Source: Portulaca oleracea
Taxonomy: Eukaryota > Streptophyta > Magnoliopsida > Caryophyllales > Portulacaceae
DNA: 64,000 nt
Assembly (NCBI GenBank): GCA_029582165.1
Contig: CM055872.1
Coordinates: 4,681,582 to 4,745,581, forward strand
Reading direction: 5' to 3'
A program made the translations under genes and the position numbers. Below the pieces are notes generated by a model. It made no database searches. It had not been told where the DNA came from and was given only the letters and a program-made list of their open reading frames with translations. How positions within the stretch are numbered: the first letter of the stretch is position 1; each line of letters starts with the position of its first letter. Of this stretch, positions 1 through 64,000 are shown one piece after another.

Positions 1-858
1 ATCACAGTACTTTCTGGCCTTCAAGTGTCTGCTGTCTTTGGTATTTCTGCCTTGATTTTTGGCAAGAAAGGCTGGTATGGAAACATCCATTTCATTGCTT
101 GTGTTGTTCTTGACAACCTGAGCAGCAAAATCTTTAACAACATTGTAGCCTCCTGTGATCTGCCTCTGTTTCTCAACTCTTTGAATCATGTTATAAGCCT
201 TATTAACAGTGGGTAGGGGATCAGATAGCAAAATCTGTCCTCTTATACTATCATATTCTCCATTAAGATGCATCAAGAATTGCATCAATCTTTTCCTTTG
301 GTCAATTTCCACAGTCTGCTTAATCGAAGGACAGGTCTTTGCACATGTACATTCTGGAAATTCAGAAACATCTGCCAGCTCATCCCATAACCTTTTGAGC
401 TTGGTAAAGTACACAGCAATGCTATCATCATTCTGATATAACTCAGCTATTTCCTTTTCCAAATGAAACAGCAAAGGGCCATTAGATTGGCCAAATCTTT
501 CTATCAAATCCTCCCATAAGTTCTTAGCACAATCAACATACAAGAAAGAATCTGACAGATCAGGAAGCATGGAGTTTATCAACCAGCTAACAATCATAGA
601 GTCTACCTTAATCCATTGCTGATAAGATGTCGAAGAACTAGCTGGTTTGGGGCATTTTCCATCGATGAAACCAAGCTTGACTTTAGTCTTGAGAGCTAAT
701 TTCACCGCCTTCCCCCATTTTTGAAAGTTGGAGCCATTGAATTTGAAGTTTATCAAGGGTATTCCAGGATGATCTGAGGGGTGTAGGAAAAGTGGGTCAT
801 TGTTGTAATCTTCTTGGTTTTGGATAGAAGTTTGGGGTGTGCTAGAAATCTCAGACAT
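1..858 (-). CDS. Ty1-copia gag polyprotein, 5' part (runs off left edge)
   Basis: This is an uninterrupted reading frame of 286 codons from an ATG at 858 down to base 1, with no stop before the edge. It encodes the retrotransposon capsid (gag), which packages element RNA into virus-like particles in the cytoplasm. After a Ser/Gln/Asn-rich N-terminus the residues around 28-60 read PGIPLINFKFNGSNFQKWGK, the usual start of plant copia gag. The helical UBN2-type gag domain follows (LWEDLIERFGQSNGPLLFHL, then a Cys-containing PECTCAKTCPS segment). The frame ends at the edge in KARKYCD, where the CCHC zinc knuckle would begin. The start lies 75 bases inside the primer-binding site, as expected. No stops are seen, so the copy may be young. 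Protease, integrase, RT and RNase H would lie outside the window. Confidence 0.85.
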   Translation of the reverse strand, partial: MSEISSTPQTSIQNQEDYNNDPLFLHPSDHPGIPLINFKFNGSNFQKWGKAVKLALKTKVKLGFIDGKCPKPASSSTSYQQWIKVDSMIVSWLINSMLPDLSDSFLYVDCAKNLWEDLIERFGQSNGPLLFHLEKEIAELYQNDDSIAVYFTKLKRLWDELADVSEFPECTCAKTCPSIKQTVEIDQRKRLMQFLMHLNGEYDSIRGQILLSDPLPTVNKAYNMIQRVEKQRQITGGYNVVKDFAAQVVKNNTSNEMDVSIPAFLAKNQGRNTKDSRHLKARKYCD

Positions 859-932
859 GATGGCAAGAACCAGAACGAGGGAGAAAGCAGAAGGAAAGAA
901 TCAGAGGATGGTTTACAATATTGAAACCATAA

Positions 933-944
933 GCTCTGATACCA
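933..944 (-). other. Primer-binding site (initiator Met tRNA)
   Basis: Read on the minus strand this is TGGTATCAGAGC, complementary to the 3' end of plant initiator methionine tRNA and the standard primer site of Ty1-copia elements. It directly abuts the LTR end at 945. Confidence 0.88.
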
Positions 945-1181
945 TGATAAGAAAAGAATAGGAGAATGTAGAGAAAACTTTTCTTATTGTTTCACACACA
1001 AGAAACAAGAGGAAGCAGGCCAATATATACAGATGAGGCCAAGGAACCAAAAAGAGAAAGAAGAACAAGAAAGAAGGAAAAAGCCTAACAACCCTAACAA
1101 ACTGAGGAAAAACAGGAACAAGAAAAAGAAAAGAAAAATAGAAAGCAAACGGAAGTACTAGGACTATTCTAATACTCTTCA
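945..1181 (-). repeat. Copia 5' LTR
   Basis: A 237-bp LTR on the minus strand. It begins TGAAGAG at 1181 and ends CTTATCA at 945, so it has imperfect TG...CA terminal repeats. It lies directly against the primer-binding site. The right flank is Stowaway MITE sequence, so the element inserted into a MITE. The second LTR is outside the window. Confidence 0.78.
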
Positions 1182-1329
1182 CAAAATTATAATGAGTTAC
1201 AAAATAAAATTACCTCCATCGTAATGTTTAGTAACGTATCTTTCTAATAACGGAAATTTCATATTGTAACTCATTGTAATTTGTGTTCAAAATTTTGTCA
1301 AAGTGTTAATTAATTTGGGACGAAGGGAG
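1182..1329. mobile_element. Stowaway MITE, right part, split by the copia insertion
   Basis: The segment ends with the Stowaway terminal sequence GGGACGAAGGGAG, followed by the dinucleotide TA. Its body (ATTGTAACTCATT, AATTTGTG) matches the complete Stowaway at 4351-4563. The left terminus is missing and should lie on the other side of the copia element. Confidence 0.7.
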
Positions 1330-1331
1330 TA

Positions 1332-2190
1332 CCTTAAAATAGACGAGCATCCTTACCCTTACTAAAGAGGGTGGGTTAAGTTAGCTATACATACACGCAT
1401 ATATGTGCACGCACACACATATATTGTAAATTCAATATTTTTTTTTTAATTAATAGTGGTAGCAATAAACCTAAAACTGTCTAAAGGATAGTACAAGAAA
1501 ACTATCTTCATAGCTCATTCAAACAAGTCTGCTCAAAATAAAGTGCAACAAAAAACAAACAAAAATCAATAAAAGAGAAACTTGGACATAAACTTATATT
1601 TGGGGCTGTTGAACGAAAATATCCCAATATTCTTTATTGAATGACGTACTTAAATGGGATAGTAATCATAGTATGTTCTAAAACTTTTAGTTAGTTTTCT
1701 TGAACTTTGACTCACGAGAAAACTAACATAAATAATGATTTTTGTAATGAGGAGTGAACTCCCACCAATAAAGTTCAAACCCTGAATCAAGACAAGACTA
1801 CCGTTTGAATAGGTTTTCCAATAAATGTCGACTAGAGTAAGTAAAAAACTTGGTATAATTTTTTCCTAATAACTTCAAAAATTAAATTATTTATGTCTAA
1901 TTTTTCAAAAAAAAAAAAGAATTTACCTAATGTTAGGATTAAAATAAAGGAAGAAAGATCGAACGGACGTGGATATATAGTCCATACTTTTGCTCAAACA
2001 AAGGCACTCACGGAATATGGGCCTTAAATTTAGAGTGTTATGCAATATCAAGCCCATTATTTTGGACTATCTTATCTGCGCCAAAAGCCCATCTCATATC
2101 CCCAAATAATGAAATTGTGAAATATTAAATAATGAAAAGTAAAGTTGTTTTTATTTATTTATTTTAAGGAATAAAATATCACCAATCATT
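1332..2190. other. AT-rich intergenic DNA, nothing recognised
   Basis: No coding frame, RNA gene or clear repeat boundary was seen. The stretch contains homopolymer A and T runs and a short CA/TA-rich patch near 1390-1430. Confidence 0.4.
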
Positions 2191-2196
2191 TTCCCA

Positions 2197-2197
2197 T

Positions 2198-2250
<53 letters not shown>
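2197..2250. repeat. (AT)n microsatellite
   Basis: Uninterrupted AT dinucleotide repeat directly outside the Helitron 3' terminus. Confidence 0.9.
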
Positions 2251-2253
<3 letters not shown>

Positions 2254-2254
<1 letters not shown>

Positions 2255-2282
2255 TAGTCCTCAAACCCGTGCGTTGCACGGG
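2254..2282 (-). mobile_element. Helitron 3' terminus
   Basis: On the minus strand a perfect 7-bp hairpin (CCCGTGC, loop AAC, GCACGGG; 2266-2282) is followed after 8 bases by CTAG and then T. This is the Helitron 3' signature: a GC-rich hairpin just before CTRR, inserted between A and T. The Helitron body would extend to the right of 2282 (AT-rich, about 2.3-4.3 kb). I could not find its TC-type 5' terminus or any Rep/helicase coding, so it is probably a non-autonomous copy. Confidence 0.65.
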
Positions 2283-4348
2283 ACAAAATCAAAAAGCACC
2301 TATTGTTGAGACAAAGTAAGACAACACATATTGTTAAAAACCTTCATTGTATCATACAATAAAATGAATGCATGTATAATTTTCTAATTTTTCACCAAAA
2401 TTTATTAAAATGTTGAATTTATAATATGTAAATATACTCGTTATATTTTTTTTTCTAATACTAAAATGTTCCAATTAAATATCATTAATCAATCAATCTA
2501 ATGTAAATACAATTTGATTAAGATAAAACAATATATATTAATAACTTGTAAATATTAATAACTTAAAAAATAATTTTAAAATTTTTATATATATGCATTT
2601 AGAAAAGTTGAGATACCAAAACATGTGCAAATTAAATGGATTTCTAAGATATGTATAAACAGATGTTTAGTGTGTTTTATATGTTAATATTTAATTAGCA
2701 ATTACATTTTGAATTCCTATTGATGTGAATAAAGCTTAGTCACTCAAAATATGGCGTAGTGATCTCATAAATGTAATTGATAATCTAAATTATTGTGATT
2801 TTTTTTCCAAAATAGTATATAAATCCAAAATTTATACATTATAATGACTGTTATATATATATATATATATCTCCTTTATAAAATGTATATATAAGATTGA
2901 AAATAATAACTCTATAGCAATATATTATATACAATAGCATGGCACCCATGTTTGTCTTCATGAATATAAACATCAACACTACAATTTTCAATTCCAACAC
3001 AGAAAAGAAAATTTGAAAATAATAAAAAAATAATTTTTGTTTATTTATATTTGAATCAATCTCAATTTTCTAATTATATGCCTGTATATTACTCGATACA
3101 ATTATATGCCTGTATATTACTCGATACAATAAATCCAAAATGTCATTCTAATTATATACAAAACACCATATGATATTTTTTTTCTTAAAATAGAAAAGAA
3201 AATTTAGAAAACAATATTCGACATGCTTCGAAAAAAGCAAATATATTTTAAATTCCTTAAGCTAATAAAAATATTTCTTAAAAAACCCATAGTTTAAGCC
3301 AATTTTTATAAGTTATTTACTCATTGTAACCACTAACTACTATCGATCTACTTATTCATTGAAAACCCATTACTATAGATCAAATATTAATTCTTGTATT
3401 TCCAGAATAAAATTAGACATGCATGTATGTACTCATATTAACTAAGACATAAATCTTACTATCTTCATGAAAAAAAGTTTGAACTTACTATATTAAAGAA
3501 TAGAATAAATCAAATAAAATAAATCAACAAACTTCATCAAAACAAAACTAAAGTTATTGAGTTCAATTATTTTTATTTTCATCTGGTAAATTATTATTAT
3601 TATTATTATTATAGTAATTAAAAAGGAAAACTTTGCCTAATCACTATCACAATACAATGAAAAATCAATAAAATGAATTACCATACCTCAAAAGCATATC
3701 AAAAATTGCCCCAAAGAAACAAAAAATGTTTACCTGCACTCTACTGTTGAGAAAAAGATCTAATGCTTTATTTGATTTTTTCTCCTTAAAAACAATCACA
3801 AATAAACAGCTAAATTAATTAATAAGAGAAAAAAGGTACATGAAAACAAAGAGAAAGAAGATCAAATCTAATCCTCAAAACAAACTCTAAATTTTATTTC
3901 CCTCAACTCTAATTTATATGCTTGATTTCTTTGCTTGATTACATTTATTATTTATTGAACAGGTTGTAAAAAAGAAAGTAGGCTAATAAGAAAATAGATT
4001 TCACAATATTCCCAACAAATGTGATGATCACCCCTTAAAAATCCCCCAATGGGTGAATTAAGAATTTTACTGTTTCCTTTTCAAGCAAATGTATAATTAG
4101 TGTGCATGAACCAACAACCGTTACTAACGTGAGAAAAGACTAACAAATAATTATTCACAACCGTTACCAACTATTTTTTTTTTACTAACCACTAAGATTA
4201 CTAACCATTATTAACTAAGGTGAGTCATTAATGTGGGTTTTTATAATCATTATTCCACAATGAACGTTTTGGAAGTATTAATCCACAATAATGTTTTGGT
4301 CATTATTATTACGTATTAATGTGCTTTTTTATTGACATTTTTTTTATA
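2283..4348. other. AT-rich non-coding DNA, possible Helitron body
   Basis: No gene seen. It contains short AT repeats (2852-2870), a 28-bp unit duplicated in tandem (3073-3130) and a short ATT microsatellite (about 3590-3612). Confidence 0.4.
3073..3130. repeat. 28-bp tandem duplication
   Basis: The unit containing ATGCCTGTATATTACTCG occurs twice head to tail with no visible difference. Confidence 0.85.
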
Positions 4349-4350
4349 TA

Positions 4351-4563
4351 CTACCTCCGTCTCAAAATGTTTGTCCGTTGACTAAATTTTGACTGTTAAT
4401 TACTCACAAATTAAAATGAATTAAAATATGAAATCACTACCATTAGAAAGATAATTTGCTAAAGATTACAATGACGGTAATTTTATATTGTAACTCATTA
4501 TAATTTGTGAGTAATCAACAGTCAAAATTTAGTCAACGGACAAACATTTTAGGACGGAGGTAG
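4351..4563. mobile_element. Complete Stowaway MITE
   Basis: A 213-bp element with long inverted termini (CTACCTCCGTCTC at the left, GGACGGAGGTAG at the right) that pair for about 50 bp, including a shared TTTGTCCGTTGACTAAATTT stretch. It is flanked by TA on both sides (4349-4350 and 4564-4565), the Tc1/mariner target duplication. No coding capacity. Confidence 0.93.
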
Positions 4564-4628
4564 TACATATCTGTAAGATTTTTTTTTTTTGATCCACTAT
4601 GAGTAAGATTCATTACATACAGATTTCA

Positions 4629-4806
4629 TTTCAAAGTAATAATAATAATATAAAACTTAAATGAACACGTTATGAAACCATCCATAAATATATATGGAAT
4701 TTTTTTTAAGAAAAAAGGTTTCAAAGTAATAATAACAATAATATAAAACTTAAATGTTCATGTTATGAAACCATCCATAAATACACATGAATTGTTTTTT
4801 TTTAAA
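4629..4806. repeat. 90-bp tandem duplication
   Basis: Two adjacent copies of a unit that starts TTTCAAAGTAATAATAA and contains TTATGAAACCATCCATAAAT (4629-4718 and 4719-4806), with a few differences between them. Confidence 0.85.
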
Positions 4807-4888
4807 AGAAAGGAAAAAGTGATTTAGAGGTTTCCAAAACTACCCCCATCAGAACACACATATTACGATCCTCATCATTTGTACCCAG

Positions 4889-4965
4889 AAATATATATAT
4901 ATATATATATATGATGATATATGATATATGATATGATATGATATGATATATGATATATGATATAT
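4889..4965. repeat. (AT)n followed by ATGAT-type short repeats
   Basis: A run of AT passes into irregular TATGATATGATATATGAT units. Simple-sequence DNA. Confidence 0.85.
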
Positions 4966-5210
4966 AACAAATCATGTAAGCATGACATTTTTGTTAGCAA
5001 GTGAATAGGGATGAACAAGAAATATTGTTTTTGAGGACATCAAGTATTGTTTTCCGGGACATCAAGTTTGCTAGGATATTTGATGACCCCTTGATGTTCA
5101 CCAACAAATTTGATGTCACGAATTTTCAAATTAAATAGACTCACAAATTTTCAAATTATATACAATCAATAAATTTTGCAAACAATTATATAAACAAATA
5201 AACAAAAGCC

Positions 5211-5230
5211 CATGCATTATCAAGTGCATG
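5211..5230. promoter_or_regulatory. RY-type motifs upstream of alpha-amylase gene 1
   Basis: CATGCA at 5211-5216 and TGCATG at 5225-5230, about 0.5 kb upstream of the start codon. RY (CATGCA) motifs bind B3-domain seed regulators in plants. Two related motifs also precede the second amylase gene. Their use here is inference. Confidence 0.3.
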
Positions 5231-5629
5231 CCAACCATAAATTAGGCCAAACTAGGATGAAATTTGTACAAGAATCAACACCAAATTGACATACAATCCA
5301 TTTAATATGATACCAAGTCCAGAAAAATTCAGTTATATGGCATAACACAACCATAAGAAATCTCTAAAAATGACAAATGAATGTAGGAAGACATCCCATC
5401 AATGTGGCAACCAATTAATACACTGCAAGTGGGCAGCAAACATTGGATGCAAACATAGTTTTTTAGGTTCTAACTTCTCAGCATGGGCTCTTGCCCATGC
5501 TTCTCCAATTTGCAAAAAACTAATAACAAATAAAATATATTTTAAAAAAAAATCTAGATTAGGGTTCATTTTTGAACCTTTGTATAATAAATTAATAATA
5601 ATATTGACAAACTCATACCCAATCATCCT

Positions 5630-5637
5630 TATAAATA
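5630..5637 (+). promoter_or_regulatory. TATA box of alpha-amylase gene 1
   Basis: TATAAATA, 102 bp before the ATG. The second amylase gene has the same octamer at a similar distance. A TAACAAA, which resembles the gibberellin-response core of cereal amylase promoters, lies at 5524-5530; that link is weak. Confidence 0.6.
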
Positions 5638-5738
5638 CCCCCTACCATGAACTCTTCAAGATCATCATTAATTATCTAAGAATTCATCTCTTTCTTATTC
5701 TTTGCAAGTGCTTCTTATTTTCTACCTCAAGGGCAAAA

Positions 5739-7823
5739 ATGAAGAAGCATTTGCATTTTATTACAATTTCTGCAATTTTTCTCACTTTTTCTGTTCTATC
5801 TTCTGTTGTTTCTTCTTCTAATTTATTGTTTCAGGTGAGTACATATATATAGTTTTGTTCATGATGTATATATAAAACATGTCTCAAAACTTATGGCATG
5901 CATGTGCATTACATTACCATAACATAGCGTTTCTTTTTAGAGGATAATTGTTGATAGTGTTTATTATAGTAAAACATAGGTTTAGTCAATGAGTTCGTAT
6001 AAATTTGGATAAACTTCGTCTATAATTTGGATAGTTTGGATAGTTGAAAAAGAACTTTATTTTTGAACTTAGAGTATTACAGACTAAAGCAAAATGTCGC
6101 ATTAAAACTTCCTCTATTTCTTTTTTATGAAGTAGTAAAGAATGAATGATTTCTAAATCTTGAGTTAATTAGAACCAGTCTCTCTAAATTGTAAAATTTA
6201 AGAGTAAGACTGTCACGTATCGATATTTTACTTGAGTGGGATTTAGAAGTATTTGTTTAGTTTGATATTGTTTTAGTCAATCCCATGTAGTTGTTTATTG
6301 ATCATTTGCTAATTGTGTAGGGATTTAATTGGGAATCAAGTAATAAGGCAGGTGGATTGTATAATTCACTAAAAAATTCAGTTGATGATTTGGCAAGAGC
6401 TGGAGTAACTCATGTTTGGCTTCCTCCACCTACACACTCAGTTTCACCTCAAGGTATATATATATCCATGTTTGTGTTTAATTTTCTTGCAAATGCACAA
6501 GTGTAAAATTCACTCTATATGCCCTTTTAGATTATTTTCTTCAACAAAAAAGCTAGATTTCTACTATATAAATGTTAAAATATATATGTATATCTCATGG
6601 TAATTGTTGTTTCAGGGTATTTACCGGGAAGGCTGTATGATCTTGACGCATCTAAATATGGAAACGAAGTTGACTTGAAAAGCTTGATCAATGCCTTCCA
6701 CCAGAAAGGTATCAAATGTGTTGCGGATATAGTAATTAATCATAGATGTGCTGATAAAAAAGATGGAAGGGGGATATATTGCATTTTCGAAGGAGGGACT
6801 CCGGATGATCGTCTAGATTGGGGGCCATGGGCCATATGTCGTGACGATTATCAGTACTCTGATGGAAGTGGTAATCTTGATACTGGAGCTGGCTATGATG
6901 CAGCACCGGATATTGATCATCTTAATCCAAGGGTACAAAGGGAGTTGATAGATTGGATGAACTGGCTCAAAACTGAAATTGGGTTTGATGGTTGGAGATT
7001 TGATTTCGTTAAGGGATATTCCCCAAGTATAACTAAGATTTATTTGGAGCAAACGAAACCAAACTTTTCCGTTGGTGAGTTGTGGAATCCTATGTCGTAT
7101 GAGCAAGATGGAAAACCAAACTATAACCAAGATCAACATAGATATGATCTTCTTAGGTGGATTGAAACTGCTGGAGGAGGCGTCGCCTCTTTGTTTGATT
7201 TCACCACAAAAGGTATTCTACAAGCAGCTGTTGAAGGTGAGTTGTGGAGAATGAGGGATCCCAACAGTAAGCCAAGTGGGCTAATTGGGATCAAACCCCA
7301 AAACGCTGTCACTTTCGTTGATAATCATGATACTGGATCAACTCAAAAGCTTTGGCCTTTTCCTTCTGATAAAGTCATGCAAGGATATGCTTATATTCTA
7401 ACCCATTCTGGAACACCCTCAATAGTAAGCTTCTCATAATCTATTTCGTCATTTACTTGCTTGAGGTTCTTCCATTATCTTTCTTTTTTTGCATTTCTAC
7501 AAAATACCTTCCATCAATTATTATATATTTATATGATTAACACCAATTCAATCCTCTTTTTTCGACAGTTTTATGATCATTTCTTCGAATGGGGATTGAA
7601 GGAGGAGATTGTGAAGTTGACATCCATAAGAACAAGAAACGGGATAAACGAATCAAGTAATGTGAATATAATGGCCGCCGATGCTGACCTTTACGTGGCA
7701 ATGATCGATGGAAAGATTATCGTTAAAATTGGACCAAGATATGATCTTGGAAATCTTATTCCGACAAATTTTAAAGTCTCCACATCAGGAAAAGATTATT
7801 GCATATGGGAAAAGCAAGGTTGA
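5739..7823 (+). CDS. Alpha-amylase gene 1 (secreted, GH13), four exons
   Basis: Endo-hydrolysis of alpha-1,4 bonds of starch. Exons: 5739-5834, 6321-6453, 6616-7424 and 7569-7823; all introns are GT-AG and phases agree, giving 430 aa, normal for plant family-1 amylases. Residues 1-27 form a signal peptide ([18 protein letters not shown] core), so the enzyme should enter the secretory path. The mature part starts [16 protein letters not shown]. All four GH13 motifs are present: DIVINHR, GWRFDF (nucleophile Asp), VGELW (acid/base Glu) and FVDNHDTGS (transition-state Asp). The paired Trp of the cereal starch-surface site is replaced by IKPQN. Compared with its neighbour at 10957 it has THSGTP for THPGTP and GPRYD for GSRYD. 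A polyadenylation-like AATAAA lies at 7984-7989. Intron 1 holds a SINE/LINE-end-like repeat. Confidence 0.93.
6000..6275 (+). repeat. SINE/LINE-3'-end-like repeat in amylase intron 1
   Basis: Contains AACCAGTCTCTCTAAATTG and GAGTAAGACTGTCACGTATC, resembling the conserved 3' tail of common plant SINE/RTE-LINE repeats (CTCTCT... GGGTAAGACTGCGTAC). A diverged relative lies at 58415-58700. Boundaries are approximate. Confidence 0.5.
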
Positions 7824-7990
7824 TTAAAACACATTCTTACTTATTATTCTTCATGCCAATGTTCCCACGAATTAATCCCACATTGTTTTCTACTATTATT
7901 TACCCCCCAGTTACTTATGGGAAGTGTTGTTGTATTAAAAATATTGTAACCATATAAATATGAAAGGATAAAATATGTCCTGCAATAAAA

Positions 7991-8906
7991 TGTATGTGAT
8001 TTAATTTTACCCATGTTAAATTACTGTATGTTAGTATTTTTACTACATACTGCTTATTATTGCTTTCTGGCTTTGCAACCAAAGTTTCTGGTGCATGTTT
8101 GGCAAATCTTTAGGTGACTGAATTTGATTGCTAACAAAGTTAGGACAAAGGAAAACTTATCTTCATTTTTCTCTGCTTATTAAATGTCAACTAGCATTTG
8201 ATAATCAACGCTATGCACGAAACTTTTTTAATAATTTTTATTTGATTTATTTTGGGAGTAAGTTCTTAATAACTATTTATTCAAATAGTTATTAAATTTA
8301 ATAGGAAAATGCTCAAAAAATTTTCTATTATTATTTATTAATTTTCTTTAAGCAATATCCTATTTAATAAAAATTTAATTACTATTGAAAATTGAGAAAA
8401 AAAATTTAAATATTTATTCACTAAATTAATATACGTTAAATTTTGAACCTATGTTTATCTTTCTGTAAACCCCGTATAATTTCATAAATAAAGGAAGATG
8501 ATGTTTTCTTGAAAACAATGTTACAATGACAATAACAATTTCATTTTATTTTTCTTTTATTTTTAATTTAAAATAAAACATAAAAATGCTTGAACTTCAT
8601 TAGAGCTTTATATATTGATTAGCTATCTTATGGTTTAATTTATTCTATTTTATATGTTTAGGGTTAATTAGGTAGGTTTGAAGTAAAAAGAATGCATCTA
8701 ATTAGATACAAATATAAAATTTCTTTTTAAATTGTAGCATTTATAACATATTATAATAAATTATTTAGTCTACAAGCACAATTAAAAATATATGTATTAC
8801 CAACCACTTTTAACAAGCAATTTAAAATGGTTGGAAAAACCAACCATTTTAGCAATCATTTCATATGCTCATTCAGAAAATTCAGGAACGCGATGTGTTA
8901 GACCCG
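7991..8906. other. AT-rich spacer between amylase genes
   Basis: No coding frame or recognised repeat was seen up to the LTR remnant. Confidence 0.4.
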
Positions 8907-8918
8907 GCTCTGATACCA
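8907..8918 (-). other. Primer-binding site of an LTR remnant
   Basis: Minus strand TGGTATCAGAGC, the initiator Met tRNA primer site, two bases from the LTR end at 8921. Confidence 0.75.
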
Positions 8919-8920
8919 CT

Positions 8921-9540
8921 TGTTAGGATCGAGATTCAATTGATAGAAATTAGATCCAGATTGAACCGGATGTAATGTTGCAGCGGAAGCGAACAAGATA
9001 ATTAATTTAGGGATGTATAGGTAATGAGAAAAATAAACAAGATCAATGTAATGGTGATGAAGACAAGATTTTTACGTGGAGACCCAAATCAAGAAAAAAC
9101 CACGGGAGGCAAAATAAAATCCACTATAATGGAGAGATTACAAAGGGTATCCAAACGGCTGTATAACACAACGAGTTCAAGAAGGAAAGATCTCAAACAA
9201 TTATAGCACAACAGGAGTAGATTACAAAGGGTATCCCAAACGGCTGTATAACACAACGAAATCAAGAAAGAAAGATCTCAAACGGTTATAGCACAACGGG
9301 AGTAGACATATCTCAAAGGAAGGGTAACGAGATATAAGTGATATAACAATCTCATGATAAAAACTCTCAAAGTGGAATAGATAAAAGGAGATTTCACAAA
9401 AATGTCGTAGAGGAACATAATTTGGCCACATCAAACTAGGTTAAACAACCTAGTATTTATAGTAAACCCAAGTAGATGTAGAATAGTCTTCTAGTCGAAA
9501 TCAACTGCTTGGAGCCCAAGCAGTATCAATAAGGAAAATA
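8921..9540 (-). mobile_element. LTR of a copia-type or TRIM element (no coding region left)
   Basis: On the minus strand the LTR ends ...CCTAACA at 8921 and is followed by the primer site. A TATA box (TATAAATA at 9453-9460, minus) lies upstream, as expected of a U3/R promoter. No gag follows left of 8907, so this is a remnant or a TRIM-like element. The U3 boundary near 9540 is a guess. An 84-bp tandem duplication lies inside. Confidence 0.6.
9136..9304. repeat. 84-bp tandem duplication inside the LTR
   Basis: Units start at 9136 and 9220 with GATTACAAAGGGTATCC and both contain ACGGCTGTATAACACAACGA. They differ at a few positions. Confidence 0.85.
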
Positions 9541-9557
9541 ATTATTTATTTACAAAC

Positions 9558-9840
9558 TTGAGTATGAATGAAATTGGGACACCGCCCAACACGATGCAAG
9601 AAGGCTATAGGAAGGTCCAAATAAAGAGTGACAGCCTAATTCTCATTCAGACAATTCAGGAACTTATCAAAGTACCTTGGCTTATTGATGTGAGTCATAT
9701 GACCACCGGAGACATACAGAGTTATCTTCATCACTTCGACGAATCTTCTGTACATCACATCTTCTATGAGGCCAACATGGCGACGGATTGACTTGCAAAC
9801 AAGAGTCATTCTATGCACAACTGTGACATTTAGAGTCATA
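9558..9840 (+). pseudogene. Fragment of an RNase H-like (RVT_3) protein
   Basis: The frame reads VQIKSDSLILIQTIQ, then HHFDESSVHHIFYEANMATD, a stop, then LANKSHSMHNCD. This is the C-terminal part of the RNase H fold found in plant LINEs and their host-encoded relatives (motif HVFREAN..AD.LA). A TGA at 9789-9791 stands where tryptophan is usual before LA. The N-terminal half is absent, so it is a broken fragment lying next to an LTR remnant. Confidence 0.65.
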
Positions 9841-9989
9841 GTCTCGCAACTTATCTTTCTTTTATTTTGTTTAGGAATTACTTGCATAGACGTATAAAAA
9901 GGGTTTCCTAAATTCCCTTCATCATCCTTTTTCACCCGAATTGAAAAAAATTTCACCCGAATTGAAAATTATGTATATTGTCGTGCATG

Positions 9990-10680
9990 TACACAATAAT
10001 CGCACCCCTCCCTCCAAAAGTATTAATAAGGGTTAAGTTTAATTGGACATACAATAGCCTTAATTTTGTATTTAGCTTTTCGACTCCATTAAAATTTTAG
10101 TGATAGATAAATTAGAATTTTAACTGGTATTTCAATTATCGTTTAGCATTTTAAACAGAATTTCTGAAATGTGAATAAATTTAACGTTCAACGTTTAAAA
10201 TAGTGTTTCATACGTTTTTAGTTAAAAAAAATACCCTTTGAAAATTTTATTTTTGAAAAATATCCATATGATTTAATTGCAATTCACACTATTTAATAAG
10301 CTAACTCAACCGCTAAATTACCGAACACGTACTCTCTAAACGCTAATATGAACATTTATCTGTTGATATTTAAAACTTAAATCATTATCCGCTCCGTAAA
10401 ACGATATTCACTATCTAAATCCCTAAATTTGTCTCAATTAACCCCTAAATTTGCTTAAAAACATTTATCTATTATTATCAATAAGCTAACTCGATCAACT
10501 CCTAAAAATATTTATGTAGCTTGTGTGTTCCTAGCAATTATTGATGTTCCTACGCCACATTAGCAACTTGAGTGTCCCATGATGAATTCGGTAATAACCA
10601 ACATAACTGCCACCCAACAAGGATATATAATAGGATGAAAAACAACCCATGATGGTTAAAGAAAACTATATAACTGCCCA
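9990..10680. other. Spacer, nothing recognised
   Basis: AT-rich DNA upstream of amylase gene 2. No coding frame or repeat boundary seen. Confidence 0.4.
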
Positions 10681-10688
10681 GCATGGCC

Positions 10689-10703
10689 CATGCAGTCCAT
10701 GCA
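10689..10703 (+). promoter_or_regulatory. Paired RY motifs upstream of amylase gene 2
   Basis: CATGCA occurs at 10689-10694 and 10698-10703, followed at once by ACGTACGT. RY motifs next to ACGT cores are typical of seed-active plant promoters. They lie about 130 bp before the TATA box. Function is inferred from motif and position only. Confidence 0.4.
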
Positions 10704-10832
10704 ACGTACGTATTCAAAAATGAAGTTACGTATGTCAAGTATTGCGGCTAACATTCTACATAGTCCAAAATAATTGATTGCAAATTGCAACCCCCTTTTC
10801 TACACTTTGGCATTTTCTGTTTACTGGAACAC

Positions 10833-10840
10833 TATAAATA
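10833..10840 (+). promoter_or_regulatory. TATA box of alpha-amylase gene 2
   Basis: TATAAATA, 117 bp before the ATG, matching the arrangement in gene 1. Confidence 0.65.
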
Positions 10841-10956
10841 CCCATCAATACAATCCTAGCCTTCTCATCCTCAATTAAACACATCAATCTCCATTTGAAA
10901 GTTCAAGTGTTTCATCTTTTTCTTAGTCATTCAATCTCATCTAAAGTGAAGGAAAG

Positions 10957-12737
10957 ATGAAGCACTTGAACCTTGTTGCCCTCGGCGTAATTGTTGTCTT
11001 GTTCTTTACTTCTACTACCTCGGCGACTTCTAAGTTGTTGTTTCAGGTGAGTTTTTATAGCTGTTATTTGTATGAATTATTTGGACCGACGTATTTTTTT
11101 TGCGTGTATGCATAGTAAGTTTAAGTAAATAAGTTTAAACATTATGAAAGATAGCAATTTTTAGTATGAGACCGTCTTACGTAAGTCTATCATAAGACAT
11201 ACCTCCTGCAAAATGACATTTTTAATATTTTACCGTGAATGGTAAGTGAAATTTAGTTGAATTAGCTCCACAGTGTAACATTTTTTTTCCCTATTCAATC
11301 TCCCTCTAATTAACATCAATATAGGGATTCAATTGGGAGTCGAGCAACAAGGCGGGCGGGTTGTATAACTCGCTTAGAAATTCCATTGATGATTTAGCAA
11401 GAGCCGGAATAACTCACATATGGCTCCCTCCTCCAACACAATCGGTTTCACCTCAAGGTACATACATATACATGTATCATTCTTTAATTTTTGTTTTTAA
11501 TTTGATGCACAAGGTGAAGATAATAATCACATAGATGCGTGTTTTCTAAACTTGATTTCCAGGATATCTTCCGGGAAGATTGTATGATCTTGATTCCTCT
11601 AGATATGGAAATGAAGGTCAACTGAAGGACTTGATCAATGCCTTCCATCAAAAAGGAATCAAATGTGTCGCGGATATTGTCATAAATCATAGATGTGCTG
11701 ATAGGATGGATGGAAGAGGAATATATTGTATCTTTGAAGGGGGGACTTCAGATGACCGTCTTGATTGGGGTCCATGGGCCATCTGTCGTGATGACTATAA
11801 ATATTCTGATGGAAGTGGCAACCTTGATACTGGAGCTGGCTACGATGCTGCCCCAGATATTGATCATTTGAACCCAAGGGTACAAAGGGAATTGATCGAT
11901 TGGATGAATTGGCTTAAAACTGAAATCGGTTTTGATGGGTGGAGGTTTGATTTTGCTAAGGGATACTCTCCTAGCATTACTAAGATCTATTTGGAGCAAA
12001 CGAAGCCAGACTTTGCCGTAGGTGAATTGTGGAATTCCATTGCCTACGGTCAAGATGGAAAACCAAGCTATAACCAAGATTCTCATAGATATGAACTTCT
12101 TCAATGGGTTGAAAATGCCGGTGGGGGTGTAGCCTCTCTGTTTGATTTCACCACAAAAGGTATTCTACAAGCAGCTGTCGAAGGTGAATGGTGGAGGATG
12201 AGAGACTCTAACGGGAAGCCAAGTGGGTTGATTGGGATCAAGCCACAAAATGCTGTCACTTTTATAGATAATCATGACACCGGATCGACTCAGAAACTTT
12301 GGCCTTTTCCCTCTGACAAAGTCATGCAAGGATACGCGTACATTCTTACCCATCCAGGAACACCATCAATAGTAAGTTCTTCCCTTAAACTTTTTGGTGC
12401 TTGAAGCTACAAAGATTGTTGGAATCTTAATTACTATACATACATATATGTTTGAAACTCATTTATTACTCTTCTCTTGCAGTTTTATGATCATTTCTTT
12501 GAATGGGGATTGAAGGAGGAGATTGTGAAGTTGGCTTCTGTCAGAACAAGAAATGGGATAAATGAATCAAGTAACTTAAACATAATGGTATCAGATGCTG
12601 ACCTTTATCTTGCAATGATTGACGAGAAGATCATCATTAAACTTGGATCAAGATATGATATTGGCAATATTATTCCATCAAATTTCAAAGCCACCACATC
12701 AGGAAAAGATTACTGCATATGGGAGAAACAAGCCTAG
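10957..12737 (+). CDS. Alpha-amylase gene 2 (secreted, GH13), four exons
   Basis: Tandem paralogue of the gene at 5739, with the same product class and exon plan. Exons: 10957-11046, 11325-11457, 11563-12371 and 12483-12737. Exons 2, 3 and 4 have exactly the same lengths as in gene 1 (133, 809, 255 nt); total 428 aa. The signal peptide is about residues 1-23 ([20 protein letters not shown]). Catalytic motifs [23 protein letters not shown] and FIDNHDTGS are all present, so the enzyme should be active in hydrolysing starch outside the cell or in the endomembrane system. This copy keeps the family-typical THPGTP and GSRYD where gene 1 has changed. It ends in WEKQA then TAG. AATAAA at 12907-12912 is a likely polyadenylation signal. 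The gap from the gene 1 stop to this ATG is about 3.1 kb. Confidence 0.93.
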
Positions 12738-13984
12738 ATATTATGTCCTTTAAAACTACATTCTTCGGGTGAAGTGGTTTACCACTTCAACACCCCACAT
12801 TATTTTCCTTTATTTCCATGTTCAATCCAGTTATTTATACACAAATTATTGCGGCAACAAAAGAATTGTAAAACTAGAAATCTTCAAGGAAACAATATTA
12901 TTTTGAAATAAACGATGATTTATTGAACCATACATGTTCCATAAAATTGTCTGTTAGAAGCAAGCTCAGTAGCTCACACACTTTACATTCTATTGTAACT
13001 GTTTGTTATTGGATTTAACCTTAGAAATAATGTTCTGTTGTTGAATTTAACCTTGGAAAACAAAAGTAATCGATAGTCAAATGAAATTGGATTATACTCA
13101 TTGAAAGTACTATGCTCTTGTTCTCTCAAATTGGTGTTCATGAACATGTGTGATTTTATGAGCAAACATGGATAAATTTATGAGCATTTGATTGATCATA
13201 TACAAATTTGTAATTTGAGTTCATATTTTATATATGACCATAGATTTATAACTTTACATATTTCCAAATTTTAATGAGCATATGTACACTTATTAACTTT
13301 ACTATTGTGCTCATAAAGTACTCCCGAAAATATAATCATAGTTTCGGTAGTCTAGTAGACTATAATAGAAAAAAAAGTCTCCCAACATGTCCTGCTGAGC
13401 AACCAAAAATCTTATAATTTGTTCATTTTAACTGGGCTACCACCTCTAATCTGATGTTTTCAGAATGTTCAGCTACTGATAAACCCATTTACAATCATAC
13501 ATTGTAAATCTGTTTACACAATCCCAGAAAATAATATGGTAAAAACGAAAGACGATCTAGCTGTAAATCGAGTACATAATCGGATAACCCCAGGAAATAA
13601 AATGGAAAAGATGGCACTTCAATTCTCTTGATTCTATCATTGAGTTTGTCGACAAACTCGATCTTCAAGTTGAGATTCGAGTACATGTACAACCACAATG
13701 GCAGACAGCAGTCATCATCTAATCGACAAATCGACGCTTAGCAATGAAGCTTAACAATTATGGACAGATCTGACTACATTAGAGTTTACATTTTCCTGTA
13801 CTTGGAACACTACATTGTCTATAAATGCCCGCACAGAACCTCAAGATAGAACCAAACCAGAGGACAAAAGAGAACCCGTGGACCAACCGTTTCCCCAAGA
13901 AATCATTTAGGTCCCAACCAAACACACCCTTGACTTGCCTTGCCTTGGAAGTGAAGGAAAGAAACGAAAAAAATGCAAAATGGG
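12738..13984. other. Convergent 3' spacer between amylase 2 and the WD40-like gene
   Basis: Should hold both 3' UTRs. Minus-strand frames within it have no recognisable protein features. No repeat boundary seen. Confidence 0.4.
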
Positions 13985-16900
13985 TCAGTTGGACCAAACA
14001 TGTACAAGGCCGTGCTGGTTTCCGGTATATATCTCATAGCGCTCTTCGTCGTAGTAGAGTGCTGTTATGTCCTCGAGAGCCTCTGCAGGTGTGCTTCTTA
14101 TCCTTGATGCCTTTACTCGCTTTTTTGATCCTCTATTATTACTACTGCTACAACTACTACAGTCATCCTCCACATTTGTGCAGTTGTCCGGTCTTATTTT
14201 TGCTAGGCATTTCCCGGTTAAGATGTTACTCACATTAATCGAACCACCTGCATTAACAAGTTACAGATCAATCACCATAACTTCCACTTCTTGAGTAATT
14301 GTATATCATAAAATAAGACAAGATTTTGGCCCTGTTCTTCAGGTAGGGGTCTTGCCCACTTTACCCAACCCAAATTAACTATTCTTCGCATGTTCAATAG
14401 TTAACTTTTCAATTTTACCTAAGCTTGCAAATCCTTATTTTACCCTATCTTATCTTACCCCTCTAACGAACAGAGGCCTGAAATATCAGTTCATAGACCA
14501 TAACGTCAAACCATATTTAGATTCCCTAACTGAAGTTGGATCAGCTAAATTCATCGTGAAAATTCAGATCCAGTCAGACAGGGTAATTGAAACCACACCA
14601 CGTATGTAAAGGTTTAACTGTTTAAGGGACTATATCGAATACTCACAGCTATAATTCTCTATGTTTGTAATAATACATAAATGCAAACTGCCCTTCTTGG
14701 TCAATGGTGCATTGTGCCCAGACCATTTCTTAGAGGTGGACTCAACCATAGCATACAAATCCCAAGAGCAGGATGTTCTCACTTTGTGAGTTACTAGCTG
14801 TATTAACACACCCCCCCCCCCCAAAAAAAAAAAAGGAAAAATCCAACCGAGCTTTCCTCAATTACTCACATGGGAGATCACAGTGAGCAGGTCGATTTAC
14901 CCAGTAAAAAAAATGAAATAAAATGAAAGAAAAAAAGGATCTTACATTTTGCCTCTGACAAAAGATCATCAGTATCCGCTTTGCAGTATGAGATAATGAG
15001 ATCTTGGTCACTTGTGATGTATATGTTGTTTGTATTGCAGTCAGGATGCCACAAGAGGTGATCCTCAAAGGAAGTTACCAGTTCCCCGCGGAAGTTCCAC
15101 ACAGCGACTGTCCGGTTCCTAAAGGTTAAGAACAATTGGTTCTCATAAAGGAAAATAAATGCAGACGGGGTCATGAAATCAGTTTTGCTGACTTCTGTTA
15201 ACTCTGAATTTCGAACCTGAAAATTGCAACATTCAATGTCACGTGACTCGGATCTAACTAAGGCATCATACAAAATCTGCAGTAGAAAGCCATCAAAAGA
15301 TGAAATCAATGACGCAGAGTTCCTTACATCACGGATCTGAAGATTTTCATTTTCTTGCTTGACAAGGAGCTTTTCATTAAATTGTTCAATGAAGTCCACC
15401 TTCTTATTCCGATGGATTGGGTGATTGAATGATTGCAGAACGGTGCCATCCTCAATCGAAAGAATTTTTAGAGGAACATGACCAGAACCTTTGGCAAATA
15501 TCAGTAACATGATCCCTGGACTGTTCAAAGGGATTTCAACCCCAAGGAAAAAAAAAACGGAAAAAGAAAAGGTGAAGGTCAGTACTGAAGAAATCACCAT
15601 TGAGATATCCTACAAAAGCAGAAGAATTTCAAAACACACTGGCTCTGTTCATTTCATAAACATCTACGGAACTTTTGAATAAAAAAACCAGCACTACTCT
15701 AAAGGTTTCACAGCCCCATAAAAGGTCATACACCGCACACACAAAATATGGGACTCCTCTGCACATTCCAGTGCTTCTTTTGAAGATTTCATAAACTCAA
15801 GACTCAAGTACAAATTCTAGAACCCAGCTACAGAATTCAAGGATCATCCACGAATTTCAGAGAATTTTTTGGAACACTTCGTTAGCTCTGCCAGAAATCT
15901 CAAACATACAAAATGTCAGGTGTACACGACTTTTGGAGGAAATCCAGAGGGAACTAAAAGTAAACAAAGAGAATGCTAAAAACATGACAAGAACTGCTTA
16001 TAAAAGCAAATGAAATAGTCGGAAACAAGCACACCATCATTATATTACCAAGAATGACACAGAAAACAGAGGGACCTATAAAATCAAATGCATCAAGGTG
16101 AACTGATGCAAAAAGATTACCTAATCTTAATTTCTTGGATATCTTTGTCAGAAATGGAATACAACATCGTATAGTTCTTCAAGTCAAATACCTTGTAAAC
16201 ACTGCAAAGGGGATGGTATCAAACAATCATTTCAGGAGAACACATTAAAACAGCAGAAACATGCAGAAACAGCAAGAAATTTGACTTGCTCTACCTGTCC
16301 TGAGCAGAATAAGTCAGCACCTTTCCATTTACATCATCAAACTCGACAAAACCCGGCCATTTTAGTGACTCGGACTCAAATAGAGCAAACCCAGCATCAG
16401 GTTTCCCTCTTTTTATATATCTGTAAAGTTCCAAAAAACAATTTTTCAATAAGAAATGGAACACGTAAGCCATCATAGATGAGGTTCAAATGAAGCCGCT
16501 AGTTCTTCATTTTTCACCTTCTTTTTTTTAAATATAGAAGGGGGGAAAGGGAAAGATTAAAAAGTTAACATACTCGATCCTTGTTGTTCTGCATTTCAGA
16601 GAACTGAAATTATCAGAGGCATAAACTGAAACTGTGATTATGGAATCATTGTTTTTGTTGTAGAACAAGCTTCTTATGACCTCATCTGAACTGACATTCA
16701 GAAAGCATATCCTCTGGTTTGTTTCTGCAATAAAAATTAGTTGGTTATTTCTCATTTTAGTGTCACTCCATGTCAAGCATCAGTTAACATAAATCACAAT
16801 GCGAGCATGACAGAAACAAACTGTATGATTCAATAAACCAACCTCGACTGAATGCTGCACATATGCCTGATTGCGCAAGAGCAAACACAATGTCATGAGC

Positions 16901-19140
16901 TGCCACAATTTCAATTATTTTCGATCTCTTCCTCAGGAACGGCAGTACTGTTGGACACTGTTCTTTAGGATCATGTGTATCATACTCTTCCTGAAACAAG
17001 GAAAACCAAGTTGGAACGTACACCCCAAAAAGAAAAGCTTCACCAAAATTTAAGGCAATTACTTTTGTGTGCCTTTCTTTATTTATTACTTATCTTGGAA
17101 GGGGGTTACAGCAAAAGATGGCATATCCAACCAAAATGGCTAGAAATGGTTGAAAATTTGTTTACAAGAAGTCTACTAGTTAGCCAGAAGCCAGGCATGC
17201 AATCATGCATCAATCTCGTTCTTCAATCACGGCTATAGCCTATATGGCATACAAGTATATAACTAGGCTCACTTCCTACAAATATTAATGAAGAATGAAG
17301 GAAATCCAAAAGGTAAAGGAATACAACCATATATGTGCTGCATATTAACGCACAGCAGAACATGGTTCTCATTTTGAATTACTTCTATTTACTGCTTTGC
17401 TAGCAAGCAAGCCAAGCAGAAAAACACCCAGGAAAAGGATCCCATTTACGATCATATACACATTGCACAGCCAAACAAAATCAAAGGAGACAAGTAGGCA
17501 AGTATGTATGCCTGTAAACCAAGCAAACACTTTTTTGGAAAAGTAAACCAAGCGAACACTCATAATAAAGATTGAGGCACCCAAGCAATTACAAGAAGGT
17601 GGAAAAGAAACAGACGCTGACATTTAAAGAAACATCTCGAAAGTTGTAAGCTGTAACACAAGTACACAACACACTAATCAAAGAGATTTTGTTACTGGAA
17701 GACCATTCCTCACTTCCTTATGTACAGGTAAGAATGGAAGCAAGTAGTTGCAAACTCCAAATCATTGCCATAGACTTATATAATCTAACACCACCACCTT
17801 CCTCATCCCTCACTTCTCAATAAGCAGATAAGTTTAGAATCTTAACCCAGCATGCTATAAAGCACTGAGACATCCCCTCTACAACAACAACAAAAAAACG
17901 AAAAAAAAATACATATATACACGGATGTAGTCCCGCTCTAAATGTTGAGTTGAGATTGATTTCATCCTTGGATAGCAGAACTCAAAATAACAAATTCGTT
18001 AATAACCAACGCGGTAGCTACATTTCTGACATGAAGTAGCCGCTCCAAGACAAAAATTAACACAACTAAAGTTACTTAACACACTTACGAAGACTTTCTT
18101 TTACCTACATGGTTACACCTATATGTGCTCAACTGAATATTGATGGCTGCTAGCTAATCCTTACAGCTTCTCAACGTGCATCGTTGCTTGCATAAAAATG
18201 CATGATTATTTTCAGAGAAACTAATTCCCCAAAAGCAAATGCCCATCCCCACAGGCTACACAACTCACATTCTTTAGTCTCAAAGCACATTAACAGATCA
18301 GTAGCCTTCAAATAACCCATTCAACTTGATGGAGAGTGACCCAAAATACTTGCCCACAAACCAAGAAAGTAGCTTGAAATCCTCATATTTTGCATCAACA
18401 TACTTGCCATGTTTTCAGATAAACTCATTTCCGGAAAGCAAATGCCCATCCCCAGAACTCACATTCTTCAGTCTCACCTCTCTAAGCACCATAACATATA
18501 AGTAGACCTCAAATAACCCATTCAACTTGATGGGTAGTGACCCAAAATATTTGGCTATTTGCCCACATAGCAAAAAAAGTAACTTGAACTCCTGATACTA
18601 CTATATGATATCCTCTACACCCTCAGCACAATTTCATAAATCTTCCTGTAAGAACATCATAAGTTACAATCCCAAGTTAATATCAAATCACAGTGATTCT
18701 CTCCATTAATTCCTTACCCTAATAAGTCATCTATCTCTGCTATCATCCCACAAAAAGTTAAACCCAAGTTCCAGTCCACAGTAAGCATTACAATAACAAA
18801 CCCTAAAACCAAAAAGAATAGAATCACCATACAATCAAAGCAGCAGATTACACTAACATTCTCAGGAAGCCCACTTAATGAGTCCAAACACAAATACTAC
18901 TCATTCAACAACAAACACAGACAAGATAAAAACAACCCTAACCTGCAATCGAATATTGCGAAATCGTTCCTGAGCATCGCTCATACTGAACGACCGAAAC
19001 CGTTTGGAGCAAATCTCTCTTCTTTGAAGCTTCCTAACGCTATGAACGAACCCATCGGAACCTCCTCGTCGTCGCTTCTTCGCCACCACTCGCCGAACAT
19101 TGCACGGCCTAGGGTTCGCCGATATCCTTCTCCCATCCAT
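13985..19140 (-). CDS. Conserved plant WD40/beta-propeller-like protein, eight exons
   Basis: Exons on the minus strand: 19140-18943, 16990-16843, 16724-16574, 16420-16295, 16201-16121, 15520-15328, 15216-14946 and 14247-13985; all GT-AG and in phase, 476 aa. The start ATG at 19140 opens a basic N-terminus with VVAKKRRRGG (possible nuclear signal) and FSMSDAQERFRNIRLQ. The body has propeller-like strands (EIVAAHDIVFALAQSG, ASDNFSSLKC, GKVLTYSAQDS, NRTVAVWNFRGELVTSFEDH, NNIYITSDQDLIISYC). The C-terminus is ALEDITALYYDEERYEIYTG followed by NQHGLVHVWSN, a WD-repeat end. It resembles a conserved single-copy plant protein usually annotated as transducin/WD40-like; its molecular role is not known to me. 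Intron 1 is 1.95 kb. Intron 7 carries a small Tourist-like MITE. Confidence 0.85.
14338..14478. mobile_element. Tourist-like MITE in intron of the WD40-like gene
   Basis: Termini GGCCCTGTTCTTCAGG and CGAACAGAGGCC are inverted. A short non-coding element related to the PIF/Harbinger-type MITEs further right. The target duplication is not clear. Confidence 0.5.
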
Positions 19141-19540
19141 CCTTCAACCCCCCACCCCCCAAAACCCCGCCCTAAACCGGCCAAATTTGATGACTTTCAA
19201 GCGCAAGCAATGAACTTCGCAAGTTCGATCATCAATTGGGAGTGATTTCTAGGGTTTTTCGACGACGAAGCGAATAGGGTTTGCAAGAATCGCGAAACAG
19301 GATTCGGGGATATGCTCGCAATACTTCTTGCTTGATCATTCGATTCACAGAGTCGCGGCAAATGGCGGAAACCTGGGTTTTTGATTCGATGGTGAAGAGA
19401 AGATTATGGAGGAAGAAATGAAATTTGAAGAGGGATGACAGAGAAGAAGTCGAGAAGTATAGAAGACAACGAGGTGAGAGCCTAAAAGGCGGTTTTCAAA
19501 TTTGGGGTGCAAAGTAATTTATTATTTAAAAAAAAAAAGT
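19141..19540 (-). other. 5' UTR and promoter region of the WD40-like gene
   Basis: Unique sequence, richer in GC than its surroundings, upstream of the ATG at 19140. No clear TATA box was identified. The inverted-repeat element to its right starts near 19540. Confidence 0.4.
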
Positions 19541-20835
19541 TTTTGGACGATAATATATCAATTTTTATTATTGGACAATAATATCTCTGACTTTTATATT
19601 TAGGTGACATTATTATACCAATAGTAATTAAAGAGGTAGTGAATCGATATCCATACTGACGTGGTTAGCAAAGGGAAAAAAACTACCCCAAACCAATAAC
19701 TCTGTGAACTCCTTCATTTTTTTCATTAATCCACATTACAAAACACTGGTTGGTTGTGTATCACGTCAGTACAAAGACTAGTTTACCACCCCCTTTGTCA
19801 TTGTGTTAGGGCCGACTTTTTTTTAACATGGGTTAGTGAGAAAAACGGCAAAAACGACTCCAGGGGCCTCATATTTTGGTGTAATAATTATAAGGGCCCC
19901 TTATTTTTCTAAATTACTGGGAGGTGACATTATATTTGATGAAATTATTTGGGAGGGACTTTCAGACTGAATTCCGGTCAAAAATTGGTGGGAGACATTT
20001 AATGATGTATTTATTGTGGATTAAGTGTTTGGTGAGTTAAATCAACTCCATTAATTAGGGGGAAATAAAAAGAAATCAAAAAATAAAAATTGAACATAAT
20101 TAAAAGGTTGACCAAATTGAAAACTCGAATCAGTTTGATAGAGAGAGAAGCAGATTAACAAGTTGAACGTCCTCCATTAAAGAAGAGTGGCCATCCTCCA
20201 TTGAAGAAGAGTTGTCATCTTTGGCAAGCTTCCAACTCATTCTCGGTTTCACCTCACTCTTGCTTCCCTCCTCATTGAATATGTGATAAAATGGCAAAAC
20301 AAAGGGAGGGGATGAGAGAGATGAATGTTGAACTAGGAAGGAATGAAGTGACTTAAGTGTTTTTAGTTATTTTTTTTTTAATTTTAAACCTTTAATCTTC
20401 CATTAATGTTAATTACAGTTGAATTCCTTTTAAAACACTATTATGCATTTAATCACTTGGTTCCCGCCAATTTTGGCCGGAATTCAGCCTGAAAGTCCCT
20501 CCCAAATAATTTCATCAAATATAATGTCACCTCCCAGTAATTTAGGAAAATAGGGGGCCCTTATAATTATTACACCAAAATATGAGGCCCTCATATTCGT
20601 TTTTTGGAAAAACGGAGGGGTTAATGGGGTTATTAGGCAAGGGCATGTTATTTTCTCTCCGCCTATCACGTCAGAACAGAGACCAATTAACCACTGATCA
20701 CCCCCAAAGTTATTGTTGGTATAATAATCTCACCAAAGTCTAAAGGTCATGGATATTGTTGTCCAATTGTAAAGGTTGGTATATTACAATCCAATACCCC
20801 AAAGGTCAGTATATTGTCATCCAATATCCAAAAAA
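19540..20835. mobile_element. Long inverted-repeat element, outer arms
   Basis: The left end (ATTGGACAATAATATCTCTG, GACATTATTATACCAATAGT) is the reverse complement of the right end (ACTATTATACCAA-type and TTGTCCAAT-type segments at 20700-20830) with point differences. Such long, diverged arms without coding suggest a non-autonomous Mutator-like or similar TIR element. A second inverted repeat lies inside. No target duplication was identified. Confidence 0.55.
19866..20590. repeat. Inner inverted repeat, about 127-bp arms
   Basis: Arms 19866-19992 and 20463-20590 are near-perfect reverse complements; for example GGGAGGTGACATTATATTTG on the left pairs with CAAATATAATGTCACCTCCC on the right. 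The 470-bp centre is unique and non-coding. Either a separate nested element or the inner part of one element with compound termini. Confidence 0.8.
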
Positions 20836-20855
20836 AACTTCAACTATTATTCTAT

Positions 20856-21133
20856 TGTTATTAAACAATAAAATATATGATCACAATATAGAAAGAATAA
20901 TACAGAAAATAACATATATAAGATCGAGAGATTGAGAGAGGAGAATATGGATGATTTTATTCAAAATCCCATAAAGGTATTTATACTAGTTACATAGCAA
21001 TATTCCAATACAGAATAAACTATATAATGAAACAAGATATTCCCATATTATATCATCCCAATATATATAGATACACAAAGATATATTATTATTATTATTA
21101 TTATATGGACATTCACATATATATTCCATAACA
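20856..21133 (-). repeat. Copia 3' LTR (decayed element)
   Basis: 278 bp bounded by TGTTAT and ATAACA. On the minus strand it is preceded by a purine-rich AAGGGGAAG polypurine tract at 21134-21143. The matching second LTR was not found to the right. Confidence 0.75.
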
Positions 21134-22560
21134 CTTCCCCTTGAATGTCTATTATTCTAAAGAATATGTCTCGTTAAAACTTTACTAGGAAAACCCAATG
21201 AGACAAAGTCTAGCCAAGGAAAAAGAGTGTATGATTCTTTAATGCGTCCACATGTGTTGCCTCATTAAAAACATTTATAAGTCAGACCTAGTGGGACAAA
21301 ACTTCATATAAGGGAAAAATAGTACAACGCACATTAATTCCCCCTGATGAAAACATCAATTAAGATCTTTGAATTGATGTAATTCAACTTCATGAAGCGT
21401 CGAAAGTAGCTTAATACGTGAATCAATTTAAATCTCACTGAAACGAATTTGATTAATATATGTTTCAGCGTGTACATAACTAGTATGAGATCAAGTGTTG
21501 TAGGATTTAGGTAAATATCCAAGATTAGCATAGTTAATGAAACCAATTATGAGTCGATGAGGATAATAAATATCTAAATTACTAGTACCTTCAAGGTAGC
21601 GAAATAGGTTAGATCATGTATGACTGGCAAGATATGTCAACTCTTCAATATCATTTAAATTGGTACTTCAGAACCCAAATACAATACTTCAAAACTTAAA
21701 TACGGTTCTTCGGGACCGATAAATTTCTCACCATCATTTTAAGATCGAAAGGGGGTTGTTTTCATATCAAATGAGCATACCACTGTTGGGGTACTTAAAA
21801 GGGAGTGCATTACCCATGTAACATCATTTTGACATTATTGCTACAAACATTGATTTATGCACAAAAAGTTCTCTCTTAAAATGTGCAACTTGTAACCAAG
21901 GCAATAATAAATTTTACCAAAATCTTTCATTCCAAATGCTTTTGTAAAGCAATCCAATACTTATGAAACTGTTTGGGTGTCATAAACATTATTCAAAACA
22001 CAATTTGGATCTAGATTAATAATTTCCTTTAATTATGCAATATGCGTTCATATTGCTTTAATCACATAGATATCTATCCATAAGTAACTAATATTCTCGA
22101 GAATTTTATTGTGTGCTTCCGCCACTTGAACCCTTCAGGAGTTTTAAATATCATTATCAAATTTCTTATAGACTTTAGCAATATTTATAAAATGCATACT
22201 TAGCTCTTCATGTACTGTCAAATTTAAAGTATCGTGATGTAGTGACACGAACTACATATGAATATATTCATTCATATTCGATACCAAATCTTTGCGAAAG
22301 CACTTATGCAACAAGTTGTTCCTTATACCTTATATCTCATAATCTCCTTTTCTCATTCTGTTTTCACACAAAGACGTAACTATATCGTAGAGCTCTTGCT
22401 TTCACTGGTTGACTATAGTGGGGCATTTTCATAATGGATTGCTATAGTATTGGTTGGTTTCCTATCTAATTGTGAATAATGACTCACTCAGCTAAAGACA
22501 CTAATGACATTTAACTTTTGAGATAAGGTTTTGACAGGGTTTATTTTGGCAAATCCTTTT
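20856..22560 (-). pseudogene. Decayed Ty1-copia element: RNase H end of pol and 3' LTR
   Basis: Minus-strand translation shows shifted pieces of copia pol: GEKFIGPEEPYLS, then YPHRLIIGFINYANLGYLPK with later ...HTSYVHAETYIN, then HEVELHQFKDLN and a stop followed by CFHQGE. These match, in order, the EVPYLS, IGYADAGYLSDP...SQTGYVFTCGG and IGMRRLKDL...CFHQG landmarks of copia RNase H and its 3' end. Stops and frameshifts are frequent, so it is non-functional. Homology further right than about 22450 is not clear. Confidence 0.72.
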
Positions 22561-23726
22561 GGGGAGTTTCCCCTAACATACAATACCACAAACTCTATTC
22601 AATTTATAAACAAATTCATAGGATATAGCTCATTGAACCGAACTATTATTTGATTCTAAAGTGCACAAACCTAAAAATATAACATTACATAAAATGAACA
22701 TGTATATTCTCTCAAACTGCGCGAATCAAATATTAACAATATAACCATATTTTAAATTTAAATTTAGGAAAACACTTTTAGAATAAAGGTCGTGCATGGA
22801 ACAACGTTCTATTTATAGTGGTTCTCACACCTTTCTCTCCTTCCCGTCGATCATCGTACCTTGTCATTATCAATAATTCATTCTTTCCAATATTCTATTC
22901 ATTTTATCTACCTATTTAGTCTATATGTCAATTCTTTCTGAAAAATTTGATCGTCAATTTTTTATTATATATAATAATCTATTACATAAATATATTATCT
23001 TTGTATTAAGAAAGAAAATATTATTATAAAAATAATAATTTCATATTTAGAAGAATATTATAGAAAAAATTATCAGCTAAAATGTTTATTTCAGGTGTAT
23101 TTTGAGACCCGAAGAAATCCATAGTCTGAAAAAATAACCCGAGACCCGAAGAAATTCGAAACCGATTCGAACAACTACCTAATTAAGATCGACACCCAAA
23201 TGATCCAAAATCAAACCAGAACCCCATCAAAAAGAACTTCACCCAAATCAACCCAAACAAGATTCATCCATAAGCAGTCTGAAGCCAAAATGGACCAAAT
23301 GGTGCCCGAAACGAATCGAACTTGGGTGACCCGATGGCAACTGAACCGAGCCCGAACATATTCACTCGATTGCTTATTGTCTCAAAAAAAAATAGTGGAT
23401 CTAACATTTTTAAAAACAAGATGAAGTACTATAAATGCAAGACAACTGGATCCCTAATTCTAGAATTTGTGTTGGTGCATACATAGGTTGGAAGAAAGCA
23501 CAGCTGTTGTTTGAACTTATTAGGCTGATGAGTCCCAAAGATATGACAATGGATAGTCACTTCCACAAAAATACCCATCAACATTTAGTACAAAGGACAC
23601 AAGTATGTTGGGCCACAACATAGTACATATCTTAGGCCCTATCCATATTTGTTTCATAATTTTAGGCTATGCTCTTTATAATTTTAGGATATTTACTATA
23701 AATTGAATTTAAACAAATTCATTTTA
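22560..23726. other. Non-coding DNA with CCCGA-rich patch
   Basis: AT-rich to about 23090. Then a patch of repeated ACCCGA/CCCGAA words (23100-23360) similar to others in this window. No gene seen. Confidence 0.4.
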
Positions 23727-24310
23727 CTCCCTGTTATTTGGATATGATACACTAAGGTCCTGTTCGATAAAATTAATGTTTAAGATAAAGGATTGCGGTT
23801 TATGTAGCGGATAACAGCTTAAGCAGCGGATAGTGGATGACTGTTCAAATAAAAATTGTGTTCGGTAAATTTAGCGGTTGAATTAATAAATTATTGTGAA
23901 TTGACATAAAAGGGTATCAATAATTTCCAAAGATAAATTTTACAAAGGGTTTTTTTGACCGAAAAATATGAAACGCTACTCTAAAAACGCTAAACGTTAA
24001 CTTTATTAACGTTTCACAAAACGCTTCTTAAAACGCTAAACGGTCTTCAAAACGCTAGCTTACCGAACGCTAATATTTATGCAATTAGAGTTATGACTTG
24101 GTCAAGACGCTAAACGCTACCCCAAACGCTACTGCCGAACACAACCTAACATATTCAATCCAATCCAAACATATCCAAACTTATCCAAATCTTTTACAAT
24201 TCCCCCAAAAAAAACATCATATCTAAAAACACAATTCCCCCAAAAAACATCATAATCTATCCAAACCAATCCATCCAAAACTAATTTTAACCAATCCAAA
24301 TAACAGGGCC
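23727..24310. mobile_element. Tourist-like MITE (TCCAATCC family), host of a nested MITE
   Basis: Termini CCCTGTTATTTGGAT and ATCCAAATAACAGGG are exact inverted repeats. The flanks are TTA at the left and TCA at the right, close to the 3-bp Harbinger target site. The right body is rich in CCAATCCAAAC. A second MITE (23756-24146) interrupts it. Confidence 0.7.
23756..24146. mobile_element. Nested Tourist-like MITE
   Basis: Termini GGTCCTGTTCG and CGAACACAACC; perfect TAA target duplication (23753-23755 and 24147-24149). The body has many AAACGCTA units. It sits inside the element at 23727-24310, so it is the younger insertion. Confidence 0.75.
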
Positions 24311-24340
24311 TCAATTTTATTTCTGAATTTATTTATCGGT

Positions 24341-24606
24341 AATTCTTAGGTAAGACTGTCTCACCATAAATGTATCGTAAGACGTATAACGTTATGATGA
24401 ATATTTATGAATACAGGGGTGACTAATAATTTATTTTGGCTTACTCTAATAAAAGTCACATTTTGATAAATTGTTAGTCACCTTCGTATTAAAAAGTCAT
24501 TCTAATATTACTTATTAGTCATATAGCAAAATATTAAAAATGTCACATTGTGAAGAGTCTGTCTCACAATAAGTTTTCATGAGACGGTCTTGTACTAAAA
24601 TTTGCG
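24341..24606. repeat. Dispersed repeat with GTAAGACTGTCTCACC ends
   Basis: Left end GGTAAGACTGTCTCACCATAA and right end CATGAGACGGTCTTGTAC are partly inverted. A diverged copy lies at 27266-27507, and a short piece (GAGACCGTCTTACGTAAG) lies in amylase 2 intron 1 near 11170. A MITE-like family of unknown class. Confidence 0.55.
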
Positions 24607-24737
24607 TTTATTTTGAATGAGCTATAATATTTTTGCAGATTTTTTTTATGGAAATGGAATTTTAATTTATTAATATTATGCTAAAATTATTTTAAACTTG
24701 ATTTAAGAAAATAGGCTGAAAAAATTAGATACATTCA

Positions 24738-24976
24738 GGCTCTATTCTTTTATACGGTTGGTTGCGGTGAAATTTGAAAAGGTGTTGTGAGTTGTGGTGA
24801 AAGTTGTGGTAGGTGAGGGAGGTTAAGAGATAATGTATAAAGTAGAGGAGAAAAATGAGGAGGGAGAAAAATGAAAACATATATTGGTACAGATTGTGGT
24901 GTGGTGTGGTGAAGTGTGATGGGAAATTAAAGAGTTCGGTGCAGTGTGATAACGTACCGCATAAAAGAACAGGGCC
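24738..24976. mobile_element. Tourist-like MITE (GTGGTG family)
   Basis: Ends GGCTCTATTCTTTTATACGG and CGCATAAAAGAACAGGGCC. The body is rich in GTTGTGGTG. Flanks TCA/TTA, close to the expected 3-bp duplication. Confidence 0.7.
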
Positions 24977-25006
24977 TTATAAGACAAGAATATATAATTC
25001 AACTAA

Positions 25007-25216
25007 GGCATTGTTCATTGGTTAGATTGGATGTAACTCTCCCAACTTATCCAAACTTATTCAAACTTATCCAAATCTAACACAGTTCCCCAAAAAAAAC
25101 ATCCATTTTAAAAACATAATTATCTAAAAAAGCATCTTAATTTATCCCAACTTATACTAATTTATCCCAACATATCCATCCAAATATGAAGATAACCTAA
25201 CAAAAAAACAACGCCC
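25007..25216. mobile_element. Tourist-like MITE (TCCAATCC family)
   Basis: Starts GGCATTGTTCATTGG after TAA and ends ACAACGCCC. The body has CCCAACTTATCCAAAC and the CAGTTCCCCAAAAAAA block shared with the copies at 42000 and 47137. Confidence 0.55.
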
Positions 25217-25603
25217 AGTAGTAGGAAAAAAAAAAGATGATTTGGACTTGGATTAGCCTTCATTTTTCTTGTTGAATCAAAGTAAAATGATTCATTAACT
25301 TAAGCGAACAAATTGTGAATAAATAATAGTTGATCTAAAGCATCAAATAAGAAATTCAACTTTTGAATAACTAACACAAATATTCAAAGTTGTGATGATC
25401 TTGGCATAAATAATTTTCTGTGCCTCGACATTTTTCTTCAATAGTTCTACATCTTTAACGTTTACGTAAACTCTAATCCAATATACCACACTATCCCATT
25501 AATTAAACAAAACTCTAAACAACAAGGCTCAAAATCCTACATAAAACTACAATAAAATTCTTACACTTCAAGAGACAATATAAATTTAAAATTAAACTCA
25601 TAA

Positions 25604-25888
25604 GGCCCTACGGCTGACTGGCTGCGGTGTCACAATACATCGTACCTTACCACAACCCATCACAATATAGTAATCCAACACAATTTACCATAACCCACCA
25701 CAATTAACCACAATTTTTTATCTCACTTTTTCCAATTACTTTTTCACATTTACCAACACAATTTACAATTATTAAAAATAAAACTCACTACACCTTACCA
25801 CAACTCATCACAATCCACCGCAACTTTTCCAGATCTACCGAATTCCATCACAATTCCACCATAGCATCGCGCCATATCGCAGTTAGCC
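25604..25888. mobile_element. Tourist-like MITE (CACCACAA orientation)
   Basis: Starts GGCCCTACGGCTGACTGG after TAA; ends CATATCGCAGTTAGCC. The body is the reverse-complement type of the GTGGTG family (ACCACAACCCATCACAA). Confidence 0.55.
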
Positions 25889-26120
25889 ATAATGAAATAA
25901 AAATTAATCAAATCAAATCTAAACTTATGTATAAATTGTTAACTTAGAACGTCGGTGTGATGTAGTTAAAGTCACTAAAAGACGTAAACGTGATGAGTAA
26001 ATAGTCAAAGCATGTCGTTTTGATAGTCAAGCACTCAAGTCAGACTATCATGTCTTACATGTACTCATGTTTTTCTTAAAATCTTCATGATAGGGTTATC
26101 ATTTGTCGGTTTTCATCTTA

Positions 26121-26344
26121 GGGGTCGTTTGGTTGAGAAACTTTCTCGGGAAAGTTTCTCAACTTTTTCAAGTTGAAAAACTTACACATGTTTGGTTGAG
26201 AAACTTTCCCGAGAAAGTTTTGATGTGGGACCCACAATTTCCCTCACAAACCCATGAAAAAGTTTCCCAGGGGGGCTAGGGAAAGTCTTTCCCGGGAAAG
26301 CTTTTCTTGGGAAAGTCTTTCCCGGGAAACAATCAAACGCACCA
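26121..26344. mobile_element. Palindromic MITE with GTTTGGTTGAGAAAC ends
   Basis: Begins GGGGTCGTTTGGTTGAG after TTA and ends ACAATCAAACGCACC. Internal repeats of TTTCCCGGGAAA give strong self-complementarity. A related element is at 45895-46114. Confidence 0.6.
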
Positions 26345-26554
26345 TGATTGATTGATGTATGAATTTTTTTTCTTCTTTTTTGCATATTATATATCAAAAT
26401 ATCATTCCTGAGGTTGGGAGAATGGGAGGTAGAAAATTGTAAATGTGGGTATTATATTATTGTTTGTAAGGTTAAATTATTTATAATATTTTTTTATTTT
26501 GTTCTATCTAATTTTATATATTTATTTAAATTTACATAAATTTTCTATTTCTAA

Positions 26555-26821
26555 GGCCTCGTTCGTTTATACAGTTAATTGCAGTGTAGTAATGATGCGG
26601 TGTGTTGAATTGTGGTGAGTTGTGATGAATTGTGTTGAGATGGTAAGTGAGGTAAATGACGAGAGAGAATGTGAAAAGTAAAGGAGAAAAGTGAGGAAAG
26701 ATAAAAATGAAGAAATATATTGGTAATAATTGTGGTGTGGTGTGGTGAAATGTAATATAAATAAAAAAATTACGGTATGATGTGGTACCGCACTGCGACC
26801 TACCACATAAAAAACGAGGCC
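26555..26821. mobile_element. Tourist-like MITE (GTGGTG family), complete
   Basis: 267 bp; termini GGCCTCGTTCGTTTATAC and ATAAAAAACGAGGCC; perfect TAA target duplication (26552-26554 and 26822-26824). Non-coding. Confidence 0.82.
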
Positions 26822-27265
26822 TAAAATATATTATTACTGACTTTTACCTTTCTCTATGTAAACTACTCAACCTTATGTAAACAAGTTTTACATACCCACA
26901 AAAGAACAAATTCAACTAAAGCTATACACATATGCACATACACCAAGGATCGTAGCATCACATGAAAATTAAGTTACTAAATCTATCAATTTGGACAGAC
27001 GGGTTAAATACGAGTCATATATATATCTGCTTACGGCAAATAAATGTCAAACATATTTCAAGTGCAGGTAAAATTTGACACTAAAAGTACGAGTTATACT
27101 TTTAGTTCACACATGACTTTAATTTTCATACTTGAATACAATAGTCAAGAATCATAGCATCAAATGAAAATTAAGTTACTAAGCCTATCAATTCGAATGA
27201 ACGGGGTTCTCAAAAGAAAAATCGAATGAGCGGGTTAAATATAGTGGATCGTATATTTGGTTCAA

Positions 27266-27507
27266 TAATTCTTATGTAAGATCGTTTCACCATAAATTTG
27301 TTGGTGAATATTTATGAATACAAGGGTGACTAATAATTTATGTGAGTTGACTCTGATAAAAACCATCTCTAATAAATTATTAGTCATATTTATATTAAAA
27401 AATTATTTTAATATCACTCATTAATCATACTAAAATATTTGAAAGGTTATCATTTGAGAATCTCGTCTTACAATACGTGAGATGGTCTTATCCTAAAATT
27501 TGTGTAT
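27266..27507. repeat. Second copy of the GTAAGAC/GTCTTAC repeat
   Basis: Shares AATACAAGGGTGACTAATAA-type sequence with 24341-24606 and ends GAGATGGTCTTATCC. Confidence 0.55.
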
Positions 27508-28004
27508 TTGGTTTAAGCAAATACGGATCATGTGTATTTCAGGCTCGTGCAAGTTTTATGCTAAAAACACGAGCTACATGTGTTTTGTGTTTAGATAAAT
27601 ACATATCAGACATATTTAATTCATTCGTAGAATGGACCGATTAACTAGTCATGCATGAAAAAGGATGGAAAAATTATCAAAAAAAAATAAAACACAAGAT
27701 ATGTAGGGAATAAAAAAACTAGTCATTGCGCCAATAAAAGAGGTTAAATTTTCATATTGTCCTCTCTTCGTCTAGTTTGATATGTCACATGTCCCTTACT
27801 AAGATATGGTTGTAAGAGATGAGATAAGGTTGCAAAAAAAAAAAAAAAAAAAGTAGCTTCCAATGTTTATCAATGAACAAACTTTCCGTCTATCTTACAG
27901 AAAAGGGAAGGAAAAAGGAACTCACTCATTCATCACACTCAAGAAAGGAGCTTTATATATACGACAATGCTCAAGCATGAATCTATTTCACTGTTTATTA
28001 GAAT

Positions 28005-28430
28005 TATTTGACGATAGTACATTGAATTTTAAGGGTATTAGATAATCATGCAATAAATTTTTTTTTTTACTTTAATACACTGAACTTTGAGGGTGTTGGA
28101 CAATAATGCACTCTGAACAATTCCGGTGACAATTGGCGCGGTGGCGGTTTTACTTTGAGGTGTCGTTTTTCTATTTTTTTTCTAGAAAATATTTTTGTAG
28201 TGTAAGAAATTACACATAAGCAGGATAACTAATATATTTTTTTGAAAAATAAGAGAAAAAATGATACTTCAAAGTAGAACCGCCACCACGTAAACCACCA
28301 CCGGAATTGTTCTTAAGGCATTATTGTCTAAAATCTTCAAAGTTTAGTGTATTAGAGTAAAAAAAAAGTTTAGTGCATTATTGTCTTATATCCCTAGAAT
28401 TCAGTGTATTATCGCACAATAACCCTTTCT
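28005..28430. mobile_element. Long-arm inverted-repeat element
   Basis: The left arm (TACACTGAACTTTGAGGG, GACAATAATGCACTCTG, AACAATTCCGGTG) is matched in reverse complement on the right (CACCGGAATTGTTCTTAAGG, CATTATTGTCT, TCAAAGTTTAGTGTATTA). The centre is short. A related element lies at 43690-44015. Boundaries approximate. Confidence 0.65.
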
Positions 28431-28614
28431 ATTGTCACACAACTTATCGCTCATACGCTCTTCACCAATATTCGTTTTGAAAAATTGTTAGCGTCAATTA
28501 CTCAAATAATTATTTACATTTTTCTCGATAATGGTTCCTTTGTATAAGAATAAGGGACATTCAATGTTTCAATAGCTATAAAGGATTAAATTCTTGAGTC
28601 ACATCATGAAGTTT

Positions 28615-29840
28615 TAGGAGTGGTGACAAAGAGGAGGCCGAGGGAGAAAGTTAGGGCATTCGATAGTCAATTTGAGTTGATCAACTAGTGAAGTTATCCA
28701 TCTTTTACATTGTCTTATGGAGCAATATAAGGAGATGATGAATATGTTCATATTTGATATTTATTGATTTAGGTAAAGCATATGATAAGATACCCAGGGA
28801 GATATTGTGGGAGTGCCTTGAGGTAAAAAGGGTGCAGTATCCTTATAATTGAATAGTTAGAAATATGTAGACTTCGGTGTATCTGAGCGGGGTTAATCAC
28901 AAAGATAGCAATCAAGTTATTACCGTTGGAGGGGCAGTTATCGTGATGGCAAAGAAGCTTCAGTGTAACACACCGACCCTTCTCGGATCGTGACCATTAT
29001 TGATAACGACTCTAATGATCGACGAATGGCCCTATAAGTCACCCCGAGTCCTTCCAGCGTGCTTCATCATTGCCCACATGCTTCTTGGAAATCCTTACTA
29101 AAACTCATCCATCCCCATACTATTTATAATCATGCACACTTAATTGAAGAATTCTTAACAAATGAGCTTTTTAAAAGAAAGGTGCACATTGGTGATATAA
29201 GCAGTCATTTCAGTCTCTCAAGTCACACACTAACCATATCTCGGGTGTACCATTCAGTACTCGATCCTGATCTATTTTGCGAATTGATGGGATATTAATC
29301 AATAACCACAATTATAACCCATCGTATTAAGGTCGATTGACAAAAGTGGAAGTTGAGGTCAAGAGTGTTGTTAGATAACATGATGTTGTTGAGGCTTAAA
29401 GGTGAGGTTTACTGTGTGGTGATTAGACTACTAATATTATATGGTTCAGAGTGTTGGACAACCAATAGGTCGCATCATCAAAGGTTAAATATACATAAAT
29501 GAGAATAACTAGGTAAATTTGTGGTTTCACCAAGATGGATAGGATTAAGAATGAAGTGTGTCGCGATAAATTATGATGGAGTCTATTTAAGATAAGTTGC
29601 GAGAGAACAGACTAAGATTGTTTGGTTATATGTTTAGGAGGAGTGACGATGCTCCTGCTCGAAGATGTGAAAAATTTATGCTATTGTCGACGTAGGAGGC
29701 CTAGGAAACATACGAGGGCGGTTATTTGAGGCGATTTGATGCACATGGGTTTAGGGGGGATATGACGCTCAATAGGAACATTTGGTTGGATATGATTAAG
29801 TAGTCAATTGAGACTTGAGAAAGACAAGAGGTTTTCTGTG
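28615..29840 (+). pseudogene. Dead LINE reverse transcriptase, split by another insertion
   Basis: Two pieces of one RT-related protein. At about 28755-28830 the frame reads FIDLGKAYDKIPREILWECL, an RT-domain block (usual form DLEKAYDRVPREVLW). At 29390-29690 it reads LRLKGEVYCVVIRLLILYGS, ECW and DKLRENRLRLFGYMFRRSDD, the C-terminal region of the same family. Many stops and shifts make it non-functional. Between the pieces, 28964 to about 29330 looks like foreign LTR DNA. Confidence 0.7.
28964..29330 (+). repeat. Possible LTR fragment inside the dead LINE
   Basis: Starts TGTAACACACCGACC, like many gypsy LTRs (TGTAACACCCCGACC). It has no similarity to the LINE sequence on either side. The right end and a target duplication were not identified, so this is tentative. 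A 79-codon frame inside it shows no protein features. Confidence 0.35.
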
Positions 29841-30474
29841 GATTGTCATTATAACGTCTTGTTGTGTGTTTTTGCGCTTTCCTGGTGATGGTGTCTTTTA
29901 GGTACATCTATTTCACCTACTTGCTTGGAGCATACATGTATGAAATCTCGCTCTCTCTGTTTCCTCGTTCTCTTGGTTCCTGTAGCTAGAATTAGTTCAC
30001 TTAACTAAGCTCTAGACGATATACCCTAATATTTGTCAGTTACATAAGATCTACAATTTCTAGCTTATTTTCTAAGATTATTCATAAATTGATGTGGTCT
30101 CGTATCTAAGGTGAAAATCTATTATCAAATCCCTATAATACGAATGTAAGATCATCCATCAACAACAGAAAGTCAGACATGTAACATAATTGAGAATTAT
30201 TCAAAGGAACCTTCGTAAATTTTTATTTTGCCAGTGATCCCAAATTAATCAAACTTCTTTGGATTTTTGGATTGATTTGCATATTAAGGAAATATCTTTC
30301 TTTCACAGCCTTTTTTAAAATTAAAGTGAAGCATTCAAATCCAATGCAAAAAAAATTAATATATTTATAAAAGAAAAAAGGAAACAAATTCTCAGGTGAT
30401 ATCTAACATAACTCAAGTTAATTGAAAGGATCTATTTTGATTTAATTTGGATATGGTGAAGGCCAATTAATAAA
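29841..30474. other. Spacer, nothing recognised
   Basis: AT-rich DNA without coding or repeat boundaries that I can support. Confidence 0.35.
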
Positions 30475-30476
30475 TA

Positions 30477-30680
30477 CCCTTCCGTTCCATATTAATTGTC
30501 CCGACACATTATTAATTTATCAATATATACAATATTATAATATACAAAAGTACCATCATTAAATTAATAACGAAAAGTACTATCATAAGAATATAGTTTT
30601 GTAATTTTTTGATAAAATATACTATAAAATTTTTTTAGTCAAATACGATGTTTTGGACAATTAATATGAAATAGAGGGAG
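30477..30680. mobile_element. Stowaway MITE
   Basis: 204 bp; left CCCTTCCGTTCCATATTAAT, right ATTAATATGAAATAGAGGGAG; TA on both flanks (30475-30476, 30681-30682). Confidence 0.85.
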
Positions 30681-31058
30681 TAGATCCTAGGGTATTATCA
30701 AGTATTCCTCTCAAACTTTTAAAAATCCTTTATGCTACTCTCTCAACTTTTAATGCTCATCATTTTTAACATTAAATGATCTCTAGTATCTCACTTTAAC
30801 AATATTTCAATCAATATATATATTATTTTTGTCATAAAATATTTGTCAATATAAGTATTATAACTAATTTATATATTTGAATTTACATGTCACTTTAGGA
30901 TTCTAATATCTATCATTTTCTTTTTACTTATAACAAATAAATTTATTTATCACTTTTTATAATTCTAATAACTATCATTTTCAATTAATGCAGGGACTGT
31001 GTTGCCGATCCACAAAATTTTCACTCCAATTTAAAGATTCATTAGACTTATCAAATTA

Positions 31059-31175
31059 GGACCTGTTTTTTGGATTTGACAAAATGATACTTTTTTGGAA
31101 ATTTATATTTTTAGAGAGAAATTTTTTTTGGGAAGTGTGTAAAGTTGGATTGGATTGGATTAGTTGGGATGACAT
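31059..31175. mobile_element. Truncated Tourist-like MITE (TCCAATCC family)
   Basis: TTA then GGACCTGTTTTTTGGATT, followed by a TTGGATTGGATTGGAT stretch. The right terminus is not recognisable. Confidence 0.4.
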
Positions 31176-31208
31176 TCAAATCGTGACCAAATTAATAAAT
31201 AAAATTGC

Positions 31209-31555
31209 ATTGTAGTGGGACATAATCGAAAGTATACCCTAAATATCATAGATTTTGTGTTGTATTTGATTCAAAACTTTGTATAACACTTTACCACGAT
31301 TTTTAATGAATTTACAACATTTCTCCCAATTTTTTTCAATTTTTTCATTTTTTTTATTTTTTATGATTTTTTCCAGTTATATTCCTTTTCAAAAAATCAT
31401 AATAATTGCTCGGAATCTCAAACAAATAATTTTAAAAATGTTTTAGCAATTACACTTCATTACCTATCTGGAGGCATGAACGAAAAAAAAAACGATATGG
31501 GGTAGACATCAAAAAAATAAAAAAGTTGTGGTGATGGATTTGGTACCACTACAAT
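31209..31555. mobile_element. ATTGTAGTGG-ended element, copy 1
   Basis: 347 bp with inverted ends ATTGTAGTGG and CCACTACAAT. Nearly identical to 31862-32202 over its length (for example ATCATAGATTTTGTGTTG and AATTGCTCGGAATCTCAAA). Confidence 0.7.
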
Positions 31556-31567
31556 ACAATATTATTT

Positions 31568-31853
<286 letters not shown>

Positions 31854-31861
31854 AAAAATAT

Positions 31862-32202
31862 ATTGTAGTGGGACAAAATCGAGTGTATACGCTAAATATC
31901 ATAGATTTTGTGTTGCATTTGATTCAAAACTTTGTATAACACTTTACTACGATTTTTAATGAATTTACAACATTTCTCCCAATTTTTTTCAATTTGTTTT
32001 CAATTTTTTATGATTTTTTCAATTTTATTCCTTTTAAAAAATCATAATAATTGCTCGGAATCTCAAAAAATAATTTAAAAAATGTTTTAGTCACTACACT
32101 TCGTTACCTATTTAGGGGTAGGAACCAAAAAAACAAAAACAATATGGGGTAGGCATGGAAAAAATAAAAAGAATGTGGTGATGTATTTGGTACCACTACA
32201 AT
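31862..32202. mobile_element. ATTGTAGTGG-ended element, copy 2
   Basis: 341 bp, same ends as copy 1 and in the same orientation. Immediately followed by another left palindrome arm and (TA)n. Confidence 0.7.
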
Positions 32203-32211
32203 ACAATTTTA

Positions 32212-32298
32212 TTTTTTTTTGGACCACCAGAATCCAAAATGATAGTAGGGATTATTGCCATACAATTTGTGACAGTAGGGATTATTAGAATCCAATTT

Positions 32299-32360
<62 letters not shown>
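32212..32360. repeat. Second palindrome arm and (TA)n, no right arm
   Basis: The arm (GGACCACCAGAATCC, GTAGGGATTATTGCC) matches the arms at 31568-31853 and is followed by (TA)n at 32302-32360. The matching right arm is absent. Confidence 0.7.
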
Positions 32361-32363
<3 letters not shown>

Positions 32364-32376
32364 AACGTTAAACTAA

Positions 32377-32505
32377 AGCCCTGTTTTTGGATTGGTAACT
32401 CTTTCTAATCTAATCCAATTCAAACATTACACAATTACCCAAAAAAGCATCCTCTCTAAAAACATAATTACTCAAAAAAGAATTCAATCCAGTCTAATCC
32501 GATTG
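32377..32505. mobile_element. Truncated Tourist-like MITE (TCCAATCC family)
   Basis: AGCCCTGTTTTTGGATTGG at the left and the ACACAATTACCCAAAAAAGC block shared with other copies; no right terminus. Confidence 0.45.
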
Positions 32506-33240
32506 AATTTATTATAGACTTTAGTAAGAAAAAGATGATAGAGAACAAGTCATAAAAAATAATTATTATAAATATTTTAATAATAAAATATCAAATAAAT
32601 AAAATAAAATTTTATAGAGAAAACATAAAAAAAATTCAACATTATATATAAAATCCTAATCGTAATTTTTTTTATAATTGCATGATTTATAAACAATTTT
32701 TTTATTTTCTGGTGAATCTTTAGTTGAAATTGAATATTTTTATATATTAATTTAAATTAATGAAAGTTAGTGAATTTATTTTATTTTATTTGATGACAGT
32801 GACATTTTTTATTTTTTTTAGAAAGTTGAGTGATATTTTTGGAAAGTTGAGTGTCATCTTTGTTTAAATAATTTTTTAACCTGTTTACAATCTGTTATAG
32901 TAAGTTTCAGTGACATTTTTTTACTATTTTTGAAAGTTGAATGATGATAATGATAGTTTGTAAAAATCATTAGCATTTTGACTATTTTAAAAAGTTTACT
33001 GACATTTTTTTATAAGCACTCCCTACCCAATTCTTTTCAGAACGGACAAATGCAAATTATCGGGTCAGACAGATTTATACCAATCACAAATTAGAAATAG
33101 ATATTTATTCAAGATGGAGGAGACAATATAAAAATTTAATATTATAAACTTGAATTTAAAATTATAAAAAATGTCTCATTATACATAAGCATCTTGACTT
33201 TAGAACACATAGAGACAGTCAGCCACCCCACCCCCTCCTT
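32506..33240. other. AT-rich upstream region of the P450 gene
   Basis: Contains several short GAAAGTTGAGTGA-like words but no gene. Confidence 0.35.
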
Positions 33241-33244
33241 CCCC

Positions 33245-33252
33245 TATTTATA
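33245..33252 (+). promoter_or_regulatory. TATA-like box of the P450 gene
   Basis: TATTTATA, 133 bp before the ATG, followed by a CT-rich leader. Confidence 0.5.
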
Positions 33253-33384
33253 CCTTGTTATTGGGCACACTCCCCTTGTGCTCTTGCCTCCCTCTTCCCC
33301 CTCTTCCCAACCCCACTTTCACCCTCAAAAACAGAGCAAAAACAGAGCAGAAAACAGGGGAAGTGAGAGAAAAACAGAGCATCC

Positions 33385-36300
33385 ATGGAAGATCTCTACA
33401 AATTGGCCTTGATTTCTGTGTTTTTCTGCTTGTTCTTGAGCTGGGCAGTTGAATTTTACAGGAATAATTTGTGGGTAAAGTGCAGAAAACAAAGGAAGAG
33501 GCTGAATAAACAGGGGATCAGAGGGCCTTCGCCGAGTTTTGTGTATGGGAATGTGCCTGAGATGCAGAGGATTCAATCCATGGTGGTGGTCAATACTTGT
33601 TCTTCTTCTTCATCCTCTAATGGAGAAATTGTGGGGCATGATTATACTTCTACGCTGTTTCCTTACTTTGAACAGTGGAGGAAAGAATATGGTACTTTTT
33701 TTTCTATCTCTCTGTTTTTGCTTTCTGTCAAAAATATGTTCTGACTCTGATACTTGGATTTGTCCGACCGAACTAAGCTGGACAATTCGGTCATGTTCCA
33801 AAGCGGGTTAGGTTCGAGTTTGGGGTAAGAAATTTAGACATCTGAATTTTGTGCCATATTCGAGTTCGGACGGTCTGCGAACCATGTTCGGATAAAATAT
33901 TGAAATTGTATCTATATTTAGAGTAAATTCGAGTTTGGGGATGTACGGACAAGTCTGAGCTTGAAATTTGATGTTTGTTAACCAGATAGGGTTGTCAAAT
34001 GTTCAGGTCGATGTTGGTTAGGGCAAATTGGATATTTGATGAAAAGTTTGATATTTAAGATTTGGATTTTTGGGCAATTTTTGGGTCAGATAAGTTTATA
34101 TTAGATTTGATCAATAGAAAAATGAAAGTTGTTACGTCCGGATTTTCAACCGAATCGATCAAAATAAAAATTTTGACAAAAAAAAATTATATTATATGCG
34201 ATTTCTTTTCAGATTGGACTAAACCCAAATTTTCAGGTTGGATTGTTCTCTGGCCGCCTTATTCTTCCCATGAGAAATTGCTTATGCAACGTATTTTTGT
34301 TTTATAATCACTAGGATAATATAGAATTATCAAAAGTTAAAAACCGTTGGCACCAACACAAGGTACACAATTAAACTCATACAAAATAAAGAATTATCAA
34401 AAGTTAAAACATGTTCTTTTATGCAGCTGGTTGGTTGCGATTACACAACACGCCATATTCTACCACAACTCATCACAATCTATCACAACCTATCACAATC
34501 TACTTTTTTAATTTTAATTTTAATTTATCCTTTTATAAAAATTAAACTTTTCCCAACCCACCACAGTTTTCATCAACCCACTACAACTTTTCTCGACCCA
34601 TCACAATCCACCACATTTCTTACTCATCACACCGCAATCAATTGCAACAACCTTATATAAAAAAAGACCTAAATATTAAAACACCGAAAATGTTATTCAT
34701 TTAAAAAATTCAATTAAACATGCCTGACTTTTTTTTTTTTTTTGTTGGTTAGCTCTCATGGTCATTTCAAAAATGTTTGTCCTATATGTCACGGAATTTT
34801 CCGAAATCATCCGGAATGTCCCGGAATATTCTAGAAGTATCCGGAATATTCTGCAGAATTCTAGAATTCTAGAATTCCTAGAGTTCTGCACTACTCATGA
34901 ATGTCCTAGAATATTCTAGAGTATTCTACACATGTATAGATTATTGGATACTTGTATAGATGGTTCAGAGGCACTGATATGGAGTTAGATCAAATCAATC
35001 TCCACCGTCCATTGAGGAGGTGGAAGTGTATAAATACCCTCTTGGGGTCTCATTTGTAACCATCCACCAATTGGAAGCAATACTCAAGAGCATTCTCCCA
35101 AACACACTCTTATCTCTTTTCTTATTCTTCAAAGCTTTCTTAGTCTCTTATAGTCTAAGTTAAACATGAAAGGCTTACTAGCAAACTTCCAATATAAAAT
35201 CGGGTTAAAGTTTGCTAGCATATGGCGTTGTACAAATTAAAGTCACCCCGTGACATTTGGTATCGAGCCTCGGTTTTAAGAAATTAGTGCGGGAGAAGTC
35301 ATGTCGAGTGTGGCCGAGCAAGGCTCCAAGAAGGGCAAAGGAACGAGGAGCATGGAGAACCCGGACATGTCACTCTTGAAAAGGGTGGCCGAGGTGGAGG
35401 ACACCATGTCCCACCTAGTGAAGGAAGTCGAGGCCTTAATGGGAAAGGCCGAGACACGGAGGAATTCGCTTCTAAGGATGAGATGAAGGAATTCCAGGAT
35501 GATGTGCAAAGCGCCTTTGATTCTCTCAAGGCGAGCTTGTTCATGGGGATGATGCTCTCAAAAGGAGATGAAGGATTCCAACAAAGCCCTTAGGAAGGAG
35601 TGGTGATTGCAAGTCAACAATCGAGTCTCTTTCCAACAAGATGGAAGAACTCGAGTTGCGATTGAAGACTTGCACGGCCTGTTGGTTAATGGTGGAGGCG
35701 CCGAGATTTCCGTCTCCAAGAAGGATATCACTCCTCCTCCCTTCTACAAGGGGTCGAGGAATGCACGAGTGATTGATGACTTCATTTGGAATGTGGAGTC
35801 ATACTTTGAGTCCAATGATGACATATTGACGAAAAGGAAGAAGGTAAACACCGCTTCGCTACTTCAAAGATGTTGCCTTGATATGGTGGCGCGCAGTGTG
35901 AAGATGCCACCATCGCACATCCGATCCCATCACTACTGGGATCAACTTAAGAGGGAGCTTAAGAGGCAATTCTATCCAGAGGATGCCGAATTTGAAGCTC
36001 GCACTAGGCTTCGACATCTCCAACACAAGGATGGGCGTATTCGAATACGTCGAGGAGTTCCAAGAACTCATGCTTTGGAGATCACCGGCATGAGTGCCAA
36101 GGACAAGTTGTTTATGTTCCTTGAAGGATTACAACCGTGGGCTAAGATGGAGTGGCGGCGAGGGTAAATGATATCAATTCGTGAATTGCGCTGCGACACT
36201 CTGCCCGAACGTGGCGAGAGTTCTCGAGGACCAAGCACGAGGCCAAGTAACAATGGAAAAGGTGGGAGATCGAGACAAGTCTCCCGAAGGATCGACCCTT

Positions 36301-39300
36301 CAAAAGCCACGACAAGGACAAGGGTAAAGGCAAAGGGATGACGCTCAGGAGGTACTCATGCTTCTTATGCAATGGGCCACATCGGGTTGCGATCGTCTAT
36401 GAGGGGAAAGATTGCCTCCTCGTAAGGGAAGAAGAAGCGAAGGAAAGGGAGAAGAAGATATCTTCTCTAAAATTCCTTAGCCCAAGCTAAGGTCGAGGAA
36501 GGATCCTGGGCGCATGCACGTGAGACACACATCAACGGCAAGCCCTCCAAGCATTGTTGGACACAGTGCGGATACGCCTATATGGCCAAGGAGCTTGGCG
36601 ATGAGGTGGGCCTTCCTACACCAAAACCAAGGGTTTTGTCAAGGGTGTAAATGCTGAAAAACTCCGATATATGGAGTTGCCAAGGACACACCCATTCACA
36701 TTGGGCAATGGGAAGGTAAGGCCGATATCACTGTCGCTCCCTTAGATGACAAGAAGTTCTACTTGGGAATTGATTTCTTTGTCAAGGCGAAGGCCTTCCC
36801 CATCCCCTTCGCCAACATTATGTGCATCATGGAGGAAAAACAACCGTGTGTCGTCCCGGTAAGGACGGACATTGATGAGGGAAGGATGTTATCCGCCCTT
36901 CAACTTTCTAAGGGAGTGAAGAAGAAGGAGCCTACCTACTTAGCCACTCTTAAGATGGAAGAGGGTAACAAAAAGGAAGCTCAAGTACCCAAGGCCATCC
37001 AAGAGATACTTGACGAGTTCAAGGACATCATGCCCGCAGAGTTGCCCAAGAAACTTCCCCCAAGAAGGGAAATAGATCACGAGATCGAGTTGGAGCCGGG
37101 GGCCAAACCACCCGCGTTTGCTCTCTACCGAATGGCACCACCAGAGTTGGAGGAACTAAGGAGACAACTCAAGGAATTGTTGGATGCCGGGTACATCCGC
37201 CCTTCAAAGTCTCCTTATGGTGCGCCGGTCCTATTCCAAAAGAAGCACGATGGGTCACTTCGGCTATGCATCGATTATAGAGCACTAAACAAGGTAACCA
37301 TCAAGAATAAGTACCCCATTCCTCGTATTGATGATTTGTTCGATCAACTTGGAGGAGCAAGGTATTTCACCAAACTTGATTTAAGGAGTGGGTACTACCA
37401 GGTTCGCATAGCCGAAGGAGACGAGGCGAAGACGGCATGCGTGACCCGCTATGGATCCTATGAGTTCCTAGTCATGCCGTTTGGGCTCACAAATGCCCCA
37501 GCCACATTTTGTACCCTCATGAACAAGGTACTTGCTCCATTCCTTGATCACTTTGTGGTGGTTTATCTCGATGACATTGTCATATATAGCAAGACTATGG
37601 AAGATCATGTGGGGCATTTGAGGCAAGTGTTCAAGACACTTCGGGAGAATGAGCTCTATGTGAAGAAGGAGAAGTGTTCCTTTGCCCAAGAAGAAGTACC
37701 ATTCTTGGGCCATATTGTGGGAAAAGGCAAGTTACGCATGGATCCGGGCAAGATCAAAGCGATCCTTGATTGGGAGCCACCAACCAAGGTCACTGAGCTA
37801 AGATCATTCCTAGGCTTGGTGAATTATTACCGGCGTTTCATCGAGGGATATTCCGCTATTGCCGCTCCTCTCACCGACTTGCTCAAGAAGGGAAGAGGAT
37901 GGGCTTGGAGCGAAGAATGTCATCAAGCCTTCGAAATTTTGAAGAAGGCTGTCACGGAAGAACCTGTTCTAGCACTTCCCAATCTTGGCAAGCCATTCGA
38001 GCTACACACCGATGCTTCCGACTTCGCCATTGGCGGAGTACTAATGCAAGAGGGTCATCCCATCGCCTACGAGAGTCGGAAGCTCAATGACACCGAAAGG
38101 CGGTATACGGTACAGGAGAAGGAGATGACCGCAGTGGTGCATTGCCTTCGAACTTGGAGACATTACTTGCTCGGGAGTAAGTTCATTATCAAGACAGACA
38201 ACATTGCAACAAGCTACTTCCAAACCCAAAAGAAACTAACTCCCAAGCAAGCTCGATGGCAAGACTTCTTAGCGGAGTTTGATTATATAATGGAGTATAA
38301 GCCGGGTCGTGCTAACTTGGTAGCGGATGCTCTAAGTCGCAAAGGAGAGCTTGTCGACATTAGCCAACCTCAAAGCAACCTACGTGATCGAATCAAGGAA
38401 GGATTGGAGCATGATTCCTTTGCGAAGACCATCTCCAACCTAATCAAGGATGGCAAGACAAGGAGATTCTGGGTTGAAGATGGGTTGATTCTTACTAAGG
38501 GTAGGCGAGTCTATGTTCCTTCATATGGTGGCCTCAGAAGGGAAATCTTAAAGGGATGTCACAACAGCAAGTGGGCCGGGCATCCAGGTACGCACCGAAC
38601 ACTAGCATTGATAGGCGATTCCTACTATTGGCCTCAGTTGAAGAACGATGTCGAGACATATGTCAGAACTTGTCTTGTATGCCAACAAGACAAGCTTGAG
38701 CAAGGGGTACCTGCGGGACTCCTCCATCCACTTCCCATTCCTGAGAGACCGTGGGAAAGCATTTCCATGGACTTCATCGTGGGGTTACCCACGAGTGAAG
38801 GATATAATTGGATCCTTGTGGTGGTGGACCGATACTCGAAGTATGCCACCTTTATTCCCGCCCCAAGGAATGCATCAGCAAGTCGCCCAACTCTTTTCAA
38901 GCATGTTGTGAAGTATTGGGGCTTGCCTCGCTCGATCGTGAGTGATCGAGACACTCGCTTTATCGGACATTTTGGGCGGAGTTGTTCAAGCTCATGGGTT
39001 CCGAGCTTAACTTCTCCACCAGCTTTCATCCTCAAAGTGATGGACAAACCGAGAGGGTGAACGCACTTTTGGAATTGTACCTTCGGCATTTCGTGAGTGC
39101 CAACCAAAGGGATTGGGCAAAGTTGCGACGAGCCCAATTTTCCTACAACTTGCGTAAGAGCGAGTCCGGGCCAAAGTCCATTCGAGATTGTCACAGGACA
39201 ACAACCGTTGACACCAAGCACTATTGCTACGGGCTATAAAGGTCCAAGCCCACCCGCATTTCAGTTTGCCAAGCATTGGAATGACCAACTTGGGGTGGCG

Positions 39301-42300
39301 CGAGCTTACTTAGAAAAGGCTTCCGAGAAGATGAAGAAATGGGCTGATAAGAAGAGGCGCCCAAGGGAATTTCAAGTTGGTGACCTCGTGCTTGTTAAGC
39401 TCTACAACCACGCGAGGTTAGAAGGGCGACATCGGGGCCTACTTCGAAGATACGAAGGACCGTTTCCCATTATCAAAAAGGTCGGAGCACAGGCTTATAA
39501 GGTGGAGTTGCCTCCCAGGATCAAGTATCATCCTGTCTTCCATGTGAGCTTACTTAAACCTTACCACGGAGACCAAGATGATCCAAGTAGAGGCATATCT
39601 CAACGGGCACCAATGGGTATCAAGGTCCAACATGATAAGCAAGCAGAGACGATTCTTGCCAACCGAATGGTGCGCCAACCAGGTCTACCTCCGAGCAGGG
39701 AGTTACTTGTCAAGTGGAAGGGTCTTCCTAATAGCGAATCAAGCTGGGAGCCTATCCAAAACTTATGGCAATTCAAGAAGCAGATCCAAGCATATGAGGA
39801 CTTGAAGGCAACGAGGACGTCGCCGGATTAGGTGGGGGAGAATGTCACGGAATTTTCCGGAATCATCCGGAATGTCCCGGAATATTCTATAAGTATCCGG
39901 AATATTTCGTATCTTTCTTGAGGTCTCTAGAATTCTCTAGAATTCCCTAGAATTCCCTAGAGTTCTCTAGACTACTCATGAATGTCCTAGAATATTCTAG
40001 AGTATTCTACACATGTATAAATTATTGGATACTTGTATAGATGGTTCTAGAGGCACAATATGGACCGTTAGATCAAATCAATCTTCACCGTCCATTGAGA
40101 AGGTGGAAGTGTATAAATACCCCCTTGGGGTCTCATTTGTAACCATCCACCAATTGGAAGCAATACTCAAGAGCATTCTCCCAAACACACTCTTATCTCT
40201 CTTCTTATTCTTCAAAGCTTTCTTAGTCTCTTATAGTCTAAGTTAAGCTTGTGAAAGGCTTACTAGCAAACTTCCAATATAAAATCGGGTTAAAGTTTGC
40301 TAGCGCCGCACGGGCGTTGTACAAATTAAAGTCACCCCGTGACATATAGATGCCTCAATAAGTTTGTATTTTGTTGATTTTGGTTGATTGGAGATTTCTC
40401 TTTCCTCTCTCATAATGTATTATTGGAGGGTATATGCTATATGTCTCTTAGCATGTTACTATGTGAAGTGAATTTGTGTAGACCTAGACATGTATGGTAG
40501 TCTCATGGCATCTTCCATCTAATTAACTTTCAAGGAAAAGTGCCTAGGCCCTAGGTTGGACCTTAGGCATCTAACATTTTACGAGTAACTCCGTTCTATA
40601 TTAATTGTCCGTTAATATTACTGGTTTTTATATGTATATAATGTTCTAGTATATGAAAATATTATCACTAAATTCATTATGAAAAATATTATCATAAAAA
40701 TATAATATTATAATTTTTTGATAAAATATGATGTGAGGAATTCTTAATTAAAGAAAGACATTTAGATGATTAATATAAAATGGAGGGAGTATCTCATAAG
40801 TGTAGAATTCTTGGAATTATAATGGTTTGGATCAAATCTTATTCTTTTGTTTTGCTGATCGTAATGATATTGAGGAACTATAGAGTAGAAGTCTAAGAAG
40901 TGGTTTGTTTGGTTCAATTTATTTTAAATTAAAATATAATTTTAATTTTATTAGTACTACTGAAATATAAAAATAAAGTAAAAATTATTAGAATATAATT
41001 ATACAAAGTAGAAATTATAAGAATTCAATTTCCCTTTTTTTCCAAAGCGGATATTGCCCACCTTTTAGGACCTTAAATTATGTCAACAAATTTTTTTTCC
41101 CTTTAATGCTCTTTTCTCACTCATTGCTTTTCAATTGTGATTTTATTTTGCCATTATTGGAAGATTTTTCAGCATAGAAAGAGATAAATTTAATGTCAAT
41201 ATTACTTTTAACATCATTACATATTATTTTTCTTAAATTTTAATTTCTAAACTCTGTTATTTATTGGTCCTTAGTTATTACCAAGACTTTTCTCAATCTA
41301 AAATAGATATATATTTTTTACTTTACTAACTTTTATGATTATTAAAATAAAGTGTGATAAGTTCTGCTTTATATCTTCAATATATTTTATAAAAAAATAT
41401 ACTCGTTCTATAAAAGATTTTGTGATTCAACCCTCCTAAAAACATTAAGATAAAAGTCATGCTATTAAAAGATTAATATATTTAATATAATGCATTGAGA
41501 TATCGTTATCTTGAAATATGTGTTTAAATAATTATAGTCACTCTAATAATTATACTTCCATGAAATGTATATTCCGTGGATCAATTATCAATAAACTGAA
41601 AAAAGAAAATAGTACTACAAACATATAAACATACAAAATTTCCTCTCTTAATTCAGCAACTTATCAATCACTAGCCGCCATATAGTGAGGATCCACATAT
41701 AATGTCACCTATCACCAATAATTCAATAAATCAAAATCCACGTGTCAAGCTCATAGTGAGCTTGGTTAAATTTTAAGATCAATTTATTGATTTTTATGTG
41801 AAATGATTTTGTAAAACAAGAATTATCAAAATTATTTTTAATAGTGTACAAATACAAATGTGGGTAATAATTAATTATTAAGACTAATGTGAGCAAATCA
41901 ATACCTAACCATACCCTGTAATATAGTGAGGATCCTAAAAACTTTTGCTGAAGTAAACTATCAACAATTATCCTTGAATCGTTTTAGATTGTTGTTTTAG
42001 GTCGTGTTCTTTAGATTGATAACTCTTTCAAATCCAATCAAATTCAATCCAATCAAATCCAAACCTTACACAATTTCCCAAAAAAAAACCTCTCTGAAAA
42101 CATAATTCCCCAAAAAAGCATCCAATTCAATCCAATCCATCCAAACCTCATTTTATCCAATTCAAAAAACAGAGCCTTAGTTTAGAATATAGAGGTTTTG
42201 ATTTTGAAGTCTTAGCATAAACTGCTTTAGATTATGCGAAGTTTGGAGAGTTTACGAAATTTTTAATAGAGTTTATATTTTCAGATAATATCTACAATTA

Positions 42301-45300
42301 TTCATGAATAGTTTATGTAGTTATTCATGAATATAAATATAACTAATAACCTTAAAATCTCTCCTATATATATACACACACATGAAAAGATGTGACTAAC
42401 ATAATATTACCTTTGGTAAGAAAAAAAAATGTTGCAGATTTAAGATCACTCATATTTTGCTCATTTATCATGAACTATCATGTCAACTATTACAATCTAG
42501 CTATCTCATCATAATTTGAGAATTATGTAAAGTAGTAACTTTAGGGTAAAATCTTCCCCCCTGTTCCACTTGCAACTTGTAAAATATTCCTAGTTTTTTT
42601 TTCTTTTTCTTTACCTAAAGAAAGTAAAATGCATTCACGTATTTGTAGTACATGCTTTTCCTTTCCTTATTGCTCACTCTTTACTCTTTAGCTACTTTAA
42701 TATGATGATTCTATTTTTCAAATATAACAAAACTAGACATGTTCAATGGGTCGGGTAAAAAATGCAGATCGAGGCCGCAATTTAGATGGTGACCTGGCCC
42801 GAAAAAGTCGGAGCCCCGAAATATGGTCGGGCCAGGGGTTTGTGATCCGGCTCGGCTCGACTACCTGACTAAATACGTTAATTGTTAAACAAAAAAAATT
42901 CAAGATTAGATTTTATTTTTGTGACCCGACTCGACGGCTCAACTAAACATATTAACTTTTTTTGGAAAAAAAATCTTAGATTAGGTTTTATTTTTTGTGA
43001 CCTGGTTCGATCTGATGACCTGACTAAATACATAAATAAAATGCATGAATATTTAGGTTTTTTATAGATTAAAAATCCATATTATACAATTGTCGACCCG
43101 TTGGCCCGTAGAGTCAAGGCTTGAGCCGAGGGTACCTAGCCTAAAAGTCAGGTCGAGCTCGAGCCGATAGATCAGAAACTTCCGAACCGACTGACCCTTC
43201 CCATGACCCGGCTCGACCCGGCCGTTGAATAGATTTAATTAAAACCCATGTCAAAAAGAGGGAATCAAGAGAAAAATCAAATCTTATCACTTGATAAATC
43301 TACCAAGTTGAAGCTTATTCTTTTCTCTTTTTCTCCCACTTTTACGGTTTTGTTTTTGGCTTGTTCCTCCAACTGGTTTTTTTTTTTTTTTTTTTTTTTG
43401 TGACACCAAACATGTGTCTCAAAAATTGATGGGTTAGTTTCATTGTCATTTGTCAATTATCAACATGAGAAATAAGGATAAAGACATGGGAATATATCAA
43501 ACTACTTTATATATCTATGAGATCTCACTTAGATAATATAATAATTACTTATTTGTAAATATTGGTATTTTTTTAACCAATGGAGTAAGTATTATTGCAT
43601 ATCCAATATGGTGTTATAATTATATTGTTTCATACATTATGACATCATTTGTTTTGCTAACAAATATTAGTATTTTATTGTAGATAAATGTCCAATAGTC
43701 TCATGTTTTTGGGCTCTTAGGCGTTAATATACTGAATTTTTAGGGTATTGGACAATAATACATTAAACTTTGACTTTGGATGATAATACACTGAACTTTG
43801 GGGGCGTTGGATAATAATGCACCCGGAGTAATTCCGGCGGTGACTGACTATCCTATGTGGTTTGCCTGCCACGTAGGATCGTCATCGAGTCAGCCACCGT
43901 CAAAATCTTTCCGGGTGCATTATTGTCCAACACTCCCTAAAGTATAATGCATTATTGTCCAATGTCAAAGTTCAGTGTATTATTATTCAATACTCAAAAA
44001 ATTCAGTATATTGGCGTTCACATGTGTATTTTCAAGTACAAAAATCCTGCTCCTGAGAATGTTTACCACAATATCAAAACCCATCTAAGGGACATGACTC
44101 TCCTTCTTAATAGAAATACAAGTCATGTTGACCAATTTATAGACATACTCTGCAATTAGGGATGTAATTGTTTGGCCGTGGGCCTGTTTTTTGCTGCAAT
44201 TTAATTCACATTTGCTTCCAAAAAAAAATTCTTTTTTAAAAATAAAGGGTAAATAATGGTAATTTTGATAGATTATGATGGGCACAATCTACAAAAAGAT
44301 TTAAAACAAAGAAGAAGAATGAGGAAAAAGAAAAAGACTAATGGTGGGAGTAGGGCATATCATGCCTGGGCTAACAAAAGAATGTCATGATTTGTCTCTT
44401 TTTGGCCTCTAAAATGGACCATGGTGTTTGGTGTGATGACCATCTTGCCATTTTGATATGACATGATTAACTCTCATTTGGATTTGCTAGCATATAATAT
44501 AAAGTTGAGAGCTAGGATGATTACTAAAGTTTACATTCATCTTTATCAATAATTCTTTTTCCTGTTGAAAGCACAAGCGAATTTGTAGATTAAGGGCTAT
44601 CCAGGTGCATCCCAAGCTCGGAAAAAAGTTAAATAACTTATTATATATTGGGAATATTATTAGATATTTATGTTGATTCAATACTCTAACAAAATATTTA
44701 AAATATTAGTAAGTGTCTAATCTGGGCATGTTATTTATAGTGGTAGGATTGAATTAGGTGAAGTAAGATTGGTAAGGAAAATAAAATAAAATAACATTAG
44801 TTTGAGTGTTTTTTTAAGAATTCGGATAAGGTAAGGCAAGGTAAGGCAAGGAAAATATGAGATAAATCTAACTTAACATTCTATAGACAGGGCCTTAATA
44901 CAGCAACCCAACAATCCATACAAAAGATTTTAATAGCGTATTATACATTGAGAAACTTATCTCTTTCAAATGTATGTAATGATAGATATTATTAAGTGAA
45001 CACCCTAACTGACTATCCAAAAAAGCATATCAAGTGTCAGGAGCTGCAATATGGAGCCAGATAAACAATAGAGATTTTAAACAAATTTTATGAAAACAGG
45101 ATATGAAGATTTCTTGTGAGAAGAAATTTTCAACCATCCAGTTAACCACTTACCTTTTTTTTTTATTTTAAAATGAACACCCTAATTTCAATATCTAGCT
45201 CTGCTACTAATTGAAAATCTAAACATATGTACAATATCTATAAATCCTTTACCAATATATAGCCTAACATTTGGGTCAATTAGGAGCATAGATTATTAGG

Positions 45301-48300
45301 CATAATAAAAGCATGGGTTGTGAATTTTAGTATTTGTATCGAGAGTAAATTCATGTAGAGAAATGTCATTACATTATTTTTAATATTACTATTCTTAAAC
45401 CCATTTGATGTATGTAATTAAACTAAAATTTATTTAAACCCATGATTTTAGTAACTGCTTGGCCTAATTTTTTTTCATATGGATTATATTTAATTTGATT
45501 GGTTGAAAAAAAATTACTCAAATTTGATTGGTTGAATTTCCTACTTTTAAATTCTCCTTTGCAGTATTTTGTGGACCCACTAAAATTACTATTATAATTA
45601 TAATTATATAAAATTTTGTTTGTATAGGTCCGGTGTACACATATTCAGCAGGAAATCGACAACATTTATATGTGAATAAGCCTGAATTAGTAAGAGAAAT
45701 GAGCCAAAGCATGACTTCGGATTTGGGTAAGCCTTCTTACATCACCAAGGCACTTGCTCCTATGCTTGGCAATGGCATTTTGAGATCAAATGGTACTATT
45801 TGGGCTCACCAAAGGAAAATTATTGCTGCACAATTCTTCATGGATAAGGTTAAGGTATGTAAACTTCTAAACTTTCTACATCACTTTTCTTTTAGGGAGC
45901 GTTTGGTAAGAGAATCCCGAGAAGGTTTTTCTCAAAAAAAAAAGGAAAAATTTCCATTACCCCCCTAAGGAAAGCTTTATTTAGGAAAAGCTTAGAAATG
46001 GTGGCCCCTTGTAAAGTTTTCCCCATGGTCAATGCACAATCAAACATGGTGAGAATAGGTCAATTTAGGAAAATTGACCATTTCCATAGAATCTTTGACC
46101 GAACAAACACACTCTTAATGATTTTACGTTGATATGTGGTGAAATAGACAATGCATATTCATTCACACAAAATAGATTTTGAAATCATATCTGAACGGTG
46201 ATCATAACTTGAAAAGAACATTTTTTTCCAACATTATTAAAAGCATACATCAATACAAATTTGTTCATTCCAACCTATCATGGATACATACGAAAACTAC
46301 GATCAATCAATATTCTACATTAATTAATCAACACTAATCAACACTGATGGATCATTACCTATTTCAGTTAGATTTTTTTACTTCCCACTCCTAATGATAT
46401 ATCCTAATAATCCATATATGCAACATGTTTTGGAAATGAACACAGACAATGGTGGGACTGATGAAGGAGGCAGGAGAAGCATTGGTGGACAAGTGGGAGG
46501 CAAGCATTGAAGCTCAAGGAGGGTCAGTTGCTGATGTGAGGGTTGATCAAGACTTAAGGGCTACTTCAGGTGACATGATCTCTAGGGCATGTTTTGGAAG
46601 TTCTTATTCCAAAGGAAAACACATCTTTTTGAAGCTTAGGACACTCCAAAAACTCATCTCCCACCAAAACTTCCTCTTTAGACTCCCCACTATAAGGTAC
46701 TATCTTCAGTATACTGGCAGTCTCTATAGTTTTTGAATTCAAGCTGTCCCAAACATATAAAAATTGTACTATGATAGGATTTCATCGAGTTAAGGAACGG
46801 TGACTTGGTGGAAAGCTGACGTGTACTGGCATAAGTGTGTTTGAGACATTAGCTTTCTACCGAGTCACCACCCTTGACTCGGTGAAGTCCCATCACAATA
46901 CAACTTTTATGTTTGTGGCCTTTGTGGGACTACAATTTTTTATGTTTATGTAACCATCAGGATAAAAAAAAAGTAGAGACTACTGGCATATAAAAACTGA
47001 AAATATGGATCACGAGAATCCAATTTTGCTAATCGGACTATGATACACATCTTGACTCAAGATGATTAATAACCATCTTGATTTGTCTATATTTCACATG
47101 TTGTTAACTTTTAATAATGTTTTCTCTAATAATTATGACCCTGTTATTTGGATTGATAACTCTTTCCAATCCAATTCAAGTCTTACACAATTCCCAAAAA
47201 AAATCCTCACTCAAAACATAATTCCCCAAAAAAATATCATAACTTATCCAATCCAATTTAATCCAATCCAATCCAATTCAATCCATCCAAACCTTACACA
47301 ATTCCCAAAAAAATCCTCTCTAAAAATACAATTTTCCAAAAAAGTATCATAATTTATCCAATCCAGTCTAATCCAATCCAATCCAATCCATCCATCCAAA
47401 CCTTATTTTATCTGATCCAAAGAACAGAGCTATGTATATTTATCAACTATAAGAGTATAATATATACTTATTTGCTAGGTCAAAAAATATAAATAATAGC
47501 TAATTTTATCAATCGTGGTAGAAAATGTACATTTTATGCATAATTTTATACTTATGGAGAAATATAAATAAATAATTGTTTTTATATTGTTTATAGGTTA
47601 CAATAACCCTTAAATAATGAAACATACATTTATAATGATTTAAATATACTTACATTTAATTTTATGAGTGATTTAGGTGAGATGCAAGATGGTTAAGAAC
47701 CATCTTATAGCAACATATTTACCATTTTCGAATAAGGTATTCCATAAACAAGTTGAATTTTGTGTGGCAGGTTTCTGAAGACCAAAGTCCAGAAAGAGGT
47801 GAAGTCATTAGAGAAGGAAATAGAGACACTCATATGGGAAGCTGTCCAAGAGAGAGTTGAGGAATGTTCAAAGGGGTGTTCCAGTGAGAAAGACCTCATG
47901 CAGTGGATCCTGGACGGGGCGATGGACGATCAGGATCTGAGCAAGGAATCATCCAAACAGCTGATCGTGGACAACTGCAAGAACATTTACTTTGCAGGGC
48001 ATGAATCGACGGCTGTGGCTGCATCGTGGTGCCTGATGCTCCTGGCATTGCATCCTGAGTGGCAACACCGAATCAGGGCAGAAATTCAGGAGGTTTGTAA
48101 GGAGAATGGTGATTTTGTTCCTGATGCTGATTCTCTACTTAAGATGAAATCCGTAAGTTACCTATTTTTCTTCTGTTAATTCATATGCTAGAGTTAGGCC
48201 CTCTTCTTCCACGCGGTAGCGCAGGTTATCACACCGTAATTTACCACAATTTACAACAACTTACTGCAATTCACCACAAATTACCATTTACTACCTCCGT

Positions 48301-50708
48301 CCCAAATTGTTTGTCCATCTACCTAACTCCTTTGTCCCAAAATGTTTGTCAATTTTATAATTCCAATGATTGTAATTCCTATTATACCCCTAATAAATAT
48401 TCTTTTGTTTCTTTTTTATTTTTCTTCACTTAAGAAAAATAAGGACAATTCTGGTACATTACACATTTTTCACCCCATTTCCCATGACCATTGGACTTTT
48501 AAATATAGTTGGATGGACAAACAATATGGGACGGAGGTAGTACCTTTTTATTTAATATATTTCCACAAAATACACAAAATTATTTAAAACCCAAAAATTA
48601 TTTAAATTCCACAAAATATAAAAGAACAGATTAATTATTCTGCTTTTATATGTTAAAATTTTGTCCGACTCGAATGCATGAATTTGTTTGACTTGGAAAG
48701 GTTGGGTTTGATTACAAATTTTTCATCCGGATTTAGGTCCCATTCTTTTATAAGGTTGGCTGCGGTGTGGTGAAAATTTGAAAGTTGTGGTGGGCTGAGG
48801 AAAGTTTTGGTGGAATGTGGAAAGTTATGGTGGATTGTGGAATATTGTGTGTAAATAATTGTGAGTGGATTGGTAGATTGTGGTGGAATATGAAAAGTTG
48901 TGATGCGATGTAAAATCGCAACCAACCAGTTGCATAAAAGAACTAGGGTTGACAAAAATTTGTCCTACCCAGAAGAAACTGGGTAGGGTCATAGAATTTT
49001 TGTATGAATGTTGACATTGATCGATTTGACTGTAAATTCAAACACAATTTTTTTCAAATTTATATTGTCTGGACCCGATTTGGACCTCAATTTAGGCTCC
49101 GTTCTTTTATGCGGTGCGGTGAAATTTGAAAAAGTGTGGTGAAGTGTGGTGGGTTGTGGTGGAATTGTGGTAGGTGGAGTATGTGAGGCGAGATAATGTA
49201 AATAGTAGAGGAGAAAAGTGAGGAGAGAGAAAAGTAAGAAAGATATTTTGGTAATGATTGTGGTTAAGTGTGGTGGTAGTGTGGTGGAGTGTGGTGAAGT
49301 GTGGTAGAATATTGAGTATTGCGGTGTTGTGCGATACCGCGACGCAAGTTACCACTTAAAAGAACGGGGCCTTATTATTGCCCGACCCAAGTCCGACCCG
49401 AAAATACAACTGGGTATCGTACATCAAATTTTTGTTCGGTGTTCGATTTGTCCAAACTCAGAATTTCCAAGGACCTGAATTTTTGCCAGCTCTAATTTTA
49501 ATATTGACTAATTTGACTGAATATTTGGATATGATATTTCTTTTTCTCCTTATTGTTTGAACTAGTTAAACCGATTCTGACCCAAGTATAAGTCCGACTG
49601 AATTGTCCGACGTAGTCTAGCCAAAAAAAAAAGGATATCAAACAATTTTTTTGTCTCAATTTTGACATTGATAACTAGACCGACCTACATTTGACTTGAA
49701 CCCGAAATTTTGCAAGTACTAATGGCATCTAAAGGACTTGGTTAATATGGGAAATAAGCGTCTTGTTGACACTTATCAGTTATCAACGATCTTGTCATTA
49801 TTTAGGTCAAGGTGGAAGTTTGTTTTGATTTAACCAAGGTGTAAAAAATGAAAACACTAGTAACACTATTGTACTTAGCATTTATAGTACCACTGATGTC
49901 ATTTCAACTAAACCAAGAAGTAAATGCTAAGTTTAATCAATCAATTCAACTTTGATATATATTTATACTTAAGGCCCCGTTCTTTTATGCGTTAACGCAC
50001 CCAAACGCAACACAACTTACCGCAACCCTACCGCAACATAACGCAAATTACCATTACTTTTTAACTATTTCAAACGCAACGCAAACGCAACGCACAAAAG
50101 AATGGAGCCTTAGAATTCTGTGTTCATGTGCATGAAAAAAATCAAATGTAACTGTGTAAACAACTTTATTGGTAGGGACATATTAATTTGTTCATAGAAA
50201 AAGCTCATCGTTGATGGGACTATCCAAATGCATATGAATCTCATACTATACATGGACTAAATGTTTGATCTAATGCACATAGGTGACAATGGTGATTCAA
50301 GAGACCCTAAGATTGTACCCACCAGCTGCCTTCATATCAAGGGAAGCCCTAGGAGAGTTCCAAATTGGGAACATAGTCGTGCCCAAAGGAGTATGCATAT
50401 GGACCCTGATCCCCACTTTACATCGGGACCCCGACATCTGGGGTCCCGATGCTAATGAGTTCAAGCCAGAGAGGTTCGCCAATGGGGTCTCCAACGCGAC
50501 CAAAGTCCCGCAAGCCTATGTGCCCTTTGGACTTGGCGCGCGGCTCTGCTTAGGGAAGAACTTCGCCATGGTGGAATTGAAGCTCTTGCTTTGCCTCATT
50601 GTCTCCAAGTTTAGCTTCACTCTATCCCCTAGTTACAAGCATTCTCCTGCGTATAGAATGATTGTTGAGCCTGGACATGGTGTATATATTGTTATTAAGA
50701 AAGTGTGA
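33385..50708 (+). CDS. Cytochrome P450, CYP714-like, five exons
   Basis: Exons: 33385-33691, 45628-45854, 46446-46696, 47771-48152 and 50283-50708; GT-AG and in phase throughout, 530 aa. An ER-anchored haem monooxygenase. Residues about 7-22 form the membrane anchor ([17 protein letters not shown]); [20 protein letters not shown] is the proline-rich hinge of the CYP714 type. Later motifs: [21 protein letters not shown]-helix AGHEST, ExxR as QETLR at the start of exon 5, PERF, and haem loop [10 protein letters not shown] with the Cys ligand. CYP714 members are known to modify gibberellins; the substrate here is inference from family and only the similarity is seen. Intron 1 is 11.9 kb and contains a chromovirus and MITEs; introns 3 and 4 also carry MITEs. 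No stop or frameshift interrupts the exons. Confidence 0.9.
34408..34669. mobile_element. Tourist-like MITE (GTGGTG family) in P450 intron 1
   Basis: CATGTTCTTTTATGCAGC at the left and ATATAAAAAAAGACC at the right; TAA on both sides. The body has CCACAACTCATCACAATC. Confidence 0.6.
34787..35255 (+). repeat. Chromovirus 5' LTR
   Basis: 469 bp; contains TATA (GTATAAATACCC at about 35028-35039) and a run of GAATTCTAGAATTC-like palindromic words. A gap relative to the 3' LTR lies near the end (GCTAGCATATGG versus GCTAGCGCCGCACGG). Confidence 0.92.
35258..35269 (+). other. Chromovirus primer-binding site
   Basis: TGGTATCGAGCC two bases after the LTR, a one-base-deleted version of the initiator Met tRNA primer site. 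Confidence 0.7.
35301..36480 (+). pseudogene. Chromovirus gag, broken
   Basis: Coding survives in pieces. 35301-35486 is the N-terminal charged/coiled segment ([14 protein letters not shown]...). 35607-36167 contains the capsid domain ([20 protein letters not shown], later [20 protein letters not shown]). A remnant zinc knuckle, [10 protein letters not shown], appears near 36360 but lacks the last Cys. The pieces lie in different frames with stops between, for example around 35487 and 36160, so no full gag can be made. Confidence 0.8.
36480..39831 (+). pseudogene. Chromovirus pol (PR-RT-RH-IN-chromodomain), frameshifted
   Basis: The longest open stretch, 36763-39060, opens at a TTG and is only part of pol. 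The protease region before it is shifted near its active-site Asp (about 36555). RT spans roughly residues 110-290 with YLDD at 268-271. RNase H follows ([13 protein letters not shown], later ADALSRK). The integrase has its HHCC zinc region ([15 protein letters not shown]) and the first two catalytic Asp ([18 protein letters not shown]). A frameshift near 38980 moves the remainder ([17 protein letters not shown], with the Glu) to another frame, and a second shift near 39170 leads to the C-terminal frame. This ends in a chromodomain ([19 protein letters not shown], about 39700-39765) that can direct insertion to modified chromatin. Confidence 0.9.
39831..39842 (+). other. Chromovirus polypurine tract
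   Basis: GGTGGGGGAGAA directly before the 3' LTR; primes plus-strand synthesis. It starts one base after the TAG that ends the C-terminal frame. Confidence 0.8.
39843..40344 (+). repeat. Chromovirus 3' LTR
   Basis: 502 bp, same ends as the 5' LTR, longer by extra AGAATTCCCT units and a GCCGCACGGGC segment. Confidence 0.92.
40588..40789. mobile_element. Stowaway MITE in P450 intron 1
   Basis: Left ACTCCGTTCTATATTAATTG, right ATTAATATAAAATGGAGGGAG; TA on both sides (40586-40587, 40790-40791). Confidence 0.8.
40792..41999. other. P450 intron 1, AT-rich, nothing recognised
   Basis: No coding frame or repeat boundary seen. Confidence 0.35.
42000..42176. mobile_element. Tourist-like MITE (TCCAATCC family), complete
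   Basis: 177 bp; starts GGTCGTGTTCTTTAGATTG and ends TCAAAAAACAGAGCC; TTA target duplication (41997-41999, 42177-42179). The body carries CAATCCAATCAAATCC and ACACAATTTCCCAAAAAA. Confidence 0.78.
42730..43230. repeat. CCCGAC/GTCGGG-rich patch
   Basis: Repeated words such as GTGACCCGACTCGAC, GGTCGGGCCAGG and GACCCGGCTCGACCCG, sharply richer in GC than the surrounding intron. Similar patches occur elsewhere in the window (see findings). Confidence 0.5.
43690..44015. mobile_element. Long-arm inverted-repeat element in P450 intron 1
   Basis: The left arm (TATACTGAATTTTTAGGG, GTATTGGACAATAATACA, GGATAATAATGCACCCGG) pairs with the right arm (CCGGGTGCATTATTGTCCAA, TTCAGTGTATTATTATTCAA). The centre is CCTATGTGG...CCACGTAGG. 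Related to 28005-28430. Confidence 0.7.
44016..45627. other. End of P450 intron 1
   Basis: Mostly AT-rich. 44720-44900 has GGTAAGGCAAGGTAAGGCAAGG repeats and may be another small MITE ending ACAGGGCC. The acceptor is TGTATAG before 45628. Confidence 0.35.
45895..46114. mobile_element. MITE in P450 intron 2
   Basis: 220 bp; starts GGGAGCGTTTGGTAAGAG and ends CCGAACAAACACACTC; TTA duplication (45892-45894, 46115-46117). Same type as 26121-26344. Confidence 0.75.
46763..46908. repeat. Inverted repeat in P450 intron 3
   Basis: TTGTACTATGATAGGATTTC and GGTGACTTGGTGGAAAGCT on the left pair with AGCTTTCTACCGAGTCACC and GAAGTCCCATCACAATACAA on the right. A small foldback element. Confidence 0.75.
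47137..47430. mobile_element. Tourist-like MITE (TCCAATCC family) in P450 intron 3
   Basis: Starts GACCCTGTTATTTGGATTG and ends CCAAAGAACAGAGC; TAT on both flanks. The internal block with CCAATCCAATTCAATCC and CCTTACACAATTCCC is duplicated. Confidence 0.7.
48197..48630. mobile_element. Tourist-like MITE in P450 intron 4, host of a Stowaway
   Basis: Starts GGCCCTCTTCTTCCACGCGG and ends ATATAAAAGAACAGA; TTA duplication (48194-48196, 48631-48633). The body has ACCACAATTTACAACAACTT. Interrupted by the Stowaway at 48291-48540. Confidence 0.7.
48291..48540. mobile_element. Nested Stowaway MITE
   Basis: 250 bp; CTACCTCCGTCCCAAATTG and CAATATGGGACGGAGGTAG ends; TA flanks. It contains a second internal CCTTTGTCCCAAAATGTTTG. 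Confidence 0.88.
48736..48948. mobile_element. Tourist-like MITE (GTGGTG family) in P450 intron 4
   Basis: Starts GGTCCCATTCTTTTATAAGG, ends GCATAAAAGAACTAGGG; flanks TTA/TTG. Confidence 0.7.
49095..49371. mobile_element. Tourist-like MITE (GTGGTG family), complete
   Basis: 277 bp; GGCTCCGTTCTTTTATGCGG and CTTAAAAGAACGGGGCC; perfect TTA duplication (49092-49094, 49372-49374). The best-preserved copy in the window. Confidence 0.87.
49973..50109. mobile_element. Short Tourist-like MITE in P450 intron 4
   Basis: 137 bp; GGCCCCGTTCTTTTATGCG and CGCACAAAAGAATGGAGCC. The body is rich in AACGCAACGCA, a variant of the CACCACAA body. Confidence 0.75.
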
Positions 50709-51056
50709 ATTAGAGTTCGTGTATAAACATCTCAATAAGACTAATATAAAGACTGCTTTTACATGAAAAAAGAAATTCATAATTTAAAGTGTTAGATGTT
50801 TAGTTTTGTGGTAACTTATTTTATACGTGATGCTAATCTCCAAGTTATTTTATACGTGTTAAATGTTTAATTTTCGCATGATGCTACTAGCGGTAGCTTT
50901 TATCTTGACAATGTATTTTTAGTGGTTATTTTTTAATTTTTGCATTGATTATATTTTCAATGATATTTTAGTGACAGTTAGGATTCATTTTTTCTAAAAT
51001 TATATTCCCCTTTTTTTTTTAGAGGAATGCCTTGATATCAGACATAATATATGTTA

Positions 51057-51509
51057 CTCCGTCGGTTTGTTTTTAGGCTCTGTTCTTTTCTGCGGTATTT
51101 TGTGGTATGGTGTGGTGGAATTGTGGTAGGTTATTGGTATGTGGGATAGGTGAGGAGAGAAAATGTAAAAAGTAGAGGACAAAAGTGAGGAGAGAGAAAA
51201 GTAATGATTTGTGGTAAAGTGTGGTGAGTTGTGCCAAACTGTGGTATGCTGTGGTACCGCAGTTTGCCAACTACAGAAAAGAACAAGGCCTTAATTGTCG
51301 CCTTATTTTTTGTGCCGTCAACTTTGGCCGCTAATTTTTTGATTTATATAATGATCTATCGTACAAAATTGATATCGTTATATTTGTACTAAAAAATACT
51401 TTTACGAAAATATAAAATTAATTTTTTTGATAAAATATTACATGAAAAGTTATTGAAGAAAAATGAACCTTAGAAAGCGTGAAAGTCAATTATTTAAAAA
51501 TGAAGGGAG
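51057..51509. mobile_element. Stowaway MITE split by a Tourist-like MITE
   Basis: Left CTCCGTCGGTTTG, right AAAAATGAAGGGAG; TA flanks (51055-51056, 51510-51511). Interrupted at 51076-51290. Confidence 0.75.
51076..51290. mobile_element. Tourist-like MITE nested in a Stowaway
   Basis: 215 bp; GGCTCTGTTCTTTTCTGCGG and CTACAGAAAAGAACAAGGCC; perfect TTA duplication (51073-51075, 51291-51293). Confidence 0.85.
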
Positions 51510-51536
51510 TATCTACCAACTATTTGATATTTATAA

Positions 51537-51765
51537 GGCCATGCTTTGCTATTCATTGAGGGATTACGAATCTTTATTGCCCATGTAGCAGTCCGCCGCA
51601 CTTTACCGCAATCCACCGCAACTCACTGCACATTACCATTTATCTTTTTATCATTATCATTATATTTCAGCACCTATTTATTATTTCCACCGCAATTTAC
51701 CGCAATCCACCGCAACTCACCGCAATTTACCGCACCGCAAATTCACCGTATAAAAGAACGGTACC
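51537..51765. mobile_element. Tourist-like MITE (CCGCAA body)
   Basis: Starts GGCCATGCTTTGCTATTC after TAA and ends CGTATAAAAGAACGGTACC. The body has repeated CCACCGCAACTCACCGCA. Confidence 0.6.
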
Positions 51766-52224
51766 CAGTATTGAATTGACCATGTCCTATAAACCGTTAA
51801 TAATAAGGACTTGTACAGTTGGATGGGAAATGGGTGAAGGTAAAAATTTGTAAATAATCAACAGTTAAAATATATGCAAATTGACACTCATTTAGTGACG
51901 AAGTGATTAGGACTAATTGAATGACCATTTCCAATTTTCCATCAAGTGAAAAATGTGAAAATAAACGGGAAATTGGAATCTAATAAACCGACCTTTGATG
52001 GTCCTTTGAAATAACGAACCAACCTTGCAAGCTAATTTACAACGAACACATCTTAACATGTTAATTTTTCTAACGAACCTCCGGCGAGTCCCACAGGCCG
52101 GAAAGCAAAGTTGGCGGTGGTAGAAGCTGACTTGGAATATTTTTGAGCAAAAAAAAATGAAAAATAAATTTAGGCATGTGCTGAATTATTTTTTTTCCAA
52201 ATCACTATTTCCCTTTATTTATTT

Positions 52225-52701
52225 TTATTGTACATCACCCATCTTTATGAACTCCCCTTTTCTTTCTCTCTCTCTCACTCTCTGTGTCTTTCTCTTTCTA
52301 ACACCCCGACCCATCCCCCACCCCCAACCTCTCACTCTCTCTCTCAACCACCCCCATGGGAATCGGCGGAGGCGAGCAGCAAACATGCCGGAGGAATCGG
52401 CGGCGGCCTCGCGGCGGAGGGAGGACTTGATGTTGTTGATGCGATCGGAAAGAGAAATCTGCTCATCGCGAAGAGCAGCGGTGTCCTCTTGGAGGTCATG
52501 GATGCGGTATTTCTGACCTAAAGAACGGACACTGAGGAGGAGAATACCAGTCATGGCGAAGAACTGGATGTAGCTGTGCTTCTGCTTCATGGCGTTCCTG
52601 AAGAAACTTATTTTTCTCTTTGACTTTGCAGTATCTGCTCCCATAGCGGTGGTGGAGGTGGAGGTAGAGGAGGAGGAGGAGCTTGGCATTGGAGTCGCCA
52701 T
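52225..52701 (-). CDS. Chimeric ORF: captured membrane-protein fragment fused to MULE terminal repeat
   Basis: From the ATG at 52701 the frame starts MATPMPSSSSSSTSTS and continues KSKRKISFFRNAMKQKHSYI, then a hydrophobic segment QFFAMTGILLLSVRSLG (about residues 49-65, one membrane span) and a charged helical part (HDLQEDTAALRDEQISLSDR). This matches a small conserved plant transmembrane protein of unknown function, as I recall it. Family similarity ends after FAARLRR; from 52356 leftwards the frame is encoded by the terminal inverted repeat (FPWGWLRERVRGWGWG...), so the natural C-terminus is replaced. The whole frame is 158 codons plus a stop. Whether it is transcribed or translated is unknown; the MULE arm would have to supply promoter or terminator. 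It could equally be an inert captured fragment. Confidence 0.6.
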   Translation of the reverse strand: MATPMPSSSSSSTSTSTTAMGADTAKSKRKISFFRNAMKQKHSYIQFFAMTGILLLSVRSLGQKYRIHDLQEDTAALRDEQISLSDRINNIKSSLRREAAADSSGMFAARLRRFPWGWLRERVRGWGWGMGRGVRKRKTQRVRERERKGEFIKMGDVQ

Positions 52702-52739
52702 TGTTGAGGGTTTCTCGAAGCTCAGACTTAGCAATTTCC

Positions 52740-52977
52740 TTCGATCAATTGGGAATTTATGATGTGCTCTAATTTTGATGAATTTTCAGAAATTTCGATC
52801 CTTTTTTGTTTGTCGGAGCGAGCGGCCCAAGGGAATCGGACAGACAGAAAGCGGTAGCGGTTTTTTTTTTCCCTTTGTTTTTTTAGTTGAGACAGAAAGT
52901 TTCGTTTGTTTGAGGTCTGTTAGATTGTTTGAAGTGGAGGTTGTGGCGGAGATGGCTGGCAGTGGAGGTGGTGGTGG
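52740..52977. other. Captured non-coding part inside the Pack-MULE
   Basis: Upstream of the captured ATG. On the plus strand it ends with an ATG at 52952 opening a short glycine-rich frame (MAGSG then a glycine run, stop at 52990). This may be the start of a second captured gene, or the leader of the first. A TTTTCAG acceptor-like site lies near 52783-52789 (plus strand). Confidence 0.35.
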
Positions 52978-53503
52978 TGGGGGTGGTTGAGAGAGAGAGT
53001 GAGAGGTTGGGGGTGGGGGATGGGTCAGGGTGTTAGAAAGAGAGAGACACAGAGAGTGAGAGAAAGAGAAAGAAAAGGGGAGTTAATAGAGATGGGTGAT
53101 GTACAATAAAAATAAATAAAGGGAAATAGTGATTTAGCAAAAAAATAATTTAGCACATGCCTAAATTTATTTTTCATTTTTTTTTTTGCTCAAAAATATT
53201 CCAAGTCAGCTTCTACCACCGCCAACTCAGCTTTCCGGCCTGTGGGACTCGCCGGAGGTTCGTTAGAAAAATTAACATGGTAAGGTGGGTTCGTTGTAAA
53301 TTAGCTTGTAAGGTTGGTTCGTTATTTTAAAAGACATCAAAGATCAGTTTATTAGATTCCAATTTCCCAAAATAAACATACAAAAGATGTATTAATAGGG
53401 GCTAAAGAGGATAAGGTATAAAAGGGAGACACCCTCACAACCAACCAGTTGATTTCCCCAGAAACCAACTTCTAAACAGTGTAAGAGTTTCAAATGAGCA
53501 TCA

Positions 53504-55426
53504 ATGGCGGTCGCGATCGGATCATCAACAAGGGTCGTGCTTCCCATACTCAGAATAACGAGCAACAATGCAGGAGAGAGAAAGAAATCTCCGTCAGTCT
53601 TCATCTCCTCCAATCCATCCGCCATTAACATCTCCTCTCTGAGCTCCCTCTACCGCGCGTGCAACCACTCGCCCCACCGCTTCCCCTCCGCCGCCGAAAT
53701 CGACGCCATTGACGCCGGCAAGCTCGCCGTCGCAGTCTCCCACAGCGCCGTTGTGGTCTCCGTCTTCTCCAAGGTCGATGGCGGCGATGATGGGCGGAAT
53801 GAGGGTTTGTTTGGGAGGATATTTCCGGCGCCAGCCACCGGAAATGGCGATTTGGTGGGGTTTGGACGGGCAGTCTCCGATCTAGGGTTGACGGCTTCGA
53901 TTCATGACGTCATGGTCAGTCTCTTAATACCGACTTTTTTTCTAAATGGGATTGTCGATTGATTGTTTGTTTGTTGCTTGTATTTTGTGGATTCTACCTA
54001 AGATAGTTGATTATGGAATCCAGCAGACTTTTCGTGGAGATTTAGCTTATTTGATTGAATTATTGATTGGTTGTCTTGTCTTTATGGTTAAACTTAGATT
54101 CAGTGTGGAAGATTGTTGATTATGGAATACATTTATTTGTCTTGAAGATTTAGCTTATTTGAAAGGATTATTGATTGTCTCTGCAATTAAACTGGGATTT
54201 TGAAGTGTAGGATCAAGATGAAATTTGAAAATTAGGGGTTGGAACTTGGAACTTGGAAGATGGCTGTTGGTAGTGTTAACATTTGTCATTGTAAGCAAAG
54301 CTGACAAAGTTTTGTCATAACCTGAATACTCGAATTTGTCCGGCCTGGAAAAAGTTGGATTGGGTCATAATTTTTCGTTTCAAATTTTAGTATTAACTGA
54401 AAATTCGGACACGATATTTCTCATATTTCTACTGTCCAAACCGATAATGGCCCGAATTCACATTTGTGGGGGAATTGTCCGACCCAAAAGAACCGGGTAA
54501 TGGTCATCAACTGTTTTGTCCAAATTTTTGACACTGACCGACCCAAATTTGACCTAGACCCGAATACATCATTCTTTTTTATCGATAGGTTGTTGCTCGG
54601 AGAGAAATTTAGGACAGTTTGCACTTTGTAGCCCTTGTTGATCCCCAGGTTTATTTGTAACTGTATGGAACTAAAGTTGACATGAAGTCTCTTTTGTGTG
54701 GTTCCTATTTTGCTATTTGCAATCCATAGTTTTTTGTAATCTTGCTTCTGAATGGCATCAATGACGATTCCCGCTGTTCGGTTATGTACTAAAAGCAACA
54801 TTTTCAGTAAATTTTCAGGTCATTCCCACTTTGCGACGTATGGGAATTGGTCGGATGATAATTCAGCGTCTCATAAGGTCGGTTTGTACTCCAGTTTTGT
54901 TCTATCTTTGGCTAAAGACTACTCTACTGATGCATTGTTAACAGTTCTGAGAAAGTTGTGTGCCTACTTTCAGAATGCTGTATAACAAAGACATTTACGA
55001 CATTTCAGCACTATGTTCTGAGAAGGAGAGGTAAGTGCACACATTTTGATTATCCTACATATAAGATATGAACGAGAGGTCTACACGGACTAGTTTCTCC
55101 ATGAACTTTAGTTCATGGGTAGACTGCCTACATATGGATCCCCAGACCGTGCTTAAACGTGTTTTTTTTGGGAGTTTGTTGTTTCTGTTGTTGTATAAGA
55201 CATGAACAAGGAAGCTCAATTTCTGATGGCTCAAGTTACGTCTCTGTTGACAAAACATACCAGATTGTTCTTCGGAGCTTGTGGATTTGGGGATGACATG
55301 TTGGGATCAACTACGATGATGTATGCTAGAGAAGCTTCCGACAACTTGAATGACGCCAAGATAATTACACGGGCTGGACGGAAACTGCTGATAGCACCAC
55401 CTCTGAGACCACCCTTGTTGTCTTAA
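53504..55426 (+). CDS. GNAT-family N-acetyltransferase (plastid NSI/GNAT-like), four exons
   Basis: Exons 53504-53914, 54819-54877, 54974-55030 and 55264-55426, in phase, 229 aa. Transfers acetyl from acetyl-CoA to amine groups of protein or small substrates. The N-terminal 60 residues are Ser/Arg-rich with few acids (RVVLPILRITSNNAGERKKS), like a plastid transit peptide. The GNAT core starts LVGFGRAVSDLGLTASIHDV. Exon 2 supplies the acetyl-CoA loop VIPTLRRMGIGRM (R-R-x-G-I-G). Exon 3 is YNKDIYDISALCSEKER and exon 4 starts LFFGACGFGDDMLGSTTMMY. The order and sequence resemble plant plastid GNAT1/2/3 proteins. The C-terminus runs about 30 residues past that block (ITRAGRKLLIAPPLRPPLLS). An upstream ATG at 53494 is out of frame, so 53504 was taken. 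The Pack-MULE ends 135 bp upstream and could affect the promoter. Confidence 0.87.
54318..54570. repeat. CCCGAA/CGGAC-rich repeat in GNAT intron 1
   Basis: Contains GAATTTGTCCGGCCTGG, AATTCGGACACGATATTTC and CCGACCCAAATTTGACC; similar to patches at 48655-49090, 49376-49720 and 56880-57190. Confidence 0.5.
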
Positions 55427-55734
55427 CCAGGCCGATTGTACGCCAATATGATGAATATATTCCCTTTTATCCGCATACCGGCAAAGATGTCTGTGCCTTT
55501 GACTTGCATGAATCGGTCTCTCGGCAGGCAGTAATGCCTACAGAAGTGTGGAGGCATGGCTGTCTAGATATAGATCTCCTCAGACCCAATATAAGCGGGA
55601 CTCACACTAAGAGTGTGTTGTGCTGTTGTTGTTTGATGTCCTTTTCTAGTGTTAAGCCTTCGTATCAAGATGAATGTACAACTCTCTTGTCCAATTTTCC
55701 CATGGAAATAGGCATTGATTTATGAATAGTATTA

Positions 55735-55992
55735 CTCCCTTCTTTCCATATTAATTGTTATAATTTTGACTTTCACGATCCTCAATGTCACTCTTTAATT
55801 GACATTTTCTTACATAATATGTTATTGACAGTTGCAATATTACAGTTTTATAATAGTATTTTTCGTTACACATCTAATGGTGGTAATTTTATATAATAAC
55901 CCATTGTATATATTGAGAAATTTATGGTCAAAATTTTTAAAATTTAACTTGCACGATTTCTAAAAACGACCATTAATATGGGATGGAGAGAG
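55735..55992. mobile_element. Stowaway MITE between GNAT and oxidoreductase genes
   Basis: CTCCCTTCTTTCCATATTAA and TTAATATGGGATGGAGAGAG ends; TA flanks (55733-55734, 55993-55994). Confidence 0.85.
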
Positions 55993-56158
55993 TAACGAAT
56001 GTGGAAAATTAGGTCAACTTTGCTCATTAATGTTAATGGATTCATGATCACAAGTCAACGGTCAACAGAAACAGCACCCCATTCCCTCAATACTAAAAAA
56101 ATAAGAAACATTGGTTAACACGTCAACACTTTCAATCCAATCTACTGATCAACAAAAA

Positions 56159-59100
56159 ATGGAGGCACTGATAGTCCGAAAGCTCGGCGATCCGACGGCG
56201 GCCACAGTAACCGACGAGAACTCGCCGGTGATACTATCGAAGAACTCGCCGGTGCCGGAGCTGAAGTCGCCGACGGCTGTTAGGGTTAGGGTTCGTGCTA
56301 CGAGCTTGAATTATGCCAACTACCTCCAAATATTGGGCAAGTATCAGGAGAAAGCTCCCCTTCCTTTCATCCCCGGCTCCGATTACTCCGGCGTTGTTGA
56401 AGCCGTCGGTCCACGAGTTTCCAAGTTCAAAATCGGGGATTCAGTTTGTTCTTTGGCTGATTTGGGATCCTTCGCTCAGTTCGTCGTTGCTGATGAGTCT
56501 CAATTGTATGTATTTTCTGCGCCTTTTCTTAATTTTGGTGGATAGATTGGTTTGCGAAATGCATGCATGAACTTAGGGTTCAAGTTGAAGAAGGATTTTA
56601 AGCTTGATCTGGTGTGGATGTGGAATTTTATATCTGTTAGTCTGATTTTGGAGAAAATGAGGGTTGTGATGATGATATTGATGCTTCAGCTGATGCATGA
56701 GTTGTCTTGGTATATTCTGAATAATGCAAATTGTGCAATACTTGCTAGATCATGAACTATGAATACATTGTTCATATACAGTAACAATTTGTTCATGCAT
56801 TCTTGTTTTGACATCATCAACATCATCACAACATGTAGATGGAAGTTTGTTCTTCTGGGTGTAGGTCTGCGAAAGACCGGGTCTGGGTAAAATTCAAGTT
56901 TAGACAATTCGGGCATCGAACAATACCATAAAACCCGGACCCTGTTCGGTAACTAATTCAGATAGAATCACTGAACCCGGACGTGGATGTCTGATGTCCG
57001 GATCCGGTTGTCTCAATATTCGAATTTGTGAGACGAATTTTTGACATTTTCATTGAAACTGTGTGACCGGACCCTAACCAAATATCCGGATACTTTCTCA
57101 AACTTTCTTGATGAATTGAGCCAAAAATATCTATAAACCAAGTGCATTCATGGCCCAACACGGTTGTTCAATTGTCCGAATTTGACTGGCCCGAACTGTC
57201 TTGGGTTTGTAATTATACTTATGGTTCTCGTTTTTGTCTTTTTTTTTTTTGGGGGGTCGGAAAGATTTAAAGTACCAGAGGGATGTGATTTGGTTGATGC
57301 TGCAGCACTCCCTGTTGCATTTGGGACTTCACATGTTGGTCTCGTTCACAGAGCCCAACTAAAGCCTGGACAGGTAGTCCCCTGCTTTTACCTGCTTTGG
57401 CTTGTTGCATTTATCTGCATTTTCTGATCGATGATCGTGATTCTTTTCAGGTATTGCTAGTCCTTGGTGCGGCAGGAGGAGTCGGTGCTTCAGCTGTTCA
57501 GATAGGAAAGGTCCGTGGTGCCATCGTCATAGCTGTTGCTAGGTATTTGTTTCAACCTTGTGTAAAAGCCACGCAAGTATGTATTTTGATGGTAAAACCC
57601 GTGATTTCATCTTTTGTTTTGTTACTAAATCTTTAGGGGAGCTGAAAAGGTACAATTTCTGAAGAAACTTGGTGTTGACCATGTTGTTGACATTACCCAA
57701 GAGAATGTTATTCCGAGTGTGAAAGAGTTTCTCAAGTCAAGGAAGCTCAAAGGAGTGGATGTGTTGTATGATCCTGTAGGTGGGAAGCTCACAAAAGATT
57801 CCTTGAAACTGTTAAATTGGGGGGCCAACATTTTGGTCATTGGGTTTGCTAGTGGCGAGGTTCCTGTGATTCCTGCAAATATTGCTCTAGTGAAGGTACT
57901 CGTTCTTCTTCACGTATTTTTGAACTTGGGAGTTTACTGCTGCAACTCTGTAGAAGTTAGAATTGTTGGCTTAAGATGTTCTAATGATATTTGATTGTCG
58001 TCACATCTAAGAATTTCACTTACAAACAATCTTAGCGCTGAATTTTCTGTTTCGCTTCTATTGATCTTGATCATCTGTTTTTTTTAAATTTTCGTCAAAA
58101 CTGGACTGTACATGGACTTTACTGGGGTAGTTACAGAATACATTGCCCAAGTGTGCTTGAAGACTCACTGCAGGAGCTACTGTCATGGCTGGCAAGGGGT
58201 GTGATTTCAATCAACATTTCTCATCGTTACAGTCTTTCAGAGGTCAGTGGTTTTCAAACAGGAAAATATTCTTAGCTTCTGGGGTAGTTTTACTGATTGA
58301 CACTAATGAGTAATGGCATCCATTTTAGCAGTTTGGTCTAGTTTTCTTTCTTCGTCTGCATAGAAATGCTTATTTCTCTTGGATGCTTATTTCTCTGTGA
58401 TAATGGTAGTTATTTATCTCTATAATCTGGATAGTTGAAAAAGATTATCTTTTTCGGCTTAGATTGTGACGGAGTAAAGTAAAATGTCTCATTAAACCTC
58501 TTGTGCTTCTTTTCCATGGAGAGTAGGTAGTGAAGAACTTTTAGATATTGGGTCAACTGGAACCAATCTCTCTAAGTAGCAAAATTTAGGGGTAAGACTA
58601 CTACATCTGGTCCCTCTATACCTTGCACTTGTCCTTGCCCTTGCCCTTGCCTTAGGCGAGATTTCGAAGTATTAGTTTTGTTTTATTTTATTTATTTTCA
58701 ATAATGGTAGTTATTTATTCGTATTCATATTCTGCCTTAATGCCTTACTCTAAATTTTGGTAATTGGTTTTTATCATCCTTCACCAAGGTTTGTGAACTT
58801 GAAGGAAAGATTAGCTAGTAATAAAGGCTGAAAATGGTTTTACTTAAATTTAACTAAAGAAATTGCAAGAACTACCCTGTTTGGCAACCAGCTGGTAGCT
58901 GTTAGCTTGTAGCTGTTTGGATTAGTTGTTTGGCTTTAGCTGTTTGGGTTAGTTGATTGCAGGAAAGGTGTTTGGTAAACTAGCTTTTTGTGAAAAGCTA
59001 TCGCAAAAAGCTTCCTCAAGTAGCTTGTAGAAAACTAGCTTATTAGGTCCAAAAAGCTAATATGAAAAGCTTGTTACCAAACACCTCGAGTAGCTTTTTC

Positions 59101-60094
59101 ACCTTGGTCGAAAAGCTAACAGTGTCAAAAAAGCTAAAAGCTACCCCAAAAAGCTATTAGCCAAACACTCCCTATGTAAAACCTTTCATACACTATGAAG
59201 CATAGTCACTGATATGTGACACGGATACAACACCAATACGCTTCTGCGTGATTTTTGAAAGATTTAGGACACATCACGTATTTTGAACACGTCGTGACAA
59301 ATTATTTATTCTATTACAGATGTATTTATAGACTTAATTTTATGTTTTTAGCCTTGGAAAGGGCTGTGATTGGATGAAAACAATAGCAAATTTTTTCTAC
59401 TCTGTGCATTTTACAACTACCAATTGTAATGCCTACTTATGCTACCTCTATGCTTGGCACGTGTCTTAGAGTGTCCAACAGTATCAGTGTCCGACACGTG
59501 TAGGACATTGATACATGAAGCTGGGTGAAGTATCTGTGCTTCTCAGTTCACACATACTGATATTCCACAGACCATTCAAAAATTACAAATCTGGTTCAAC
59601 AGAAGAAAATACGGTGCCATAGCCGTACTTCCATCTTTGCTTTCCAATGCTTTATTTCAGATGTTCTGTATATGAAAAGTATAACTGACCATCTGGATTA
59701 CTGCTACTGAAGTTGTTATCTTGTATGTAAAATGTGTCTTTGTAATGTAATATACTTATATTTTGTTCCTTTTTTTTTTTTTTGTGTCGCCCCTTCCTGT
59801 TCGGTAAGATGGAGAGGATTTAGGTGTTATTCAATTGGTTCCTCGCCCTTTTTTTGGCACTCATCATGAGTTTCTTAAGCCCTACCATTGTTTCTGTCCT
59901 TGACAACAATCCTTGATAATTTGGTACTTATTTTTACTTGACAACATATATAGGATATTTGATATCTCAATTTACTTTTCTTTTTTCTTCCCCAACAGGC
60001 TAACCTTGCATTTTCCGCCATTAAAGATAGAAAAGTAATTGGGAAGGTGATGATTACATTCGACGATCACAAGGCTCCTAGAGCTAAGCTTTAA
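56159..60094 (+). CDS. Quinone oxidoreductase-like protein (MDR family), six exons, one suspect splice site
   Basis: Exons 56159-56505, 57265-57373, 57451-57542, 57637-57895, 58099-58242 and 59999-60094; 348 aa. An NAD(P)H-dependent, zinc-independent medium-chain oxidoreductase, predicted to reduce quinones or enones; the true substrate is unknown. GroES-like half: VRVRATSLNYANYLQILGKY and FIPGSDYSGVVEAVGP. The cofactor fold has LGAAGGVGASAVQIGK (G-x-x-G-x-x-G) in exon 3, then DVLYDPVGGKLTKDS and LVIGFASGEVPVIPAN. Exon 5 begins NWTVHGLYWGSYRIH; exon 6 ends with RKVIGKVMITF. Five splice pairs are not in doubt, but exon 5 is preceded by TTTTCGTCAA with no AG; the nearest usable AGs give a stop. 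The start ATG at 56159 was chosen because the upstream extension begins only with TTG. Confidence 0.82.
56880..57190. repeat. CCGGAC/CCCGGA-rich repeat in oxidoreductase intron 1
   Basis: GAAAGACCGGGTCTGGG, AACCCGGACGTGGATG and GACCGGACCCTAACC; same general composition as the other CCCGA patches. Confidence 0.45.
58415..58700 (+). repeat. SINE/LINE-3'-end-like repeat in oxidoreductase intron 5
   Basis: GGAACCAATCTCTCTAAG and GGGGTAAGACTACTACATC, then CTTGCCCTTGCCCTTGCC; related to 6000-6275 in amylase intron 1 and to the widespread plant tail GGTAAGACTGCGTAC. Confidence 0.55.
58874..59171. mobile_element. Tourist-like MITE in oxidoreductase intron 5
   Basis: CCCTGTTTGGCAACCAGC and AGCCAAACACTCC ends; CTA duplication (58871-58873, 59172-59174). 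The body has repeated AGCTTTTT / AAAAAGCT words with strong self-complementarity. Confidence 0.75.
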
Positions 60095-61194
60095 GCAGGA
60101 TCAAATTCAGCAGTGGACCTGCAGATAGAGCTTGCACTAGCTATGCCACCGTTCTCAATTTCTCAAACGATGAACTTGTCGGAAATTTGTCCAGTGTCCC
60201 AAACGTAGACACAGGAGTTCTCCCTTGCTTATGTATATTTGTTTGTCATTCTAATAAGATGCCGAAATTAGATGTCCGATAATGCACCTTTACGTTGAAT
60301 AGTTATTTGTTGTAGTCTCGTTCACATAAGCAAACACTTTCGGTGTGAGTAGCCTACAGTATTTCTGATTTGATGCACATTACTGCATGTCTCAAAAAGC
60401 CTATCTGGGTAGCGCGATTATGTATGTGGGACCAAAATGTTTGGTTTTGTCAAAGAGATGTACACATTTAGATCTCTCCAGACCTTGCATTAGCAGCATG
60501 CAAGGGCAAATAGGCATCAGCACCTTCAAGCAACTTCCCACAAAAACCTCGGCAGAAACATGTCATTTCATTGGATTTACCCCTTCACAATTGTCAACTT
60601 AAAATCGAACACTAATAGATAAGATGCATTACAAAAGAAACTGTGCAAATACCAAGTTTACGGTGCAACTCAAAGATATCACATTCCCATCAGTACTAGC
60701 ACAAGCCACAATGAACATCACTGTCCTTTGTTTCCCCTTTATTTTTTCGGGCATGGCATCGGAAAGTGAATAAACAGATTTACAGAATAATCATCCACCC
60801 ACAGGTCACAGTACCATGTAATACTGGTAGAACATCTGCAAATCCCGAATCTTACATGTTTTCTTCAGATTCACCCCAGAAATAACGAAAACATTCACTT
60901 CACGGCTAGTGCGGTATCCTCGTGGATGACCTTCGAATTTACTGCTGCAGATTGAATACTATTCACAACTTGCTCCACAGTCTGCATTTAGAAATTTGCT
61001 GATCCTCACCCGGTAAAAAACAATGTGAAAGGAAGAAATTATGTAATATGTACACAATTTGTTTGCCATCTGAGCACCGGTTCTGGTCTTTAATGCCAAC
61101 AAAGAATAGTTGTGATATTTACAAATGAAGTTCACGACTGACAAGGGAATAAACTGCTGTCCACAACCATCAAATCGACTGCAAGCATGGCGGA
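60095..61194. other. Convergent 3' spacer between oxidoreductase and ATG18-like gene
   Basis: Should hold both 3' UTRs. A 28-codon minus-strand open stretch at 60902-60988 (TVEQVVNSIQ...) follows a TGCAG and could be an alternative last exon of the ATG18-like gene, but its phase does not fit the visible donor. Confidence 0.4.
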
Positions 61195-63713
61195 CTACCT
61201 CATCCTACCATCGGTTTTGAGGAAACAAACGTATTCCAGCTGCGTCATCTCTCCGCCATTGTTGGGATCAAAACTGCACCTGTAGAAACTGATCACAGAA
61301 AAATCAACAGATATTAAGTTAGCTCTCCAACAAGAAGATATACTAACTGAGCCTTGGTCAATAGCAGAGAATGAAGCAGGGATAATAGGAACACATTCAT
61401 CCAATAAGAAAACATTGTGCACCTGTTTAGTTTCATATATGGTAACCAGAGATAAAGAAACTCATCTCATCTAGTAACTCCCTTAGGTTAGGCATTAAGT
61501 CAAATGTAGCGAAATCCACATCTCTATCTATGCTTGGCAAAGTCAAACCTGGCCCCAATGACCTACTTGACCCGAACCAGACCCGAAACGCCAAAACAAT
61601 TGACCCAAATTCATTTTTCACCAAAGTCTCCCTTTTCACAAGACGAGCTTATTGACTAAAAATAAAGTGTGACAAAAAATAAACCGTACCGTGGTTGACA
61701 TGAAAATGACTCAGACCGAACCGGCCAAAAAAACTAAAATGAAACAAAATTCAGAGAGGTCGTCATCATCTTTTCCTTACCAAAAGAAGGGGGTTGCCTA
61801 AAAGTAAATTTTTTAGCTGCCAAAAGTGATGCATTTTCAACCAAGCTTATCCTTGAGTTATCCATGAACGTACATCAGTTGTGAAGGTCATATCTAAGCT
61901 TTTACCCTAAAGTTTCTAGAACGGGAAGTTTCTAGAACGGGAAAAGCATCAGTACTTGAAACTCCAACAAGTTCCAAAGAGTAAGAAAACATACAAGCCA
62001 AGCCAGTCAAGCCACCTAATGAGGATTGGCTACACTTCAATCTGCAGTGAAAGTACCCGTGAAGACATAAAAGCTATACTGGTGCTGTCTTGAATGACAG
62101 GTGGAAGCAACCGCTATAAAAGGACATAGGGGCATGCCTCGAAGCCACACATTGGACATAGAATATAGATGAAGTTTCCAATATATCATATGGATGATCT
62201 CCAGTGAAAGTACCAGTGAAGATCAATACATCAATAGGTTGATTGGTTGCTTTCCAATTTTTCACACGCCCAAGAAAATGTAACTTGCGGTATGCCAAGC
62301 ACAACCGCACAAGTGGGTTCAATGCACTCGATGAAATATAACAAAATTATAGTACTAACATACCAAGTGAGGTCCTTATTGCAAATCAGTTCCAGTCACT
62401 GAGAAGGGTAATTTGTGAAGTTTCAAAAATATTATGTGGATGAAGTTTCCAAATATTATGTGGATGAAGTTTCCAAATATTATGTGGATGATCTGACATC
62501 TTGAAGGGCCACGGCTAGGAATAAGAATAATGTCATGATTTGCAAATGAGTAAATAAAAAAAACCCATGATCTCTAAAGATCTCTTAAAATCTAAGAAAA
62601 ACACTAGATCCTATTTCCTCACTTCTGTTCTCACTAAAATTTCTTTAAACTTTAGGCTGAGCGAACAATTCAATTTGTGCTCTTGGTCATCTTTAACCTA
62701 CTTTCTTAAGATGTGACTGCAGTGCTTCCTTGCAAACTCATATGCTCGTTTTGAACAGATAAATCCACTACGTTCTCCTTCATAACGCGAAGGAATTCAT
62801 ATGGATTTGTATTTCTTTAAGTTACCGATCATGATATATAGGTTTTTTTTTTCCATTAAAGAAAGTGCTTAAACATGAGGAAATGAACGAATATTTAACT
62901 AGCCAGATAGCCAGAGTTTCAGAGGAGAAAAACAAGGAAAAGCATCAAAATAGTTCGTAGCTCATAAAAGAAGATGACCACAAAATCTGGTTGGGATTTG
63001 CAAGTATTCAGTGAAAATTGCTCTCCATTGGAGGGGTAAAAGTGGCCAGAAATCCTTCATAAATTTAGTTAAGATAAGACTACAGAATGCACTGATTCAT
63101 TAATTCTTCAATTTTGATGGGCTCGCCAACCATGAGAACCGAAAAGACCTTTACTGCCAATCTGCCACCATGCCTGTTCCGCCAACTGAGTGATAACATC
63201 CATTTTGATTATTCATTACCAATAGATATACATAAATACTGATTTTCCAGTTAATCCATAAAAGAACTTTTAGTTGCCAGCTTATCCATGGTTACATCCA
63301 CATGGCACACTGCTAATAACGGACAGAGATCTAACAAATAATTCCAACTCCTACAATTGACTCCCCGTTACAAAATCTAAAGTCTGAGTATTCTGCAGTA
63401 ACCGAATAATCTTTGCAACAGTAACTCCTTAATATGGAAATCAATCTTGGTGATTTTGATATTAAATAAGAGGAAACAGCCTTTATAATTGGCAATGGTA
63501 GGTTTACTACATTCAGATAGGGAAGTGATGAATACTAGCAGAAATGGAAAAAGGAGACAGATATATTGACAGTTTGACACTAGACATACCTCCCATCCAA
63601 GCCAACCACAAGAACAGTGTTATAAGAGCCAAATGCAACAATGCATCGGGTGTTTTGAGGTAAGTGAAACCGAGCAAATGACCATTCTGAACTAAAATAC
63701 TTTGGTAGTACTC
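61195..63713 (-). CDS. ATG18-like autophagy protein (PROPPIN), C-terminal exons
   Basis: Two exons are visible on the minus strand: 63713-63590 and 61288-61195, joined by a 2.3-kb intron with matching phase. The 5' part lies beyond the window. The first encodes VLPKYFSSEWSFARFHLPQN and ...CIVAFGSYNTVLVVGLDG; the second SFYRCSFDPNNGGEMTQLEY and VCFLKTDGRMR, then TAG. These are the last propeller blade of the ATG18/WIPI family, which binds PI3P on forming autophagosomes; the FRRG lipid-binding motif would be upstream, out of view. The stop at 61195 gives a typical short tail; the same bases also read as a splice donor (GATGAG/GTAGTC), so an alternative end cannot be excluded. Confidence 0.8.
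62429..62490. repeat. 24-bp tandem repeat in ATG18-like intron
   Basis: ATTATGTGGATGAAGTTTCC repeats with a period of 24 bases, about two and a half copies. Confidence 0.85.
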
Positions 63714-64000
63714 CTGCCAAAAACAAGCATACAAAAACATAGGTCAGTCAAGGTAGCCACAACCACAGACAGTTTTAACATTCAAGGATCCAACATCAGC
63801 TTAAGCAAACAATCTCAAATAAATGGCAAAAAGGACACGCATGACGTAAAAATAGAGAAAATAAAATTTAATGGTGTAAAACTTCAGTCTCCTAACATCT
63901 TTTTCCAACTCTAATGAAAAGTTAATACGGGAAGAGAATCATCGCATCTTTTCCCATTTTCCTATCCTTTTTTTCCAACGTCCCATTGATAACACCAGTC

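What the first reader, a model, noticed from the sequence alone, without database searches (positions are those of the whole stretch)
51967..53368. Complete Pack-MULE with host gene cargo
Seen: inverted repeats of about 390 bp with perfect ends, a perfect 9-bp duplication AAAATAAAC, no transposase, and a 621-bp centre encoding the start of a conserved plant membrane protein. Known: Mutator-like elements make 9-bp duplications, and Pack-MULEs carry gene fragments. The high arm identity suggests recent movement, 135 bp upstream of an intact acetyltransferase start codon.
Basis: partly seen in the sequence, partly recalled or inferred. Interest (0 to 1): 0.78.

Follow-up and report, generated by a model that had tools for sequence, protein, structure and literature searches.

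The report
Plant jumping gene carrying host gene
A 1.4-kb plant transposon has picked up almost all of a small host gene and carried it to a new place; this is a well-documented example of a known kind, with no sign that the carried copy is under selection.

Summary
Confirmed. Window 51967-53368 is a non-autonomous Mutator-like element (Pack-MULE): arms of 390 and 391 bp (371 of 392 columns identical), perfect 9-bp target duplication, no transposase found. The same genome (1.13 Gb) holds two more Pack-MULEs with the same cargo and their own perfect duplications; two parent loci without arms nearby; a 9.6-kb relative with SWIM and partial MULE-transposase matches; and an empty site in the duplicated target locus.

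Corrections: the cargo is not just a gene start but about 113 of 120 codons of a single-exon gene plus about 210 bp of 5' flank; the last 57-66 bp of the "centre" are element sequence; arm identity does not date the insertion (the left arm is closer to the sister elements' arms than to its own partner).

Since the three cargo copies split, their changes fit no constraint (10 protein-changing, 6 silent outside the serine run; 11.2 expected), and a conserved C-terminal tail is missing, so a working protein is unlikely. The joins suggest microhomology-guided template switching, perhaps in two rounds; the source of the second fragment was not found. A new, unusually complete member of a known kind.

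The parts
51958..51966 (.). left copy of 9-bp target site duplication AAAATAAAC
   Evidence: one copy, AAAATAAGC, in the empty duplicated site
51967..52356 (+). left arm (terminal inverted repeat), 390 bp, begins GGGAAATTGGAATCT
   Evidence: family copies
52359..52373 (-). junction filler GGAATCGGCGGAGGC, near-copy of 52393-52407 inside the cargo (overlaps the start of the parent match)
   Evidence: (family D5)
52365..52911 (-). host-derived cargo: most of a single-exon gene and its 5' flank
52225..52701 (-). chimeric open frame, 158 codons plus stop: host start codon at 52701-52699, host-derived residues, then 44 codons (stop included) read from the left arm
52702..52911 (-). captured 5' flank (leader and possibly promoter) of the parent gene
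   Evidence: alignment with the C12 and C3 parent loci; promoter function not tested
52912..52920 (.). GAGGTCTGT, short similarity between host (GAGGTTTGT) and element (GGAGGTTGT) at the right join
52912..52977 (+). element subterminal sequence (57-66 bp, depending on where the join is put), next to the arm in other family members
52978..53368 (-). right arm (terminal inverted repeat), 391 bp
53369..53377 (.). right copy of target site duplication AAAATAAAC
53504..53959 (+). open frame at the start of the downstream GNAT-type acetyltransferase gene (neighbour, not part of the element; exact exon end not determined)
   Evidence: (Acetyltransf_1 31.5 bits, cut-off 20.7, on a hand-joined set of exon pieces); the single pieces gave no match

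Best explanation
A Pack-MULE. A non-autonomous Mutator-like element took up, probably by microhomology-guided template switching during DNA repair or replication, about 550 bp of a single-exon host gene (5' flank, start codon and about 113 of 120 codons) between its arms. It was then mobilised, presumably by transposase of a related autonomous element such as the 9.6-kb one on C5, and inserted 135 bp upstream of an acetyltransferase gene with a 9-bp duplication. Shown: element structure, parent loci, two sister copies, a separate duplication for each, empty site. Inferred: which transposase moved it, the template-switching mechanism, and that the copy now has little or no protein function.
For: Arms and 9-bp duplication. 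Three elements with the same cargo and same left join, three different perfect duplications. Two parent loci without arms in the 9-kb stretches read. Empty site in C25:25510700-25511700. Relative L045, C5:2223034-2232604, with SWIM (36.2 bits, cut-off 19.6) and part of the MULE transposase domain (25.2 bits, cut-off 27.6), perfect duplication. Other members carry pieces of tetraspanin and enolase genes and ubiquitin. Left filler matches 16 nt of cargo with one mismatch (1 of 2000 shuffles reached 15 or more); the E2/E3 second join repeats 24 nt of the cargo start region with one mismatch; right join GAGGTYTGT.
Against: The MULE transposase match is below its curated cut-off, covers 38 of 99 profile positions and lies in separate frames, so an intact autonomous partner is not proven. 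The left filler can also be read as a diverged continuation of the parent (17 nt with 3 mismatches to the C3 copy, by eye). Neither parent is an exact donor: silent-site distance cargo to parent is about 0.14, more than between the two parents, 0.108, so the donor may be an older or lost copy. No transcript, small-RNA or methylation data could be examined.
Confidence: 0.96

Rival explanations
1. A functional, mobilised gene copy: the element carries a nearly complete gene with its own 5' flank, the arm supplies the stop codon, and the copies are expressed and kept as protein genes.
For: Start codon and open frame kept in 3 of 3 copies; in E2 and E3 the arm supplies GGG-stop straight after the cargo and filler; about 210 bp of parental 5' flank is included.
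Against: Changes since the copies split, outside the serine run: 10 protein-changing, 6 silent, neutral expectation 11.2 (s.d. 1.9), and all three frames would stay open with probability 0.75 without selection; with part of the serine run counted, 12 and 6 against 12.8 expected, and 0.72. The C-terminal motif F[AV][AS]RLR..F, in 102 of 120 homologues tested, is absent from the three frames. E1 lost an 11-bp unit and now reads into the arm. With so few changes weak constraint cannot be excluded.
Confidence: 0.06
2. Capture by aberrant excision of two neighbouring elements that flanked the host gene (hybrid-element model), not by template switching.
For: Described for Pack-CACTA elements in plants (PMC13317346, section on transduplication read).
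Against: No arm match in the 9-kb stretches around either parent locus; joins show copied filler and short similarity.
Confidence: 0.12
3. Not a transposon insertion but a local inverted duplication around a resident gene fragment.
For: Long inverted repeats alone would fit.
Against: Same boundaries at many loci, different 9-bp duplications, empty site.
Confidence: 0.01

Closest known systems
Pack-MULEs and MULE-derived genes of rice relatives (PMC4858842, passages read)
   Different: Cargo here covers about 113 of 120 codons of a single-exon gene plus its 5' flank; transcription and methylation not examined
PM-ZIBP Pack-MULE family of tomato (PMC3310237, passages read)
   Same: A Pack-MULE that multiplied after uptake; long arms and 9-11 bp duplication as stated there for MULEs
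   Different: 13 of its 14 copies have tandem arms; here single arms, and two of three copies carry a second fragment of unknown source
Pack-TIR elements of animals, gap-filling and FoSTeST models (PMC8277862, passages read)
   Same: Microhomology and template switching at cargo joins
   Different: Other hosts and element types; here inferred from the joins of three copies only

Membership tests
Pack-MULE | Long terminal inverted repeats (typically 100-500 bp) | tested here: met
   390/391 bp, 371 of 392 columns identical; range as given in PMC3310237
Pack-MULE | 9-11 bp target site duplication | tested here: met
   9 of 9 bp; 11 of 19 family members perfect 9-10 bp at exact ends; one target copy in the empty site
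Pack-MULE | No transposase in the element | tested here: met
   Three frames of 90 codons or more overlap the element; no Pfam match in any
Pack-MULE | Internal sequence from a host gene with a parent elsewhere | tested here: met
   C12 and C3 loci
Pack-MULE | Has moved as a unit | tested here: met
   Three copies with different duplications; empty site
Pack-MULE | Related autonomous MULE with MURA-type transposase | tested here: inconclusive
   L045: SWIM above cut-off, MULE domain 25.2 bits against cut-off 27.6, separate frames
Pack-MULE | Transcription of the cargo (reported for some, not required) | not testable with these tools
   No RNA data

The most novel reading that the evidence does not exclude
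The E1/E2/E3 series is a fossil record of how MULEs take up unlinked genes: one shared first uptake with filler copied from the cargo itself, then a second uptake in the E2/E3 lineage that jumped back to recopy 24 nt around the start codon and then jumped to another template; uptake would be serial, replicative template switching that can move nearly whole small genes with their 5' flank.
Probability: 0.4. Interest if true: 0.5.

Novelty: new member of a known kind. Interest (0 to 1): 0.35.

Why it matters
It is an unusually complete case: parent loci, three copies from what looks like one uptake, a candidate autonomous relative and an empty site, all in one genome. The joins bear on the open question of how these elements take up unlinked genes. 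It also warns that a nearly full-length open frame with its own 5' flank can be evolving without visible constraint, which matters for gene annotation.

Tried and rejected
Dating by arm identity: rejected. In E1 and E2 the left arm is closer to some arm of another element than to its own partner; in E3 the own partner is the closest arm to the left arm (0.025), but that partner is closer still to the right arm of E2 (0.019). Selection on the cargo frame: tested, none seen. An element end in the left flank (TTCCAATTTTCC at 51929-51940): rejected, it is ancestral flank present in the empty site. The left-flank search 50700-51957 gave, besides itself, mainly a high-copy repeat (40 of 6639 candidates scored). 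Source of the E2/E3 second fragment: only E2 and E3 themselves match; the tool warns that no match does not prove absence. Species name: not established; the three best named cargo homologues are from Spinacia, Saponaria and Chenopodium, which I recall as Caryophyllales. No paper in the library holds both 'Pack-MULEs' and 'Caryophyllales' (one search). Two literature searches on whole-gene capture and sequential uptake gave nothing closer. A search of solved structures with the cargo frame gave only matches with E above 0.2.

Full report
Observation. The inverted repeats lie at 51967-52356 and 52978-53368; 371 of 392 columns agree, with 13 transitions, 5 transversions and 3 gap columns. AAAATAAAC stands directly outside both ends. 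The three frames of 90 codons or more that overlap the element match no Pfam family. The window is C5:4681582-4745581 of a 1.13-Gb genome in 63 contigs; its nearest cargo homologues are plant proteins.

Parent and sister copies. Searching the genome with the 621-bp centre gave 43 matches (40 of 130 candidates scored). Five are long: E1 itself; C12:34630448-34630936 (94%); C3:47763121-47763576 (96%); C3:5902606-5903214 (86%); C5:8578867-8579316 (95%). The other 38 cover only the last 66 bp or less. Searching with the left arm gave 40 matches, 40 of 1412 candidates scored, so the count is a lower bound. Two of the five long matches lie between arms: E2 (C3:47762434-47763985) and E3 (C5:8578457-8579988). 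The C12 and C3:5.9-Mb loci have no arm match in the 9-kb stretches read and are duplicates of each other over most of that length. They are read as the host gene and its duplicate.

Cargo. The host gene is a single open frame of 121 (C12) or 120 (C3) codons ending ..FAARLRLLFGDDE or ..FAARLRLVFGDDE. It belongs to a plant family without a Pfam match to the cargo frame; 187 proteins were found at E up to 0.001, 120 listed, many of those with a name given as 'hypothetical' or 'uncharacterized'. The elements hold the stretch from about 210 bp upstream of the start codon to about codon 113. E2 and E3 end ..LASADS(C/R)GGG with a stop supplied by the arm. E1 lacks one 11-bp unit, changes frame and reads 44 codons (stop included) of the arm, 158 codons in all. 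The motif F[AV][AS]RLR..F is in 102 of 120 homologues tested and, by eye, in none of the three element frames.

Right side. Positions 52912-52977 are element sequence: they stand next to the arm in many other members. The join shares GAGGT-TGT between host and element. E2 and E3 lack this piece and carry instead about 270 bp that match only E2 and E3 in the genome, joined after a 24-nt repeat (one mismatch) of the region round the start codon 123 bp away. All three share the left join, so one uptake followed by a second change in the E2/E3 line is the simplest reading; E2 and E3 are also the closest pair (0.032 over their length, against 0.039-0.040 to E1). The left filler matches 16 nt of cargo with one mismatch; 1 of 2000 shuffles reached 15 or more (single-base shuffles). 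It can also be read as a diverged continuation of the parent, 17 nt with 3 mismatches to the C3 copy, by eye.

Mobility. Of 19 elements with two arm matches in the fetched stretches, 11 have a perfect 9- or 10-bp duplication at exact ends; the other 8 have imperfect, shorter or shifted ones. L051, L057, L060 and L061 were left out because no second arm match of 140 bp or more lay in the stretch. The acetyltransferase gene has a duplicate at C25:25509956-25510989, 90%; there the target occurs once (AAAATAAGC) and the flanks run on without the element. Non-coding flank distance is 0.12 over 162 sites, against 0.039-0.040 between E1 and E2 or E3 over left arm plus cargo. So E1 landed after the duplication, unless C25 lost the element exactly, and the copies split later than the duplication. 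With a recalled rate of 7e-9 per site and year these distances would be roughly 9 and 3 million years; this is only a guide.

Arms do not date the move: L1-R1 0.048, L1-R2 0.026, L1-R3 0.030, L2-R2 0.032, L3-R3 0.025, R2-R3 0.019; in the tree of 18 arms the six E arms form no supported groups. Of 43 changes from the majority in those six arms, 27 are C to T or G to A, 2 the reverse and 14 transversions, as expected if the copies were methylated (inferred).

Selection. Outside the serine run the two host copies differ by 8 silent and 2 protein-changing changes, unlikely without constraint (0.0016); with the serine run the count is 8 and 4 (0.010). The 4 fixed differences between elements and parents are all silent (0.008). 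Since the three element copies split, 10 changes alter the protein and 6 do not outside the serine run; 11.2 (s.d. 1.9) are expected without constraint, and three open frames would survive with probability 0.75 (12 and 6, 12.8 and 0.72 with part of the run). The gene was constrained as a host gene; its element copies are not visibly so, though the numbers are small.

Family. L045 (9571 bp, perfect duplication) has a SWIM match above and a partial MULE transposase match just below the curated cut-offs; L044 is a shortened relative (94-95% over the shared ends, 85% in the middle). Other members carry a tetraspanin piece (L046, 48.9 bits) and an enolase piece (L056, 79.1 bits) (2 such in the 9 frames of other members and 1 of E2 given), and a ubiquitin piece (L043, 143.5 bits). 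The family has taken up host genes more than once.

Literature. Pack-MULEs with one or more parents and intact frames are well known (PMC4858842, passages read), as are multiplied families (PMC3310237, passages read). A 2026 review says that a way by which DNA elements take up unlinked genes may still be undiscovered (PMC13317346, passages and the section on transduplication read); template switching is supported for animal elements (PMC8277862, passages read). This is a new, unusually complete member of a known kind.

Noticed in passing
window 31630-31652 and 32279-32301: Two places end in a motif very like the arm tip (21 of 23 bp), beside TA-repeat stretches; probably ends of another, shorter element family.
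   Followed up: partly
window 51071-51296: A repeat of about 220 bp with at least 39 other copies at 88-94% in the genome lies left of the element.
   Followed up: no
window 35607-39831: Gag, reverse transcriptase, RNase H, integrase and chromodomain matches of a Ty3/gypsy-type retrotransposon in several frames.
   Followed up: no
window 6597-7439 and 11580-12404: Two stretches that match the same part of the alpha-amylase catalytic domain profile, possibly a tandem gene duplication.
   Followed up: no
L040:3830-4102 and the matching part of L042: About 270 bp in the sister elements E2 and E3 with no other match found in the genome; source unknown.
   Followed up: yes
L043 (C1:43339581-43347059): A 7.5-kb relative with a perfect 9-bp duplication, a ubiquitin piece near one arm, and two similar inner stretches that may belong to a nested element.
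   Followed up: partly
L046, L056: Related elements carrying pieces of tetraspanin and enolase genes.
   Followed up: partly
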